Shown here one piece after another: positions 1 to 64,000 of a DNA stretch of 64,000 bases. Each line of letters starts with the position of its first letter. The stretch's first letter is position 1. The notes below the pieces were generated by a model, which worked only from the letters and a program-made list of their open reading frames with translations, had not been told where the DNA came from and did not search any database. This DNA is from Weissella hellenica. Its GTDB lineage: Bacteria > Bacillota > Bacilli > Lactobacillales > Lactobacillaceae. Location of the stretch: contig NZ_BJEG01000003.1 in NCBI RefSeq assembly GCF_005405545.1, forward strand, positions 1 through 64,000, read 5' to 3'. The position numbers were made by a program, and so were the translations under genes.

Positions 1-75
<75 letters not shown>

Positions 76-260
76 AGTTTGAGTATAACTCAATTTTGTT
101 GTTTTAATTGTTTAACAGAAGTTAAACGAATTTATTAGCGAATTGACCTCGCAAATGTTTTTGTTTCAAGCTTAATGCTTGAAGACCCTACACATTTGTT
201 CTATCGAAACGATATTCAGTTTTCAAAGAACTATCTCATAGCCGTTTCGGCTAACAGTTA
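76..260 (-). other. rRNA operon leader with boxA-like element
   Basis: This is the transcribed leader between the proximal rrn promoter and 16S. It holds a boxA-like antitermination element (TTCTTTGAAAACTGAAT on the minus strand, about 214-231), of the kind found in Firmicutes rRNA leaders and spacers. A short perfect hairpin (TTCAAGC/GCTTGAA, about 167-184) also lies here. There is no coding signal. The processing-stalk role is inferred. Confidence 0.7.
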
Positions 261-267
261 CCTTTAA

Positions 268-296
268 ATTATAACATCTTGTTTGTTATTTGTCAA
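268..296 (-). promoter_or_regulatory. rrn promoter P2 (proximal)
   Basis: On the minus strand there is a consensus -35 TTGACA (291-296), a 17-bp spacer and a consensus -10 TATAAT (268-273) preceded by TG, so it is also an extended -10. It is a textbook vegetative promoter placed for the 16S gene. Confidence 0.92.
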
Positions 297-353
297 CAAG
301 CTTTTTTACTTGAACAATCAAGCAAATCCGTCACTCCTTAACGCAACTTAATA

Positions 354-382
354 ATCATATCTCACTAAATGATGATTGTCAA
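354..382 (-). promoter_or_regulatory. rrn promoter P1 (distal)
   Basis: A second promoter lies about 86 bp upstream of P2: -35 TTGACA (377-382), a 17-bp spacer and -10 TATGAT (354-359) on the minus strand. Tandem P1-P2 promoters are the usual arrangement for rRNA operons. The sequence between here and the next gene at 500 is AT-rich with no other feature that I can see. Confidence 0.85.
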
Positions 383-499
383 CATTTAATTTGAATAAAT
401 TATTATTGAATTTAAATGAAGAATGTAATCTTTCCTGAAAACTCAACTTTTTAATAATACCGAATTTATAAAATAAATGCAAGCTTTTTTTTAAAAACA

Positions 500-886
500 T
501 TAATCTAGTTGAATAACACCCGCCATATCAACATTTTTTAGCAAGCCGCTAATATCCCGCGCATTAATAAATTGTAACCCTAATAGATTCAAACGGTCTA
601 AATTCAACAATTTTGAATCGATTGCTTCAAATGTATACAAAGAAACAAGATCTTCACTTGATTCTAACTCTTGTAAATGCCATGCGGCTAATTCACCAAA
701 ACGTAAATTATCAAATCCAATTCCTAATTCATCCCTCATACCATTAACAATGGAACCAAGTGCCGTATCCCCATCATGCTTATGCATTTTAACCGTATAA
801 AACTTAGGCTTAGGTAACTCATCAGTCACTAAAAAATATGACTGATCATCTCGTGTAAATATAATTGTACCAGCAATTAATGACAT
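500..886 (-). CDS. Nudix-like hypothetical protein
   Basis: A 128-residue protein that starts SLIAGTIIF, a strand typical of the Nudix fold, and has a stretch LGSIVNGMRDELGI near residues 43-56 that resembles a degenerate Nudix box (G..., RDELG). The full GX5EX7REUXEEXGU motif is not intact, so catalysis is doubtful. It follows the S1-domain gene with an 18-bp gap and is probably cotranscribed with it. It could equally be an unrelated small protein; the family call is tentative. Confidence 0.45.
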   Translation of the reverse strand: MSLIAGTIIFTRDDQSYFLVTDELPKPKFYTVKMHKHDGDTALGSIVNGMRDELGIGFDNLRFGELAAWHLQELESSEDLVSLYTFEAIDSKLLNLDRLNLLGLQFINARDISGLLKNVDMAGVIQLD

Positions 887-904
887 GCTTATAGCCCCTT
901 TTCT

Positions 905-1303
905 CTATTGATGTAATCTTTCTAGCGCTTCATTAATCATTATAGACCCTGATTTAGCAATCGTCTCAAAACCAATTGCTAAATGTTGATTAGTCCAATA
1001 ATGATGTTGTGTAAACTTATAATCTTGATTTATTCTTTCTTTATCTATCGCTGCCTTATCATAACCGTCTAATACTGCCCTTCTTGATAAAGAAATCTTT
1101 TCACTATAAATATCAATATCTAAAACCATTACGGTCACTGTCTGTCCAACAACGAGTTCATCCCCAATCTCACGTATAAACGCAGAACGACATTCAGATA
1201 TATGAATTAGGCCTTGATGATGATCATCTAATTGAATAAAAGCACCATATGGCTGAACACCCGTTACAATCCCCTCAACGACATCCCCAATGTGAAACAT
1301 CAT
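905..1303 (-). CDS. S1 domain RNA-binding protein (CvfD/YugI type)
   Basis: A 132-residue protein with one S1 RNA-binding domain over about residues 2-75 (IGDVVEGIVTGVQPYGAFIQL, then GLIHISE). The C-terminal ~55 residues are polar and unrecognised. This one-domain form matches the general stress protein 13/CvfD group of Firmicutes, which act in ribosome-linked and post-transcriptional control. The start is supported by AGGAG eight bases upstream. The Nudix-like gene follows closely. Confidence 0.8.
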   Translation of the reverse strand: MMFHIGDVVEGIVTGVQPYGAFIQLDDHHQGLIHISECRSAFIREIGDELVVGQTVTVMVLDIDIYSEKISLSRRAVLDGYDKAAIDKERINQDYKFTQHHYWTNQHLAIGFETIAKSGSIMINEALERLHQ

Positions 1304-1372
1304 TATTTTATCTCCTATATAGTAGTTTATATGTATCCGAGAACTAATCTCGGTTTAAAATAAGTCTGTTAA

Positions 1373-1960
1373 TTACTCACTAACAGTTGCTTTTAAGATC
1401 TTAATTTCGGTCTCTGGCTTATCTGCATAATCAACCTTTTGAACGGCCATCTTATCAATAATATCCATACCTTCAATAACTTGACCAAAGACAGTATGAT
1501 GTTTATCTAACCAAGGTGTACCACCATTTTGACCATATGCTGATACAATTTCATCTGGTATAACGCCTGTCAATGAACGCAACATACGAGCTGGTACTTT
1601 ATTAGCTTGCACGATAAAAAATTGTGATCCATTCGTATTAGGACCAGCATTGGCCATTGATAACGCACCACGTAGATTAAATACCTCATCGGAAAACTCG
1701 TCAGCAAATGGCTTTCCCCAGATTGATTCACCACCCATACCAGTACCAGTGGGGTCACCACCTTGAATCATGAATTCATTAATAACACGATGGAAGATAA
1801 TCCCGTCATAATAACCTTGCTTAATCAAGCCAACAAAGTTTTCAACTGTCTTAGGGGCTTGTGCCGGGAATAATTGTACTTTTACATCACCCATCGTTGT
1901 TGATAGGGTCGCAATTGGTCCTGTTACTTCATCAATATTTAATTGTGGATATGTCATCAT
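1373..1960 (-). CDS. ppiB: Peptidyl-prolyl cis-trans isomerase, cyclophilin type
   Basis: A 195-residue cytoplasmic cyclophilin that isomerises peptide bonds before proline and helps protein folding. The fold signature is clear: FHRVI (residues 56-60, with the catalytic Arg), the [14 protein letters not shown] loop (64-77) and NGSQFFI (110-116). There is no signal peptide. Two consecutive ATG codons sit after GAGGT; either may be used. It is monocistronic, with its own promoter on the far side of a divergent dedA. Confidence 0.93.
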
Positions 1961-1987
1961 TTTCTACCTCTTAAGTTCTATTAAATA

Positions 1988-2020
1988 CACTGTGGTTATT
2001 ATAACATATAACTTACAGTG
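1988..2020 (-). promoter_or_regulatory. ppiB promoter overlapped by an inverted repeat
   Basis: The minus strand carries an extended -10 TGTTATAAT (TATAAT at 1998-2003) with only a weak -35. A 6-bp inverted repeat, CACTGT (1988-1993) and ACAGTG (2015-2020), brackets the -10, and a less regular GTTAT/ATAAC pair lies inside it. This would suit a repressor site. The promoter is well supported; the operator role is inferred. Confidence 0.55.
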
Positions 2021-2092
2021 CCTTAAAAAAGTGATAAACTAGTATCTAAGTCATTTTAGTTAATCAAGTAATTATAGGAGCTTAAACATATA

Positions 2093-2755
2093 ATGATTCA
2101 AATCATCGACATATTCCTCCACTTAGATGTTCATTTAAATAATTTAGTTAACACCTGGGGTGGTTGGTCATACGCCGCTTTATTTGCAGTTATTTTCATT
2201 GAAACCGGGGCCGTTGTGTTACCATTTTTACCTGGTGATTCATTACTATTCGCTGCCGGATCAATTGCTGCACTATCGGGTAATTCACTAAACCATTGGT
2301 TATTAATGCTATTATTTTGGATTGCCGCTTTATCTGGTGATTCGCTTAATTTCTTTTTAGGGCGTACTGTTGGTCTGAAATTAGTTCGTCATCCCATCCT
2401 AGGCCGCTTCATTAAAGAAAAACATCTTCAAGAAGCGAATAATTTTTTTGTTAAACATGGTAAGATGGCGATTATTTTAGGGCGTTTTCTACCAATTATT
2501 CGTACCTTAGTACCGTTTACTGCAGCTGTTTCTGGTTTCCGCTACCGTAATTTTATTATGTTAGAAATAATCGCTGTTACAGTATGGGTTATCGTTGCTG
2601 TAGAGGCTGGGTTCTACTTTGGTGGTAATGCATTTGTTAGTGAACATTTTTCATTAGTATTAATTGGCATACTATTAGTATCTGCCCTACCAGCTATTAT
2701 TAGTGCCATTCGACAAATATTAATTAATAAAAAACAACAACAAATGAATAAATAA
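2093..2755 (+). CDS. DedA family membrane protein
   Basis: A 220-residue integral membrane protein with about five hydrophobic segments. The DedA/VTT signature is visible: an early ETGAVVLPFLPGDSLLF segment (about 37-53), and a later GRFLPIIRTLVPFTAAVSG segment (about 130-148) with the conserved Arg and Pro. The family is linked to lipid-carrier (undecaprenyl phosphate) translocation and membrane homeostasis. TAGGAG precedes the ATG. It is one of only two plus-strand genes in the window and ends in a shared terminator. Confidence 0.9.
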   Translation: MIQIIDIFLHLDVHLNNLVNTWGGWSYAALFAVIFIETGAVVLPFLPGDSLLFAAGSIAALSGNSLNHWLLMLLFWIAALSGDSLNFFLGRTVGLKLVRHPILGRFIKEKHLQEANNFFVKHGKMAIILGRFLPIIRTLVPFTAAVSGFRYRNFIMLEIIAVTVWVIVAVEAGFYFGGNAFVSEHFSLVLIGILLVSALPAIISAIRQILINKKQQQMNK

Positions 2756-2761
2756 TAAAAT

Positions 2762-2794
2762 AAAAAGAGGATGGCTAAAACCATCCTCTTTTTA
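2762..2794. terminator. Bidirectional terminator between dedA and rpoZ
   Basis: A perfect hairpin AAAGAGGATGG / CCATCCTCTTT with a 6-nt loop is flanked by A-runs on one side and T-runs on the other. It can end both dedA (plus) and the rpoZ operon (minus), which converge here. Confidence 0.93.
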
Positions 2795-2796
2795 TT

Positions 2797-2997
2797 TTAT
2801 TTGTTATGATCAATAACAACATTACCCGCTTCAATTTCTTCAAAAGCTTGCCCAATAGGCTTTACTGAATCAAACTTTGCTAAAGTAGGTAATTCACCTT
2901 GTTCCAATTCATGTGCCCGCTTTGCTCCTAGAGCAATTAACTTATAACGTGAATCAACTTTTTCTAATAACTTGTCAACAGATGGGTATAAAATCAT
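2797..2997 (-). CDS. rpoZ: RNA polymerase omega subunit
   Basis: A 66-residue omega subunit that assists RNA polymerase assembly. It starts [31 protein letters not shown], the usual N-terminal helix and the conserved RY.L...AAKRARQL region of the family. It is the last gene of the operon and overlaps gmk by four bases (ATGA), as is usual for the gmk-rpoZ pair. A short acidic tail follows. Confidence 0.95.
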
Positions 2998-3611
2998 GCT
3001 TCCAACTCCTCAATCATCTTAATATACTCAGGTAATACGCGATTAACACGTAAACGCTCAACTTTAATAATATCTTTTATCCGATTAACTGCCAATGATA
3101 CTTCATCATTTACCACCGCATAATCATAATTGGCCATCATACGAATTTCAGCAGTTGCTGCTGAAACACGCCGATCAATAACTTCCATTGCCTCGGTACC
3201 ACGACCGATTAACCGTTCTTTCAACGCAGCTAAATCTGGTGGTGTTAAAAAGATATACGCCCCTTCAGGCATCTTTTCTTTTACTTGCAATGCACCTTGA
3301 ACATCAATCTCTAGCAAAACATCACGTCCGGCAGCCAAAGTCTGGTCGATAAACTTTTTAGGAGTACCATAGTAATTACCGACATACTCAGCATATTCCA
3401 ACATATCACCGTTTGCAATTTCTGTTTCAAATTCATCGCGAGTAACAAAAAAGTAATCTTCACCGTTTACTTCACCATTTCTAGGCTGTCTAGTTGTCAT
3501 TGAAATAGAATATTGAAAATCAATATCTGGCTCCTCAAATAAGGCTTTTCGTACAGTTCCTTTACCTACTCCAGACGGTCCAGATAGTACGATTAATACG
3601 CCACGCTTCAT
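2994..3611 (-). CDS. gmk: Guanylate kinase
   Basis: Phosphorylates GMP to GDP with ATP. The protein starts [19 protein letters not shown], with the P-loop at about residues 11-18; the GMP-binding region ([17 protein letters not shown]) and YYGTP follow. I place the start at 3611 because an upstream in-frame ATG at 3620 lies only one base from the AGGAG SD, whereas 3611 is well spaced. It overlaps rpoZ by four bases. The 75-bp gap from recN shows no terminator. Confidence 0.95.
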
Positions 3612-3686
3612 GGTACACATACTCCTAACTTTTTTATCTAGTTGTTTAAATAACTATTTTACTCGCTTTTTGTCAGGTAAACAACT

Positions 3687-5378
3687 TTATTCGACTGAAT
3701 TTTTATGTGTATGCGCTCTTTTTAACAAATCACGGGCATTTTCTTTGGCTGCTGTGGTTAATTCATTGCCCGATAACATCCGTGCTAATTCGTCAATGCG
3801 TTCCTTTTTTTCTAACTGACGAACAGATGTCTCTGTTCGCTTATCAATCACTTGTTTTTCAATAAAGAAATGATGGTCCGCAATTGCAGCAACTTGTGGT
3901 AAGTGCGTAATGGTTAAAACTTGAGAATACCGGCCGATTACTGCAATTTTTTCAGCAATTGCTTGAGCCACTCGACCAGACACACCCGTATCAACCTCAT
4001 CAAAAATAATTGAAGTAATCCCTTGCTCACGAGAAAAAATTGTTTTCATTGCTAACATCATTCGTGATAGTTCACCACCTGATGCAATTTTTGCTAATGG
4101 TTTGGCACTTTCACCTAAATTAGTTTGAATATAAAACTCTACGCTATCCTGACCAGTCAAACTTAATTTTTGATTCATAAACTTCACCGAAAAAATGGCT
4201 TTATCCATGTATAAATCTTTTAGTTGTTCATGAATTTGGTCAGTTAATAATATCGCCGCATCAGTTCGAATTTCATGCATTTGTTGCGCTAATTGGTGCG
4301 CAGTTTGTTTAGCATCATGCAACTGATCTGCCAGGGCAGCAGCATTTTCTTCATTACCACCCATTTGCAACAATTCATTATCCACTTGTTGTTGGTGCTT
4401 TAACACATCAGTAACTGTTGCACCATATTTCTTTTCTAGTGAACGAATTAAATTTAACCGATCATCCACATAACGCAATCGTTCTTCATCAAAAGCTAAA
4501 TTATCACGCACATTTAAAATTTCTGATGCTGCTTCTTGAAGCTCATAATATGCGCCTCGAACAGCTTCGGTTAATTTTGTATAACGTGGTGCTAATTCTT
4601 CAATATCTTCAAGTTCATTAACTGCTGTACCAATTGTTTCCAGTCCATTGTTAGCCCATTCACCTTCAAGTGCTTCATACGCTTTTGATAAAGCCGTTAA
4701 AACATCTTGAGAATTCGACAATTCTTGATACTCAGTTTCAAGTTCTTCTTCTTCACCAACCACTAAATTAGCTTCATTTAATTCATTACTTTGAAAACTC
4801 AACATGTCTAGGCGTTGTGCCCAAGCCTGTTCATCTGCTTGCCGCTTATGATATGCATCATTTAGTTGTTGATATTTTTTAAAAGCGCTTTGATAGGCTG
4901 ATCGCACTGGTTGCAATTTTTTTTGTGCAAATTCATCTAACAAACCTAAATGTTGCTCTGGTTGCATTAATGCCTGGTGTTCATTTTGACCATGTATATC
5001 TACTAAATGTCGCCCTAACGATTTTAAAGCAGTTGCGTTAACCAATACATTATTAACACGAATCACATTCCGACCATTTCGATGTAACTCACGATGAATT
5101 AATAATTGATTGTCTTCGAGTAGAATGCCTAATGATTCAAGCACCTGCTGTAAAGCATCATTTGGTTCAACATCAATCAACCCTTGTAAAATTGCTTTAT
5201 CAGCACCCTGACGGATGTAGTCTTGTGAACCACGACCACCTGTTAGTAATCCCACAGCATCAATAATAATCGATTTCCCAGCACCTGTTTCTCCAGTTAA
5301 TACAGTCATGCCTGGTTCAAAACTAATATTTAATTTTGGAATAATTGCAAAATTTTGAATGGATAATTCTTGTAGCAT
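3687..5378 (-). CDS. recN: DNA repair protein RecN
   Basis: A 563-residue SMC-like ATPase that acts early in double-strand break repair. The Walker A GETGAGKS is at residues 29-36. Long coiled-coil arms occupy about 150-360, followed by the ABC signature SGGELSRMMLAMK and Walker B IIFDEVDTGVSG. The length is normal for the family. It follows argR by 24 bp, the usual argR-recN pairing. Confidence 0.96.
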   Translation of the reverse strand: MLQELSIQNFAIIPKLNISFEPGMTVLTGETGAGKSIIIDAVGLLTGGRGSQDYIRQGADKAILQGLIDVEPNDALQQVLESLGILLEDNQLLIHRELHRNGRNVIRVNNVLVNATALKSLGRHLVDIHGQNEHQALMQPEQHLGLLDEFAQKKLQPVRSAYQSAFKKYQQLNDAYHKRQADEQAWAQRLDMLSFQSNELNEANLVVGEEEELETEYQELSNSQDVLTALSKAYEALEGEWANNGLETIGTAVNELEDIEELAPRYTKLTEAVRGAYYELQEAASEILNVRDNLAFDEERLRYVDDRLNLIRSLEKKYGATVTDVLKHQQQVDNELLQMGGNEENAAALADQLHDAKQTAHQLAQQMHEIRTDAAILLTDQIHEQLKDLYMDKAIFSVKFMNQKLSLTGQDSVEFYIQTNLGESAKPLAKIASGGELSRMMLAMKTIFSREQGITSIIFDEVDTGVSGRVAQAIAEKIAVIGRYSQVLTITHLPQVAAIADHHFFIEKQVIDKRTETSVRQLEKKERIDELARMLSGNELTTAAKENARDLLKRAHTHKNSVE

Positions 5379-5402
5379 GCCGCCTCCTATCCCATAAACA
5401 AC

Positions 5403-5846
5403 TTATTGGAATTTTTGTGTCACAAATTTTTGGGCTTGTAATTCCTTTTTTAAAATCATTAAAACATCAGCATCATCACCCAGTATCCCAAATAATTCGT
5501 CAAAATCTGCTTCTTGTAAAGCTAATTTCAAAGCTGGACCCGTTCCAGGTGCTACTGAAATCATCACAAAGTTATCTTGTGTACGAATTGTTGTTGTCGG
5601 TTCCTGAATAATACGTTTAATATGTGCTAACGCATCAGCTTGTGCCACAACTGCATAAGCAAAACCGCCTACTTCTAAAGGTACTTTAACCAACTGCATT
5701 TCAGCAATATCACGCGAAATTGTTGCCTGGGTAACATCCCATCCCATTTTATTAAGTGCGTTGACAACGTCTTCTTGTCGCTGAATAGTCTGGTTTGCTA
5801 TGAGATTACGAATCGCAAATTGGCGTTCTTTTTTAGTTTTTCTCAT
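5403..5846 (-). CDS. argR: Arginine repressor family regulator
   Basis: A 147-residue ArgR: an N-terminal winged helix (RQFAIRNLI...TQATISRDIAEMQLVK, about 8-52) and a C-terminal hexamerisation and arginine-binding domain with GTGPALKLALQEADFDELFGILGDDADVL. The ArgR family represses arginine synthesis genes or activates catabolism with arginine as co-effector. No arginine genes are in the window. It overlaps tlyA by 14 bases and precedes recN, the conserved Firmicutes order. Confidence 0.93.
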   Translation of the reverse strand: MRKTKKERQFAIRNLIANQTIQRQEDVVNALNKMGWDVTQATISRDIAEMQLVKVPLEVGGFAYAVVAQADALAHIKRIIQEPTTTIRTQDNFVMISVAPGTGPALKLALQEADFDELFGILGDDADVLMILKKELQAQKFVTQKFQ

Positions 5847-6681
5847 CTACTTTACCATCACGATGAGCATTTAGCTGTTCATGCGCCATTGTCACCACGG
5901 CTTCACGTTCGGCTAAAGTCATTGTACTGTCACCACCGTCTAATACCAAGTGAGCTAAAAATTCAATATTCCCTGAACCACCCTTAATTGGTGAATAGTC
6001 CAAACCAACAATACTAAATCCAGCCTCGTGGGCATAATCAGCTACTTTATTAATCACTTGACTATGTGTGGCTGCATCTTTGACAATACCATGCTTACCC
6101 ACGGCTTCACGTCCTGCCTCAAATTGCGGCTTAATCAGTGTTGCAACTGAACCACCTGACGTTAGTATTTTTGATAATGGTGGCAAAATCAAATTCAATG
6201 AAATAAACGAAACATCGATTGTGGCAACTTGTGGTTGTCCATCTTTAAAATCTTCTGGCTCTGCATAACGAAAATTCGTATTCTCCATCACAATCACGCG
6301 TTCATCTGAACGTAATGACCACACTAATTGATTAGTTCCTACATCAAGAGCATAAACTCGTTTAGCACCATTTTGCAAAGAAACATCTGTAAAACCACCT
6401 GTTGATGAACCAATATCTAAAGCTGTTTTATCTTGTACATCAATGTTAAACACCTGTAAGGCTTTCTCTAGTTTAAAGCCTCCTCGCGACACATATGGCA
6501 TCGGTGCCCCTTTTAAATGTAATTCAGTTGTAACGGGTATTTTTTCACCTGCTTTATCCATCCGTTGTTCATTTACGCCTAAAATTTCACCAGCCATAAT
6601 TGCCCGTTTTGCTTGTTCTCGTGATGTAAATAACCCTTGTTGAACAGCCAAAACATCAACACATTCTTTTTCTACTGCCAT
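5833..6681 (-). CDS. tlyA: TlyA family rRNA methyltransferase
   Basis: A 282-residue protein with an N-terminal S4 RNA-binding domain (about 6-60, DVLAVQQGLFTSREQAKRAIMAG) and a FtsJ-like SAM methyltransferase domain (ALDIGSSTGGFTDVSLQNGA, about 85-104; later DVSFISL). Characterised members 2'-O-methylate rRNA; the hemolysin name is historical. It starts two bases after ispA and overlaps argR, so the operon is tightly packed. Confidence 0.9.
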   Translation of the reverse strand: MAVEKECVDVLAVQQGLFTSREQAKRAIMAGEILGVNEQRMDKAGEKIPVTTELHLKGAPMPYVSRGGFKLEKALQVFNIDVQDKTALDIGSSTGGFTDVSLQNGAKRVYALDVGTNQLVWSLRSDERVIVMENTNFRYAEPEDFKDGQPQVATIDVSFISLNLILPPLSKILTSGGSVATLIKPQFEAGREAVGKHGIVKDAATHSQVINKVADYAHEAGFSIVGLDYSPIKGGSGNIEFLAHLVLDGGDSTMTLAEREAVVTMAHEQLNAHRDGKVDEKN

Positions 6682-6683
6682 AC

Positions 6684-7544
6684 TTACTCCGTTATATCTT
6701 TAAAATAATCCAAAAATGAGGCTAATAATTGTATATCTAATTGTGTTAACTTGTTGAATGTATTCAACGATTCTTTTGCAATGTCGATTTGTTTTTGCAA
6801 CATTTCTTTAGTAGTTGCGACACCAAGAATCGTTGGATATCCCTGAGGTTCAATTTTACCCGCATTATAATCATCTAAATCATCTTTAATTTGAAAAGCT
6901 AACCCATATGCCATCCCAAAATCGTATAAACTATTTTGTACTGCTTGAGTAGCGTTAGCTATAATTGCCCCTGCTTGTAAAGCGTATGCAATTATAGCCC
7001 CTGTTTTATGATAATGAATTGTTTGAGTTTCATTTAGCGTAACACCTTCACGATGCATCCCTGCAATATCAAGTACTTGACCAGCTACCATTCCTGAGGC
7101 ACCGGCAGCTTTTGCTAGTGCCGTTACTAGCTGAACTTTTTGCTCAGATGAAATAGCAAGATTACCATTTGTTAGCCATTCAAAAGCCAATGGTTGCAAG
7201 GCATCTCCAGCTAAAATAGCCATATCTTCACCAAATGCACGATGCGTTGTCGGCTTACCGCGACGTAAATCATCATCATCCATTGCAGGTAAATCGTCAT
7301 GAATTAGACTGTATGTGTGAATTAATTCCAAGGCACTAGCAGCTTTAAGAAAGTGATTAGTTGGTAACTGGTACGTTGTTAAAACAGCCAAAGTCAACAT
7401 TGGACGCAATCGCTTACCGCCTGCCATTACGGCATACGTCATCGCATCACGTAATTGTGGTACAAACGAACTATTTGCTAGTTCATCAGCCAAAGTTTGT
7501 TCAATTTTGGGCACCATTACTTTTGAAAATTCTTCCCAATGCAT
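6684..7544 (-). CDS. ispA: Geranyl/farnesyl diphosphate synthase
   Basis: A 286-residue prenyl transferase that condenses IPP with DMAPP and GPP to make farnesyl diphosphate for undecaprenyl and quinone side chains. The first Asp-rich motif lies at about residues 83-91 (HDDLPAMDDDD) followed by LRRGKPT, and the second is KDDLDD near residue 222. GGKRLRP (42-48) is the IPP-binding region. It sits between xseB and tlyA, as in most Firmicutes. Confidence 0.95.
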   Translation of the reverse strand: MHWEEFSKVMVPKIEQTLADELANSSFVPQLRDAMTYAVMAGGKRLRPMLTLAVLTTYQLPTNHFLKAASALELIHTYSLIHDDLPAMDDDDLRRGKPTTHRAFGEDMAILAGDALQPLAFEWLTNGNLAISSEQKVQLVTALAKAAGASGMVAGQVLDIAGMHREGVTLNETQTIHYHKTGAIIAYALQAGAIIANATQAVQNSLYDFGMAYGLAFQIKDDLDDYNAGKIEPQGYPTILGVATTKEMLQKQIDIAKESLNTFNKLTQLDIQLLASFLDYFKDITE

Positions 7545-7549
7545 CTATT

Positions 7550-7768
7550 TTATTCCCCTTTATTAAAATCACTCATACTACCATCAGCATTAACAATCTT
7601 AGCGAGACTTGTTTCTGCATTTTGTAACGTCTTTTGTAAATCTTGACTGATTTTAATACCTGTTTCAAATTGTTTTAGCGCCTCTTCTAGTGGCACATCA
7701 CCTTTTTCTAGTCGGCTAACAATGGTTTCTAATGTTGCCAAGTTCTCTTCAAATGTTTTATCTGCCAT
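7550..7768 (-). CDS. xseB: Exodeoxyribonuclease VII small subunit
   Basis: A 72-residue small subunit with the typical [32 protein letters not shown] helical hairpin. It combines with XseA to form exonuclease VII, which degrades single-stranded DNA in both directions. It follows xseA by one base and precedes ispA by five. Confidence 0.94.
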
Positions 7769-7769
7769 G

Positions 7770-9032
7770 TTATTTTTCTTTCTTTTCTGTCACCTGAGCA
7801 ACAATCTCGCCATCAGATAATTGCACCGTAATTTCATCTTTAACTGCTACCTGATTTAACTGATGAATGACTGTTGCATCTTTTCTAGTCACGCTATACC
7901 CACGGCTTAAAATTGCTAAGGGGCTAACTAGCTGTAAACTAGCTATCACATGCTTAAAATGTTGCTCAGCTTGCGTCATTTCATAATTCATACTTTGATT
8001 TAAACGCGGTACTAAATTTTGCAGTTGCTGATTTGGACGTTCAATTTTTAATGTCATTGCCCGTACTAATTTATCCTGCGCCATATCTAATCGTTGTAAA
8101 TAGCCTTCGTATAAGCGTTCTGGATTCGTTAACACGTAGCTTTTTTGTAACCGAGCCAAATAGTTTTCCCGTTGCGTAATCTCTCGTTGTAAAATCGTCA
8201 CTAATTGTTGTTGAGCCTGTTGTATCGATAACCAAAGATCTGCTAAGGGAACTGGCGTTGCGAGTTCTGCAGCTGCAGTCGGTGTTGCAGCACGCTTATC
8301 AGCAATAAAATCAGCAATCGTGGTATCCGTTTCATGACCGACTGAACTAATGATTGGTATATTAACAGTCAACAATCGGCGTACCAAGGATTCATCGTTG
8401 AAAGCCCATAAATCTTCAATTGAGCCACCACCACGCCCAATAATCAACACATCATAATCATTGGCCTGATTAACCGCATCAATTTGTTTGCTTAAAGATG
8501 GCACCGCACCACTTCCCTGCACAACTGCTGGATATAAAACGAGTTGGGCAATTGGGTAACGACGATTAACGGTAGTCATAATATCTCGAATAACAGCCCC
8601 ACTTGGTGAAGTAATAACTGCAATTTTTTTAGGAAAACGTGAAACAGGCGCTTGTCGTGTATTAAATAAGCCTTCTTGTTCTAACTTGTTTTTTAATTGT
8701 TCGTAGGCTTGATACAACGCCCCAACGCCATCAGGTTCCAATGAATCAATAATTAAACTATACGAGCCGTTTGGTGCATATAAATCAATATGTCCAACAA
8801 TGTTGACTTTCATACCAGGTTCTAAACGGAATTTTAGTCGATTAAATGCTGTTTTAAACATCGTTACTGAAAGGACAGCTTGCTCATCCTTTATTTTAAA
8901 ATATTGATGACCTGATCGTTGCCGAAAGTTAGAAATTTCACCTGTTACATAGACTTTTTTTAAATATGGATCGGCAACAAATTTATGCTTTAAATAGGCA
9001 GTTAGTGCTGAAACTGTTAAATATTCTGCCAT
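7770..9032 (-). CDS. xseA: Exodeoxyribonuclease VII large subunit
   Basis: A 420-residue catalytic subunit. The N-terminal OB fold spans about 1-100 ([23 protein letters not shown]), and the nuclease core has [18 protein letters not shown] and [17 protein letters not shown] long helical region leads to the C-terminal [10 protein letters not shown] motif. It overlaps the end of folD by 16 bases, so the start at 9032 is translationally coupled. Confidence 0.95.
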
Positions 9033-9907
9033 CCGTGCTCCAATTCTATATGATGATGATGTGCTGCTAATTCCACTGTTGTTTCTAACAACGTGGCAAT
9101 TGTCATTGGCCCAACACCACCTGGAACTGGTGTAATCGCACCAGCAACTTTTTGGGCTGTATCAAAATTAACATCACCAACTAATTTATTGTTTGGTAAA
9201 CGATTCATCCCCACATCGATTACCGTAGCGCCAGGTTTCAAATCAGCCCCCATAATCAAATCAGGGACACCAGTGGCAACGACTACAATATCAGCTGTTG
9301 CCAAAAGTTGTCGTCGTAAGTCAGCTGGCGTATAGCGATGTAAGAGTGTCACACTAACATTGGCTTTTTGCAATAAAGCGAACATGGGACGACCAACTAA
9401 AATTGAACGTCCAAGGACAACTGCATGTTTGCCGTCCAAGTCAATTGCTTCATGATGCAACATTGTCATCACACCACGCGGCGTATTAGCAACGGGATAA
9501 TTACCTGTTTGACCTGCAAACAAGCGGCCACTATTTTCAGGATGGAACCCATCAACATCTTTTGCTGGTAAAATAGCTTCTTGAATTGTTTGTTCATTAA
9601 TTTGTGATGGTACTGGACTTTGGACAAGAATAGCATCGACTGTTTCATCTTGATTCAATGCATTAATTTGCGTTAAAATTTCTTCCTCTGTTGCATCATT
9701 AGGGTATTTAAATGTTTTCGCATCAACACCCACTTTAGCTGCAGCACGTTCTTTACTACGTACATAAATTTCACTAGCTGGATCGTCACCCACCAAAATA
9801 ACCGCTAATCCTGGTGTAATTGCTTGTTCCTTTAATACTGCCGCTTGCTTTGCTACAACTGCTCGTAATTTTTTAGCAATCGCCTTACCATCAATAATTT
9901 TAGCCAT
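9017..9907 (-). CDS. folD: Methylenetetrahydrofolate dehydrogenase/cyclohydrolase
   Basis: A 296-residue bifunctional enzyme converting 5,10-methylene-THF to 10-formyl-THF, which supplies purine and fMet synthesis. Motifs seen: YVRSKERAAAKVGV (with the catalytic Lys), VDAILVQSPVP, KDVDGFHPEN, the Rossmann GRSILVGRP, and C-terminal TPVPGGVGPMTIATLLETT. It is the first gene of the nine-gene operon ending in rpoZ. A His-rich tail ([13 protein letters not shown]) is slightly unusual. Confidence 0.96.
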   Translation of the reverse strand: MAKIIDGKAIAKKLRAVVAKQAAVLKEQAITPGLAVILVGDDPASEIYVRSKERAAAKVGVDAKTFKYPNDATEEEILTQINALNQDETVDAILVQSPVPSQINEQTIQEAILPAKDVDGFHPENSGRLFAGQTGNYPVANTPRGVMTMLHHEAIDLDGKHAVVLGRSILVGRPMFALLQKANVSVTLLHRYTPADLRRQLLATADIVVVATGVPDLIMGADLKPGATVIDVGMNRLPNNKLVGDVNFDTAQKVAGAITPVPGGVGPMTIATLLETTVELAAHHHHIELEHGWQNI

Positions 9908-9942
9908 CTCACCCTCACCTTTTATTCATTGTTGTTGCATAA

Positions 9943-9951
9943 ATTCTATCA
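9943..9951 (-). promoter_or_regulatory. Extended -10 promoter for the folD operon
   Basis: The minus strand has TGATAGAAT (-10 TAGAAT at 9943-9948) with no good -35, about 36 bp upstream of the folD start. It is the most plausible promoter for the folD-rpoZ operon. Confidence 0.5.
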
Positions 9952-9984
9952 CAAAACGCTATTTTTAACCACGTCATTTATCCA

Positions 9985-10028
9985 CAAAAAAAGCGAGCAA
10001 ATCGCTTTAATATAGCGGTTTGCTCGTT
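9985..10028 (-). terminator. Terminator after the ECF S-component gene
   Basis: The hairpin CGAGCAAACCGCT / AGCGATTTGCTCG is followed on the minus strand by a run of seven T. It lies downstream of the gene ending at 10076 and upstream of the folD promoter, so it separates the two units. Confidence 0.88.
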
Positions 10029-10075
10029 CAAAAAACAGCATTTGATCTGTTAAAGCTATTGCATAAACATTATAG

Positions 10076-10612
10076 CTATTCAACAAAATAATGTTGATAA
10101 ATCTTTAATAGTCCTGTACCGACGATTGCAATTGTCAAAAAATTAACAACAACCAATATTAATCCCTCTTTGAACGCAACCCCCAACGATAAATTGTAAA
10201 CCCAATAATCACCCAAAGGCGCTACGATTAACCAAACGACAAGATTAGCAACTAGTTGCCAAATATTGAATAACACTAATTTTCTTGTCGTCAATTTACC
10301 AATTAAAACACCCAAACGTTTCGTTATCAGTCCAATAAATAAACCAAACAATCCATCTGCAATGACCCAAGTCCACCACGCCGTTCCATTATTAGTCAAC
10401 GCATCACTCGTTGCATGACCGATAAACGCCGTTACAGCACCAACAACTGGTCCAAATATTGCGGTAATTAATGACAACCACGCATGCGCTAATGTCACAT
10501 TGTCTGATGTATCACCGATTTGAACTGCTAAATATTTAAACAACACAATAAAAATAATAATGCCAACAATCGTCCCAATCACTTTATGCGCTGCGATAAT
10601 ATTATGTTTCAT
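10076..10612 (-). CDS. ECF transporter S component (UPF0397-like)
   Basis: A 178-residue membrane protein with about five hydrophobic segments. The pattern HAWLSLITAIFGPVVGAVTAFIGHATSDAL...WWTWVIADGLFGLFIGLI and FNIWQLVANLVVWLIVAPLGDY matches the UPF0397/ECF-ribofla_trS family of substrate-binding S components. The substrate, often annotated as riboflavin, cannot be read from sequence. No EcfA or EcfT gene is adjacent, so it probably shares a general ECF module. No riboswitch precedes it. It follows the 170-residue gene by 24 bp. Confidence 0.75.
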   Translation of the reverse strand: MKHNIIAAHKVIGTIVGIIIFIVLFKYLAVQIGDTSDNVTLAHAWLSLITAIFGPVVGAVTAFIGHATSDALTNNGTAWWTWVIADGLFGLFIGLITKRLGVLIGKLTTRKLVLFNIWQLVANLVVWLIVAPLGDYWVYNLSLGVAFKEGLILVVVNFLTIAIVGTGLLKIYQHYFVE

Positions 10613-10636
10613 TATCTCACCCCTTTATAACAACAA

Positions 10637-11149
10637 TTATTGATTTTTGGTTTCTGCTACCGGCTCATTTTCAGCTTGTTCTGCTTCTAGTTGTTCTGCT
10701 TGCTTAGCAGCCTCTTTATTAGCATTGATTTGTTCGATTTGTTCATTGAAAAAAATGGTTATTTTTTCAGCGACTGACGTTGGATCGTCTAAAAACGATT
10801 GCACTGAGGCGGCCTTTTTAATAAACAAATGTGATTTAGTCACTAATGGATGCTCTACAACCATATATAATGAAATTTCTTTTGCTTCATCATTGACGAC
10901 AATTTTACGAATAGCATTCGTATAACGAATTGGTAAATTAATTAAATTCGTCTCAATTCGTAGAATAATTGGCTCTTCTTCATTGATGACTAAGGTATCA
11001 CTGAAAATTTTACCAGCTGCCATTGCTTTTGTAACATCTGAAAACAATTCATCTAAATTAATGGTTGCTTGATCAGCTGCTTCAAAAGTCTTTGTAGTAT
11101 AGGTTTCATTGGTTAAAATCTCAATGAAATCATTTCCTGTCATGTCCAT
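10637..11149 (-). CDS. Hypothetical protein with charged C-terminal tail
   Basis: A 170-residue soluble protein that I do not recognise. The core (about 1-130) is mixed alpha/beta with no metal or nucleotide motif. The last ~40 residues (EQIEQINANKEAAKQAEQLEAEQAENEP) look like a charged helix or disordered tail. The start at 11149 follows GAGGGG with a 7-nt spacing, so translation is well supported. It is followed directly by the ECF S-component gene, and a shared transcript is likely. The function is unknown. Confidence 0.65.
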   Translation of the reverse strand: MDMTGNDFIEILTNETYTTKTFEAADQATINLDELFSDVTKAMAAGKIFSDTLVINEEEPIILRIETNLINLPIRYTNAIRKIVVNDEAKEISLYMVVEHPLVTKSHLFIKKAASVQSFLDDPTSVAEKITIFFNEQIEQINANKEAAKQAEQLEAEQAENEPVAETKNQ

Positions 11150-11266
11150 GGGTTATCCCCTCTTCTTTAACTTTACATATAAGTTTAGCACACCAACCAT
11201 ATTTTACACTAGGCAACATCGTTAATAAGCTATCGTATGCTATTAAAAGCTCCCATAAATAATAAT

Positions 11267-11305
11267 AAAAAAGCAAATTACCTAAAATAGGAAATTTGCT
11301 TTTTC
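11267..11305. terminator. Terminator downstream of nagB
   Basis: The hairpin GCAAATTACC / GGAAATTTGC is flanked by A-runs and T-runs. It ends nagB on the minus strand and is symmetric enough to act both ways. The 11150-11266 stretch beyond it probably holds the promoter for the gene at 10637, with TGCTAAACT as a weak extended -10 candidate. Confidence 0.85.
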
Positions 11306-11325
11306 ATTATAGTCTGTCTTTATCT

Positions 11326-12057
11326 TTAGGCAATTGTTGTGATAAGATCACGATTTTTAATTTTTGAGGCTGCTTGTTCATCAATAATAACAGTAACATC
11401 ATCGTGATTTTGCAAAACACTAGCAGGTACATCAGTTGTGACTGGACCTTCAACCATATCTGCAACTGCTTGCGCTTTGTTTTCACCATAAGCAACCAAC
11501 AAAATCTTTTTTGACTTCATAATACTACCAATCCCCATTGAAAAGGCTTTACGGGGCACTTCATCTTCACTAGCAAAAAAACGAGCATTTGCTGCAATGG
11601 TTGATGGAGTTAAATCAACTAAACGAGTTTGCACATCAAATGGTGTACCAGGTTCATTAAAGCCAATGTGCCCATTTTGTCCTAATCCAAGCAATTGTAA
11701 ATCAAGGGGATGTTCAGCAATCAGCGTATCATAGTATGCCGTTTGGGCCTCACTATCTTCATCTAAACCATTAGGAACGTATGATTCTTTAAATGGCTTT
11801 TGATTAAATAAGTGCTCTGCCATAAAATGACGATAACTTTGTTCATGGGTACCAGGTAAACCTTGATATTCATCCAGATTAATTGAAATTTTGTCTGAAA
11901 AGTCCAGGTCACTAGCAGTTAATTCCTTATAAATTGTAATTGGTGTTGAGCCCGTTGCCAGACCAAATACTTGCGCATTATCCGCCAAAGCCTCTTTAAA
12001 AATTTCAAAACCTACTTTTCCACCTGCTTGTTCATCTTTTAATTCAATAATCTTCAT
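11326..12057 (-). CDS. nagB: Glucosamine-6-phosphate deaminase
   Basis: A 243-residue enzyme converting glucosamine-6-phosphate to fructose-6-phosphate and ammonia; it controls entry of amino sugars into glycolysis. Motifs: [15 protein letters not shown] (phosphate binding), [10 protein letters not shown] and [14 protein letters not shown] (active site). The start is 12057, after AAAGGGG; the longer reading frame to 12093 runs through the -10 and operator and cannot be real. ATG at 12060 is the alternative. A NagR-type operator precedes it. Confidence 0.95.
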
Positions 12058-12077
12058 CATGATATCCCCTTTATCCG

Positions 12078-12121
12078 TTTTGGTATAGACCAATTATATA
12101 CCACCATTTTATTTTTTGCAA
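12078..12121 (-). promoter_or_regulatory. nagB promoter with NagR/DasR-type operator
   Basis: On the minus strand: -35 TTGCAA (12116-12121), a 17-bp spacer, -10 TATAAT (12093-12098). Immediately downstream, AATTGGTCTATACCAAAA (12078-12095) overlaps the -10 and the transcription start. TGGTCTATACCA matches the known operator type of the GntR/HutC regulators NagR (YvoA) and DasR, which release DNA on binding amino-sugar phosphates. The repressor gene is not in the window. Confidence 0.85.
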
Positions 12122-12162
12122 TAAAAAAGAAGTTGAGACAAAAGATAATGTCCCAACTTCTT
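12121..12162 (-). terminator. thrS terminator
   Basis: The long hairpin AAGAAGTTGGGACA / TGTCTCAACTTCTT is followed on the minus strand by TTTTTTAT. It lies between thrS and the nagB promoter, and its T-run abuts the nagB -35 element. Confidence 0.92.
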
Positions 12163-12248
12163 AGTAAAACATGTATTAATGATGCGCCTAAAGTTTTGTA
12201 GCATAACCGCGTTTCAAGCGTCTGAAACCTCAATGTAACACGATTTAA

Positions 12249-14228
12249 CTATTCACCTTTAACGGCTTTTTCTAGTGTATCCAAGGCACGTGAATGACTG
12301 GCAATATCAGCTAGTAAATCCTTTTCAAATTGGTCAACTGACTTAGCTGCTGTATCACGTGAACCGAAACGACGAATTGTAACAGTATCATTTGATACTT
12401 CTTCATCCCCGATTACCAACGTATATGGAATCTTCAAAGATTGCGCATTACGGATTAAGTAACCTAACTTTTCGTTACGGCCATCGTATTCAACCCGAAC
12501 ACCTTGCTTAACCAAACGATCTGCTAGAGATTGGGCAAATTCACCGTGAGCTTCCCGGTTGACTGGAATAATACGTACTTGATGTGGTGCCAACCATGTT
12601 GGGAAAGCCCCCTTGTACATTTCAGTTAGGTAAGCTGTAAAGCGTTCCATAGTCGAAATAATACCACGGTGAATCATAACAGGGCGGTGTAGTTCACCAT
12701 CAGAACCAACATAGTTTACATCAAAGCGTTCTGGCAACAAGAAGTCCAATTGGATGGTTGATAGTGTTTCTTCACCACCCAAGGCTGTCTTGATTTGCAC
12801 ATCAAGCTTTGGACCATAAAAGGCTGCCTCACCTTCGGCCTCAAAGTACTCCAACCCCATGTCATCCATAGCTGTCTTCAACATTCTTTGGGCCTTTTCC
12901 CACATTTCATCATCATCAAAGTACTTTTCAGTATTTTGTGGATCACGATATGACAAACGGAAACGGTAATCAGTAATATCAAAGTCTTTATAAACATCGA
13001 CCATTAATTGCAAAATTTTCTTGAACTCATCTTCAATTTGATCAAGCATAACGAACGTGTGACCATCATTTAATGTCATTTCACGTACACGTGACAAACC
13101 TGTTAAGGCACCTGACTTTTCGTAACGGTGCATCATACCTAGTTCCGCAATACGGAATGGTAAATCACGGTATGAACGTTGATGGTGCTTAAAGACCATA
13201 ATATGTGAAGGACAGTTCATTGGACGCAATTCTAGGAATTCACCATCTCCCATGTCCATTGGTGGGAACATGTCATCACGATAATGATCCCAGTGACCAG
13301 ATTGCTTATATAAGTTTAAGTTTGACAAAACGGGTGTATAAACGTGTTGGTAACCATCTTGTACTTCACGATCAACAATGTAGCGTTCTAACGTACGACG
13401 AATTGCAGCACCATTTGGCATCCAAACTGCTAATCCGGCCCCAACTTCTTGTGATGTAAAGAATAGATCTTGGTCGGCACCAATCTTACGGTGATCACGT
13501 TCTTTTGCTTCGGCACGGCGCGTCATTTCAGCATCCAAGTCTTCTGCATTCCAAAATGCTGTTCCGTAAATACGTTGCAACATGGGATTAGATGACTTAC
13601 CACGCCAATATGCACCAGCAACTGAAGTCAACTTAAAGTGCTTAATCCAGCCGGTTGCTGGTACCAAACCACCACGGTCCAATTCAATATGCTCACCTTG
13701 AACAGCAATTGAAATATGCTCATCAGCAGGTAAATCATTAATCAACTCAATTTTGTAAGGATCCGCTTTGAACATTTCCAAAGCTTCATCACGCGTAATT
13801 TCACGTGAGACAATTGGTAAATTTTCCTTAGCAATACGCTTCATCATTTTTTCAATTTCTGGGAATTGATCAACTGAAATTTGATTACCTTCAACTTTAT
13901 CCGTATCGTAATAGAAACCATTATCGATAGCTGGACCAACACCATAATGAATTTGATCAGGATACAAACGGTTCAAGGCTTGCGCCAATAAATGTGATAC
14001 AGAATGACGTAGTAAGCGTAACCCTTCTTCTTCATCTTTCATAATTAACTCAAATTGACCACTTTGCTCAATAGCATCTTTCATACCAACATATTGACCA
14101 TTTAATTTTCCTGAAACAGCCTTTTTTGCTAATGAAGTTGCGATACCTTTCGCAACTTCCATTGGTGTTGTACCCATTGGGTAAGTCTTTTGGGCACCAT
14201 CTGGTAATGTTAGTTGTACGTCTGACAT
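12249..14228 (-). CDS. thrS: Threonyl-tRNA synthetase
   Basis: A 659-residue class II synthetase that charges tRNA-Thr. Domains in order: TGS (about 1-63), editing/SAD domain with [11 protein letters not shown] (about 74-84), catalytic core with [24 protein letters not shown] (zinc-binding Cys and His residues), motif 2/3 region ending in [11 protein letters not shown], and a C-terminal anticodon-binding domain from about 540. The length is standard. A T-box leader precedes it and a terminator follows. Confidence 0.97.
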
Positions 14229-14272
14229 AATTATTACTCCTTTTCTTTCGTTGCCTGTTAATACATCATAAA

Positions 14273-14500
14273 ATAAAAAGCGCCCCGTTATCGATTTTTA
14301 GCCGATAACGGGGCGCTTACACGCGGTACCACCCGAATTTATAACATATTTGTTACACTCAAAATCCCTTAACGCGGGAAACGTTGCTACTTAAATCGTA
14401 ACACACTCCGAAATAGTACCGTTTATTTTATGTTGTCAACTTCCACCCCCGTTGACTCTCTGTAAACATAATTTATTAAACGACGTGTTTTCTTCAACGT
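14273..14500 (-). promoter_or_regulatory. T-box riboswitch leader of thrS
   Basis: The minus strand holds the T-box sequence GGGTGGTACCGCG (about 14322-14335), directly followed by a terminator hairpin of AGCGCCCCGTTATCGGC and its complement with a T-run (14275-14318). Upstream lie AGAGAG and the GTCAAC/GTTGAC stem with GGGTGGAA between, typical of stem I. Uncharged tRNA-Thr should favour antitermination. A specifier ACU inside GGUACUAUUUCGGAG is plausible but not proven. The surrounding 322-bp gap holds no gene. Confidence 0.9.
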
Positions 14501-14517
14501 TTTTATATTCGTTTATT

Positions 14518-14523
14518 ATTATA
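14518..14523 (-). promoter_or_regulatory. -10 element of the thrS leader promoter
   Basis: TATAAT on the minus strand lies just upstream of the T-box leader. The -35 region is poor (AT-rich, no close TTGACA match), so only the -10 is asserted. Confidence 0.5.
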
Positions 14524-14550
14524 CCTGAAAATTTAAAAATTAAAAACTTT

Positions 14551-15012
14551 TTATTTGACTTGATCTTGTGCCGTTTTAATCAATGATTCTGTAAAATCTC
14601 GTAATGCTTTCGTTGCAGCTTGATCAGGACTTAAATTAACTTTGACCCCAGGTGCTCCTTTAATGGCACCCGTTTTTTCAAATTGCTGTTCAAATTTATC
14701 AATCGCAACAGCAAAATCATCACCGTAAAAATCATCACCAGATCCTGATACACCATACACCATACCACTCAAATCAGTATCTGCTAAATCCTCATAAAAA
14801 TCTAGTGCCTCGTCTGGTAATGAACCATTATCAAATGTATATGGTACAACAACAACAATATCGGTTTCATCTGTATTAATGTCTTGTGGATCAATCAACT
14901 GAATATCTTCTTTATTAACAGCGACATTAGCTGATTTAAATGCAGCCACGATAACATCAGCTACATCTTCATTATTACCAGTAATTGTCGCAAAAAATAC
15001 TCTGGCTTGCAT
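14551..15012 (-). CDS. Flavodoxin
   Basis: A 153-residue flavodoxin-fold protein, a small FMN electron carrier. It begins ARVFFATITGNNEDVADVI, the phosphate-binding T-x-T-G-N loop being at about residues 8-13. The middle contains VVVVPYTFDNGSLPDEALDFYEDL and YGVSGSGDDFYGDDFAVAIDKFE, the usual FMN-contacting loops. It follows mutL by 22 bp and may be cotranscribed. The partner proteins are not visible here. Confidence 0.88.
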   Translation of the reverse strand: MQARVFFATITGNNEDVADVIVAAFKSANVAVNKEDIQLIDPQDINTDETDIVVVVPYTFDNGSLPDEALDFYEDLADTDLSGMVYGVSGSGDDFYGDDFAVAIDKFEQQFEKTGAIKGAPGVKVNLSPDQAATKALRDFTESLIKTAQDQVK

Positions 15013-15033
15013 ACTCTTATTTCCCCTTATTTA

Positions 15034-17070
15034 TTAAAATGGATGATTATCATACTCAACCCATGACTCATGCGAATCCTGAATTCGTTTAAATATTTTT
15101 TCCATATCTGTATTAGTAAATGAAACCAACACTGGTCGGCCATGCGGACAATTATAAGGATTTGCTGCTTGCGCTAACTGTGTTAATAAGCCTCGCGCCT
15201 CATAATCATTTAATGACCAATTCGCTTTAATTGAGCGTTTACATGACATCATGATAGCTGTTTTTTCACGAAATGCTTTTGTTGTAATACTCCCATCACG
15301 CAATAGCCAATCAATCATCTCACGAATGGTTGACTCTTCTTGTCCTTTTTCAAACCAAGCCGGATGCTCACGTACAATTAACGCATCATCACCAAAAGAT
15401 TCTAAACGTAAGCCAACCGCTTGTAATTCATCTTCGTGTGCTTGAATTTTTAAAATATCAACTTTCGGGTATGTTAAGACAATTGGCACCAATAGCCGTT
15501 GACTATCTAAGCCAAGTTTACCAATTTCTTCTCGAAAATATTCATATTTAATTCGTTCTTGCGCAGCATGCTGATCAATAATATAAAATCCGGCTTCAGC
15601 TTGAGCAAATAAAAATGTCCCATGCATTTGACCAATGTATTCTAGTGTTGGAAAACCATTCTGGACAGGTGTGTTTTCGGTCGTTGATTCATCAATCCAA
15701 TCTAATTGCATTTCATTGGCTGCCACTGGCGTCGATACTTCCGTAAAAGGCTGTACAGCATCTTCAAGGCGGTACTTAGTCACAAACTCTTGGACACGTG
15801 TCGTCTCCAAATCAGTCACATTGGTAATCATAATAGGGTTAATACTTGTTTGCTCCTGATTTGGTTGCTTTATTTCATCTCGAATTTGTGAGTGGTGTGA
15901 TGTTTCATCAATAGATAGCGCCAATTTATCATCATTTGGATCTTGCTTTGAATTAACACGATCGATACTCGTTCCTGAAATTTTTTGTAATTGAGCCATA
16001 AATTGCTCATTATCAGTTTCCGGAATTACCTCATCATTTATTTTATCGTGCATATAATTATCATACGCATCCGGAATCAAATTTTGATTAGTAAAACATT
16101 TAACAATCATTTCTTCAATCAAAGCCATTAATTGTGTCTCTTTGGACAGACGTACTTCATGTTTTTGCGGATGAACATTAACATCAACCAATAATGGATC
16201 CATACTAATTTGTAAGACAGCAATTGGAAAACGACCAACCATCAATTTTGAACCATAACCTTTAACAATGGCTTTACTTAAATTATAGTTTTTTACAAAT
16301 CGGCCATTAATTAAAATGGAAATATATGATCGATTTGACCGTGTTAACTCTGGTAATGACACATAACCCGCAATTGCAAAATCATTATCACTTATATTCA
16401 CTGCTATCATTTTTTTGGCTTGTGATAAACCATAAACACTAGCCATGACTTGCTGTAAATTACCATTACCTGCCGTTTGTAGTAACTCTTTTCCATTATG
16501 GACCAGATGAAAAGCGACTTTCGTATAACTCATGGCCAAACGATTAATAACATCGACGATTTGAGATAATTCCGTTGCTTGTGATTTTAAATATTTTAAC
16601 CGTGCTGGTGTGTTATAGAATAAATCTGTGACCAAAATATCCGTTCCTTGCCGTGCGTTCGTCCCCGTTTGCAACAATAATTCACCGCCACGATAATGTA
16701 TCTTTGTACCTTCTTTGGCATCCATTACTGCCGTTTGTAGCACAACATCAGCTACTGAGGCAATTGAAGGCAATGCTTCTCCACGAAAGCCGAGCGAATG
16801 TACGCGAAACAAATCTTGCCGAGAACTAATTTTTGACGTTGCGTGACGTAAAAAAGCCCGTTGTACTTGGTCGTTAGTAATACCTGCGCCATCATCAATA
16901 ACCCGAATTGATTTAATGCCAGCATCTTCTACTAAAATGTCGATTTGCGTTGCTTGCGCGTCCAAGGCATTTTCAACTAATTCCTTAACAACAGAACCAG
17001 GACGTTCAATCACTTCGCCAGCAGCAATCTGGTTTGCTAAAATATCAGATAATTCATGGATTTCAGTCAT
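15034..17070 (-). CDS. mutL: DNA mismatch repair protein MutL
   Basis: A 678-residue MutL. The N-terminal GHKL ATPase has ANQIAAGEVIERPGSVVKELVENALDA (about 12-38), DDGAGI and GFRGEALPSIASV. The C-terminal half has the metal-dependent nicking endonuclease motif DQHAAQERIKYE and the CPHGRP motif, so this MutL should cut the daughter strand itself, as in bacteria lacking MutH. A polar linker lies around 330-480. It follows mutS by 14 bp. Confidence 0.97.
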   Translation of the reverse strand: MTEIHELSDILANQIAAGEVIERPGSVVKELVENALDAQATQIDILVEDAGIKSIRVIDDGAGITNDQVQRAFLRHATSKISSRQDLFRVHSLGFRGEALPSIASVADVVLQTAVMDAKEGTKIHYRGGELLLQTGTNARQGTDILVTDLFYNTPARLKYLKSQATELSQIVDVINRLAMSYTKVAFHLVHNGKELLQTAGNGNLQQVMASVYGLSQAKKMIAVNISDNDFAIAGYVSLPELTRSNRSYISILINGRFVKNYNLSKAIVKGYGSKLMVGRFPIAVLQISMDPLLVDVNVHPQKHEVRLSKETQLMALIEEMIVKCFTNQNLIPDAYDNYMHDKINDEVIPETDNEQFMAQLQKISGTSIDRVNSKQDPNDDKLALSIDETSHHSQIRDEIKQPNQEQTSINPIMITNVTDLETTRVQEFVTKYRLEDAVQPFTEVSTPVAANEMQLDWIDESTTENTPVQNGFPTLEYIGQMHGTFLFAQAEAGFYIIDQHAAQERIKYEYFREEIGKLGLDSQRLLVPIVLTYPKVDILKIQAHEDELQAVGLRLESFGDDALIVREHPAWFEKGQEESTIREMIDWLLRDGSITTKAFREKTAIMMSCKRSIKANWSLNDYEARGLLTQLAQAANPYNCPHGRPVLVSFTNTDMEKIFKRIQDSHESWVEYDNHPF

Positions 17071-17083
17071 CTACACACCTCTC

Positions 17084-19735
17084 TTACTGCATGCTTTGCT
17101 GCCATTCGTTTAACTTCATTAATGCTTCTAATGGTGTCATGGTAGCAACATTCAGTTGTTTCATTTCTTCAAGAATTTGTTGCGTTTGTGGATCAATGCT
17201 TTCCGATAGTGCAAACAAGTCCAATTGTCCCTCATCACCCGTGGCTGGTTTTACGACAGGTGCCATTGCTGGTTGCGTTATCTCGTCAACTGATAAATCA
17301 ACTGATTCATCAGCTAAAGCCGTTTTAATCATGGGCGCCGTCTTTAATGACACATCTTGTTCTTCCAAATGACTTAAAATATCAGCCGCCCGTGTAATTA
17401 GGGAACTTGGTAATCCTGCTAACTTCGCAACATTAATACCATAACTTTGGTCAGCCGGTCCTGATAATACCTTATGTGAAAAAATAAGTTCACCGTCTTG
17501 TTCATTGGCACCAACGTGAACATTTTGTAATTCAGGTAGTTCATCGGCCAAAGCTGTTAATTCATGGTAATGCGTTGAAAATAATGTCTTAGCATGCGTA
17601 TGTTCGTGAACATACTCAATAATTGCTTGTGCCAATGCCATTCCATCATAAGTCGCAGTACCACGACCTAATTCATCAAATAAAATTAATGAATGTTTCG
17701 TTGCATTCTGCAAAGCTGTGTTTGCTTCAGCCATTTCCACCATAAATGTTGAATTACCAGAAATCAAATCATCAGCTGCTCCAATACGCGTAAAAATTTG
17801 ATCAAAAATCGGCAGTGTTGCTGCTGTTGCTGGTACAAATGAACCTATTTGGGCCATAACCACAATTAGTGCTAATTGGCGCATGTATGTCGACTTACCA
17901 GACATATTTGGTCCAGTTATTAACAAAATTGTGTCGTCAGCTTGCATTTCCACATTATTAGCGACATACTCTTGATGACCCAGTACTTTTTCAACAACCG
18001 GATGACGCCCCGACTGAATATCAATCACATCTTCATCAGTTAGTATTGGCCGCACAAAATGATATCGTTCAGCAACTGTTGCCAATGCTTGTAAAACATC
18101 TAACTGTGCTAAATGAGCAGCTAATGTTTGAATCCGTTGAATATTCTCTTTGATAGTTTGTCGAACGCTTGTGAATAACTGATATTCTAGCTCGCTTGAC
18201 TTACTTTCTGCCTCTAGAATCATTTGCTCACGTTCTTTTAATTCAGGCGTAATAAACCGCTCGGCATTTACCAAGGTCTGTTTGCGAGTATAACGATCGG
18301 CATCTAACTTAGCAATATTGGCTTTCGTCACTTCAATGTAGTAGCCAAATACTTTATTAAATCCAATTTTTAGGGAATTAATCCCTGTTGCTTGCCGTTC
18401 ATGTGCTTCTAACTCTGCTAACCAGGTTTTACCATTTGTCATTACATCACGATATTTATCTAACTGTTCATGGTACCCCGTACGAATAACACCGCCATCA
18501 GTCACTGAAATCGGTGGCTCATCTGTAATGGCCTCACCAATTAATACTTCAATATCTGAAACCGGATCTAAATTGATTCTTAACTCACCAAAAATAGCTG
18601 GATCAAGATCATCTAAAATACTTAAAATCTCAGGAACTTGTTGTAGTGACCGTCGTAGTTGTAATAAATCACGGCCATTAGCTGTACCATATGCAATGCG
18701 ACCAGCGAGCCTCTCCAAATCGTAAACAGATTGCAGGGCTTCTTGTAATGCTGAACGCCCAAAGAATTCTTTCACTAACTCACCAATTTTATCATAGCGC
18801 TGATTTAAAATATTAGCGTCTAAGAGTGGTTGTTCTAGCCATTGTTTTAGCGTTCGTCCACCCATTGCCGTTTTAGTTTCATCTAATAACCAAAGCAAGG
18901 TTCCCGATCGTTGTTGCGTCCGTAAGTTAACTGTTAACTCTAAATTAGCTCGTGAATGTCGATCCATCTTCAAATATTGTGCCACTTCATAAGCTGTTGC
19001 CTGTTGAAGATGATCTAGCGAACGCTTTTGCGTATCAAATAAGTATTGCAATAAAGTATTAGCAGCAGCCTTAGGGGTTGTTTGTTGTAACTGTTGCGTC
19101 AAATAGGCAATTTCAGCATGCGTTTCATCTTGTGATTTTGTTTTTGAAACTAAAATACCTAATGTGGTTAAACTAGCTTGTAAGTCATTAGGTAACTCAT
19201 CACTCGTCACAACTTCTTTTGTTTCCAAGCGACTAATTTCGTTCAAAACACTATTTAAGCCTTGCAAACTGGTTACTTTTATTTCACCGGTAGATAAATC
19301 TGTATAGGCTAAGCCATAACAATCAAGTGGTGCAACGGATAATCCAACCAGATAATTATTTTCTTTAGCTGCATCAGCTGACGTTTTCATACGTGTTCCA
19401 GGTGTTACTAACTGAACAACTTCACGTTTCACCATTCCCTCAGCTTCAGCAGGATTTTCTACCTGCTCAACTACGGCAACTTTATAGCCCTTATCTACCA
19501 ATATATCGATATAGTTTTGCGCAGCATGGTGCGGAACACCCGCCATTGGAATTGGATCGGCTGAATTTTTATTTCGCTGTGTTAACGTCAACTCTAGTAG
19601 TTGTGATCCCACCACAGCATCATCATTAAACAATTCATAAAAATCACCCAGACGATAAAATAAAAATGCATCAGGATACTGCGCTTTAATCTCGTTATAT
19701 TGCGCCATCATAGGCGTTATTTTGGGTTTAGCCAT
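17084..19735 (-). CDS. mutS: DNA mismatch repair protein MutS
   Basis: Recognises mismatches and small loops and recruits MutL. In order: the N-terminal mismatch domain ([17 protein letters not shown], with the Phe-x-Glu of the DNA wedge), core and clamp, then the ABC-type ATPase with [18 protein letters not shown] and [14 protein letters not shown]. Near the C-terminus QLDLF is a sliding-clamp binding motif. I choose 19735 of the tandem ATGs for SD spacing (AAAGGA); the longer frame to 19813 has no SD. About 884 residues. Confidence 0.97.
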
Positions 19736-19760
19736 CATTATTCCTTTCTCTAATAAACAA

Positions 19761-19787
19761 GACCAGAACTTGATTTGCTCTGGTCTC
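19761..19787 (-). terminator. Possible weak terminator between yceD and mutS
   Basis: The hairpin GACCAGA / TCTGGTC with an 11-nt or larger loop is followed by TTGTTTATT on the minus strand. The T-run is interrupted, so this may be a weak terminator ending the yqeG-yceD unit, or only partial. Confidence 0.45.
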
Positions 19788-19834
19788 GTTTCTATCAATA
19801 TGCTTACCAACAAATCTTGGTTAACCTAATTACT

Positions 19835-20371
19835 TTAATCTTTTAATAAATCAGCTAGGTTAGCTAATGGTGTATTTTGGTGCTCTGTCTCTTTTTTTAG
19901 ATTTGCATAAGATTCCTCTGAAATAACAGACCAATCCTTACCTGTAGGCATTGTGTCATTGGCTGCTTCTTCATCAGTTAATACTTGCAAAGGAATTGAC
20001 AAAACGATGTATTCTAACAAGGCTTCATCAAAATTAATGATACCATCTTCAATCAAAATAACTGATTGTTCATCACTATACCGTTCTTCATGTTGCTTGT
20101 CTTTAATATAGATTTCATCGATATCAAAATCAATTGGTAATGTAACTGGCTGTAATGATCTTGTTGAAGGTGTTATTAATTCACCAGTCACATGCGCATG
20201 TACTAATACATCATCAGCTTCTGTTTGTGCAAATCCAACCACTTTGACAGGCTTAATTTCTTGAATAACATCACTAAACTGGTCCACTAGCTTACTATCA
20301 AGTGTTAATGTTTCGCTAAATTGTAATGGTTCATCTTTATACGTTTGTAATTGTGAAAATTGCCACTTCAT
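19835..20371 (-). CDS. yceD: YceD family (DUF177) protein
   Basis: A 178-residue DUF177/YceD protein. In other bacteria YceD is needed for normal 23S rRNA accumulation and is normally followed by rpmF (L32). The start MKWQFSQLQTYKDEPLQF at 20371 is preceded by AAGGAAGG; the longer frame to 20392 overlaps tmcAL and lacks an SD. Typical features are the acidic core with DFDIDEIYIK and a C-terminal half with YIVLSIPLQVL. No rpmF follows: only ~100 bp separate it from mutS. Confidence 0.85.
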   Translation of the reverse strand: MKWQFSQLQTYKDEPLQFSETLTLDSKLVDQFSDVIQEIKPVKVVGFAQTEADDVLVHAHVTGELITPSTRSLQPVTLPIDFDIDEIYIKDKQHEERYSDEQSVILIEDGIINFDEALLEYIVLSIPLQVLTDEEAANDTMPTGKDWSVISEESYANLKKETEHQNTPLANLADLLKD

Positions 20372-20384
20372 AATTAATCCTTCC

Positions 20385-21566
20385 TTACTCATAAAAAACT
20401 GGTATACGCCCTGTATCCATTGCCTGTTGTAACGGTTGCTTGGCCATCAATTCATATAGTTTACCGGCACGATAATCCAACTGTAAAATATCATTTATCA
20501 TCTCATGTGTCACGTGATTAATAACAGGTAATTGGATTTGATCACGCTTTTTTTTAATAAAAAACCGACCTTGCTTCGTTGCGCCAAGTACTCGTAAATA
20601 GGGACGCTGAAGCGCTTGCATCATTTCATCATGGCTTATATTTAATAGTGTGTATAACATTGTCCGTTGGAGACGTGACCATGTATACCGCTTACTTTTA
20701 AACATTGTCATAAATGTTTGATAGTCAACCCGTGTATACCGTGTCATTTGTTCTTTTAAGCGATACGCAAGCCCATCAGTTAATTGATAAATCTGTTCTA
20801 ATTGACAAATTGGTGTTGTTAACACTTTATATTGTAAAAATGGGTACCACGCTTCTGACCAATTTTTAGATTGCTCACCACCCGCCAATAACTGTGCAGC
20901 TGGTTTTGATACATAATCCACAAATTCATTAACTGTTTGTTCTTGCAACATTAATTCACGTAATGCTGTTGCACTCGCAATCCGAGTATCGGTAATACCC
21001 GTTTGATGATAATCCGCTCCTTGACGTTGAATAGGCACTAAGTTCACTTTATCTGCATACCCTAAATCCAATAGCGCCATTGCATAAGCAAAGCCTAATA
21101 AATCATTGGGCTGCGATAAACGTTGCCCAGTAGCATCAGCTAAGACATCATTAAAAACAGTTGCATAGGTTTGCGTATAATCATTTTTAAATGCATCATT
21201 TTCACCTAATTTTTGGCGAGCAATTTTTGCCAAAGCCAAAAAATCAAGTTGTGCATGTTCTGCACCAAAGGCGATACAAGTCACCCCCGCTGCAACCAAC
21301 ACATTAACCGCCCCACGAGCAAATAAGTGGGCTGGTTGTACAGCAAAGGCAAACGGTAGTTCATAGACCACATCAGCACCGCCTATTAATGCTAATTCTG
21401 CGCGTTGCCATTTATCAAAAACAGCTGGTAAGCCTCGTTGCACAAAATTGCCCGACATCACAACAACCGTTGTATCAGCACCAGTTATTTGCTTTGCTTT
21501 TGCTAATTGATATGCATGTCCATTATGAAATGGATTATATTCGGCAACGATCCCAACTGCTTTCAT
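20385..21566 (-). CDS. tmcAL: tRNA(Met) cytidine acetate ligase-like protein
   Basis: A 393-residue protein of the TmcAL (YlbM) nucleotidyltransferase family. It starts VGIVAEYNPFHNGHAYQL, with the HxGH-like nucleotide-binding motif at about 14-19, followed by VMSGNFVQRGLPAVFDKW. TmcAL makes N4-acetylcytidine at the wobble base of elongator tRNA-Met using acetate and ATP. It lies between the methyltransferase and yceD, the usual neighbourhood. A Lys-Arg patch (FIKKKRDQ) sits in the C-terminal third. Confidence 0.9.
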   Translation of the reverse strand: MKAVGIVAEYNPFHNGHAYQLAKAKQITGADTTVVVMSGNFVQRGLPAVFDKWQRAELALIGGADVVYELPFAFAVQPAHLFARGAVNVLVAAGVTCIAFGAEHAQLDFLALAKIARQKLGENDAFKNDYTQTYATVFNDVLADATGQRLSQPNDLLGFAYAMALLDLGYADKVNLVPIQRQGADYHQTGITDTRIASATALRELMLQEQTVNEFVDYVSKPAAQLLAGGEQSKNWSEAWYPFLQYKVLTTPICQLEQIYQLTDGLAYRLKEQMTRYTRVDYQTFMTMFKSKRYTWSRLQRTMLYTLLNISHDEMMQALQRPYLRVLGATKQGRFFIKKKRDQIQLPVINHVTHEMINDILQLDYRAGKLYELMAKQPLQQAMDTGRIPVFYE

Positions 21567-21580
21567 AACTATTTTTCCTT

Positions 21581-22327
21581 CTAAGCTTTAGTAGCGCTAA
21601 AGAACCAACGATCTGTTTCTGCCGTAACATCTTGACGACCATAATCAGCAGACACCTTAATATCTTTAAAGCCAGCCTTTTTCAACAAACGCATAAAGGT
21701 CTCTAAATCATAAGTTCGTTCAGTGTGTATTTCTTGTAACTGCTGGTACCCATCAATTTCTTCGTTATACACAAAAAATGTTAATTCGTGCTCAACAGTA
21801 TGTGACATACCCTCAACACCGTATGATGACCACATAAAAGCAGTCTCATCATCATGCCAATTAAACATGTAACCTGGATAGTAAACATCCGTCTGCCATG
21901 GTGAAATAACGTCGAATAAAAATTGCCCATCGTCTTCCAAGTGCTTAGCAACTTGTTTAAAAGCATCTAACATTTCTTTCGTGTTTGCTAGATAGTTAAA
22001 AGAATCGGCAAACGATGTTATTGTTGCATATTTTTGCTTCAAGTCAGACCATTCACGCATATCACCTTCAATTAACGGTAATTCAAGTTCCGCTTCTTGC
22101 GCATGTTGTGCGGCTAAAGTTAGCATTTCTGGTGACAAATCAAAAACTGTCACATCTTTAAAGCCGTTTTGTTTAAGTAAAATGGCTAAGCGACCTGCAC
22201 CACCCGCTAGCTCTAATAATTTACCATCTTTAGCGGTTATATTCTTTTGTGCATAAGATAACCAGTCTTGGTAGGCATCCTCATCAAATAAATCATCATA
22301 TAACTTTGCAAATGTTTGGTAATTCAT
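21581..22327 (-). CDS. Class I SAM-dependent methyltransferase (YqeM type)
   Basis: A 248-residue methyltransferase. The SAM motif I is KLLELAGGAGRLAILLKQNG (about 37-56); TVFDLSPEMLTLAA is motif II and PLIEGDMREW motif III. Its target is unknown. It begins in a TAATG overlap with rsfS, so the two are translationally coupled, and it occupies the yqeM position of the yqeG cluster in Firmicutes. Confidence 0.85.
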   Translation of the reverse strand: MNYQTFAKLYDDLFDEDAYQDWLSYAQKNITAKDGKLLELAGGAGRLAILLKQNGFKDVTVFDLSPEMLTLAAQHAQEAELELPLIEGDMREWSDLKQKYATITSFADSFNYLANTKEMLDAFKQVAKHLEDDGQFLFDVISPWQTDVYYPGYMFNWHDDETAFMWSSYGVEGMSHTVEHELTFFVYNEEIDGYQQLQEIHTERTYDLETFMRLLKKAGFKDIKVSADYGRQDVTAETDRWFFSATKA

Positions 22328-22695
22328 TAAAAATCTTCCTTAATGATCCATTGATCAATTGCTACTTCTGGAGCAGCCTGCCAGTTTTTTTCAAGTCGAT
22401 AAAAATCGCGTGTTTCTGTCTTAAATACGTGTACAATTAAATCACCAAAGTCCAATAAGGCCCATTGCCCCTCACTGCGTCCTTCTTGACGAATTAATTC
22501 GAATCCGGCCTCTGCCATTTGATCAATAATTTCATCAGCAATCGCAATCACTTGACGCTCAGTTGGTGCGCTCAAAATCAAGTAATTATCTGTGATAATA
22601 CTCATTTCATGAATATCCAAAGATACTAAATCTTCAGCTCGCTTACCATCAGCAGCCTTCACTGCTACTTCCAACATATCATTAACATTAGTCAT
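22327..22695 (-). CDS. rsfS: Ribosomal silencing factor RsfS
   Basis: A 122-residue DUF143 protein that binds ribosomal protein L14 and blocks subunit joining when nutrients are short. Signature stretches: AEDLVSLDIHEMSIITDNYLILSAPTERQVIAIADEI and EGRSEGQWALLDFGDLIVHVF. It overlaps yqeK by one base (TAATG) and the methyltransferase by one base. Confidence 0.95.
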   Translation of the reverse strand: MTNVNDMLEVAVKAADGKRAEDLVSLDIHEMSIITDNYLILSAPTERQVIAIADEIIDQMAEAGFELIRQEGRSEGQWALLDFGDLIVHVFKTETRDFYRLEKNWQAAPEVAIDQWIIKEDF

Positions 22696-23294
22696 TATTT
22701 ATCAACACTCCATGTATTATAAGTTAATAGCGTTCCCGGGTAGATACTAACCTTTTTAGTTAGCAAAAAGGTTAGTGTATGCGCCGTTTGCCAACCAACA
22801 CTAGCTGCCAAATCGTCAAACGCCAACGCACGAACATCTTCTACCCCAGGAAAATCACGCCCTGTTTCAATATAATCAGCCATATACAATATCTGGCTGA
22901 GCTTAGTCATCACTGTAGCACCTGTGGTATGTTGCCGAATGGCATTTAAGATGTCTTCATGCGCAATGCCTAATTCATCTTTTACCATTTCAGCGCCAAC
23001 AACGCCATGCCAAACATTATTACCCCAATTAGTCAAATCACGGTCCAATTGTTTTTTTTCAATCTCACGCAAAAAATCTTCATCAGAACGTTCTTTAGCA
23101 TAGTCATGTGTTAAAGCTGCAATTGATGCTAATTCTGCATCAACATGCCATTTTTCAGCTAGTTGTAATGCCATCTCTTCTACACGCAAAACGTGCTCGA
23201 AACGTTTTGTTGATAACGCTTGCGAAACCTTATCAATTAGTAGTTCACGCGAACCACTAAAAATTTTTTGTGTATAAATTAGTTTATCTGTCAT
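22695..23294 (-). CDS. yqeK: YqeK family HD-domain phosphohydrolase
   Basis: A 199-residue HD-domain hydrolase. The metal ligands lie in RFEHVLRVEEMALQLA (first His), ALTHDYAKE (His-Asp) and NAIRQHTTGA. YqeK proteins hydrolyse diadenosine tetraphosphate symmetrically. It overlaps nadD by 11 bases and rsfS by one, placing it in the nadD-yqeK-rsfS block found in most Firmicutes. Confidence 0.92.
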   Translation of the reverse strand: MTDKLIYTQKIFSGSRELLIDKVSQALSTKRFEHVLRVEEMALQLAEKWHVDAELASIAALTHDYAKERSDEDFLREIEKKQLDRDLTNWGNNVWHGVVGAEMVKDELGIAHEDILNAIRQHTTGATVMTKLSQILYMADYIETGRDFPGVEDVRALAFDDLAASVGWQTAHTLTFLLTKKVSIYPGTLLTYNTWSVDK

Positions 23295-23922
23295 TTAAAT
23301 ATAACCCGTTTTCTACAATATAAGCTGCTACCAGATCAGGAACTAAATAACGGACACTTTGATGATGACTAATTCGTTGTCGAATATCAGTTGAGTTAAT
23401 CATCAAATCAGGGACATCAACCCATAGTACGGGGTATGCTGATTCTTTTACTTGACCGGGGCGGTTAACCCCGACAAATTTAACTAGCTTTAGTAAATCA
23501 TCAATCCGATACCATGTCTTAAGATAAGCAACCTCATCCCCACCAATTATAAAATAATATTCATAGTTAGGATGTTCAAGTTTCAATTGCAACATCGTAT
23601 TATAAGTATAGCTTTTACCACCACGTTGCACTTCTAACGGTTCAATATCAAAACGACTGTTACCGATAATTGCTGCCTGAACCATCCGCGCACGATCAAT
23701 TGGATTGATAGCTGCTTTATAATCCACATGTGGTGGCTTGGCATTGGGCATAAAATATACCTTATCCAGGCCTAATTTATCGGCAACTTGTTCAGCGATG
23801 ATGAGATGACCAATATGTGGTGGGTTAAAGGTGCCCCCAAGAATCCCTATTTTTTGCTTATTTTTTGCAACCTCTGGTTCAAGTTGAAGTTGCGTAACAA
23901 ATTGTTGAAATGTCGCTACCAT
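23284..23922 (-). CDS. nadD: Nicotinate-nucleotide adenylyltransferase
   Basis: A 212-residue enzyme that adds AMP from ATP to nicotinate mononucleotide in NAD synthesis. The motif IGILGGTFNPPHIGHLIIAE (about 26-45) contains the HxGH site, and STDIRQRI near the C-terminus is the ISST-type motif. About 20 N-terminal residues precede the usual start; the ATG at 23922 has GGGAG upstream and is accepted. Confidence 0.95.
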   Translation of the reverse strand: MVATFQQFVTQLQLEPEVAKNKQKIGILGGTFNPPHIGHLIIAEQVADKLGLDKVYFMPNAKPPHVDYKAAINPIDRARMVQAAIIGNSRFDIEPLEVQRGGKSYTYNTMLQLKLEHPNYEYYFIIGGDEVAYLKTWYRIDDLLKLVKFVGVNRPGQVKESAYPVLWVDVPDLMINSTDIRQRISHHQSVRYLVPDLVAAYIVENGLYLNDR

Positions 23923-23949
23923 AAGCCATCTCCCATTGCCTATTATTTA

Positions 23950-24264
23950 TTAAATCTTTTGTACTGTTACTGAATAATGTCGGTTTTCTTTTTCATCAGA
24001 TTCACCAAACAATACTAAAGTATGTCCGATTGTTTGCACAACTTGAATATCTGAATTTTCTTCAATAAACGTCTTTAATTCAGTCGTGTCAACTTCTGAA
24101 TTAGCTAAAATGTTTACTTTAAACAACTCACGTTTATTAATTGCATCTTCTAATTGATCTAGCCAATTTTTTGTTAGACCTTGCTTACCAACACTAAATA
24201 GTGGTCGCATGTCGTGTGCTGATGCTCGTAAGTAACGTTTTTGTTTTCCGCGTAGTGATATCAT
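23950..24264 (-). CDS. yhbY: YhbY family RNA-binding protein
   Basis: A 104-residue CRM-domain protein that associates with pre-50S ribosomal particles. The family pattern is clear: LRGKQKRYLRASAHDMRPLFSVGKQGLT, then IGHTLVLFGES. The start follows three bases after the yqeH stop; its SD lies inside the end of yqeH. It is the yqeI position of the B. subtilis cluster. Confidence 0.94.
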   Translation of the reverse strand: MISLRGKQKRYLRASAHDMRPLFSVGKQGLTKNWLDQLEDAINKRELFKVNILANSEVDTTELKTFIEENSDIQVVQTIGHTLVLFGESDEKENRHYSVTVQKI

Positions 24265-24267
24265 GTT

Positions 24268-25410
24268 TTAAATCATTGCCCTTCTTGTTAATACTGAAAC
24301 ACCCTGTGGTGCCCAGCCTGCGACAACAGTATTTGCTGGTACGGTTAGCCATCCTAATCCGTCAATCACAATATCTGTTTTTTCTGTTGTTTTAAATTCA
24401 TAGCGTTGCAGTGGTGGTAACATGGCCAAATTTTCGGTTGCTGGTGGTGCTAAAAGGTCACCGGCATGTTTTTCATAAAACGCATCTGCATTAGCTAGTT
24501 TTGTTCGGTGGATCAACAAATTATTTTCAAAATATGCTGTGATGCTAGTTCGCTGCCCTTGGATGTAATCAAAACGTGCCAAAGCACCCATAAATAAAGT
24601 CTGTCCTTCATTTAATTGGAACGTCTTAGGTTTGATTTCTTTTTGTGGTGACACGTATTTCAAATCCTTAGCACTTAAATAATGTGCCATTTGATCTTGA
24701 TGAATAATACCAGGGGTATCAATAATATTGCTGTCATCATCTAGCGGAATTTCAATCCGATCCAATGTTGTCCCTGGGAATCGTGATGTTGTGATAACGT
24801 CATGCCGATCACCTGTTACTGATTTAATAACTTGATTGATTAAGGTTGACTTACCAACGTTAGTAACACCCACCACGTAAACAGAACGGTTTTTACGATA
24901 CTTTGAAATTAAATCAAGCATTTTCTCAATATCTTCACCGTTTTTTCCTGATGTCAAAGCAACATCAATTGGACGGAGACCAGCAATATTAGCTTGTTGA
25001 CGCATCCAATCTTTAATTTTACTGCGCTTCAATGAGCGTGGTAACACATCGACCTTATTACCAACTAGTAAAACGTCATTGTTTCCAACGAAACGGTGCA
25101 AGCCAGGAATTAATGAACCTGAAAAGTCAAAGACATCCATAACATAAACAACCAATGAATTTGTATCTGCAATTTGTTCTAACAAATGACGAAAATCATC
25201 ATCAGTTAAATTAACTGGCTGGATTTCATTATAGTGACGCAAACGGAAACACCGTTGACAAAAGACTTCATCATTTTCAAAGCTCTTTTTAAGCGCTGAC
25301 ATTGGTGTATACCCAATGTCATTTTTATTATCGGTTTGAATTAACGCACCACAGCCAATACAGCGTAATCCTTCATCTATATATTGACGTATTGTCTCTT
25401 CACTAATCAA
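24268..25410 (-). CDS. yqeH: Ribosome biogenesis GTPase YqeH
   Basis: A 380-residue circularly permuted GTPase acting in 30S assembly. An N-terminal zinc finger (CIGCG at about 17-21 and CQRC at about 51-54) is followed by permuted G motifs: LVGNKVDVLPRS (G4), then VVGVTNVGKSTLINQ (G1) and DTPGI (G3). The start is TTG: it is preceded by GGAGG eight bases upstream and no better ATG is nearby. It overlaps yqeG by eight bases. Confidence 0.94.
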   Translation of the reverse strand: MISEETIRQYIDEGLRCIGCGALIQTDNKNDIGYTPMSALKKSFENDEVFCQRCFRLRHYNEIQPVNLTDDDFRHLLEQIADTNSLVVYVMDVFDFSGSLIPGLHRFVGNNDVLLVGNKVDVLPRSLKRSKIKDWMRQQANIAGLRPIDVALTSGKNGEDIEKMLDLISKYRKNRSVYVVGVTNVGKSTLINQVIKSVTGDRHDVITTSRFPGTTLDRIEIPLDDDSNIIDTPGIIHQDQMAHYLSAKDLKYVSPQKEIKPKTFQLNEGQTLFMGALARFDYIQGQRTSITAYFENNLLIHRTKLANADAFYEKHAGDLLAPPATENLAMLPPLQRYEFKTTEKTDIVIDGLGWLTVPANTVVAGWAPQGVSVLTRRAMI

Positions 25411-25930
25411 GTTGCTTCCTCCATTGTAATTGTGGATTGTTCTTTAACATATCCTTTTTGACACCTTTTTCAAAGAAACGATTAATTTTGGTATTCCATT
25501 GATCTGTTTCAATTAAAGGTTTTACTAAAATGCTACGCATACCAGCATTATTTGCAGCCCAAACATCCGTTAGTAATTGATCACCGACCATCACCATTTG
25601 GCTTGGATCAAGTTGTAAGGTTTTAGCAGCTTCCTTTAACCCACGCGTCATTGGCTTTAGAGCTCGTGCGACAAAGTCTAATTGCAAGGGGTCAGCCACT
25701 CGTGCAATCCGATCAGAAGAATTGTTAGAAACAATCAAGACGGGGATTTGCGCCTGCTTCATTTGCAATAACCAATCATGTAGTTCACGCGTACCATCAG
25801 GATTATTCCAGGCTACTAACGTATTATCTAAATCTGTCAAAACAGCTTTAATATTGTGCTGTTGTAATTGTTTTGGGGTAACGCAATAAATTGCGTCAAT
25901 CATCCACGTTGGGGTAAATGAGTTCGTCAT
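25403..25930 (-). CDS. yqeG: YqeG family HAD phosphatase
   Basis: A 175-residue HAD-superfamily (IIIA) phosphatase. Motif I AVLTDLDNTLVAW (about 30-42), motif II VLIVSNNSS, and motif III/IV MVMVGDQLLTDVWAANNAG are intact. The substrate is unproven; the family is related to phosphatidylglycerophosphatase-type HADs. It is the first gene of the yqeG-yqeH-yhbY-nadD-yqeK-rsfS cluster and has a promoter just upstream. Confidence 0.9.
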   Translation of the reverse strand: MTNSFTPTWMIDAIYCVTPKQLQQHNIKAVLTDLDNTLVAWNNPDGTRELHDWLLQMKQAQIPVLIVSNNSSDRIARVADPLQLDFVARALKPMTRGLKEAAKTLQLDPSQMVMVGDQLLTDVWAANNAGMRSILVKPLIETDQWNTKINRFFEKGVKKDMLKNNPQLQWRKQLD

Positions 25931-25957
25931 TTTTTATCCTTTTCCACTGTTAATCTT

Positions 25958-25985
25958 ATTATAAAGTATACGCTAAATTTGTTAT
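25958..25985 (-). promoter_or_regulatory. Promoter of the yqeG cluster
   Basis: Minus strand -35 ATAACA (25980-25985), a 16-bp spacer, -10 TATAAT (25958-25963), about 28 bp upstream of yqeG. The -10 is consensus, the -35 moderate. It is likely to drive the whole set down to yceD. Confidence 0.65.
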
Positions 25986-26041
25986 TTTATAAAGAACTCT
26001 GCCACGCACTTGCACGTTTTAAAATTTAAAATTAAGACAAC

Positions 26042-26080
26042 AAATAAACCACATCTCTATTAGAGACGTGGCTTATTATA
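26042..26080 (-). terminator. ddl terminator
   Basis: The hairpin CCACGTCTCTAATAGAGATGTGG is followed by TTTATTTGTT on the minus strand. It ends ddl and separates it from the yqeG promoter. Confidence 0.8.
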
Positions 26081-26088
26081 CTTTATTA

Positions 26089-27237
26089 TTATTTTGCTAC
26101 TTCAGCATTGTATTGCTTTTCACCCATACGCTCTTCGCCAAGTGAAACGAAATCGTATGATAATTTATTTTGGCGTTCGAATTCAGCCATACCATATTGA
26201 ATTAATTCATCAATCAGATTGGTATAACTAATTCCTGAAACTTCCCACATTTGTGGATACAATGAAATATTAGTAAATCCAGGTAATGTGTTGGGCTCAC
26301 CCAAGTAAGGAACACCATTATTATCAATCATGAAGTCCATACGTGTTAGGCCAACAAGTCCTAATGCCTTGTATGCACGCAAAGCCATATCAGTAATTTC
26401 TTCAGCTAATGTATCATCCATCTTGGCGGGTAATTCAAATACCATACCAGACGCATCAACGAATTTGTTATTGTAATCATACCAAACATCATCTTCTGGC
26501 AAGACAATTCCACCTAAACGTGAAGCACGTGGGTTTTCATTTCCTAAGATTGAGATAAAGACTTCGCGTGGCTTATCCAAACCACCCTCAACCAAAACTT
26601 TATAATCATATTGGAATGAATCTTTCAACGCAACAGCATACTCTTCAGCATTAGTTACACGCGAAACCCCCACTGATGACCCTTGACTAGCAGCTTTAAC
26701 AAACAAAACATCTGAGTTTAGTTTAGCTGTCAATTCATCAAAAGTGTAGTCCTTATAATTTTGGTCAGTTACCAAAACGTAATCAGTGTTACGAACACCT
26801 GCTTGATTTAGAATACGCTTCGTCAAATCCTTATCAAATGACATCGCTGATGCGGCAATTCCCGGCCCCAAATATGGCTTCTTTAGCAAACGGAACAATG
26901 CTTGCAACGTACCATCTTCACCCAAGTTTCCGTGAACAACTGGGTAGAAGAAATCAATGTTGGCCATCTCACTCAATGCAGCAATTGGTGTCAATGGGTT
27001 AGTCATATCCATCTTTTCCTTCGCTGCAGCAACAATTGCATCTTCATCTTCCCCTTCAAAGACACGCCATGAATCTTTTGAGTTCATCATAATACCGTCT
27101 TTTGAAATCAAAAAGACAGTGACATCGTACTTTTCTTTATCCATAGCATCATAAATGTTATGTGCTGACCGTTTTGAAACATCGTGCTCAGATGAATTTC
27201 CACCAAACAACATTGCAATATTTAATTTTTCTGACAT
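26089..27237 (-). CDS. ddl: D-Ala--D-Ala/D-Lac ligase, Phe-type
   Basis: A 382-residue ATP-grasp ligase for the terminal dipeptide or depsipeptide of peptidoglycan. It starts MSEKLNIAMLFGGNSSEHDVS at 27237 after GGGGAG. The GNLGEDGTLQ region, KAASQGSSVGVS ATP loop and GEPNTLPGFTNIS C-terminal signature are all present. The omega-loop reads YDYNNKF: the residue that is Tyr in D-Ala-D-Ala enzymes is Phe259 here, as in Leuconostoc and vancomycin-resistant lactobacilli (Phe261 in L. mesenteroides). I therefore predict D-Ala-D-Lac activity. Confidence 0.95.
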   Translation of the reverse strand: MSEKLNIAMLFGGNSSEHDVSKRSAHNIYDAMDKEKYDVTVFLISKDGIMMNSKDSWRVFEGEDEDAIVAAAKEKMDMTNPLTPIAALSEMANIDFFYPVVHGNLGEDGTLQALFRLLKKPYLGPGIAASAMSFDKDLTKRILNQAGVRNTDYVLVTDQNYKDYTFDELTAKLNSDVLFVKAASQGSSVGVSRVTNAEEYAVALKDSFQYDYKVLVEGGLDKPREVFISILGNENPRASRLGGIVLPEDDVWYDYNNKFVDASGMVFELPAKMDDTLAEEITDMALRAYKALGLVGLTRMDFMIDNNGVPYLGEPNTLPGFTNISLYPQMWEVSGISYTNLIDELIQYGMAEFERQNKLSYDFVSLGEERMGEKQYNAEVAK

Positions 27238-27283
27238 ATTGGTTCTCCCCTTGACTGTCAAACTGATTTAATATAGAAACCTA

Positions 27284-27308
27284 AGTATAACACATAAATC
27301 CGATTTAT
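27284..27308 (-). promoter_or_regulatory. ddl promoter with a palindrome at -35
   Basis: An extended -10 TGTTATACT (TATACT at 27284-27289) lies about 47 bp upstream of ddl. A perfect 15-nt palindrome (ATAAATC, centre C, GATTTAT; 27294-27308) fills the place of a -35, which is otherwise missing. A regulator that binds there is possible; this is inference. Confidence 0.5.
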
Positions 27309-27315
27309 GGGATTA

Positions 27316-28299
27316 TTACATCAAAAGATCCCTGGACTCGTTCAAATAATCAAAAATTTCTTTAGGCAAATTATCGCGCATCATGAGACCTTGTAAAAAT
27401 CTTTGCTGATTATATAAACAATGCCATGCCCCCTCAGATTCTGGTTGCATTTGCCGTGTCATCTCTTGACGCCACTGTTTTAATTGTTGTAAAAAGTACT
27501 TTGCATATAATTCATTTGTATTAACTAAATCTGTAATCAGACCAATCAAACGACGATTTTCACCCATAATAAGCGGCATATCCAACCGTTTTAATTTTTC
27601 AATTAAAATGGTCAACAAAAATATTTTATCCGCCCGTTGCACCTTATCGTCATGCATAAATTCTGACATCAAATTACCAATGTGCATAAAAGCATGGGCC
27701 CAGCCTTTATCACCAACAAAGCCACGCGTATCACGTTCTAAGGCAATATACGTTGCAAGGTTAATGAATAACGTTTGTTCTGCTTCATCACTAATAAATT
27801 TATTACTGCCTTTACGATTGGCATGCCGTAACATTGACAAGACAAATATCGCAAACGAGCGATAAAATACGCCATCATTATCTAGTTCATCGATATGACT
27901 AAACAACACATTATCTTGAACAAGACAACGTACTATCAAAAATAATTGATTAGTTTCAAACACACCATTTTGTAATCCATCACTGATAAAAAAGAAAGCG
28001 CCTTTATCCCGCAATGTCGGATCAGTTTGACGTAGGCTACTTAATAAATCTAAAACGTCTTGATTGCTAATTTTAACAGATTGACCAGCATACATCATTT
28101 GCTGCCATTCTAAAATACGTTGTTTAATATCTTCTGCTTGTTCATCTGCTAATTGCACAACTTGGCTAGGTTCATCATAATCAATTTGATCAAGTAAATG
28201 ACCAACTTGACTACCTAGTGAATTTAATAATTTACCTGCATAGACTTGTTCGTGAAGCAACTTTAATTCATCACGAACGTCGTCAATCGTATATTCCAT
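27316..28299 (-). CDS. DUF2785 domain protein
   Basis: A 327-residue protein of the DUF2785 family, identified from GFVGDKGWAHAFMHIGNLMSEFM (about residues 195-217) and the surrounding helical repeats. It is soluble, helical and of unknown function. I place the start at 28299 (MEYTIDDVRDEL) after AAGGAAAGG. The open frame extends 33 codons further and mimics a lipoprotein signal (FFILNGC), but that part has no SD and runs through likely promoter sequence. It has no obvious partner; ddl follows. Confidence 0.8.
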   Translation of the reverse strand: MEYTIDDVRDELKLLHEQVYAGKLLNSLGSQVGHLLDQIDYDEPSQVVQLADEQAEDIKQRILEWQQMMYAGQSVKISNQDVLDLLSSLRQTDPTLRDKGAFFFISDGLQNGVFETNQLFLIVRCLVQDNVLFSHIDELDNDGVFYRSFAIFVLSMLRHANRKGSNKFISDEAEQTLFINLATYIALERDTRGFVGDKGWAHAFMHIGNLMSEFMHDDKVQRADKIFLLTILIEKLKRLDMPLIMGENRRLIGLITDLVNTNELYAKYFLQQLKQWRQEMTRQMQPESEGAWHCLYNQQRFLQGLMMRDNLPKEIFDYLNESRDLLM

Positions 28300-28428
28300 T
28301 CTTTGACGCCTTTCCTTGTTATTATTTGTCTCATTTAGATTACCACAACCATTTAAAATAAAAAACACACTAATGGTAACAAATATAAACTTGTACACTA
28401 AATTAATTTCCTAAAGTCGCTTACTCAT

Positions 28429-28456
28429 GACATTTTGTTAGCATAACAAAAACGTC
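28429..28456. repeat. Inverted repeat upstream of the DUF2785 gene
   Basis: TTTTGTTA (28433-28440) and TAACAAAA (28444-28451) form a perfect 8-bp hairpin with a 3-nt loop, extended by GAC/GTC. A second repeat AGTTAA-N9-TTAACT lies at 28486-28506. Neither has a T-run, so they are more like operators than terminators. The 271-bp gap 28300-28570 holds nothing else I can support. Confidence 0.5.
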
Positions 28457-28570
28457 CACTAGCTTAATGCCATCCATATACTATAAGTTAAACTAATTCG
28501 TTAACTCTTTACCGGATGTCTCATCGTAGTAGACGCTTTTATTTTTATGATATTAATGGCTATTTAAAGG

Positions 28571-30406
28571 TTACTCTTTCAAATGGAAATAATAAGTTGA
28601 AACAGTAACATCACGCGATGCCAATGCTGCTCTTAATTTATTACTATTTTGATTATGCAAGGCATTCTGCCAACCATGGCGTGGCACAAATTGTGGTATT
28701 AAAATTGTCAAAGAATGATTGCGAGCTGTCGTTGCTTTGGCAATTTCATCAACAAATCGCATTGCTGGTTTTGTAATGGAGCGATATGAAGAATGAATAT
28801 CAACATAGCGTACATCTGGAAATTCGCGCTTAAATTCAACGCCCAAACGATGTTCTTTTTGGGGATTTGAATCAAACGACACATGCATAGCCAATACCTT
28901 ATCACCAACTGACTTTGCATAGTCAACAGCATCAGCCGTGGCCCGCGTTAAATTAGATACAAGGATAATAACCGTTGCACCATCATAACGACTCCGTCGG
29001 ATGGGTTCTTGGGACAAAATTTTTAATTGTTTAGCCACTAAACGATAATGACGATTAATCACCAAGAAAATGCGTAGGACAATTGGCATGATTAGCAAAT
29101 ATGGCCACACTGAAGCAAAATGTAAAGTAAACAATATAATAACTAAGAGCGCTGATAATAAGGCACCAACTAGGTTAATAATTGATTTACCTAACCAGAA
29201 CCCATCACGTTCACGCCACCAGTGAATAATCATCCCCGACTGAGATAAAGTAAACGGGACAAACACACAGACTGCGTATAACGGAATTAAAGCTGCTGTC
29301 GATCCTTGGAATATGGCCAATAGGATAATCGCACCAAAAGCTAGCGAAACAATGCCCTTTGAATAGCCTAAGCGATCTCCGCGATCCATGTAACTATGTG
29401 GCATAAACTTATCTTTCGCTAAGTTAAAAGCCAACTGTGGAAATGCAGAAAATCCTGTATTAGCCGCAACCGCCAAAATAGCTGCTGTTGCAATTTGTAA
29501 GACATAGAATAAAACACCATGTCCAAATACTTGTTCACCAATTTGTGCCAAAACGGTGAGATTTTTTGCTGGCTTAATCCCATAAGCAAACGACAAACCT
29601 GTTACACCAACAAGAAAAAAGGTTAAAATAAGTGCCATAATTGACAATGTTGCTGCTGCATTTTTTGCCTTAGGATTCTTAAAATTAGGTACTGCATTGG
29701 AAATTGCTTCCACCCCTGTTAATGAAGATGAACCACTAGAAAAGGCTTTTAAGAACAACAATAATGACACACTACCTGTTGCAATATTTCCGGTAGTTGT
29801 CGGTTGATAATGCACATTACCCGTCAAAATATTCACGAATCCCCAAATAATCATGACAACCATTATCAAAATAAATAGATAAACCGGTAGCATCAAAACA
29901 CCTGCTGATTCACGCATACCACGCAAGTTAATACCTGTTAGCGCTAAAATGATAATGACACCAATGGCCACATTGTACGAATGTAACGCCGGAATGGCTG
30001 AAACAATCGCTTCCGTTCCTGAAGCTACCGATACTGCAACCGTTAGCATGTAGTCAACCAATAACGAACCACCTGCAACCAAACCAGCATTACGGCCCCA
30101 GTTGGTAGAAGTAACAAGATAAGCACCCCCACCAGCAGGATACTCATGAATAATTTGTCGGTATGACAGCGTAATCGCTGCCAACAAAATTAAAACCACC
30201 CCAACAATTGGTAACTGTAACCACAATGTTGCCGCACCACCTGCAACCATTAACACTGTGATAATTTGCTCTGTTCCATATGCAACGGATGACAAAGCAT
30301 CTGATGATAATAACGCCAACGCCTTTGTTCGACTAAGGTGTCTTGCATCTTCATCTAAAGTTTTTAATGGTTTCCCAATTAAAAACCGCTTCAATAAAGG
30401 CCACAT
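28571..30406 (-). CDS. KimA-like potassium importer (APC family)
   Basis: A 611-residue APC-superfamily permease with about 12 membrane segments and a cytoplasmic C-terminal domain from about residue 460. It is closely similar throughout to B. subtilis KimA (YdaO): KRFLIGKPLKTLDE, ALALLSSDALSSVAYGTEQI, YPAGGGAYLV, AFSSGSSSLTGVEAISNAVPNFKNP and GDRLGYSKG all align. KimA is a high-affinity K+/H+ symporter controlled by c-di-AMP. The start at 30406 follows GAGGAG. No ydaO riboswitch is visible in the 160-bp upstream gap. Confidence 0.85.
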   Translation of the reverse strand: MWPLLKRFLIGKPLKTLDEDARHLSRTKALALLSSDALSSVAYGTEQIITVLMVAGGAATLWLQLPIVGVVLILLAAITLSYRQIIHEYPAGGGAYLVTSTNWGRNAGLVAGGSLLVDYMLTVAVSVASGTEAIVSAIPALHSYNVAIGVIIILALTGINLRGMRESAGVLMLPVYLFILIMVVMIIWGFVNILTGNVHYQPTTTGNIATGSVSLLLFLKAFSSGSSSLTGVEAISNAVPNFKNPKAKNAAATLSIMALILTFFLVGVTGLSFAYGIKPAKNLTVLAQIGEQVFGHGVLFYVLQIATAAILAVAANTGFSAFPQLAFNLAKDKFMPHSYMDRGDRLGYSKGIVSLAFGAIILLAIFQGSTAALIPLYAVCVFVPFTLSQSGMIIHWWRERDGFWLGKSIINLVGALLSALLVIILFTLHFASVWPYLLIMPIVLRIFLVINRHYRLVAKQLKILSQEPIRRSRYDGATVIILVSNLTRATADAVDYAKSVGDKVLAMHVSFDSNPQKEHRLGVEFKREFPDVRYVDIHSSYRSITKPAMRFVDEIAKATTARNHSLTILIPQFVPRHGWQNALHNQNSNKLRAALASRDVTVSTYYFHLKE

Positions 30407-30562
30407 CTTCTTGCTCCTCAATAAATAATTAATTGTATACAACATGATTATCTTACCAACAGTTTATACAAGGACTCATTGTAGTTCTCAAATTATTAAT
30501 TGTCTATCTTTTTATTCCTTTTTTATTTTTCTTTTTCGTGACATTATTACAGGCTTACGCAC

Positions 30563-30602
30563 AAAAAAATGGTGATAACTTTTGTACAGTCACCACCATT
30601 TT
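30563..30602 (-). terminator. groEL terminator
   Basis: AAATGGTGGTGACT and AGTTATCACCATTT pair (with wobbles) and a TTTTTTT run follows on the minus strand. It ends the groES-groEL operon. Confidence 0.85.
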
Positions 30603-30613
30603 TAATTACTATT

Positions 30614-32236
<1,623 letters not shown>

Positions 32237-32277
32237 TTATTACCCTCTATCGTTTTATTAAGTATTAAGTATTTAAA

Positions 32278-32553
32278 TTACAAAACTGCCACGATGTCTT
32301 TTTCGTGAACAACTAAATAGTCAACCCCATCAATACTAATTTCTGCACCTGCATATTTATCAAAGATGACTTGATCACCCTCTTTAACTGCAACAGGTGC
32401 TGTTAAATCGCCAACTGTCTGCGTCGAAACAGCAACAACTTTTCCTGTAACTGACTTTTCTTGTGCATTAGAAGCTAATAAAATCCCCCCAACTGATTGC
32501 TCAGGTGCTTCTGATACTTGCAATACAACACGATCTCCTAATGGTTTCAACAT
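32278..32553 (-). CDS. groS: Co-chaperonin GroES
   Basis: A 91-residue GroES lid protein. It starts [33 protein letters not shown], including the mobile loop that contacts GroEL (about 17-32). The C-terminal half has [17 protein letters not shown]. It is the first gene of the operon. Confidence 0.97.
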
Positions 32554-32588
32554 GTTATCTGACCTCCACAGGTTATATTTTCTTTATT

Positions 32589-32615
32589 TTAGCACTCTTT
32601 ACGTTTAAGTGCTAA
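32589..32615. promoter_or_regulatory. CIRCE element (HrcA operator)
   Basis: TTAGCACTC-N9-AAGTGCTAA, upstream of groES. This is the classical CIRCE inverted repeat with one mismatch (A for G in the right arm). HrcA repressor should bind it and release on heat or misfolding stress. HrcA itself is not encoded in the window. Confidence 0.95.
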
Positions 32616-32627
32616 TCAACACTATTA

Positions 32628-32655
32628 ATAATACCATACTCTTCTTTTTTTGCAA
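32628..32655 (-). promoter_or_regulatory. groESL promoter
   Basis: Minus strand -35 TTGCAA (32650-32655), a 16-bp spacer and extended -10 TGGTATTAT (TATTAT at 32628-32633). The CIRCE begins about 12 bp downstream, so it covers the transcription start. Confidence 0.75.
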
Positions 32656-32681
32656 ACCTTTCCTATCGGATATTTCGCTAC

Positions 32682-32727
32682 AAAAAAACGTTAAGATTCC
32701 CCTTCCAAATAGGTTACCTTAACGCCT
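32682..32727 (-). terminator. Terminator after the ABC-F gene
   Basis: GGCGTTAAGGT pairs with ATCTTAACG, followed by TTTTTTT on the minus strand. It ends the ABC-F transcript before the groESL promoter. Confidence 0.8.
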
Positions 32728-32783
32728 TATTTTAACTTCAGTAAAGATGCAATATTTCAAAATCAAACTTTTTCAGCATGTCG

Positions 32784-34727
32784 TTAATCTTCAGTCAAAA
32801 ATTGTTCTAAAGCGACACTAGCCTCCGTCCATTGATCTTCAATATCTTGTAATTGACTATCTAATTCTGCAATTTTTTCTGATAATTCATTTAGTTTTTG
32901 TAAATCAGTACCATTTTGAGGGTCATTTAATGCTTCATTAGCAACCTCATGATCATCAGAAAGAACCGTCATTTTATTTTCTAATGCGGTTACTGCACGC
33001 TCCAAACGGCGTTGTTCTCGTTGTCTTTCTTTCTGTTCAGCCCTTGATAATGTTTTAGCACTAACTGTTTCTGGTATATCATCAGTGGTAGCCGTTTTTG
33101 ATTCATCTACTTCAATAGCTGTTTTTTCCAGATAATAGTCATAGTCACCATCAAAAAAGCGCGTGCCATTAGGCGATAGTTCAACGACTTCAGTTGCCAC
33201 TTCATTAATAAAGTAACGATCATGTGATACAAAGAAAATTGTCCCATTGTATTCATTTAAAGCAGTTTCCAAAACCTCACGTGAATCAATATCCAAATGA
33301 TTAGTCGGCTCATCCAAAATCAAGAAATTAGCATGTTCTAATGCTAGCTTTGTTAATAATAGTCGTGCTCGTTCACCACCTGATAAAGCTGAGACTAATT
33401 TTTCGACAGCTTCACCTGAAAACATAAATGAACCCAAAATTGATCGAACATCCTTTTCAGGCATTGTTGGATGCTCATCCCAAATCGTATCAATCACAGA
33501 ACGCTTGTTGTCCAATGTCTGCTGTTCTTGATCATAATAACCAACCGTTACATTCGCACCTAGTTTTATTTGACCAGCCAATAGTGGCAACTTACCCAAA
33601 ACGGTTTTGATAAACGTTGATTTCCCAATTCCATTTGGCCCTACAAGGGCAACTGCATGTTGTTTATCAACATCAATATTAACGTTTTCAGCCAATACGT
33701 GGGTCATATCATAACCCAACTTAACATCATTTACACGTAATACTTCATTACCAGAATCTTCATCTGCTTTAAACTGAATTCTAGCAACGCCTGATTCGTT
33801 TTTAGGCGCCTCAATTCGCGTCATGCGTTCCAATTGTTTCCGTCTTGATTGGGCACGTTTAGTCGTTGACGCACGCACAATATTTCTTTTAACGAAATCT
33901 TCTAGTTTCGCAATTTCTTCTTGTTGTTTGTCATACGCTTTTTGTTCTTGTAACACGTTAGCAGCTTTTTGTTTCATAAAATCACTATAATTTCCTTTAT
34001 AATGATCTAACTGACCCGAATGCATATCATATACTTCTGTTACGACACGATCCAAGAAATAACGGTCGTGGGAAACAATTAATAAGGCACCTTGATAATT
34101 TTTAAGGTATTGTTCTAACCAAGCTAGCGTTTGCATGTCTAAATGGTTAGTTGGCTCATCTAAAATAAGTAAATCAGGGGTCTCCAACAACTGTTTTGCA
34201 ATTGCCAACCGTGTTCGTTGCCCACCAGATAATGCGACAATTTTTTGATCATAAAACGATTCATCAAAATCAAATCCATGTAATACTGATCGAATTGTTG
34301 CATCATAACCATAACCATTCTTTTCATCAAAATCATGTTGCGCCTGGTCGTAAGCTGCCAACAAATCTGTATAAGCATCACTAGTATAATCTGTTGTCGT
34401 TGCAATTTGGTTTTCCATCTGACGCAACCGCTTTTCCAGCGCAATAACGTCAGCAAATGCCGTTAGCATTTCATTATAGACTGACAAGTCAGAATCCAAA
34501 CCTGAATTTTGGGCCAAATAAGCCATTCGAATCCCTTTTTTCATTGAAACTTCACCTTCATCTGGCATTGTTTCACCAATCAACATTTTTAACAACGTTG
34601 ATTTTCCTGCACCATTACGGCCAACCAACCCAACCCGGGCCTTGCTTTGAATTTGCATTGAAATATTATCAAAAAATGTCACACCGTTAAAGCGACGTGC
34701 AACATTGCTTGCTTGCAAAATAATCAT
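32784..34727 (-). CDS. ABC-F family ATPase (YdiF/Uup type)
   Basis: A 647-residue ABC-F protein: two ATPase domains and no membrane part. Walker A sites are GRNGAGKSTLLK (about 36-47) and GPNGIGKSTFIK; signatures are LSGGQRTRLA and LSGGERARLL, each followed by LDEPTNHLD. The arm linker (about 240-310) is Lys/Arg-rich and the C-terminal ~90 residues form a coiled coil. Members act on the ribosome as translation factors; some protect against antibiotics, but nothing here marks a resistance subtype. Confidence 0.92.
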   Translation of the reverse strand: MIILQASNVARRFNGVTFFDNISMQIQSKARVGLVGRNGAGKSTLLKMLIGETMPDEGEVSMKKGIRMAYLAQNSGLDSDLSVYNEMLTAFADVIALEKRLRQMENQIATTTDYTSDAYTDLLAAYDQAQHDFDEKNGYGYDATIRSVLHGFDFDESFYDQKIVALSGGQRTRLAIAKQLLETPDLLILDEPTNHLDMQTLAWLEQYLKNYQGALLIVSHDRYFLDRVVTEVYDMHSGQLDHYKGNYSDFMKQKAANVLQEQKAYDKQQEEIAKLEDFVKRNIVRASTTKRAQSRRKQLERMTRIEAPKNESGVARIQFKADEDSGNEVLRVNDVKLGYDMTHVLAENVNIDVDKQHAVALVGPNGIGKSTFIKTVLGKLPLLAGQIKLGANVTVGYYDQEQQTLDNKRSVIDTIWDEHPTMPEKDVRSILGSFMFSGEAVEKLVSALSGGERARLLLTKLALEHANFLILDEPTNHLDIDSREVLETALNEYNGTIFFVSHDRYFINEVATEVVELSPNGTRFFDGDYDYYLEKTAIEVDESKTATTDDIPETVSAKTLSRAEQKERQREQRRLERAVTALENKMTVLSDDHEVANEALNDPQNGTDLQKLNELSEKIAELDSQLQDIEDQWTEASVALEQFLTED

Positions 34728-34815
34728 TTTTTATTACTCCATTTTAACTAAATTATGCCATTATTTAGTTAATATTATTTTTCTATAATCTATTAAGTAC
34801 GCCTCACACCTATGT

Positions 34816-36135
34816 TTAATCTAACACTGATAAATTCTGTCTTACTTCAGAAACAAAGTACAATGAACCTGTAAACAAAATCAAATCATCCTTTTGCATT
34901 TGTGATGTCACAGCTGCAAAACCGCTTTGCCAACTTTCATGGACCGTCACCGTTTGATTTTTTATCTGTTGGACAGCTGTATTGGGGTTGACGGGTTGCC
35001 GATTATTCGGTCCCATAAATCCCACAACATGCAAATCAACATTAGGTAAGTCTGCTAATAATTGTAACATTTTTGCATAATTTTTATCCTGCAAAGCGCC
35101 AAAGAGCAGATGGACTGTTTGTTGACTAAAACGATCAGTAATGGTTTTAACCAAAGCTTGCACACCAGGTTCATTATGTGCCCCATCCAAAACAATCGCT
35201 GGTTGACTACTAATTTCTTCAAAACGTACAGGCCATGTAACCGTCCGCAAAGCAGCCGAAACATGTTCCCTAGTTAAAATTATCCCAAAACAGTCGCAAA
35301 CTAATGCTGCTGTTTGTAAGGCAACTGCTGCATTATCAATTTGATAACGCCCGATTAAATCAACAAAAACGTCTTCATAATTAACCGTCCCTGTTACCGT
35401 GAAGGTTTCACCCCAAGCTTGTGTCGGTTGTTGATTTTTAGTTTTAAAATGTTCACCTAGCCGATAAACTGGCGCACCCAGTGCACTAGCGACTGTATCA
35501 ATGACGTCATCTGCTTCCGCTGGTAAACGACCAACAACGACTGGGCGCTGTTTTTGAATAATGCCAGCCTTTTGTGTCGCAATTTCTGTTAAGGTATTCC
35601 CCAGTACATGCATATGATCAAGTCCGACAGTGGTCACAACCGAAACAATTTTATCCGGTATGATTGTTGTTGAATCCCAGGTACCACCCACACCAACTTC
35701 CAAAATAACAACATCAACCGCATGCTTAGCAAAATACATAAACATTAGTACCGTCAATGTTTCAAATTCAGTTAACCCACTAGGTAACGTTTTATCTAAT
35801 TCCTCTATAATTGGTGCTAATTCTTGCATTAAGGCTAATAAATCAGCATCTCGGATACTACCATTATCATCTTGAATCCGTTCGTTAAATTTTAAAATAT
35901 AGGGTGACGTGAACAAACCAACACGTAATCCGCTTTTTCTAAGTAATTGTGCAACCATTTTACTGGTTGAGCCTTTACCATTTGTCCCTGTAATGTGCAC
36001 GTACTTTGATTGTCGTTCAGGATGACCTAACAAATCTAAAATTTTATTCAAACGCTCAAAGCTGGGTGTTTTAGTCCATTTATGGCGGCTATGAATATAG
36101 TCAATCGCTTGAGCAACTGTCGTTATTTTTATCAT
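34816..36135 (-). CDS. folC: Folylpolyglutamate/dihydrofolate synthase
   Basis: A 439-residue Mur-ligase-like enzyme adding glutamates to folates. It has HITGTNGKGSTSKMVAQLL (about 47-65), SPYILKFNERIQ, VVILEVGVGGTWDSTT, GLDHMHVLG and VLDGAHNEPGVQAL. GAGGG precedes the ATG. The spacing from valS is 164 bp with its own promoter and hairpin, unlike the usual tight valS-folC operon. Confidence 0.95.
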   Translation of the reverse strand: MIKITTVAQAIDYIHSRHKWTKTPSFERLNKILDLLGHPERQSKYVHITGTNGKGSTSKMVAQLLRKSGLRVGLFTSPYILKFNERIQDDNGSIRDADLLALMQELAPIIEELDKTLPSGLTEFETLTVLMFMYFAKHAVDVVILEVGVGGTWDSTTIIPDKIVSVVTTVGLDHMHVLGNTLTEIATQKAGIIQKQRPVVVGRLPAEADDVIDTVASALGAPVYRLGEHFKTKNQQPTQAWGETFTVTGTVNYEDVFVDLIGRYQIDNAAVALQTAALVCDCFGIILTREHVSAALRTVTWPVRFEEISSQPAIVLDGAHNEPGVQALVKTITDRFSQQTVHLLFGALQDKNYAKMLQLLADLPNVDLHVVGFMGPNNRQPVNPNTAVQQIKNQTVTVHESWQSGFAAVTSQMQKDDLILFTGSLYFVSEVRQNLSVLD

Positions 36136-36157
36136 ATATCCCTCAATTTTATCCCAT

Positions 36158-36194
36158 CAAAAACAAAAGCGCCCTCTACCAAGTAGACGGCGCT
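36158..36194 (-). terminator. Hairpin terminator upstream of folC
   Basis: AGCGCCGTCTAC / GTAGAGGGCGCT with a short loop, followed by TTTGTTTTT on the minus strand. It lies 23 bp upstream of the folC start and downstream of a promoter (36261-36289). It may end valS transcripts, a short RNA, or work as an attenuator for folC. Confidence 0.82.
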
Positions 36195-36260
36195 CATGTT
36201 TGTGTAATTTACTGCATTGTAACGACGAACAGCTTAAATTCGTGATTCACAATACAATGA

Positions 36261-36289
36261 ATTATACACGTAAATCATCATGTTAGCAA
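36261..36289 (-). promoter_or_regulatory. Promoter between valS and folC
   Basis: Minus strand -35 TTGCTA (36284-36289), 17-bp spacer, -10 TATAAT (36261-36266). It starts just after the valS stop codon. The start would be near 36254, giving a transcript of about 97 nt to the end of the hairpin terminator. Confidence 0.75.
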
Positions 36290-36299
36290 GTATATTTTC

Positions 36300-38966
36300 T
36301 TACACTTGCGCATCTTGCAACTGTGCTAAACGATTGTGAGTTGCTTCTACTTTGGTTTCCCAATCCGCCAACTTTTCACGTTCTGCAGCGACAACAGCCT
36401 CTGGTGCGTTATTGACAAACTTTTCATTACCTAATTTACCATTAGCTCGTTTTACTTCACCTTGGAACTTTTTGATTTCATCTTGCAATCGGGCAATTTC
36501 ATCATTCAAATCAATTAATTCAGCCAATGGCACGTAAATTTCCGCACCAGAAATAATTTGGGTCATAGCCAAATCAGGTGCTTTAATATCAGCAGCAATT
36601 TGTAAATCCTTTGGCTTCACAAAGCGGTTAATATAATTAACATTTTCCTTAAAGATACGTTGAAGGTTATCATCACTTGTCTTAATTAAGATATCAATTG
36701 TCGTTGACATGGGTGCATTTGCTTCTGTACGAATAGTACGAACTGCTTTAATCAAGTCAGTCAAACTGTTAAAGTCTATTTCAGCTTGGTCATCATCCAA
36801 ATCTTGCTTAACAGTTGGGTAAGCAGCTGCAACAATTGTTTCCCCATCATGTGGCATTTCTTGCCAAATAGCTTCGGTAACAAATGGCATAATCGGGTGT
36901 AATAGACGTAACGTATTATCTAATACATAAGCCAAAATTGCTTGCACCGTTTTTTGTGCTTCTTGGTCATCACCATTCAAAGTTTCCTTCGTCATTTCAA
37001 TGTACCAATCAGCAAAATCATTCCAAATAAAGTTGTAAAGAGCTCGGCCAGCTTCACCAAATTCAAACTTATCAAAATTCTTGGTTACAACGGCAATTGT
37101 CTTATTCAAGCGTGACAAAATCCACTTATCGGCTAATGAGAAATCAGCCGTATTTGTTGGTAATTCTGCTTGAGTATCATCAGATAGGTTCATCAAAACA
37201 TATCGTGATGCATTCCAAATTTTATTAATGAAGTTCCATGCTGAATCCATTTTTGTGTATGAAAAACGCACATCTTGCCCTGGTGTTGAACCAGTTGCCA
37301 AGAACCAACGCAAAGCATCCGCACCATACTTTTCAATCACATCCATTGGGTCAATCCCATTACCCAATGACTTTGACATTTTACGGCCTTGTTCATCACG
37401 AATCAATCCATGAATCAAAACATTTTTAAAAGGACGTCGCCCTGTAAATTCTTTAGACTGGAACATCATACGTGCAACCCAGAAGAAGATAATATCATAG
37501 CCAGTTACCAACGTATTCGTTGGGAAATAACGCTTAAAGTCTTCTGCATCCGTATCAGGCCAACCCATTGTTGAAAATGGCCACAAAGCTGATGAGAACC
37601 ATGTATCTAGCACATCTGAATCCTGTGTCCAATTTTCACTATCTTTAGGTGCTTCCATACCAACATACATCTCACCAGTCTCTTTGTGATACCATGCTGG
37701 AATTTGGTGTCCCCACCATAGTTGACGTGAAATAACCCAATCATGAATATCGTCCATCCAACGTGTAAAAGTTCCTTCAAAACGTGGTGGATAGAAGTCA
37801 ACCCGATCTTCTGATTTTTGCATATCTAATGCTTGTTCAGCTAATGGTTGCATCTTAACAAACCATTGTGTTGATAAACGTGACTCAACTTGCACACCAG
37901 TACGTTCTGAATGTCCGACTGCGTGTACAATTGGTTCAACTGATAACATCCAGTCACCCGCTTGCAGATCAGCGACAATCGCTTTACGAGCCTCAAAACG
38001 ATCCATACCAACATACTTACCAGCACGTTCGTTCATTGATGCATCTTCATTCATAGTATTGATTCGTTCCAAATCATGGCGATTACCCACGCCAAAGTCA
38101 TTTGGATCATGTGCTGGTGTAATTTTAACCATACCAGAACCAAATTCAGGATCAACATATTCATCAGCAATAATTGGTACTTCGCGATTCACCAATGGTA
38201 CTAATACTTTTTTACCGACCAATGCTTTGTAGCGCTCATCTGAAGGGTGCACAGCTACGGCCACATCCCCAAACATTGTTTCAGGACGTGTCGTTGCAAT
38301 TTCAACATAATGCTTACCCTCAAAAGTTGTATCCTCATCCACAAATGGATATTGCACATGATAGAAGGCCCCTTCATCATCTTGGTGAATAACCTCAATA
38401 TCAGATAAAGCTGTTCGTGCCTTAGGATCCCAGTTGATGATGTATTCACCGCGATAAATCAATCCTTTTTCATATAACGTCACAAAGACCTTACGAACTG
38501 CTTCAGACAGACCATCATCTAAAGTAAAACGCTCACGATCATAATCTAGCGAAAGACCTAACTTACCCCATTGTGATTTTATTGTTGCAGCATATTCATT
38601 CTTCCAATCCCAAACTTGGTCAACAAACTTTTCACGTCCTAAGTCATAACGTGAAATATTTGATTCTGCTAAACGTTGTTCAACCTTAGCTTGCGTTGCG
38701 ATACCTGCATGATCCATACCAGGCAACCATAACGTATCGAATCCTTGCATCCGCTTTTGACGAATCAACATATCTTGCAAAGTTGTATCCCATGCATGAC
38801 CTAAATGCAGCTTACCCGTTACATTTGGTGGTGGAATAACGATTGAATAAGGACGAGCCTTTTTATTTTCGGATGGCTTAAAACGCTTTTCTTGCACCCA
38901 CTTATCATAACGGCCTGCTTCAACAGCGGTCGGGTTGTACTTACCAGGCATATCAATTTCTCGCAT
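36300..38966 (-). CDS. valS: Valyl-tRNA synthetase
   Basis: An 888-residue class I synthetase. HLGHAWD (about 56-62) is the HIGH motif and [12 protein letters not shown] the KMSKS loop; the editing domain CP1 lies between, followed by the anticodon-binding domain and a C-terminal coiled coil (from about 815) that contacts tRNA. The start [11 protein letters not shown] at 38966 fits AAGGAG eight bases upstream. A T-box leader precedes it. Confidence 0.97.
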
Positions 38967-39009
38967 AACCTTAACTCCTTATTTTTGCTCCTCTTAATCC
39001 AGTCTTTAG

Positions 39010-39245
39010 GCAATAAAAAAGCCCCAACCATACAACTATCTGTATGATCAGGGCGACATTATCGCGGTACCACCTGAATTAGAGTTTAATTCTCTATCTC
39101 ATTTCGACTTAACGCGTCGTCACGTTATCAACTACTCATTTCACTGATAAAGCCCACTAGTTACCTTCCAAGTATATTAATCAAAATCTTCCACCAAAAT
39201 GATTTTGTCGCTGGTAATAATTTTACTTGTACTCTCTAGTACATT
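39010..39245 (-). promoter_or_regulatory. T-box riboswitch leader of valS
   Basis: AGGTGGTACCGCG (about 39063-39076, minus strand) is the T-box, directly followed by a terminator hairpin GCCCTGATCATACAG...TTGGGGC with TTTTTTAT (39013-39054). Stem I has TACTAGAGAGTA and an ATTTTGGTGGAA distal part. GUA (39162-39164) in AAGGUAACUAGUG is a good valine specifier candidate. The surrounding 345-bp gap holds no gene. Confidence 0.9.
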
Positions 39246-39257
39246 GCTATGAAAGCA

Positions 39258-39286
39258 ATTTTACAATGTTAAATGTAAAAAATCAA
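39258..39286 (-). promoter_or_regulatory. valS leader promoter
   Basis: -35 TTGATT (39281-39286), 17-bp spacer, -10 TAAAAT (39258-39263) on the minus strand, just upstream of the T-box stem I. Confidence 0.7.
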
Positions 39287-39311
39287 GTTTTAGTTCGTAC
39301 TTATAGCGATA

Positions 39312-39932
39312 TTAGATTAATTCAATAATGGCTTGAATTAAGAGATAAGCACCGTATACCAACACAATAATCCCAGATAAAATATTAACCCATACCAAAA
39401 CCTTTTTCGGTAAACGTTCTTTTAAAATATTCATCACAATAGTAATTGTATTAAACCAAATAAAGGTAGCCATAATCACACCAATAATAAATGGCCAAAC
39501 TTGATTTTTATCTAAAGTTCCCCGTAATGCACCCAATAATAGGCTACCATCGATTAGTGCTTGTGGATTTGCCCAAGATACAATGAACGCTGTGATAAGA
39601 GCTTGTTTAACTGGTAATTTATTCCCTGTCGTATTTAACTGTACTGTATTAGCACTTCGCAAAATCCCCCAACCAATCCAAATCACTAGCCCACCACCAA
39701 TCAACATGACAAGCAATCTTAACCAGGTCACTGAACTAATAATGGCACCCATACCAAAAAAGGCAGCCAATGAGAATAATGAATCGGCCGTCCAAACAAA
39801 TAATACATACACTAATGATCGTTTAAACGAATTAGTTAATGCATTATTAAAGACGTATAAATTTTGCATGCCAATCGGCGCAACAAAAGCAAACCCGATC
39901 ATCATCCCTTTTATCAACGTTGCTAAAACCAT
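39312..39932 (-). CDS. LysE/ArgO family amino-acid exporter
   Basis: A 206-residue membrane protein with about six transmembrane segments. The family signature is at the start: FVAPIGMQNLYVFNNALTNSFKRSL (about 16-40), followed by VWTADSLFSLAAFFGMG and WANPQALIDGSLLLG. LysE-type proteins export basic or other amino acids; the substrate cannot be assigned. It is transcribed away from the plus-strand hemolysin-III gene. Confidence 0.9.
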   Translation of the reverse strand: MVLATLIKGMMIGFAFVAPIGMQNLYVFNNALTNSFKRSLVYVLFVWTADSLFSLAAFFGMGAIISSVTWLRLLVMLIGGGLVIWIGWGILRSANTVQLNTTGNKLPVKQALITAFIVSWANPQALIDGSLLLGALRGTLDKNQVWPFIIGVIMATFIWFNTITIVMNILKERLPKKVLVWVNILSGIIVLVYGAYLLIQAIIELI

Positions 39933-39968
39933 AACTCCTCCTTTGTTTCAAAAAACTAAATTATCTGG

Positions 39969-39997
39969 TTTACAAAACTAGTTTAATTGGTTATTAT
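39969..39997 (+). promoter_or_regulatory. Promoter of the hemolysin III gene
   Basis: -35 TTTACA (39969-39974), 17-bp spacer, -10 TATTAT (39992-39997) on the plus strand; a second TATAAT overlaps (39995-40000). The spacer contains the 10-bp palindrome AAACTAGTTT. The intergenic region is shared with the divergent LysE gene. Confidence 0.6.
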
Positions 39998-40048
39998 AAT
40001 CATAATATATGTAATCAAACATTCAGGCCACTATTATAGGAGATACCT

Positions 40049-40705
40049 ATGCCTACACTAACTAAAGAAAATCGTCGTTACCTTATTACCTACGAAACTT
40101 TAAACGCTATCACTCATGGACTTGGTGTCATTGCTGCCATTGTTGGGGCTACCTTATTAATCGTGAACAGCATCCAACACGACTTTTCTACGTTCACTAT
40201 TGTTGCGCTTGCTATATATGCACTCTCAATGATTAGTTTTTTACTCGCCTCAACACTTTTCCATGCTTTAATTTTTACCAAGGCAGGCAAAATTTTTCAA
40301 TTTTTAGATCATTCAGGTATTTATCTCGTTATTTTAGGTAGTTATACCCCCTATACGTGGCTATTCTTAGATCCCAAAATTGGTTGGCCAATTTGGATAA
40401 CTATTCTAAGTTGCACGATTTTAGGACTGATTTATGATACCTTCTTCGTTGGTCGTTGGCCCTTTGTTTCGGTGATTATTTATGTCCTAATGGGCTGGTT
40501 CATCATTCTAGCTTTACCAGCACTTTATGGAACACTATCATCCTTAGCATTTTATCTATTATTAGCCGGAGGCATCACCTATACTGCAGGTTCATTGCTG
40601 TACCTTATGCCAAAAATCCCCTTAAATCATGTCTATTGGCATTTATTTGTCCTTGTTGGGGCTACCTTAATGTATTTATCAATCTATGACACTCTGTTTC
40701 ATTAA
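40049..40705 (+). CDS. Hemolysin III / PAQR family membrane protein
   Basis: A 218-residue protein with seven predicted membrane segments. It starts RRYLITYETLNAITHGLGVIAAIVG; the conserved residues HG (about 20), SSTLFHAL (SLLFH-type), the LDHSGIYLVILGSYTPY segment and the final HLFVLVGA are present, giving the His and Asp metal ligands of the PAQR/HlyIII superfamily. The function in bacteria is unclear; links to membrane fluidity are known. TAGGAG precedes the ATG. A terminator follows. Confidence 0.92.
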   Translation: MPTLTKENRRYLITYETLNAITHGLGVIAAIVGATLLIVNSIQHDFSTFTIVALAIYALSMISFLLASTLFHALIFTKAGKIFQFLDHSGIYLVILGSYTPYTWLFLDPKIGWPIWITILSCTILGLIYDTFFVGRWPFVSVIIYVLMGWFIILALPALYGTLSSLAFYLLLAGGITYTAGSLLYLMPKIPLNHVYWHLFVLVGATLMYLSIYDTLFH

Positions 40706-40740
40706 GTTATGCAATATTCTTAATCAAAAAATATCATTCT

Positions 40741-40786
40741 AAAAAGTAGCAAATCGCCAATAGCTTGGTAATTTGCTACTTTTTTA
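40741..40786. terminator. Bidirectional terminator
   Basis: AAAAGTAGCAAAT and ATTTGCTACTTTT pair with a 17-nt loop, with A-runs and T-runs on each side. It ends the hemolysin-III gene (plus) and the gene at 40789 (minus), which converge here. Confidence 0.92.
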
Positions 40787-40788
40787 AA

Positions 40789-41517
40789 TTAGTCTTTAAC
40801 AATACCAGCTTGTACCCACTTGTCAAACTGATCATCAGCAACTTGACTTTGCCCACCATGTTGTTGATTTTTGTAATCATTTTTTTGACGTTGTGTCAAA
40901 GCGTCCCAAGCTGCGCCACCAATAGCATACTGATCAGCATTGCGTAAAACATCCTGAATTGTGGCACCATCAGATAGCTTAGCAGTATTTGCAAGTTGTT
41001 CTTGATCCCACTTACCAGCAACTGCATATTCCATGCCATCCTCTAGCTTAACTTGACGAGCAGTCGTAACAGATTGATTGCCATTCTTAACCGCTGCCTT
41101 AATCACAGCAATTGTTGCTTTAGCGTAAGCTGCCATAAATTCATCAAGCGTTTTAGTCCCATCATCTTCAAAAACAACCGTCACCTTTTCATCTGCCTGT
41201 TTCACAGAAGCAATTTTTGGTGCATCAATTTGACCCTGTAATAACGCTTTAATATCTAACGTTTGGGTTGTTTTTGAAGTACCTGTTTCTTGATGTTTAC
41301 TTGTTGTGGAATTGGCAGCTTTTTTATTAACTACCTTTCGAGTAGTTGTGCTCGTTTTATCTGTTTTAGTAACGTCCTTCTTATGACTTGATGAAGAGGC
41401 TGCTACTGCAGCTTCTTCCGCCTGATGTGAAGAACTGTTAAAAACAATCGCAAAAATCGCAACTACTGCTGCAACTACCATAATTCCTATGATCATTGTA
41501 ACTTGTCGTTTGTGCAT
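40789..41517 (-). CDS. Unrecognised membrane-anchored, Ser/Thr-rich protein
   Basis: A 242-residue protein with one N-terminal hydrophobic segment (about 8-27, MIIGIMVVAAVVAIFAIVF) after a short basic head, followed by a low-complexity Ser/Thr/Lys linker (about 30-80) and a globular part (about 85-242). I see no lipobox, so a signal anchor with an external domain is likely. The C-terminal half is polar with no known motif. It resembles many small lactobacillar envelope proteins of unknown role. Confidence 0.7.
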   Translation of the reverse strand: MHKRQVTMIIGIMVVAAVVAIFAIVFNSSSHQAEEAAVAASSSSHKKDVTKTDKTSTTTRKVVNKKAANSTTSKHQETGTSKTTQTLDIKALLQGQIDAPKIASVKQADEKVTVVFEDDGTKTLDEFMAAYAKATIAVIKAAVKNGNQSVTTARQVKLEDGMEYAVAGKWDQEQLANTAKLSDGATIQDVLRNADQYAIGGAAWDALTQRQKNDYKNQQHGGQSQVADDQFDKWVQAGIVKD

Positions 41518-41647
41518 TATGATTTACCTTTCTATTCCTTAAACCATAATATTCTATCACAAATAATGTTCGCTTTTTTGACACTGTGTCACAGTTAGAT
41601 TAATAAATGCTACCATTTCATTAAATTAAAAGCTGTTTTTTGTAACA

Positions 41648-42505
41648 TTAACGTTTCTTACCAAATAATCGCGCAAAAAAGCCACGAATACCACCACGTT
41701 TACGACGATTTATGCGAGATTCTGCCACCCCTTGTTCATGTTCAACCGGCACTTTCGCTCCATCTGTCTTATGATTAACATTAGTATCGGCTACTGATTG
41801 TGTCTCACTAGATTTTTCATCTGCTGACTTTGCAGTATCGGCTTTAATCGGTCCATTACTTATTTGAATAGTGTCCGTCAGTTTCGTTTCTGTTACGCCA
41901 GAATGAGTTGGTTGTGGTGTTTGTTTAACTTCTGCATTGCGCATATATTCAGCAATCATTTCATCTGTTAGTGCTGGTATAGCCAAAGTTTTTGACGTAA
42001 CACCCAAACTAACAATTGTCCGTCCGGTTTTACCTGTTTCATTGCTTGTCGCATGTACTTCGATTTGACTCGGCACAACATCATCTGGCAAAACTAATTC
42101 AAACTCAAGATGCTCATCAACTGGTAATGAAATAACGTGTTCATCCCCAATAAAATGTACTGAAACAGCAACATCAGCTTGATTAACTTGCCCTTCTAGC
42201 AAACGCTGGCCGTTTTGAGTTGAAATAACTGCTGTAATAACAGGTGCTGGTTGTTCAATAACCAATGTTAAGATTTCTTTACTAGTTTGCGCTGGTAACT
42301 GTGCCTCGATTGTAACATTATCGCCACTACTTGCTGGCACTTTGGTCAGAAAACTCCCCGATTCATCAGAGGTTATTGTTTCAAACTGTCCATTTGCATA
42401 CTTCATGGTGATCACAACACCAGCTGTTGCCACGTGACCAATTACAGTTGTCCCCAAACTATTTGTTAATGTCGATGCTACCAAATTTAGTTTTGACTCA
42501 CTCAT
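41648..42505 (-). CDS. Unrecognised beta-sandwich protein with cationic tail
   Basis: A 285-residue protein with no signal peptide or membrane segment. Residues about 5-165 look like two Ig-like beta domains (GHVATAGVVITMKYANGQFETITSDESGSFLTKVP; then a LEGQVNQADVAVSVHFIG repeat). A polar, probably disordered linker follows (about 185-260), and the last ~25 residues, RINRRKRGGIRGFFARLFGKKR, make a strongly cationic, amphipathic tail with Phe residues. That tail could bind membrane or nucleic acid. The function is unknown. Confidence 0.7.
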   Translation of the reverse strand: MSESKLNLVASTLTNSLGTTVIGHVATAGVVITMKYANGQFETITSDESGSFLTKVPASSGDNVTIEAQLPAQTSKEILTLVIEQPAPVITAVISTQNGQRLLEGQVNQADVAVSVHFIGDEHVISLPVDEHLEFELVLPDDVVPSQIEVHATSNETGKTGRTIVSLGVTSKTLAIPALTDEMIAEYMRNAEVKQTPQPTHSGVTETKLTDTIQISNGPIKADTAKSADEKSSETQSVADTNVNHKTDGAKVPVEHEQGVAESRINRRKRGGIRGFFARLFGKKR

Positions 42506-42642
42506 ATTGCGATCTCCATCCTTTAACTGTCGATAATAAGATAATTGTAACAGATATTACAGACAACTTAAAATAATTGCTTACGTCCTAACTCGATTAG
42601 GGTCAATTAATTAACTGATGCGTTATCTATGTAAAACAGATA

Positions 42643-42690
42643 AAAAAATAGCAAGTTGTTAATGAAATGACAACTTGCTACTTTTGAGGC
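42643..42690 (-). terminator. Terminator downstream of the UspA gene
   Basis: AAGTAGCAAGTTGT pairs with ACAACTTGCTATT, followed by TTTTTTTAT on the minus strand. It follows uspA after about 50 bp of AT-rich sequence. The stem resembles the one at 40741 but is not identical. Confidence 0.85.
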
Positions 42691-42741
42691 CAAGATACTA
42701 ATTTGTAATCGCAACCTTTTTTGTATTCAGATTCGCTTTAA

Positions 42742-43194
42742 TTATGAGCGAACAATTAAAGTATCAACCTTAGAAACGCGTGTCACAAATTCTGTTACAG
42801 AACCAATCAACAAACGCTCAATTGCATTCAATCCAGTTGCACCAATCATAATTAAGTCACTACCATACTTGCTTGGTGCTTGTTGGGCAATCACACTCTT
42901 GGGTGAACCATACTCGATGGCGTATGCAACATTTTCCAAGCCAGCAGACTTAGCTTGTTCTAAGTATGTTTCCAAAGTCTTCTTAGCTGTATCAGCAACT
43001 TGCTCAACCATAGTTGCTCTAAAATCAGTTACACTTTGGAACGAACGCGTGTCAATAACATGTAGAATTTGTAACTTTGCATCGGGGCCATTTTGAAGTG
43101 TCACCTTAATAGCACGTTCTAACGCTGCCTCAGCTTCTTTCGATCCATCAACAGGTACTAAAATATTCTTATAATTTACTTTTACATCAGTCAT
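42742..43194 (-). CDS. Universal stress protein (UspA family)
   Basis: A 150-residue UspA-fold protein. It begins YKNILVPVDGSKEAEAALERAI (about 8-29), and the nucleotide-binding motif is IMIGATGLNAIERLLIGSVTEFVTR, with the G-2x-G-9x-G-S pattern of the ATP-binding subgroup. It is cytoplasmic and probably stress or stationary-phase related. It is monocistronic, followed by a terminator. Confidence 0.93.
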   Translation of the reverse strand: MTDVKVNYKNILVPVDGSKEAEAALERAIKVTLQNGPDAKLQILHVIDTRSFQSVTDFRATMVEQVADTAKKTLETYLEQAKSAGLENVAYAIEYGSPKSVIAQQAPSKYGSDLIMIGATGLNAIERLLIGSVTEFVTRVSKVDTLIVRS

Positions 43195-43313
43195 AACAGT
43201 TCCCCCTGTATATCCAACTTTATTTGCAACTTTACTACACCTTTATTATAACGTATTTCACACATTTTTCCACAGAAACACATACGAAAATTTTAGAATA
43301 ATATATATTATAT

Positions 43314-43589
43314 TTATTTAAATAAAAGACGAACAACTACAACAGCCAATACGGTTGTCATTAAAGTCCCTAAAATGACAAATAAACCACCTGGTAATGC
43401 AGCATCCTTTGTGATAAAAGTACTAATGACCAATAATAATGCATCAATACTAAATATCCAGCCAAACCAACGAGCAGGTTGCTTAGCCGCCTGCGAATTA
43501 ATACCTAAAAAGCCCTTTTGATGTAATAGTAAATAGATGCCTAACCCACCAATAATGACAGCAAATAATAGATACAAACTGAAAATCAT
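43314..43589 (-). CDS. Small three-helix membrane protein, unknown
   Basis: A 91-residue protein with three hydrophobic segments (about 3-22, 44-59 and 68-89). The loop LLHQKGFLGINSQAAKQPARWFG contains a short basic, polar stretch. I do not recognise a family. It sits between uspA and the 6S RNA terminator with no partner gene. A start at 43589 is plausible, with GAAAAGG upstream. Confidence 0.6.
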   Translation of the reverse strand: MIFSLYLLFAVIIGGLGIYLLLHQKGFLGINSQAAKQPARWFGWIFSIDALLLVISTFITKDAALPGGLFVILGTLMTTVLAVVVVRLLFK

Positions 43590-43617
43590 AATTAAAATCC
43601 TTTTCTCTTATTGATTA

Positions 43618-43662
43618 AAAAAGCCGCCCACCTCCGATATTATTATCGAATATGGACGGCAT
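43618..43662 (-). terminator. Terminator downstream of the 6S RNA candidate
   Basis: GCCGTCC and GGGCGGC pair, with a further internal ATTCGATAATAATATCGGA helix, followed by TTTTTTAAT on the minus strand. It is a strong intrinsic terminator ending the 6S RNA unit. Confidence 0.92.
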
Positions 43663-43691
43663 TAATAATTATCAATTTGATAATTATTAAT

Positions 43692-43887
43692 TATGGACAC
43701 TTGCTTGGCGCCGTTAGTAAATTCAACTGAGTTGGCTCCGATTAAAGGTAAGTGGGTGAATAAGTCCGCTTTTACAACTACTGAGTGAAACAGCATGTTA
43801 TAGCGGCATCCCGACATCCCCGAGCTAATTGGTTGTAAAGCAACTACAGAATGTAGAATTACGCGTACGCCCAAGGAATCCATCTAT
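43692..43887 (-). ncRNA. ssrS: 6S RNA candidate
   Basis: A non-coding unit of about 196 nt: a promoter -10 lies 7 nt upstream of the 5' end and a terminator follows. The two ends pair (AUGGA with UCCAU, CUUGG-CG with CGCCAAG), further inner pairings exist (GCUUUACAA with UUGUAAAAGC), so it folds as one long rod, as 6S does. Length and position next to rarA fit 6S RNA of Firmicutes (B. subtilis bsrA lies near yrvN). 6S RNA sequesters sigma-70-type RNA polymerase in stationary phase. SRP, RNase P and tmRNA signatures are absent. Confidence 0.72.
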
Positions 43888-43893
43888 AATTTC

Positions 43894-43899
43894 ATTATA
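43894..43899 (-). promoter_or_regulatory. -10 element of the 6S RNA candidate
   Basis: TATAAT on the minus strand. The matching -35 position has only CTTTCA, a weak match. Transcription would start near 43887. Confidence 0.6.
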
Positions 43900-43947
43900 C
43901 TAATAAATTGGTAAAATGAAAGTCTTGACAATTCATAATAGGTTATC

Positions 43948-45234
43948 CTATTTTTTTAATCCGTTTTGTTGCGCCTGTCGTAATTTAGCGTATTGCGCTT
44001 TATATGCTTGTTCAACCTTTGAATTTCCAGCTGGATTAAAATATGCTGATCCTATTAATTTATCGGGCAGATACTGTTGTGGTACCCAGTCACCTGGATG
44101 GCCATGAGGATACACATAATCAACACCGTGTCCTAATTTTTTGGCACCTGCATAATGAGCATCTTTTAAATGGTCTGGCACATCGCCGGTCCCCCCTTTT
44201 TGCACACGTGCAATAGCTTCATCAACCGCTGTCATTGCTGAATTTGATTTTGGTGATAATGCTAACTCAATGACTGCATTAGCTAATGGAATGCGTGCTT
44301 CCGGAAAGCCTAACTGCAAGGCCGTTTGGACAGCTGTTACAGCTCTTTGAACCACAGCTGGATTGGCTAGCCCAATATCTTCGTACGCAATTACTTGTAA
44401 TCGACGGGCAATGATTGGTAAATCACCTGCTTCAATCAAACGTGCTAAATAGTGTAATGCCGCATCTGTATCACTACCACGAATTGACTTTTGTAAAGCT
44501 GAAATCACATTATAGTGACCATCCCCATCTTTATCGGCAGTAATTGCCTTACGCTGGACTGTTTCTTCAATAATAGCCAATGTAATCTTGATATTACCGT
44601 CATCATCTGGCTGTGTTGATCGAACTGCCAGTTCAAGACCATTTAAAGCCGATCGTAAATCACCATTGGTCGCATAGACAAGTTGTTTTTGTGCATCGTT
44701 ATCTAAAACAACTTTAAAATCACCCAAACCCCGTTCTTTATCCATTAGTGCGTGATCAATAGCCAATTTCATATCATCTTCTGATAAAGGTTTAACCTCA
44801 AAAATCTGCGTTCGAGATCGAATAGCTGGCAATATTGATAAATAAGGATTTTCCGTCGTTGCCCCAATCAAAATAATTTTCCCACTTTCCAAATGCGGTA
44901 ACAAAAAATCTTGTTTGGTTTTATCTAAACGATGAATTTCGTCTAGTAGTAAAATAACGGTCCCCGAAATTTTGGCTTCATCAGCAACCATCTGCAAGTC
45001 TTTTTTACTGTCAGTGGCTGCATTTAAGATTCGAAAAGCATATTTAGTTGAGCCAGCAATAGCACTGGCAATACTTGTTTTACCAGTTCCTGGTGGCCCA
45101 TATAAAATCATAGATGATAGCATTTTAGCTGTCACCATACGATTAATAATCTTACCCTCACCAACCAGATGCTGTTGCCCTACTACCTCTCTAATCGAAC
45201 GTGGACGCATGCGATAAGCTAATGGTTGCTGCAT
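43948..45234 (-). CDS. rarA: Replication-associated recombination protein RarA
   Basis: A 428-residue clamp-loader-like AAA+ ATPase (MgsA/RarA) acting at stalled forks. Walker A YGPPGTGKTSIA (about 46-57), Walker B ILLLDEIHRL, sensor GATTENPYLSI and the C-terminal GDLPIIARRLQVIAYEDIGLANP are intact; the end has HPGDWVPQQYLPD. I choose 45234 (MQQPLAYRMRP), as the in-frame GTG at 45258 lies over the SD. It is cotranscribed after yueI. Confidence 0.96.
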   Translation of the reverse strand: MQQPLAYRMRPRSIREVVGQQHLVGEGKIINRMVTAKMLSSMILYGPPGTGKTSIASAIAGSTKYAFRILNAATDSKKDLQMVADEAKISGTVILLLDEIHRLDKTKQDFLLPHLESGKIILIGATTENPYLSILPAIRSRTQIFEVKPLSEDDMKLAIDHALMDKERGLGDFKVVLDNDAQKQLVYATNGDLRSALNGLELAVRSTQPDDDGNIKITLAIIEETVQRKAITADKDGDGHYNVISALQKSIRGSDTDAALHYLARLIEAGDLPIIARRLQVIAYEDIGLANPAVVQRAVTAVQTALQLGFPEARIPLANAVIELALSPKSNSAMTAVDEAIARVQKGGTGDVPDHLKDAHYAGAKKLGHGVDYVYPHGHPGDWVPQQYLPDKLIGSAYFNPAGNSKVEQAYKAQYAKLRQAQQNGLKK

Positions 45235-45258
45235 TTCGCAAGACCTCCCTTCAGTCAC

Positions 45259-45705
45259 TTAAAACAACTTTTTATACCATGGACTTTTTGGCTTTGATTC
45301 TGGTTCTTGTATTGACTGATTTTGTTCGTCCGTTGCCACAACAATATCAACAATCTCTTGATGCACTGCCGTTTTAGCAGCTAGTACAACCATAACATTC
45401 GACCGATCATAAACATCATCTGTTTTAAGCGTGAAACGCATTTTGTAATGTGATGCTAATTTCATAAATTTATCTAAAATAGTGCGATCTAGATGCCCAT
45501 TTAAATATAGTGTTGCATCAGGATATTTTGCCATCTGACGTTCCCAAGCTTGCATATACTGGGTTTCACCAATATGTTCACGCGTTTGTATTACATATAC
45601 ACGTTCACGAAAATTCCCCAAATAATGATTTTGTTCATCGGGATTGATTTGGGGTGTCCCATATAGTCCTGCTTGGACATGTGGATCCATTGATTGTTTA
45701 TCCAT
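45259..45705 (-). CDS. YueI family (DUF1694) protein
   Basis: A 148-residue cytoplasmic DUF1694 protein. Family features: VQAGLYGTPQINPDEQNHYLGNFRERVYVIQT (about 10-41) and LYLNGHLDRTILDKFMKLASHYKMRFTLK. The function is unknown. The ATG at 45705 follows AGGAG; an adjacent TTG at 45708 is less likely. It is followed directly by rarA and has its own promoter. Confidence 0.88.
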   Translation of the reverse strand: MDKQSMDPHVQAGLYGTPQINPDEQNHYLGNFRERVYVIQTREHIGETQYMQAWERQMAKYPDATLYLNGHLDRTILDKFMKLASHYKMRFTLKTDDVYDRSNVMVVLAAKTAVHQEIVDIVVATDEQNQSIQEPESKPKSPWYKKLF

Positions 45706-45736
45706 CAAAAAACACTCCTTTTTAATAATTAGGTTA

Positions 45737-45765
45737 ATTTTAACATAATCAAATCACAGCGACAA
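45737..45765 (-). promoter_or_regulatory. Promoter of the yueI-rarA unit
   Basis: -35 TTGTCG (45760-45765), 17-bp spacer, extended -10 TGTTAAAAT (TAAAAT at 45737-45742) on the minus strand, about 31 bp upstream of yueI. Confidence 0.65.
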
Positions 45766-45853
45766 TTTACCAGTCAACAGTTAAAAGCGATAAAAAAAGA
45801 CTCACGATTTTAAACCAAGCTAACAAATGGTTATATCATAAGTGTTTTTATTT

Positions 45854-46063
45854 TTAACCCATTAATAATGTATGCACACCAGTAATGATGACATAAACTA
45901 AATATACACCAAATAACCAATGCCATGCATTAAATAGTTTTGGATATCGTCGTAAAGCTGTATGACCTGAAAAATAAATAATTGTTGGCAACAACAAGAC
46001 AACACTAAAAGCAAGCACGCCCATTAACCAATTAGTGGGGATAATAGGCAATGTTAAGCTCAC
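45854..46063 (-). CDS. Small two-helix membrane protein, unknown
   Basis: A 69-residue protein with two hydrophobic segments (about 12-31 and 45-67) and a basic loop between ([12 protein letters not shown]). The start at 46063 overlaps the prfC stop by four bases (ATGA), so it is translationally coupled to it. No family is recognised. Its short length and coupling make it a likely real gene. Confidence 0.6.
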
Positions 46064-47631
46064 AGCTTGGCCTCCAATTTTACATCGGGGTATTTATTAG
46101 CAAACCAACGCTCAGCGAACTGGTTTTCAAACAAAAAGACCGGATTTTCGTGACGATCACGAACCAATAAGTTACGTGATGATGCCATTCTAGGATCTAA
46201 CTGCTCAGCATCAATCCAACGGGCGATCTTTGATCCCATTGGTTCTAATGTTACTTCGGTATTATATTCGTTTTCCATTCTAAATTGGAAAACTTCAAAC
46301 TGCAAAGCACCGACAGCACCGATAATATAATCACCAGAATCCCAGGCCGTATACATTTGAATAGTACCTTCTTGCACCAACTGGGTAACACCCTTGTGGA
46401 ATGATTTTTGCTTCAAAACATTCTTAGCATGCACACGCATAAACAATTCTGGCGTAAATGTTGGTAACTCTTCGAACGTTATTTCATGTTTACCAGCGTA
46501 AATTGTATCCCCAATTTGGAAGTTACCGGTATCATAAATACCAATAATATCACCAGGATACGCCTTCTCAACGTTTTCACGCGTATCAGCCATAAACTGG
46601 GTCACATTTGACAAACGAATTTTCTTTTTAGTACGTTGCAAAGTTACATCCATGCCGCGCTCAAACTCACCAGACACAATACGTAAAAAGGCGATTCGGT
46701 CACGATGATTAGGATTCATATTAGCTTGAATTTTAAAGACAAACCCACTAAACTGTTCGTCATTTGGCTTAATCTTATCTCCTGCAACGGTATTCTTTGG
46801 CGCTGGTGCTGGTGCAAACTGCATATACGTTTGCAAAAATGTTTCGATACCAAACCCTTGTAAAGCAGACCCAAAGAATACTGGTGTCAACTCACCGCGC
46901 ATAACTGCTGATTCATCAAAAGTATTACCTGCGTCTTGCAACATTTCAATTTCATCTCGGGTTTCATCCCATAGTGAATCTTCTTGGATAGGATTAGGAG
47001 CCATTAAATCAACCCCTGCCTCATTAAGTGCTAAAAAGCGTTCTGCTGAATTAGTTGGTCGGTAAACTTCAACATTATTGTGATACCGGTCAAATAAGCC
47101 AGCTAAAATTTGTCCTGATCCAATTGGCCAGTTCATTGGATAGGCATTGATACCAAGTGTACTCTCTAGTTCGTCTACCAAATCCAATGGGTCACGCCCA
47201 TCACGATCTAACTTGTTAAAAAACGTAAAAATTGGAATATGACGTTCACTAACAATTTCAAATAACTTTTTAGTTTGTGGCTCGATACCTTTAGCTGAAT
47301 CCACGACCATAATAACTGAATCAACCGCCATCAAAGTACGATACGTATCTTCAGAAAAATCCTCGTGTCCAGGAGTATCTAAAATATTGATGCGTTTATC
47401 ATCAAAATCAAATTGCAATACTGATGATGTCACTGAAATACCACGTTTTTGTTCAATTTCCATCCAGTCAGACTTTGCAAAATTACCTTTGCGCCCTTTA
47501 ACGGTACCAGCCTCACGGACAACGCCCCCAAGCTTTAGTAGTTGCTCTGTAATGGTCGTTTTACCAGCATCCGGATGAGAAATAATAGCAAATGTACGCC
47601 GTGTTTGCGTTTCTTCTTGTAGTGAAGCCAT
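46060..47631 (-). CDS. prfC: Peptide chain release factor 3
   Basis: A 523-residue translational GTPase that recycles RF1 and RF2. G1 [16 protein letters not shown] (about 17-32), [26 protein letters not shown] (switch I), [14 protein letters not shown] (G3) and [12 protein letters not shown] (G4) are present; the C-terminal domain has [15 protein letters not shown]. The length is normal for RF3. The small membrane protein follows. Confidence 0.96.
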
Positions 47632-47756
47632 GATTTATCGTCCTTTTATTTTATTTATTATTTTTAATTTATTTTAAAAAACTTAACAATTTAGTATAAC
47701 TAATATTATCAATTGTTTCAATAGAATCAAGCGATGGTTTAATCATCCCAATAACA

Positions 47757-47790
47757 AAAAAAGATTACTTATCCAGTAATCTTTTTTGCT
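47757..47790. terminator. Bidirectional terminator
   Basis: AAAAAAGATTAC and GTAATCTTTTTT form a near-perfect hairpin with a TTATCCA loop, with A- and T-runs on each side. It ends the gene at 47804 (minus) and isolates it from prfC. Confidence 0.93.
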
Positions 47791-47803
47791 TATTTTATGA
47801 CGA

Positions 47804-48358
47804 CTATTGCTGACTATTGCGACGTTTTATTTCTAAATAACGCCGGTACCACAAGTCAATATAGGCATCGGAAAATGGCCCTTTTTGATTGTCAATCCAA
47901 TCAACGAGAATTTTAACATGTTCACGCACAATATAATCAATATCTGCCGGATAACGCCAGTGCGCTTTATGGAGTTCATATTCGTCTGTATCCAACAAAC
48001 GTTTCTCACCATTTGGGAACACTTTCACATCCAAATCGTAATCAATATATTTTAACGCTTCTTTGTCTAATACAAATGGTGATGCTAAATTACAATAATA
48101 CGAAACACCATTGTCTCTAATCATCGCAACAATATTAAACCAATATTTACGATGGAAATAGACAATAGCTGGTTCACGTGTTACCCAACGTCGGCCATCG
48201 TCTTCAGTAACCAATGTATGATCATTTAGCCCAATAATTGCATTTTCGCTCGTTTTGAGCACCATTGTATCCCGCCAAGTCCGATGTAAACTGCCATCAT
48301 GCTTGTAGCTCTTAATCGTTACAAAGTCGCCCTCACGGGGTAATCGACTATCTTTCAT
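47804..48358 (-). CDS. DUF402 family protein, nucleoside tri/diphosphatase-like
   Basis: A 184-residue DUF402 (UPF0374) protein, the family of Ntdp, which hydrolyses nucleoside tri- and diphosphates. Features seen: [21 protein letters not shown] (about 11-31), [27 protein letters not shown] and [23 protein letters not shown] (about 103-125), which carry the acidic metal-binding residues. There is no signal peptide. It has its own unit, flanked by the terminator and by recX. Confidence 0.87.
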
Positions 48359-48438
48359 TATCTTGAGCTTTCCGTATTTTCTACCAAATTTTTTTCTATT
48401 TCATTGTATCACGCAAATCGGTAAAAAACACGACCAAC

Positions 48439-49233
48439 TTAATGATATTGTCGTAACCATTTATCGACCAAATTCAAATCATAGCCTTTTCGATACAACG
48501 TTGCTTTAACTTTTTGTTTAAATTCCCAACCCGTATAATCTGCATAACGATTAGCTACAATGTTGGCGTCACGATCTAAATTATCCCATTCTAATGTTTC
48601 ATCAGGTGTTTCATTTAAACGATAATTTTGAATCGCTTGCTTAATTAAATTTAAATCAAAGCCTTGTTGTAACAATTTTTGCTGTGTTTTTTGCTCAGCC
48701 ATAAATTTGGCGTAACGACTATTTTTTTCTAATAAGTTAGCCACTCGTGCTGTTAAAGCAGTAATTTGATCATCTACATCATAGGCAACTAGTGCATCCT
48801 CAATCACAAATTTATCAATACCGGCTTGCTGTAATTTAAATTGCACCCCTCTGGGACCTAACTTTCCTGCAGATATGGCCTGATCAACATAAGTTTGTGC
48901 ATATATTTCATCGTTAATTACATGATCACTGATTAAGCGTTTTACAACTTCTTGAATCACACGTGGTTCATAACCTCGTTCACGCAATTTATGACTAACT
49001 TGCTGACTAGTACGCATTTGACCTGTTGCATAAACTAAAGCCTGTGTATAGGCCTTTTGCTTAAATTCAGCTACCTTAATTATCTCAATATCTGCTTCAT
49101 CTAAATTAGCACCCTTGAATAAGTTATATGTAATTAATACTTTTTCATCAACAGCAAATGCATATTCGTCATCTAAATAAATATTGTAACGCCCTGCGCG
49201 TCGTTGCTGTGTTACTTTCGTTACTGTTGGCAT
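48439..49233 (-). CDS. recX: Regulatory protein RecX
   Basis: A 264-residue RecX that modulates RecA filaments. The tandem three-helix repeats are recognisable: RTSQQVSHKLRERGYEPRVIQEVVKRLISDHVINDEIYAQTYVDQ and GPRGVQFKLQQAGIDKFVIEDAL, with further repeats to the end (KQKVKATLYRKGYDLNLVDKWL). The N-terminal stretch KVTQQRRAGRYNIYLDDEYAFAVDE is typical of Firmicutes. Confidence 0.93.
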   Translation of the reverse strand: MPTVTKVTQQRRAGRYNIYLDDEYAFAVDEKVLITYNLFKGANLDEADIEIIKVAEFKQKAYTQALVYATGQMRTSQQVSHKLRERGYEPRVIQEVVKRLISDHVINDEIYAQTYVDQAISAGKLGPRGVQFKLQQAGIDKFVIEDALVAYDVDDQITALTARVANLLEKNSRYAKFMAEQKTQQKLLQQGFDLNLIKQAIQNYRLNETPDETLEWDNLDRDANIVANRYADYTGWEFKQKVKATLYRKGYDLNLVDKWLRQYH

Positions 49234-49264
49234 ATCTTCCTCCCTTCATTCTTATTTTAACTGA

Positions 49265-49306
49265 ACTAACAAAGAACAGCGAACCACAATTATGCGGTAC
49301 GCTGTT
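49265..49306 (-). terminator. Terminator after phoU
   Basis: AACAGCGTACCGC pairs with GGTTCGCTGTT (one mismatch) and is followed by CTTTGTTAG on the minus strand. The T-run is weak but the stem is strong. It ends the pst operon. Confidence 0.65.
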
Positions 49307-49317
49307 AATAAAACATT

Positions 49318-49992
49318 TTAAATAAATGAAGATGTTCCAGGGTTTAATTCAACAATCTTACCCGTACGCTTATAGATAATCCATTCGGCAATATCTGTTA
49401 CATAATCTGAAGTACGCTTTAGATAACCTGCAACGACTAAATAATCAGTCGCAGCCGCCACTTGTTCAGGATCAGCTTTCATCGCTTCAATTGACATCTC
49501 ACGAATATCACGCGTTACATCTGAGATACCTGCTGCTACCTCTGAAATTGTTTCAGCTGCAATTGCATCATCATTAACGTAATAATCTAACACTTGTGAT
49601 ACCATTTTGGCAACGTTTGAGCCAGTCTCACCAATCGTTTTTTCAATAGCGGCAACACGCTTACTTCCTTTAACGTGGATGGTTGAAATTGCAATGTTAC
49701 GCGCATTATCACCAATTCGTTCTAGGACTGACACTGCTTTTAAAACTGTCATAATTTCGCGCAAGTCAGTCGTGACAGGTTGATACAATGCAATCATTTC
49801 AAAACTTTTCTTTTCAATCGCAATTTCACGTTGATTAATCGCATTATCACGATCAATAATTTCTTGAGCAAGTGTACGATTATGATCTAAAAATGCTTGT
49901 ACCGCCTCATCTAAGGTTTCCGATACCAATAGTCCCATTTCTTTAAAGGATGTATCCAAATCTGATAATTCATCATCAAAATATTGTCGCAT
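49318..49992 (-). CDS. phoU: Phosphate transport regulator PhoU
   Basis: A 224-residue helical PhoU protein that links the Pst transporter to phosphate signalling. It consists of two three-helix repeats; signature stretches FDDELSDLDTSFKEMGLLV, DRDNAINQREIAIEKKSFEMIALYQPVTTDLREIMTVLKAVSVLERIGDNARNIA and YLKRTSDYVTDIAEWIIYKRTG. It is the last gene of the pst operon. Confidence 0.95.
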   Translation of the reverse strand: MRQYFDDELSDLDTSFKEMGLLVSETLDEAVQAFLDHNRTLAQEIIDRDNAINQREIAIEKKSFEMIALYQPVTTDLREIMTVLKAVSVLERIGDNARNIAISTIHVKGSKRVAAIEKTIGETGSNVAKMVSQVLDYYVNDDAIAAETISEVAAGISDVTRDIREMSIEAMKADPEQVAAATDYLVVAGYLKRTSDYVTDIAEWIIYKRTGKIVELNPGTSSFI

Positions 49993-50037
49993 TTCAATAT
50001 TTCCTTTCTATTTCTTTATCTTACCCTAAATTAACTT

Positions 50038-50796
50038 CTAACCAAAACGTCCAGAGATATAATCTTGGGTCTCTTGTCTGGTTGGATCCAAAAACACTTT
50101 TTTTGTATTATCGAATTCAATTAAATTACCATCCATAAAAAAAGCCGTTTTATCTGAAATACGTGATGCTTGTGCCATTGAATGGGTTACGATAATCATA
50201 GTTAGCTGATTTCGTAATTGCATCATCGTATCTTCCACTTTACTTGCTGACATCGGATCCAAGGCAGCAGTTGGTTCATCTAATAGCATAATGTCGGGGC
50301 CGGTCGCCAAAGCACGGGCAATTGACACACGCTGCTGTTGTCCACCTGACAATGACAAAGCCGATTTGTGTAGGGTATCTTTCACTTCATCCCAAATAGC
50401 TGCTTGCTTTAAAGATTTTTCAACAGTTTCGTCTAAGAAGCCCTTATCTTTATGTCCTGCTGTTCGTAATCCGAAAGCAACGTTATCATAAATCGAAAAT
50501 GGAAACGGATTAGGCTGTTGAAACACCATCCCAATTTTTTGTCGCAAACTAACCGTATCAGTATTTGGTGCATAAATGTCTTGACCATTGAACATGAAAG
50601 TCCCATTAACTGTAACGTTATCTGCTAAGTCATGCATACGATTTAATGCTCGCAGGTAGGTTGACTTCCCTGATCCTGAGGGGCCAATCAAAGCAGTTAT
50701 ATCATTTTTTTTAAATGAAAGATCAATGCCATGAAGGGCTTCCTTTTTGCCGTAGTAAAGATGAACATTTTCGGTTACTAAAATTTTCTCTGTCAT
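50038..50796 (-). CDS. pstB: Phosphate ABC transporter ATPase PstB (copy 1)
   Basis: A 252-residue ATPase of the high-affinity phosphate importer. Walker [18 protein letters not shown] (about 38-54), [17 protein letters not shown], signature [16 protein letters not shown] and Walker [16 protein letters not shown] are intact. A second PstB lies immediately upstream (50811). Confidence 0.95.
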
Positions 50797-50810
50797 CTGC
50801 TAATCCCCTT

Positions 50811-51641
50811 CTAGCCGAAGTTTCCATTCACGTAATCAATCGTTAATTGTACTTTTGGTCGTGTGAATATCTTTCTTGTTAAGTCATATTCAATTACTTC
50901 ACCCGCATGGAAAAAGGCAGTGTAATCCGAGATACGACTAGCTTGTTGCATATTATGCGTCACAATAATGATTGTATAATGCTTTTTTAATTCCATCAAA
51001 GTATCTTCAATCTTAGATGATGAAATCGGATCTAAAGCTGAAGCCGGCTCATCTAATAACAATATATCTGGCTTCATTGCAATCGCACGTGCAATCACTA
51101 ACCGTTGTTGTTGACCACCTGATAATGATAGTGCTGACTTTTTCAAATCATCTTTCACTTCATCCCATAGAGCCGCTTGCTTCAGCGACGTTTCTACAAT
51201 TTCAGCTAATTTTTTCTTATCATGCATACCATGTTGTTTTAGCGCAAACGTTATATTATCACTAATTGATTTCGCAAATGGATTCGGCCGTTGAAACACC
51301 ATCCCAATATGTTTACGCATTTCATAAACATCAATATCATGTGAATTAATATCTAAACCACGATACATAATTTGGCCACCAACTGTTGCGACATCATCGT
51401 TCATACGATTTAATGAACGTAAAAATGTTGACTTACCAGAACCAGATGCCCCAATTAGTGATGTTATTTTAAACCTTTCAAATGATAAATCCGCATTCTG
51501 TAATGCCACATTATTACCATATGCTACTTGTAAATCTGTGGTAGACAATGCAATTTCATGCTTGTCCTTATCCATTTGATAAATATGACGATCAGGTTGT
51601 GAACCCGTTAAATTTAAAGACCCTTGTAAATTAGCCGTCAT
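50811..51641 (-). CDS. pstB: Phosphate ABC transporter ATPase PstB (copy 2)
   Basis: A 276-residue ATPase, longer than the first at the N-terminus (about 25 polar residues, NLQGSLNLTGSQPDRHIYQMDKDK). Walker [51 protein letters not shown] and LLLDEPASALDPISSSKIE. ATG 51641 is preferred over the GTG at 51644. Two PstB paralogues in one pst operon are common in Firmicutes; whether they form homo- or heterodimers is unknown. Confidence 0.94.
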   Translation of the reverse strand: MTANLQGSLNLTGSQPDRHIYQMDKDKHEIALSTTDLQVAYGNNVALQNADLSFERFKITSLIGASGSGKSTFLRSLNRMNDDVATVGGQIMYRGLDINSHDIDVYEMRKHIGMVFQRPNPFAKSISDNITFALKQHGMHDKKKLAEIVETSLKQAALWDEVKDDLKKSALSLSGGQQQRLVIARAIAMKPDILLLDEPASALDPISSSKIEDTLMELKKHYTIIIVTHNMQQASRISDYTAFFHAGEVIEYDLTRKIFTRPKVQLTIDYVNGNFG

Positions 51642-51658
51642 CACGACCCTCCTCTATT

Positions 51659-52552
51659 CTATTTTGTTGCTGTCAGATGCTTATACAAAACGCTACTCAA
51701 GAAGCGTGCTAAGAAATTAAACAACAAAACAGCGATAATTAAGACTGCCGAAGCACCTGCTGAAACGGCTGCTGCATCAGGCATAATACCTTCTGAATTA
51801 ACTTTCCAAATATGCACGGCTAAAGTTTCAGCGGGACGCATAATATTGAGCGGACTAGCTGTATTAAATGGATTCCAGTCACCAAAATCCAATGCTGGTG
51901 CTGATTGTCCAGCTGTATAAATCAAAGCGGCTGCTTCACCAAAGACACGCCCTGCTGATAGCACAACACCAGTTACAATTGACGGCACAGCAGCTGGTAA
52001 GATGATATGTCCAACTGTTTCCCAACGTGACAAACCTAAAGCAGCACCTGCTTCACGTTGTAAATTCGGAATACTACGTAGTGAATCCTCAACGGAACGT
52101 GTCAACAATGGTAAGTTAAAGAACGTTAGCGCAATTGCTCCTGATAGAATAGAGAATCCCAATTTAAACTGGACGACAAATAGTAAGAAACCAAATAACC
52201 CAACAACCACTGAAGGTAATGACGACAAAATTTCAATTGCTGTACGCGTTAGACGAATAAATTGGTTTTTCTGATTTGCATATTCATGTAAATAAATACC
52301 TGCTCCCAATGCAATAGGAAACGAAATAATCATCGTCATAATTAGTAGGTAAAAGGAGTTAAATAACTGAACACCAATTCCACCACCTGCTGTAAATGCT
52401 GATGAAGGGGATGTTAAAAAGTGCCATGATAAGTGTGGTACACCCTGGACTAAAATATAGCCCACTAAGGCAGCTAATACTAATATGACAAACCCAGCAA
52501 TGGTGTATAACATAACACTCGCTAGCTTATCACTTTGTTTTGGGTTTAACAT
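51659..52552 (-). CDS. pstA: Phosphate ABC permease PstA
   Basis: A 297-residue permease with about six membrane segments. The start MLNPKQSDKLASVMLY at 52552 follows GGGAG, one base after the pstC stop; the frame extends 17 more codons inside pstC and should not be used. The coupling motif REAGAALGLSRWETVGHIILPAAVPSIVTG is intact. Confidence 0.94.
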   Translation of the reverse strand: MLNPKQSDKLASVMLYTIAGFVILVLAALVGYILVQGVPHLSWHFLTSPSSAFTAGGGIGVQLFNSFYLLIMTMIISFPIALGAGIYLHEYANQKNQFIRLTRTAIEILSSLPSVVVGLFGFLLFVVQFKLGFSILSGAIALTFFNLPLLTRSVEDSLRSIPNLQREAGAALGLSRWETVGHIILPAAVPSIVTGVVLSAGRVFGEAAALIYTAGQSAPALDFGDWNPFNTASPLNIMRPAETLAVHIWKVNSEGIMPDAAAVSAGASAVLIIAVLLFNFLARFLSSVLYKHLTATK

Positions 52553-52553
52553 C

Positions 52554-53471
52554 TTAAATCGCTCCCTTCTTTGCAATTGCTCTAATAATGATATTAAAGA
52601 CAAGTGACATCAACAATAAGATCAAAGCCAAACTCCATAGAACATTGTTTTCTAATGAGCCCATAACGGTATTTCCAATACCTTGTGTCAAAATTGATGT
52701 CAAGGTTGAAGCCGGTGATGTTAAGTCTTTTGGCATTAATGAGGCATTTCCAATTACCATTTGTACAGCCAAGGCTTCACCGAATGCACGTGCCATCCCA
52801 AAAACGACAGCGGTTAAAATACCAGGTGTCGCTGACCTTAGGATAACCTTATAAATGGTCTGCCATCTTGTTGCGCCTAATGCCAAAGCTGATTCACGAT
52901 AATGACGTGGTACTGATTTTAATGTATCAACCGTCATGGATGTCACTGTTGGTAAAATCATCACGAATAGAACCATGGCACCTGCTAAGATACCAAATCC
53001 AGAGCCACCAAATAAGTAACGTAGTGTTGGTACAATTACTGATAGACCAATAAATCCATAAACAACCGATGGAATACCAACTAACAATTCTGTAACTGGC
53101 CCTAATATCTTAGCACCTCGTTTTGGTGAAATTTCAGTCATAAAGACTGCTGTTCCAATTGCAAATGGTGTTGCAATCAAAGCAGCCATTAATGTCACCA
53201 AAAATGACCCTGTAATCATTGGTAGCGCACCCGTTAATGGTGTACCGCTTGCATCTGTTTGACCAGGCGCCCAATTTTTACCTGATAGAAAATCCCAAAG
53301 ATTTACTTTATTACTAAAAAATGTTGCCAGTCCTTTTGAAGCGACAAACCAGAAAATCGAAACAACAACCAAAACTATCAATAATAGTGCCGAAAAAGTA
53401 ATCACACGGCCAAATTGATCTTTTTTGCTTGCCTTTGATTTTTTTAATAATGATTCACGAATTAAATCCAT
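52554..53471 (-). CDS. pstC: Phosphate ABC permease PstC
   Basis: A 305-residue permease with about six membrane segments. Conserved stretches: FWVASKGLATFFS at the first helix, ELLVGIPSVVYGFIGLSVIVP and YRESALALGATRWQTIYKVILRSATPGILTA, the EAA-type coupling loop. AAGGAG precedes the ATG. It ends one base before the pstA start. Confidence 0.94.
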   Translation of the reverse strand: MDLIRESLLKKSKASKKDQFGRVITFSALLLIVLVVVSIFWFVASKGLATFFSNKVNLWDFLSGKNWAPGQTDASGTPLTGALPMITGSFLVTLMAALIATPFAIGTAVFMTEISPKRGAKILGPVTELLVGIPSVVYGFIGLSVIVPTLRYLFGGSGFGILAGAMVLFVMILPTVTSMTVDTLKSVPRHYRESALALGATRWQTIYKVILRSATPGILTAVVFGMARAFGEALAVQMVIGNASLMPKDLTSPASTLTSILTQGIGNTVMGSLENNVLWSLALILLLMSLVFNIIIRAIAKKGAI

Positions 53472-53483
53472 GGCCTAAACTCC

Positions 53484-54356
53484 TTAGTCTGCTCTACTTA
53501 AATTGCCTGCTTCATCACGTTCAACGCGCATATCATGAATTGATATATACCCTAGTTGCGGAACCAAAGTTTGCTGAATACGTTTTGAGTCGATATATGA
53601 CAAAAATTCTTTTACTTTGCCTATTGGCTGACCATTTGTATAAATATGTTCATACGACCAAATTGGCCAGTCACCATTAATAACGTTCTTATTAGTTGCT
53701 GCAACACCATCAAGTGTAGCTGCGATCACCGAGTCATCTAAATAAGCAAATGAGGCATATGATATTGCCCCTGGTGTGCTACTAACAATTGATCGCACCA
53801 TCCCCGAAGAGTCTTGTTCTTGTGCTGATGCGGATTTTGCACCCTGCAATCCCCATTTTTCAAAGGTTGCACGAGTTCCTGAACCGGCAGCACGATTAAC
53901 TAAAACAATTGGCATATCAACACCACCAACTTCGCGCCAGTTTGTAATTTTCTTCGTAAAGATATCAATTAACTGTTTTTGTGTTAACTGTTTGACATGA
54001 GCTTGTTTGTTAATCATTGGTGCAATACCAACAACACTCACACGATGGTCAACTAATTTTTTAGGGTTGATTCCCTCTTTTTCACCAGCAAACATGTCTG
54101 AATTACCTAAATCAACTGCGCCCGTTTGTACCTGTGCTAGTCCTGTACCGGTACCACCACCTTGAACATTGACATGAGCGCCTAAATTATTGTTCGCAAA
54201 TTCTTCTCCCGCTGCTTCAACAAGTGGCTGCAATGCTGTTGACCCGACTGCAGTGATGTTAACATCACTATTTTTTTGTCGTGTTGCGTAACCAAACGTT
54301 AACAGGCCGCCAGCAACAAGAATAATCACTGCGCTTATTAACCAATTGCGTTTCAT
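53484..54356 (-). CDS. pstS: Phosphate-binding protein PstS, Cys-less
   Basis: A 290-residue phosphate-binding protein; the GSGTR loop (RAAGSGTRATFEKWG) and GSTALQPL (phosphate contacts) are intact. The N-terminus is a hydrophobic segment (about 5-22, LISAVIILVAGGLLTFGY) followed by ATRQKNSD. There is no Cys in the whole protein, hence no lipobox. It may stay as an N-terminally anchored protein or be released, unlike the usual lipoprotein PstS of Gram-positives. It is the first gene of the pst operon. Confidence 0.93.
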   Translation of the reverse strand: MKRNWLISAVIILVAGGLLTFGYATRQKNSDVNITAVGSTALQPLVEAAGEEFANNNLGAHVNVQGGGTGTGLAQVQTGAVDLGNSDMFAGEKEGINPKKLVDHRVSVVGIAPMINKQAHVKQLTQKQLIDIFTKKITNWREVGGVDMPIVLVNRAAGSGTRATFEKWGLQGAKSASAQEQDSSGMVRSIVSSTPGAISYASFAYLDDSVIAATLDGVAATNKNVINGDWPIWSYEHIYTNGQPIGKVKEFLSYIDSKRIQQTLVPQLGYISIHDMRVERDEAGNLSRAD

Positions 54357-54434
54357 TCGTGAACGCCTCCTAAACTTCTTTTCCGTTACTATTGTTTTAT
54401 TATGCCGAATGTTTGTAAATGTGAAACCTTTTTT

Positions 54435-54455
54435 ATGTAAATTTTTTCTTTACAT
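54435..54455. promoter_or_regulatory. Inverted repeat upstream of pstS
   Basis: ATGTAAA (54435-54441) and TTTACAT (54449-54455) form a perfect 7-bp inverted repeat. Further TTCACA and TTTACA hexamers lie between it and a CATAAT -10 on the minus strand. TT(A/C/T)ACA repeats resemble PhoP-type boxes. It is a candidate for phosphate control; PhoP binding is not shown. Confidence 0.45.
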
Positions 54456-55597
54456 TAATCATTTTGCCAAACAATTGTCCAACATTGACGTTGACAAATC
54501 ATCTTTTTCCCTTGGCTCACAACCTTTAATGGTTTGCTGGGTTGCACTGCCATCCCCGCATGACTTAACCTAATCTTGATTGATTGATTTAATAAGAAAA
54601 TTGTTAATCGCCGTTGTCCGGTGAGTGGTAATTGTGGTTGTGTCATAATTAATAACTGCTGTGCAACTATTTTGCCCCCAATCAACCAAGCTAACAGCCC
54701 GGTTAAAACAGGCCGCCAATCACACTGCCATATTAGACAACTAAAATCTCCCGTTACCGGGACTGGATCTGCCCACATTAATGTTTGTATACCCGCCAAT
54801 GATTGCTCTAAATATATTTGATACATTAAACGATGATAAACGTGTTTCCAAAGATAATCCGCTTCCCAAGTTAAATCAAATAGTTGCCAAAAATCCTTCC
54901 ACTTTTGTTTTTGTTTTTGAAACAACACCTTAAAATCTTGTGTTTCTAACCATAGTTTATCATATGCTTTATATTCTATATGCTTATTTATTTCTCTTTT
55001 TTTCCCATTGCTGTTTATATCATACCCATTAGGTACAATCGCTGTCAGCAAGGTAGCTCCCTGCGCCTCTAAAACAATACGATAACCCAACCACTGCTTA
55101 GTTTCAGTAGCCCGTAATTCAATTATCAACATTTGAATTGTTGCTGACCAGACAAACTTCCTGACGCGACATCCTAAGCGATACATTTCTACACTAGTCC
55201 AAAATAAAATCGCTTGCATTTCAAGCAATTGATTCGCTGTTGATAATTTCATCATCGCCACTGGCATATGTACCGGTTGCTGATAAACATCACGTTCAAA
55301 CCATTGCGCATCTTGATTAATCGTTATGTTTTTTGGGCAGCCGTCAAGTTGTAATTTAATTAGCCAATTTTTGGACCATTCGTATACCCAAAATTGCGTT
55401 AATAAATACCACGTTATTTTAGCCTGTTTACTAAACCCTTCATCACTAATTTTTATGGTCCCACCTGTGACGACTTGTTGTATGTGCTTAAATAATTTTT
55501 GATACAATTGTACATCTGTCTGATCAGTCCAACACCCTAAATTAACACGGTTAGCAAAAATATGTGTTGCTTTTAAGTGGAGGGTTAATACTTTCAT
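54455..55597 (-). CDS. Unrecognised Trp-rich protein upstream of pst
   Basis: A 380-residue soluble protein with about 20 Trp (5%, several-fold above average), no signal peptide and no membrane segment. A region about 217-270 (KQKWKDFWQLFDLTWEADYLWKHVYHRLMYQIYLEQ) vaguely recalls the entry helix of six-hairpin glycosidases, but no catalytic residue can be assigned. The ATG is preceded by GAGGA and a promoter with a repeat, so expression is likely. It precedes pstS by about 100 bp in the same direction. The function is unknown. Confidence 0.65.
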   Translation of the reverse strand: MKVLTLHLKATHIFANRVNLGCWTDQTDVQLYQKLFKHIQQVVTGGTIKISDEGFSKQAKITWYLLTQFWVYEWSKNWLIKLQLDGCPKNITINQDAQWFERDVYQQPVHMPVAMMKLSTANQLLEMQAILFWTSVEMYRLGCRVRKFVWSATIQMLIIELRATETKQWLGYRIVLEAQGATLLTAIVPNGYDINSNGKKREINKHIEYKAYDKLWLETQDFKVLFQKQKQKWKDFWQLFDLTWEADYLWKHVYHRLMYQIYLEQSLAGIQTLMWADPVPVTGDFSCLIWQCDWRPVLTGLLAWLIGGKIVAQQLLIMTQPQLPLTGQRRLTIFLLNQSIKIRLSHAGMAVQPSKPLKVVSQGKKMICQRQCWTIVWQND

Positions 55598-55606
55598 TCG
55601 TTCATC

Positions 55607-55641
55607 CTCTATATTATTTTCTTAATTTTGATTATATAGAG
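55607..55641. promoter_or_regulatory. Promoter/operator-like repeat of the Trp-rich gene
   Basis: CTCTATAT (55607-55614) and ATATAGAG (55634-55641) form a perfect 8-bp inverted repeat with a 19-bp spacer. The -10 TATAAT (55631-55636, minus strand) overlaps one arm and the other overlaps the SD. A repressor could occlude both, or the mRNA could fold to hide the SD. Confidence 0.5.
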
Positions 55642-55708
55642 AATGAATATAAAATAAAACGCCAGGCACAGCTAATTTTTTACTAACCATCCTGACGATT
55701 CGTTTTTA

Positions 55709-56488
55709 TTATTTCGCAATTGTCCAATCATCCAAGGAATCTACCTCGTACGTTGGCTGTTTGGTTTCTTTTGCGACCACTGCTTTTTTAGAAACACCCG
55801 AATACACTAATAACGTATCAACATCTGCATGAAAACCCGCTTTGATATCCGTATTATAATTATCACCAACCATTAATGCTTGATCATGAGTAAGGCTTAA
55901 CTTTTCCAGTGCCCCATTCATAATAATATTTTCTGGTTTACCAATAACAACTGGAGCTGGTTCGACAGCCGTCGCCAAAAATGCAACAACAGATCCAGCA
56001 CCTGGTACCATGCCACGTTCGGTTGGTAAATTGGTGTCCGGATTTGTTGCAACAAATTTAGCCCCCTGTTGAATGGCTAATGTACCTTGTAAAATCTTTT
56101 CATATGTGACATCACGATCTAAACCAATCGCCACAGCATCTGCAGGTGCCTGCGATACAAGCTCAAAACCTTTATCTAATAGCGCTGTTTTTAGGCCTTC
56201 TTCACCAATCATTAAAACTCGGTGAACATCATCAGACTTGGCTAAATAATCAGCCAAGGCCATGCCTGACGTATATACTTGATCGGCAGTGGTTGGGATT
56301 TGATGATTCTGGGTTAAATTTTGGGCAACCGCTTCTGGTGTTTTAGTAGAATTATTTGTCACAAACAAATATTTAACTTGCTTATCCATCAATCGTTGCA
56401 CAAAGCGTTGGCCACTCGGCATTTTCTTTGTGCCTTTATAAATGGTACCATCCAAATCAATTAAGTAACCGTCATAACATTTTGCCAT
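55709..56488 (-). CDS. HAD-IIA family phosphatase (YutF/NagD type)
   Basis: A 259-residue HAD phosphatase of the TIGR01457 type. Motif I GYLIDLDGTIYKGT (about 7-20), motif II LFVTNNSTKTPE, and the C-terminal GKPENIIMNGALEKL and LMVGDNYNTDIKAG motifs are intact, with the C2 cap between. Substrates are likely sugar or nucleoside monophosphates. It is first in order after the Trp-rich gene and lies next to yutD, a usual pairing. Confidence 0.92.
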   Translation of the reverse strand: MAKCYDGYLIDLDGTIYKGTKKMPSGQRFVQRLMDKQVKYLFVTNNSTKTPEAVAQNLTQNHQIPTTADQVYTSGMALADYLAKSDDVHRVLMIGEEGLKTALLDKGFELVSQAPADAVAIGLDRDVTYEKILQGTLAIQQGAKFVATNPDTNLPTERGMVPGAGSVVAFLATAVEPAPVVIGKPENIIMNGALEKLSLTHDQALMVGDNYNTDIKAGFHADVDTLLVYSGVSKKAVVAKETKQPTYEVDSLDDWTIAK

Positions 56489-56497
56489 GATTTCTCC

Positions 56498-57166
56498 TTA
56501 TTCTTTTTCTGTATTTTTTGACCGCTCACGAACCTGAAAGTGCCGATGCTTTTTTGATCCAGATGTGGCAACAGAATTTGAACGTTTACCAACATGTTTT
56601 TCTGGTTGATGAGCTGTATTCACCTTTTCTTTAATCACTGGTGTTTTTTTACGCTTTTTATTATCACGATGATTTTGTGATTTATTATTACTGTTGTTAG
56701 CTTTATTATTAGATTGTTTAGCCTTATTAACCCCATTTTTATGCTGACGACGACGTCTCTTAGGCTTTGAAGCAGCCTTTTCTTCAACTTCGACAACTTC
56801 ATGAGGTGCCAAATTTTCTAACACAAAAAATGGTGCACCAAAATTAGCTTGCTCGTACAAAAAGTCTTGGAGTGCCGCAATTTGTTGACTACGGGCAATC
56901 CCTTTGGTCCCATCTTTATAAAATCCTTGTAATCGCAATTGATCAGCAGCAATATCACCAACCAAATAGTCATATTTTTCTAAAAAATCACTAAAGCGAG
57001 CCGCCAATTTTTGTTGATCATACGCTTCGCGATAATTTTTTACTAAACGATAAGGCCGTTCATTAATAAAAATATCAGCTGCTGTTTCTCCTGTTGTAAT
57101 AGCTGTACTAGCTTGACGTTCAATAAATTGGGCATCGGCTAGTTCTTTCATTCGTTCTCGATTCAT
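56498..57166 (-). CDS. YutD family protein with long basic tail
   Basis: A 222-residue protein. The first ~115 residues form the YutD domain: INERPYRLVKNYREAYDQQKLAARFSDFLEKYDYLVGDIA and GFYKD. The remaining ~95 residues are a low-complexity Lys/Arg/Asn/Ser tail (KRRRRQHKNG and many NNKS repeats), which suggests RNA or ribosome contact. The family function is unknown. It is followed by the HAD phosphatase and preceded by the 5'-nucleotidase-like gene. Confidence 0.85.
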   Translation of the reverse strand: MNRERMKELADAQFIERQASTAITTGETAADIFINERPYRLVKNYREAYDQQKLAARFSDFLEKYDYLVGDIAADQLRLQGFYKDGTKGIARSQQIAALQDFLYEQANFGAPFFVLENLAPHEVVEVEEKAASKPKRRRRQHKNGVNKAKQSNNKANNSNNKSQNHRDNKKRKKTPVIKEKVNTAHQPEKHVGKRSNSVATSGSKKHRHFQVRERSKNTEKE

Positions 57167-57187
57167 TAATTTTTTCTCTCTATCACA

Positions 57188-58564
57188 TTATGGTGCGAAT
57201 TTCTTATGCAAGTAACTTGCAAAGTCTTCTCGTAAAACGGTGTCATATGACATTGTATTTTGTCCCATAATTTCCAAAGTTGGAAAATATGGGATAAACA
57301 AATAATGATCTAATGAGCCAATTGTGTAGTATGCGTTATAATCAATCGGCTTATGATGTACTAAAATTTCACCTGCTTTTGTGATAACAATGCCAGACCA
57401 AACAACGGTTCCCCATAGATTACCACGAAATCCCATACCTTTTACACGGGCATTCTGTAAAAAGCGTTTATTCTTTTTTGCCTCTTGAACTAAACGCCAT
57501 AAATCGGCACCTTTTAAGATTGACCGCATTGGATGCACTGCATGTGGTAACAGCGCATGTAGATCATTTGCAGTAACTGTGCCTGCTGGTAAATCATGTA
57601 AAAACAAGCCAGTTGATAACATCGCAATATCGGTATGAGTACGCGCTTTAAGTGCATCTAATCCTAAATCAATCAAACGATTATCGTACTCTAAATCCAC
57701 ATGATAATCGTTTGGTAAGGAGGCAATCACATTTTTTGATAACTGCTCTGCACCACTTTCTTGATACGCTCTGATCTCCACATCATCATGATGCACTGCT
57801 GGTAAATCATCTGTTGTAATTGTTCGTGCTTGGATATTAATTAATTTACCATCTTGCATCTCAAAATCAATTCGACCAATATGGTCACCATAGCGACCAG
57901 CTGCAGCCAATAATGAATTGGCATGTTTTTCACCATAGGCAAGTAAGTGATGCGTATGTGCACCAATAATAATTTGTAATTCACTATACCGTTCTGCTAA
58001 ATACCGATCTGTTGGTAATCCAAGATGAGACAATAAAATATTAACATCTGTTTTTCCCGCTAATTGTGATAATACTTTAGCTAACGCCTGGTCGACATCT
58101 TCTGGTTGCCATCCCAATAATGGATACGTTAACTCAAATGGTGCTGTAAGTCCCAAAACACCAATTCTAGTTCCTTTTGGTGTCGTAATAATTTTATACG
58201 GCACTGCCCAATCAGGCTTTTTTTGAGTTTGCTTATCCGTCATGTTTCCTAAAATAATGGAAAAATTGGCATTATCATATAACTGATTTAGCTGTTCATG
58301 ATTTAGACCGAGGCCTTCATTATTACCGATGGTAACCCCATCGTAGCCAATTTCATTCATCAAATTAACATTGGCTTGACCACTTGTTGCTTCCGTTAGC
58401 GGATGTTGTCGGTCAATAAAGTCACCAATATCAAATGTTAGCACACTCCGCTTATCACGAGTCAGCTGACGTTTACGCGTCAGTAAATATCGGCGGATTT
58501 TAGGCCAACGTTCCAAATGCGAATGCAAATCATTGGTATGTAAAATTGATATTTTATCTGACAT
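57188..58564 (-). CDS. 5'-nucleotidase/metallophosphatase (YunD type)
   Basis: A 458-residue two-domain metallophosphatase. The N-terminal domain holds LHTNDLHSHLE (about 8-18), FDIGDFIDRQ, GNNEGL, LLSHLG and IIGAHTHH metal-ligand motifs; the C-terminal 5'-nucleotidase domain starts near residue 285. It lacks a signal peptide and is probably cytoplasmic, as is B. subtilis YunD. Substrates may be nucleotides or sugar nucleotides. Confidence 0.9.
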   Translation of the reverse strand: MSDKISILHTNDLHSHLERWPKIRRYLLTRKRQLTRDKRSVLTFDIGDFIDRQHPLTEATSGQANVNLMNEIGYDGVTIGNNEGLGLNHEQLNQLYDNANFSIILGNMTDKQTQKKPDWAVPYKIITTPKGTRIGVLGLTAPFELTYPLLGWQPEDVDQALAKVLSQLAGKTDVNILLSHLGLPTDRYLAERYSELQIIIGAHTHHLLAYGEKHANSLLAAAGRYGDHIGRIDFEMQDGKLINIQARTITTDDLPAVHHDDVEIRAYQESGAEQLSKNVIASLPNDYHVDLEYDNRLIDLGLDALKARTHTDIAMLSTGLFLHDLPAGTVTANDLHALLPHAVHPMRSILKGADLWRLVQEAKKNKRFLQNARVKGMGFRGNLWGTVVWSGIVITKAGEILVHHKPIDYNAYYTIGSLDHYLFIPYFPTLEIMGQNTMSYDTVLREDFASYLHKKFAP

Positions 58565-58566
58565 CT

Positions 58567-59187
58567 TTACCTCCGTTTTGCAAAATCATCGTGTTTACGT
58601 TGCATAATGGTTTCGATTTCTGTAAAAGTTATTGGGCTACCCCAGGTAGGTCGTTCTACTGATGTTAAATATTCTAAATCAGCGCTATCAATACCCACAT
58701 TTATATTTTCAGGAATAGCTACCATTGTATGATGAATATGGCCATGCAAATTAATACTATTCTGAGTCTTCCCAAAAATTAACGGATAATGCGTTAAGAA
58801 AAATTGATGGTGATTTGCTTTAACGATACAGCCCACATCCTCGAAAGCATACTTGGTATGGCCATCGCTTAAAATTGGATTATGATTACTTAAATATTTA
58901 AACAATGATCGCGTGTCATGATTTCCCTTAATCAAGGTGATGTGACCATTAAGCTGCATCAAAATCCGTGCGACTAATTCATTTGCATGCTTTTCAGGTC
59001 GTACGTGATTCATCATCGCCACATCTCCTAAATGATAAACTCGATCATGTTCAGTTACACGTGCATTCCATGCGGTTATTAACCCCTTATGTTCATCATG
59101 AATGTTCTCATACGGCCGTGGTGAAAAATGTTGACTAGTGAGTAAGTCTTCATGGTAAAAATGCGTATCTGCCGTAAAAAAAATCAT
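58567..59187 (-). CDS. Calcineurin-like metallophosphoesterase
   Basis: A 206-residue phosphoesterase. Motifs: FFTADTHFYHEDLL (about 3-16), YHLGDVAMMN, LIKGNHDTRSLF, LTHYPLIFG and NLHGHIHHT, i.e. all five metal-ligand blocks. The substrate is unknown. Of several candidate starts after GAGGT, 59187 has the best spacing. It lies two bases upstream of yunD. Confidence 0.9.
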   Translation of the reverse strand: MIFFTADTHFYHEDLLTSQHFSPRPYENIHDEHKGLITAWNARVTEHDRVYHLGDVAMMNHVRPEKHANELVARILMQLNGHITLIKGNHDTRSLFKYLSNHNPILSDGHTKYAFEDVGCIVKANHHQFFLTHYPLIFGKTQNSINLHGHIHHTMVAIPENINVGIDSADLEYLTSVERPTWGSPITFTEIETIMQRKHDDFAKRR

Positions 59188-59202
59188 CATCAACCTCGTT
59201 TC

Positions 59203-59652
59203 TTAACGTAATTTACCTTGAGCGTAACTATTTAACCACTGTACCAATTGACTAAAATTATCAGGAAAATCATTGTATCCTACAATTGTTCGCTGGTCTT
59301 CATCTGCCATTTTGATGGTTAGCCCCCACTCTTGTACAATACCTGGCTGTTTTTTAGCATAATCATCGCCCCAATCAGCTGTTAACGCTTCTAATTGTCG
59401 TTCAACGCTAGGCCATTGAAAAGTAATATTTTGCCAAACATCGGCAAAAGGCCGTAAATTTTTATCGATTGTAATTTGCAATCGATTTTTTTGAGAAAAA
59501 TCAAAATTTTCATCAGTTATATCCATGATGTCTAAATCTAACGCAGCTGGTGCATTGACATAAAAGGCATGATCAGCTGTCTTTTTAGCATAAATATAAT
59601 CAAATCCCGTTTCTAAATTACCTTGATAAAAAGTTAAATATTCTAATACCAT
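59203..59652 (-). CDS. Hypothetical protein
   Basis: A 149-residue acidic, soluble protein that starts MVLEYLTFYQGNLETGFDYIYAKK (59652). I do not recognise a family; no motif is visible. The start overlaps the peptidase stop region (TAATATG), so it is likely translated by coupling. A Trp pair near 92-101 (DVWQNITFQW) is the only distinctive feature. The position between pepQ and the phosphoesterase suggests one operon. Confidence 0.65.
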   Translation of the reverse strand: MVLEYLTFYQGNLETGFDYIYAKKTADHAFYVNAPAALDLDIMDITDENFDFSQKNRLQITIDKNLRPFADVWQNITFQWPSVERQLEALTADWGDDYAKKQPGIVQEWGLTIKMADEDQRTIVGYNDFPDNFSQLVQWLNSYAQGKLR

Positions 59653-59653
59653 A

Positions 59654-60739
59654 TTATTTATCAATCACAATCAAATCAGTTGTGATCCCCTCAGTTAAGT
59701 TTTCAAAACCATCTGCCGTGACAACAACATCATCTTCAATACGAACACCACCAATATTTGTCAAATAAATACCGGGCTCAATCGTTAAAATCATTCCCGT
59801 TTTAATTTGATCTTCTGCAGGTGCATTGACTGATAAAATAGGACCTTCATGGATATCAAGACCCACACCATGCCCTGTTGAATGCGTGTATTGGTCACCG
59901 TAGCCGGCACTAGTAATAATATCACGTGCTATCTTATCAACTTGACTAACTGCAACACCATCTTTAATTGCTGCAATCGTTGCTTTTTGCGCTTCTAAAG
60001 TCACATCATAAATTTCTTGTAGTTGATCATCAAGTGAACCGAATGCAATTGTGCGCGTAATATCAGATGTATAGCCAGCCACATAATAACCAAAATCAAT
60101 CGTCACTAATTCGCCATTTTCAATTGGCTTGTCCGAATATGTGCCGTGTGGCAAAGCACCGCGATAACCTGAAGCAACAATCGTGTCAAACGATGGCTTA
60201 TCTGCCCCATGTTGCTTCATTTTGTAATCTAATAGATTAGCAATCTCACGTTCAGTCATCCCCACATGTAGTTCTAATAACATGTCATTAAAGCCAGCCA
60301 CAGCAACTTGAGCTGAATGACGAAGCTTCTCTAATTCTTGTTCATCTTTTACTTCACGTAACGCTTCTATCAAATTCGGAACCGGGGCAATGTCAGTACC
60401 AACAAAATTTTCATCAATATAATCAAAATCGCGAAATGGCAATGAATCTTCAAAGCCTAACTTATCAATTTTAAAACGACGAGCAGCGGCCATTGCAACA
60501 CCCCAGTAATTACGTGTTACTAATAATTCAACACCTTCTGGTAATTGATCACGGTAGGCATCTTCATAACGTGAATCAGTAATCAAGGCAACTTGATCAC
60601 CACCAACCAAGACAAGGCCATCACCGGTACCACCAGTAAAACCAGTTAAATATGCCATATTCATGCCATCAGCAATTAATAAACCATCAATTTTTAAAAG
60701 TGTAAACACTTGTCGTACATTTTCAATTCTTGTTGTCAT
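59654..60739 (-). CDS. Xaa-Pro aminopeptidase/dipeptidase
   Basis: A 361-residue M24 peptidase cleaving Xaa-Pro bonds. The N-terminal domain (about 1-125) is followed by the pita-bread fold with the five metal ligands: VTIDFGYYVAGYTSDITRT (two Asp), HSTGHGVGLDIHEGP (His), LTIEPGIY (Glu) and RIEDDVVV (Glu). The start at 60739 (MTTRIENVRQVF) follows GAGGG. The ORF start at 60751 is inside the SD. Confidence 0.92.
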   Translation of the reverse strand: MTTRIENVRQVFTLLKIDGLLIADGMNMAYLTGFTGGTGDGLVLVGGDQVALITDSRYEDAYRDQLPEGVELLVTRNYWGVAMAAARRFKIDKLGFEDSLPFRDFDYIDENFVGTDIAPVPNLIEALREVKDEQELEKLRHSAQVAVAGFNDMLLELHVGMTEREIANLLDYKMKQHGADKPSFDTIVASGYRGALPHGTYSDKPIENGELVTIDFGYYVAGYTSDITRTIAFGSLDDQLQEIYDVTLEAQKATIAAIKDGVAVSQVDKIARDIITSAGYGDQYTHSTGHGVGLDIHEGPILSVNAPAEDQIKTGMILTIEPGIYLTNIGGVRIEDDVVVTADGFENLTEGITTDLIVIDK

Positions 60740-60790
60740 CTTCGCCCTCATTTCTATACTAACTGTATTATAACAAATTGTATCACTTGC

Positions 60791-61903
60791 TTATTGATAA
60801 ACTATTGGCTCGCTTATTAAACATTGACCAATAATCTGCCAATTTAAAGTGACACCAATCCCAACATTTACCGGAACAGGTAGATATCCGTTTTTCACAT
60901 AGGGTAAATCATCCACTATATCAGCCTCATAATAATGATCAAACTGAGAACTATCTGTCGGAATCGTATTAGCCCCCGGCAGACTAGCCAAAATTAAATC
61001 AACTGTGCGTCCTAATCCAGTACCTAACATACCACCAATCCATGGCGTAACCTGTGATTGATTGGCCAATTGAATGGCTTTTTTTGTTTGCATAATGCCA
61101 CCCAATTTCCCCTGTTTGAGCGTTAAAGCTGCCGTGGTATGCTGGTCAATCGCTCTTTTGACATCAGTAAGGTCGTTTAACGACTCATCTAAACTCAATT
61201 TCAATTGCGCTAATCTGGCCTGTGTTTGTCGATGTTTTTCCCATGCTGTTGTTGCATATGGTTGCTCAATAATCGCTAAGCCAGCTTGATCTAACCGTTG
61301 TAAATCTGCTAACCTATCAGCCGTCCAAGCAGCATTTGCATCCAATGAAAACATCTGATTAGGGAATGCTTTCACCAAATCGGCAACCAGCTGCAAATTC
61401 GTTGCCTGGTTAATTTTGATTTTGATTCGTTGGTAGCCTTGTGCAATGGCCTCGATAACTAGCTGTTGGGTCGATTGCCAGTCTTCTTGCATGCCAATTG
61501 CCTGGCTTACCGCAACTCGTTTGCTTTGACCACCTAACAAAGTTGTCAAAGATTGGTGGGTTTGCTTCCCATACGCATCCCAAATTGCCATTTCAATAGC
61601 TGCTTTAGCAAATGACAACGTTGTCTTGGCCGCTAGCCATTCGGCAGCATCTTCTGGTCTGATAAATGTTTGCCCGATTAATAGCTTACTAAGTTTTTGC
61701 ACCATTAATGCTGATTGGTGATGTGTCTCATTAACATATTGACTATCAGCAAATGATTGAATTTCACCATATCCCACAATACCCGTTGTCAACTGCACCG
61801 CAACCAGTGTAATTGGACGTTGACTTGTCGTACCATGAGCCGTTTTAAAAGGCGTTTTTAACGTTAACACCAATGGATAAAGCTTGATTTTTTTAATTTT
61901 CAT
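60791..61903 (-). CDS. menC: o-Succinylbenzoate synthase
   Basis: A 370-residue enolase-superfamily enzyme that dehydrates SHCHC to o-succinylbenzoate in menaquinone synthesis. Motifs: RIKIKIN (catalytic KxK, about 160-166), SLDANAAW (metal Asp), IIEQP (Glu), LDESL (Asp) and LTLKQGKLGG (Lys). The start at 61903 follows AAGGTG; the GTG at 61912 overlaps the SD. A dipeptide epimerase is the alternative, but the men context favours MenC. Confidence 0.88.
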   Translation of the reverse strand: MKIKKIKLYPLVLTLKTPFKTAHGTTSQRPITLVAVQLTTGIVGYGEIQSFADSQYVNETHHQSALMVQKLSKLLIGQTFIRPEDAAEWLAAKTTLSFAKAAIEMAIWDAYGKQTHQSLTTLLGGQSKRVAVSQAIGMQEDWQSTQQLVIEAIAQGYQRIKIKINQATNLQLVADLVKAFPNQMFSLDANAAWTADRLADLQRLDQAGLAIIEQPYATTAWEKHRQTQARLAQLKLSLDESLNDLTDVKRAIDQHTTAALTLKQGKLGGIMQTKKAIQLANQSQVTPWIGGMLGTGLGRTVDLILASLPGANTIPTDSSQFDHYYEADIVDDLPYVKNGYLPVPVNVGIGVTLNWQIIGQCLISEPIVYQ

Positions 61904-61927
61904 CAGAATCACCTTCTAACATCGTTG

Positions 61928-62734
61928 TTAATCAGTCGCAAAATTATTTAAAATATCTGTCACGGTTCCCGTTTGTTCAAAATGTACGTTATGCCCGACA
62001 TGTGATATTTGATGCCAAGTGACTTGTGGTAATTGCTGACTCATACGCTGATTAATCATGGTAAACTTCTGATCATGTACCCCCGTTATTAGTGTAACTG
62101 GTACGTGAAGGAATGACAATTGTCCCCAAAAATTAGGCATCGCACCTGTCCCAAAAAAGTATAATGAATTCGCAACATTTTCAGAGTGCTGATTAACCCG
62201 TTGGTCATGCATAAATTTTTGTTTTACTAGTGGCAAAAGACGTTGACTATTAAATAGTGGCAATTGTTCCCATTCAGAAATAAATTGCTGCATACCTAAT
62301 TTAACAACATCTGCTGCTTTTTTAGTATCAGCAATAATACGTTGTTGGCGTAACCTTTGTGTTGCTAAACCAGCTGTGCCACTTTCTAACACAAGTTTAG
62401 AAATTCTGTTAGGAAACACAGTCGCATAAGCTAATGCTAACCTAGCACCCATTGAATAACCAACTAAATTAACTTTTTTAATGTCCAATTGATTCAATAA
62501 CTCATTCAGATCATTAACCTGTTCACGCCATTGAAATCTTTGTGCTGGCTTAACTACCTGCGCACTAGGTCCGAATCCTAACAAATTTAAATAGATTCGT
62601 GTACCCTTAGGCTGAACATCTTGATATTCAGCCATGCTTCCCATAAAGCCATGCATAAATAACCAAGCTGGTTGACCTGTTCCTATAATCATAGCTTCAT
62701 ATTCATAATTATTTATGACAACTTTTTTGTTCAC
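61928..62734 (-). CDS. menH: MenH, SHCHC synthase-like alpha/beta hydrolase
   Basis: A 268-residue alpha/beta hydrolase. Oxyanion HGFMGS (about 28-33), nucleophile motif VGYSMGARLALAYA (about 95-108), Asp in TLITGVHDQKF and the catalytic His in SHVGHNVHFEQ. MenH removes pyruvate from SEPHCHC. It starts with GTG at 62734, which overlaps the menD stop (GTGA) by four bases. It lies between menD and menC. Confidence 0.87.
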   Translation of the reverse strand: MNKKVVINNYEYEAMIIGTGQPAWLFMHGFMGSMAEYQDVQPKGTRIYLNLLGFGPSAQVVKPAQRFQWREQVNDLNELLNQLDIKKVNLVGYSMGARLALAYATVFPNRISKLVLESGTAGLATQRLRQQRIIADTKKAADVVKLGMQQFISEWEQLPLFNSQRLLPLVKQKFMHDQRVNQHSENVANSLYFFGTGAMPNFWGQLSFLHVPVTLITGVHDQKFTMINQRMSQQLPQVTWHQISHVGHNVHFEQTGTVTDILNNFATD

Positions 62735-64000
62735 GATAGCGCCTCTTTAATAGCTTGCGTTAGTTTTTGATGTGCAACCACATTTTGTTCACGATTACTC
62801 TTAACTTCAATTATCCGTAAACGCGTTGCCGGCTTATGAACTAGTTCATACAACAGATTTAAATCATCGACCGACTTGTATTCCGCATCGTAAAGGCGCG
62901 CAATACGCTCAATCACAATTGGTAACGGGGTCCCAAACATTGGTTCAAAGTAGGCTTTTGCTGCTGCTTGTGGCAAAAAAGAAAAAATACCGCCACCTTG
63001 ATTATTAACTACCACAATTGTCAATGGCACATGGGCCTGATGACTCAACATCAAACCATTCATATCGTGGAATAAGGTCAAATCTCCGGTTAGTAACGTT
63101 GTGGGTTTGCCTGTCATCGCCATACCAAAAGCTGATGAAATCGTACCATCAATCCCGTTAGCACCACGATTAGCGGCTATTTTAATCGAATGGTTTGGCA
63201 CATAATAATTATCCATATCACGAATTGGCATTGAATTAGCGATAAATAATTGCCCATTTTCTGGTAAATCTGCTAAAGCGGCTGGAATTTGATATTCTGC
63301 ACCTTGCTCATCCGTTTTCATCGTAAGTGATAATAACGTTGCCGAAACTTTTTGCCATTGTTCTAAGAAAGTTGCCTTTCTCACCCCTGGTTCAGCAAGC
63401 AAATCTGCTACTACTGCATCCGTATCCGCAATAACTGTTGTTTGTGCATGCCGTGCATGATCATGACCCGCATGTTCTTGACCAATTTGCACCACCGTAA
63501 TTTTAGCATCTCGTAACCAAGCCGTTACTTTAGCTGAAACCGGAGTGCCACCAAAACGTATCACGACTTCTGGTTTTAAATCATCCTTTATGACATCAGC
63601 TGCCAATAGACTATCGATACCACTAATTGCATATTCACTAGGTCTAAAATTACTTAATACATCTGCCAGAACGGGCAATTGATAATGTGCTGCTAATTGT
63701 TTTAATTTTGCAATATTCCAACCGACTTCATCTGGTCCTAACAACATCATTGCTTTAGGTTTACGTAACAATGCAGCTAAAGCTTGCACATTCTGCCAAC
63801 CCATTTGTTGTTGACCTACTAAAATTTGTTGCGTTGCGACTGTTGGCCATGTTTCACCTAAAATTGGCATCAATGGCTTACGTAATGGTAAATTAATTTG
63901 AATGGGCCCAGCTGGCTTAGTCATTGCCAGACCGACTAGTTCTTGCACACGATAATCAATATAGTCTGTCACATCCTCATTATTATCTTGTACAGTGATG
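62731..64000 (-). CDS. menD: MenD, SEPHCHC synthase (5' end outside the window)
   Basis: The C-terminal ~423 residues of a ThDP enzyme joining 2-oxoglutarate and isochorismate. The frame stays open to the window edge (the first codons read ITVQDNNEDVTDYIDYRVQE), so roughly 130-150 N-terminal residues are missing. Motifs: GPIQINLPLRKPL, NRGANGIDGTISSAFGMA and the ThDP motif LTGDLTLFHDMNGLM. It couples to menH by GTGA. Confidence 0.93.
   Translation of the reverse strand, partial: ITVQDNNEDVTDYIDYRVQELVGLAMTKPAGPIQINLPLRKPLMPILGETWPTVATQQILVGQQQMGWQNVQALAALLRKPKAMMLLGPDEVGWNIAKLKQLAAHYQLPVLADVLSNFRPSEYAISGIDSLLAADVIKDDLKPEVVIRFGGTPVSAKVTAWLRDAKITVVQIGQEHAGHDHARHAQTTVIADTDAVVADLLAEPGVRKATFLEQWQKVSATLLSLTMKTDEQGAEYQIPAALADLPENGQLFIANSMPIRDMDNYYVPNHSIKIAANRGANGIDGTISSAFGMAMTGKPTTLLTGDLTLFHDMNGLMLSHQAHVPLTIVVVNNQGGGIFSFLPQAAAKAYFEPMFGTPLPIVIERIARLYDAEYKSVDDLNLLYELVHKPATRLRIIEVKSNREQNVVAHQKLTQAIKEALS

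Follow-up and report, generated by a model that had tools for sequence, protein, structure and literature searches.

The housekeeping ligase (Ddl) of Weissella hellenica carries phenylalanine where D-Ala-D-Ala ligases of the Salmonella DdlA type carry tyrosine, and we consider it very likely (a probability of roughly 0.94) that this Phe-type Weissella enzyme makes D-Ala-D-Lac, in which case the peptidoglycan precursors would have D-Ala-D-Lac termini with poor affinity for vancomycin. We infer this specificity from Leuconostoc and Lactobacillus enzymes that have been characterised. The prediction is supported and well founded, because Phe259 falls on Phe261 of the Leuconostoc enzyme, the gene is the only ddl of its genome, the genome has the capacity to make D-lactate, and the published Phe/Tyr rule has been checked in W. 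paramesenteroides; it is also an ordinary prediction, established at genus level, and not a discovery.

Results

The ddl gene and its product

The predicted D-Ala--D-lactate-type ligase is encoded on the minus strand at positions 26,089-27,237 of the window (the whole stretch of DNA that was analysed, 64,000 nucleotides), where the first-pass annotation had placed it without naming the strand, and comprises 382 amino acids and a stop codon. An alternative TTG start for a longer open reading frame lies at 27,261, but the ATG at 27,237, which had also been the earlier choice, is the likely start because a ribosome-binding site read directly from the DNA, AGGGGAGAA (approximately 27,245-27,253, minus strand), sits ~7 nt upstream of it. 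Just past the stop codon, a consensus match to an intrinsic-terminator-like hairpin of 16 pairs (26,043-26,077, minus strand) suggests that the ddl transcript would end there. Both Pfam domains of the protein were complete and over cut-off (PF01820 Dala_Dala_lig_N, 1-121 of 121; PF07478 Dala_Dala_lig_C, 2-204 of 204), as expected from the earlier description of the enzyme as intact. A profile search of the whole 1.81-Mb genome identified this gene as the sole full-length ddl, and a second copy was rejected on that ground; the other PF07478 matches were weak, partial and located in other open reading frames, a pattern expected of other ATP-grasp enzymes.

Phe259 occupies the diagnostic position of the omega-loop

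The motif YDYNNKF starts at residue 253 of Ddl, which makes its phenylalanine residue 259 (codon at 26,461-26,463, minus strand, computed as 27,237 - 3 x 258 = 26,463). In D-Ala-D-Ala ligases, the tyrosine hydroxyl contributes to a network of hydrogen bonds at the site for the second substrate. When the protein was compared with solved structures using phmmer, its best match was the L. mesenteroides D-Ala:D-Lac ligase (DdlLm; PDB 1EHI; E = 1.1e-125, 423 bits), followed at 262 bits by a D-Ala-D-Ala ligase. The match to DdlLm was full-length, with an identical WYDYNNKFVD loop and complete catalytic motifs, and the phmmer alignment paired WYDYNNKF gap-free with the WYDYNNKF of 1EHI, whose counterparts are K260-F261, so that F259 corresponds to F261; Salmonella-type DdlA enzymes (3i12, 3q1k) carry tyrosine in this column. 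The first-pass annotation had assigned Phe259 to the diagnostic position and had named an alignment as the test that could refute this, and the alignment to 1EHI upheld the assignment. Its further argument, that 259 is only two residues away from 261, was weak by itself. The offset arises from small indels that leave the numbering here a net two residues shorter at the loop. Identity with the Leuconostoc enzyme is incomplete around the C-terminal active-site motif, where Met326 is replaced here by Ile324, which is also the residue of Tyr-type DdlA enzymes.

Distribution of Phe and Tyr among Ddl enzymes

Phenylalanine was found at this position in all 27 Weissella genomes in which ddl was read, and this invariance argues that Phe259 is not there by chance; tyrosine stands there in the five Ddls that were sampled from elsewhere in the order Lactobacillales, outside this family. 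The nearest genome compared was that of W. sagaensis, at 99% identity for the protein and ~92% for the DNA over 7.1 kb, and next came W. bombi and W. paramesenteroides. The Ddl of W. paramesenteroides (ATCC 33313) is 90% identical to the one studied here and has the same loop, the same Phe and the same gene order; both it and the other Weissella Ddls differ from the enzyme studied here by species-level substitutions only. From W. sagaensis to W. confusa, the seven Weissella loci nearest to this one among those compared all keep the order permease, DUF2785 gene, ddl, yqeG, yqeH. The DUF2785 gene, directly upstream of ddl (27,316-28,398, minus strand), encodes a protein of unknown function whose C-terminal part matches PF10978; it adjoins ddl across Weissella yet evolves much faster, with 57-60% identity to its counterparts in W. 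cibaria and W. confusa as against 81-82% for ddl. Elsewhere in the window we observed two T-box leaders on the minus strand (14,306-14,506 and 39,046-39,253), the latter upstream of a valyl-tRNA synthetase gene (36,300-38,966).

In a tree of 90 Ddl rows, whose root is unplaced, in which long branches meet and from which 1EHI itself was left out, the W. hellenica enzyme fell within a clade of 57 rows (support 98/100) that all carry Phe and that includes Limosilactobacillus, Apilactobacillus and Lactiplantibacillus. The sister of this clade is a five-row Tyr clade, also of Lactobacillaceae, and on the far side of a long branch is a second, distant Phe lineage of 14 rows (~30% identity); the tree requires several switches between Phe and other residues. 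Because these Phe-type lineages are deeply separated, with Tyr-type enzymes between them, we tentatively suggest that Lactobacillaceae may have acquired or lost Phe on several occasions rather than once; the gene studied here is unremarkable within the larger Phe clade. The divergent second Phe-type lineage has the loop GWYDFEHKF, and extra Ddl paralogues occur in four Lactobacillaceae genera (g27, g35, g41 and g47), in three g47 rows of which the diagnostic column holds Gln, Arg or a gap; these sequences come from loci L112-L125 and L104-L111 of other Lactobacillaceae genomes.

Could the phenylalanine be incidental, and the enzyme an ordinary D-Ala-D-Ala ligase in a host that is sensitive to vancomycin or resists it by another route? 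Such a reading would fit the isoleucine in place of Met326 and the omega-loop residues, which apart from Phe resemble those of Tyr enzymes. It would also fit the automatic naming of the protein, which counts against D-Lac specificity: NCBIfam calls it only 'D-alanine--D-alanine ligase' (a subfamily-level name), and on the NCBIfam D-Ala--D-Lac equivalog, a model that appears to be built on acquired VanA-type ligases, it scores 204 bits, far below the cut-off of 550. We nevertheless regard this reading as very improbable, given that Phe tracks resistance in published tests, one close Weissella relative included (PMC5996685), that it is invariant across the genus, and that the closest solved relative of the protein is by far a D-Ala:D-Lac ligase.

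The rest of the pathway

If the enzyme does make D-Ala-D-Lac, the exchange of Tyr for Phe would withdraw the tyrosine hydroxyl from the hydrogen bonding around the second substrate, D-lactate would then replace D-alanine as the second substrate, and Ddl would join D-Ala to D-lactate. The D-lactate would be supplied by a fermentative D-lactate dehydrogenase; one is present, its best matches among solved structures being D-lactate dehydrogenases, all at 1e-138 or better (1j49, E = 4e-143), and a published W. hellenica genome is reported to have genes for D-lactate only (PMC6667553). MurF, of which the genome has one over cut-off, would attach the depsipeptide to UDP-MurNAc-tripeptide, and a VanX-like M15 peptidase would probably remove leftover D-Ala-D-Ala, leaving D-Ala-D-Lac-ended precursors to which vancomycin would bind poorly.

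The single M15 peptidase of the genome (PF01427, the D-Ala-D-Ala dipeptidase family) is encoded on a contig other than that of ddl and has the motifs SPHNTGGSVD and EWWH. It passed the Pfam M15 cut-off at 88 bits and reached 41 of the 320 bits of the VanX equivalog NF033115; though divergent from VanX proper, it may work like VanX or Aad. Aad, a VanX-like dipeptidase, contributes to D-Lac selectivity in L. plantarum, according to work cited in PMC5996685. PF01427 was absent from five of 28 Weissella genomes (G002, G005, G008, G015 and G017), all five with a Phe-type Ddl, which rules out a VanX-like peptidase as an obligate partner of such ligases and makes the dipeptidase an accessory. A search of the genome for S11 D,D-carboxypeptidases (PF00768) gave no match, and the same search found PF00768 in six control genomes, in five of them over cut-off; this absence might suit a wall that does not need its D-Ala-D-Ala ends trimmed.

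Serine racemases and acquired van genes

VanT is a long protein bearing a membrane domain. Neither of the two alanine-racemase-family genes of this genome (386 and 510 amino acids) shows such a domain when inspected by eye, no VanT-type serine racemase was seen among them, and this Ddl falls far short of the cut-offs of the D-Ala--D-Ser ligase models. These observations make very improbable the proposal of a 2023 W. paramesenteroides genome paper, which reports a vanT match in all of its strains, that Weissella resistance is due to a serine racemase of the VanT type and to precursors ending in D-Ala-D-Ser (PMC10102382). The vanT match is probably, and most simply, an alanine racemase, and we prefer the explanation through Ddl because both alanine-racemase-family genes here are unlike VanT. 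By eye, the 510-amino-acid open reading frame (L126:1042-2574, contig C4) appears to be a fusion of an AcpS-like holo-ACP synthase N-terminus to an alanine racemase; the second, separate alanine racemase lies on contig C10 (L127).

An acquired VanA/VanB-type cluster is ruled out, since Ddl fell below every Van cut-off, and far below those of the VanA-, VanB- and VanD-type models, and no vanHAX operon adjoins ddl, whose neighbours are the DUF2785 gene, yqeG, yqeH and the permease gene. Acquired VanA-type ligases share with this Ddl the ligase family and the predicted product, but they belong to another subfamily, and here ddl lacks an adjoining vanHAX and the VanX-like gene is on a separate contig.

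Discussion

A 2018 paper (PMC5996685) set out the Phe/Tyr rule, extended it to Weissella and checked it in W. paramesenteroides by vancomycin susceptibility, and for this reason the finding is not new: the reading of this ddl as Phe-type is right and was already known at genus level. In that work, Weissella carries Phe, W. paramesenteroides DSM 20288 is among the strains checked and is vancomycin resistant, and the substitutions F261Y (Leuconostoc) and F258Y (L. reuteri) alter activity or the vancomycin phenotype (PMC5996685).

Beyond annotation, the value of the result is small. It argues against crediting Weissella resistance to the 'vanT' match (PMC10102382), and it supports viewing vancomycin resistance in food-associated Weissella as intrinsic, chromosomal and genus-wide, rather than acquired or transferable.
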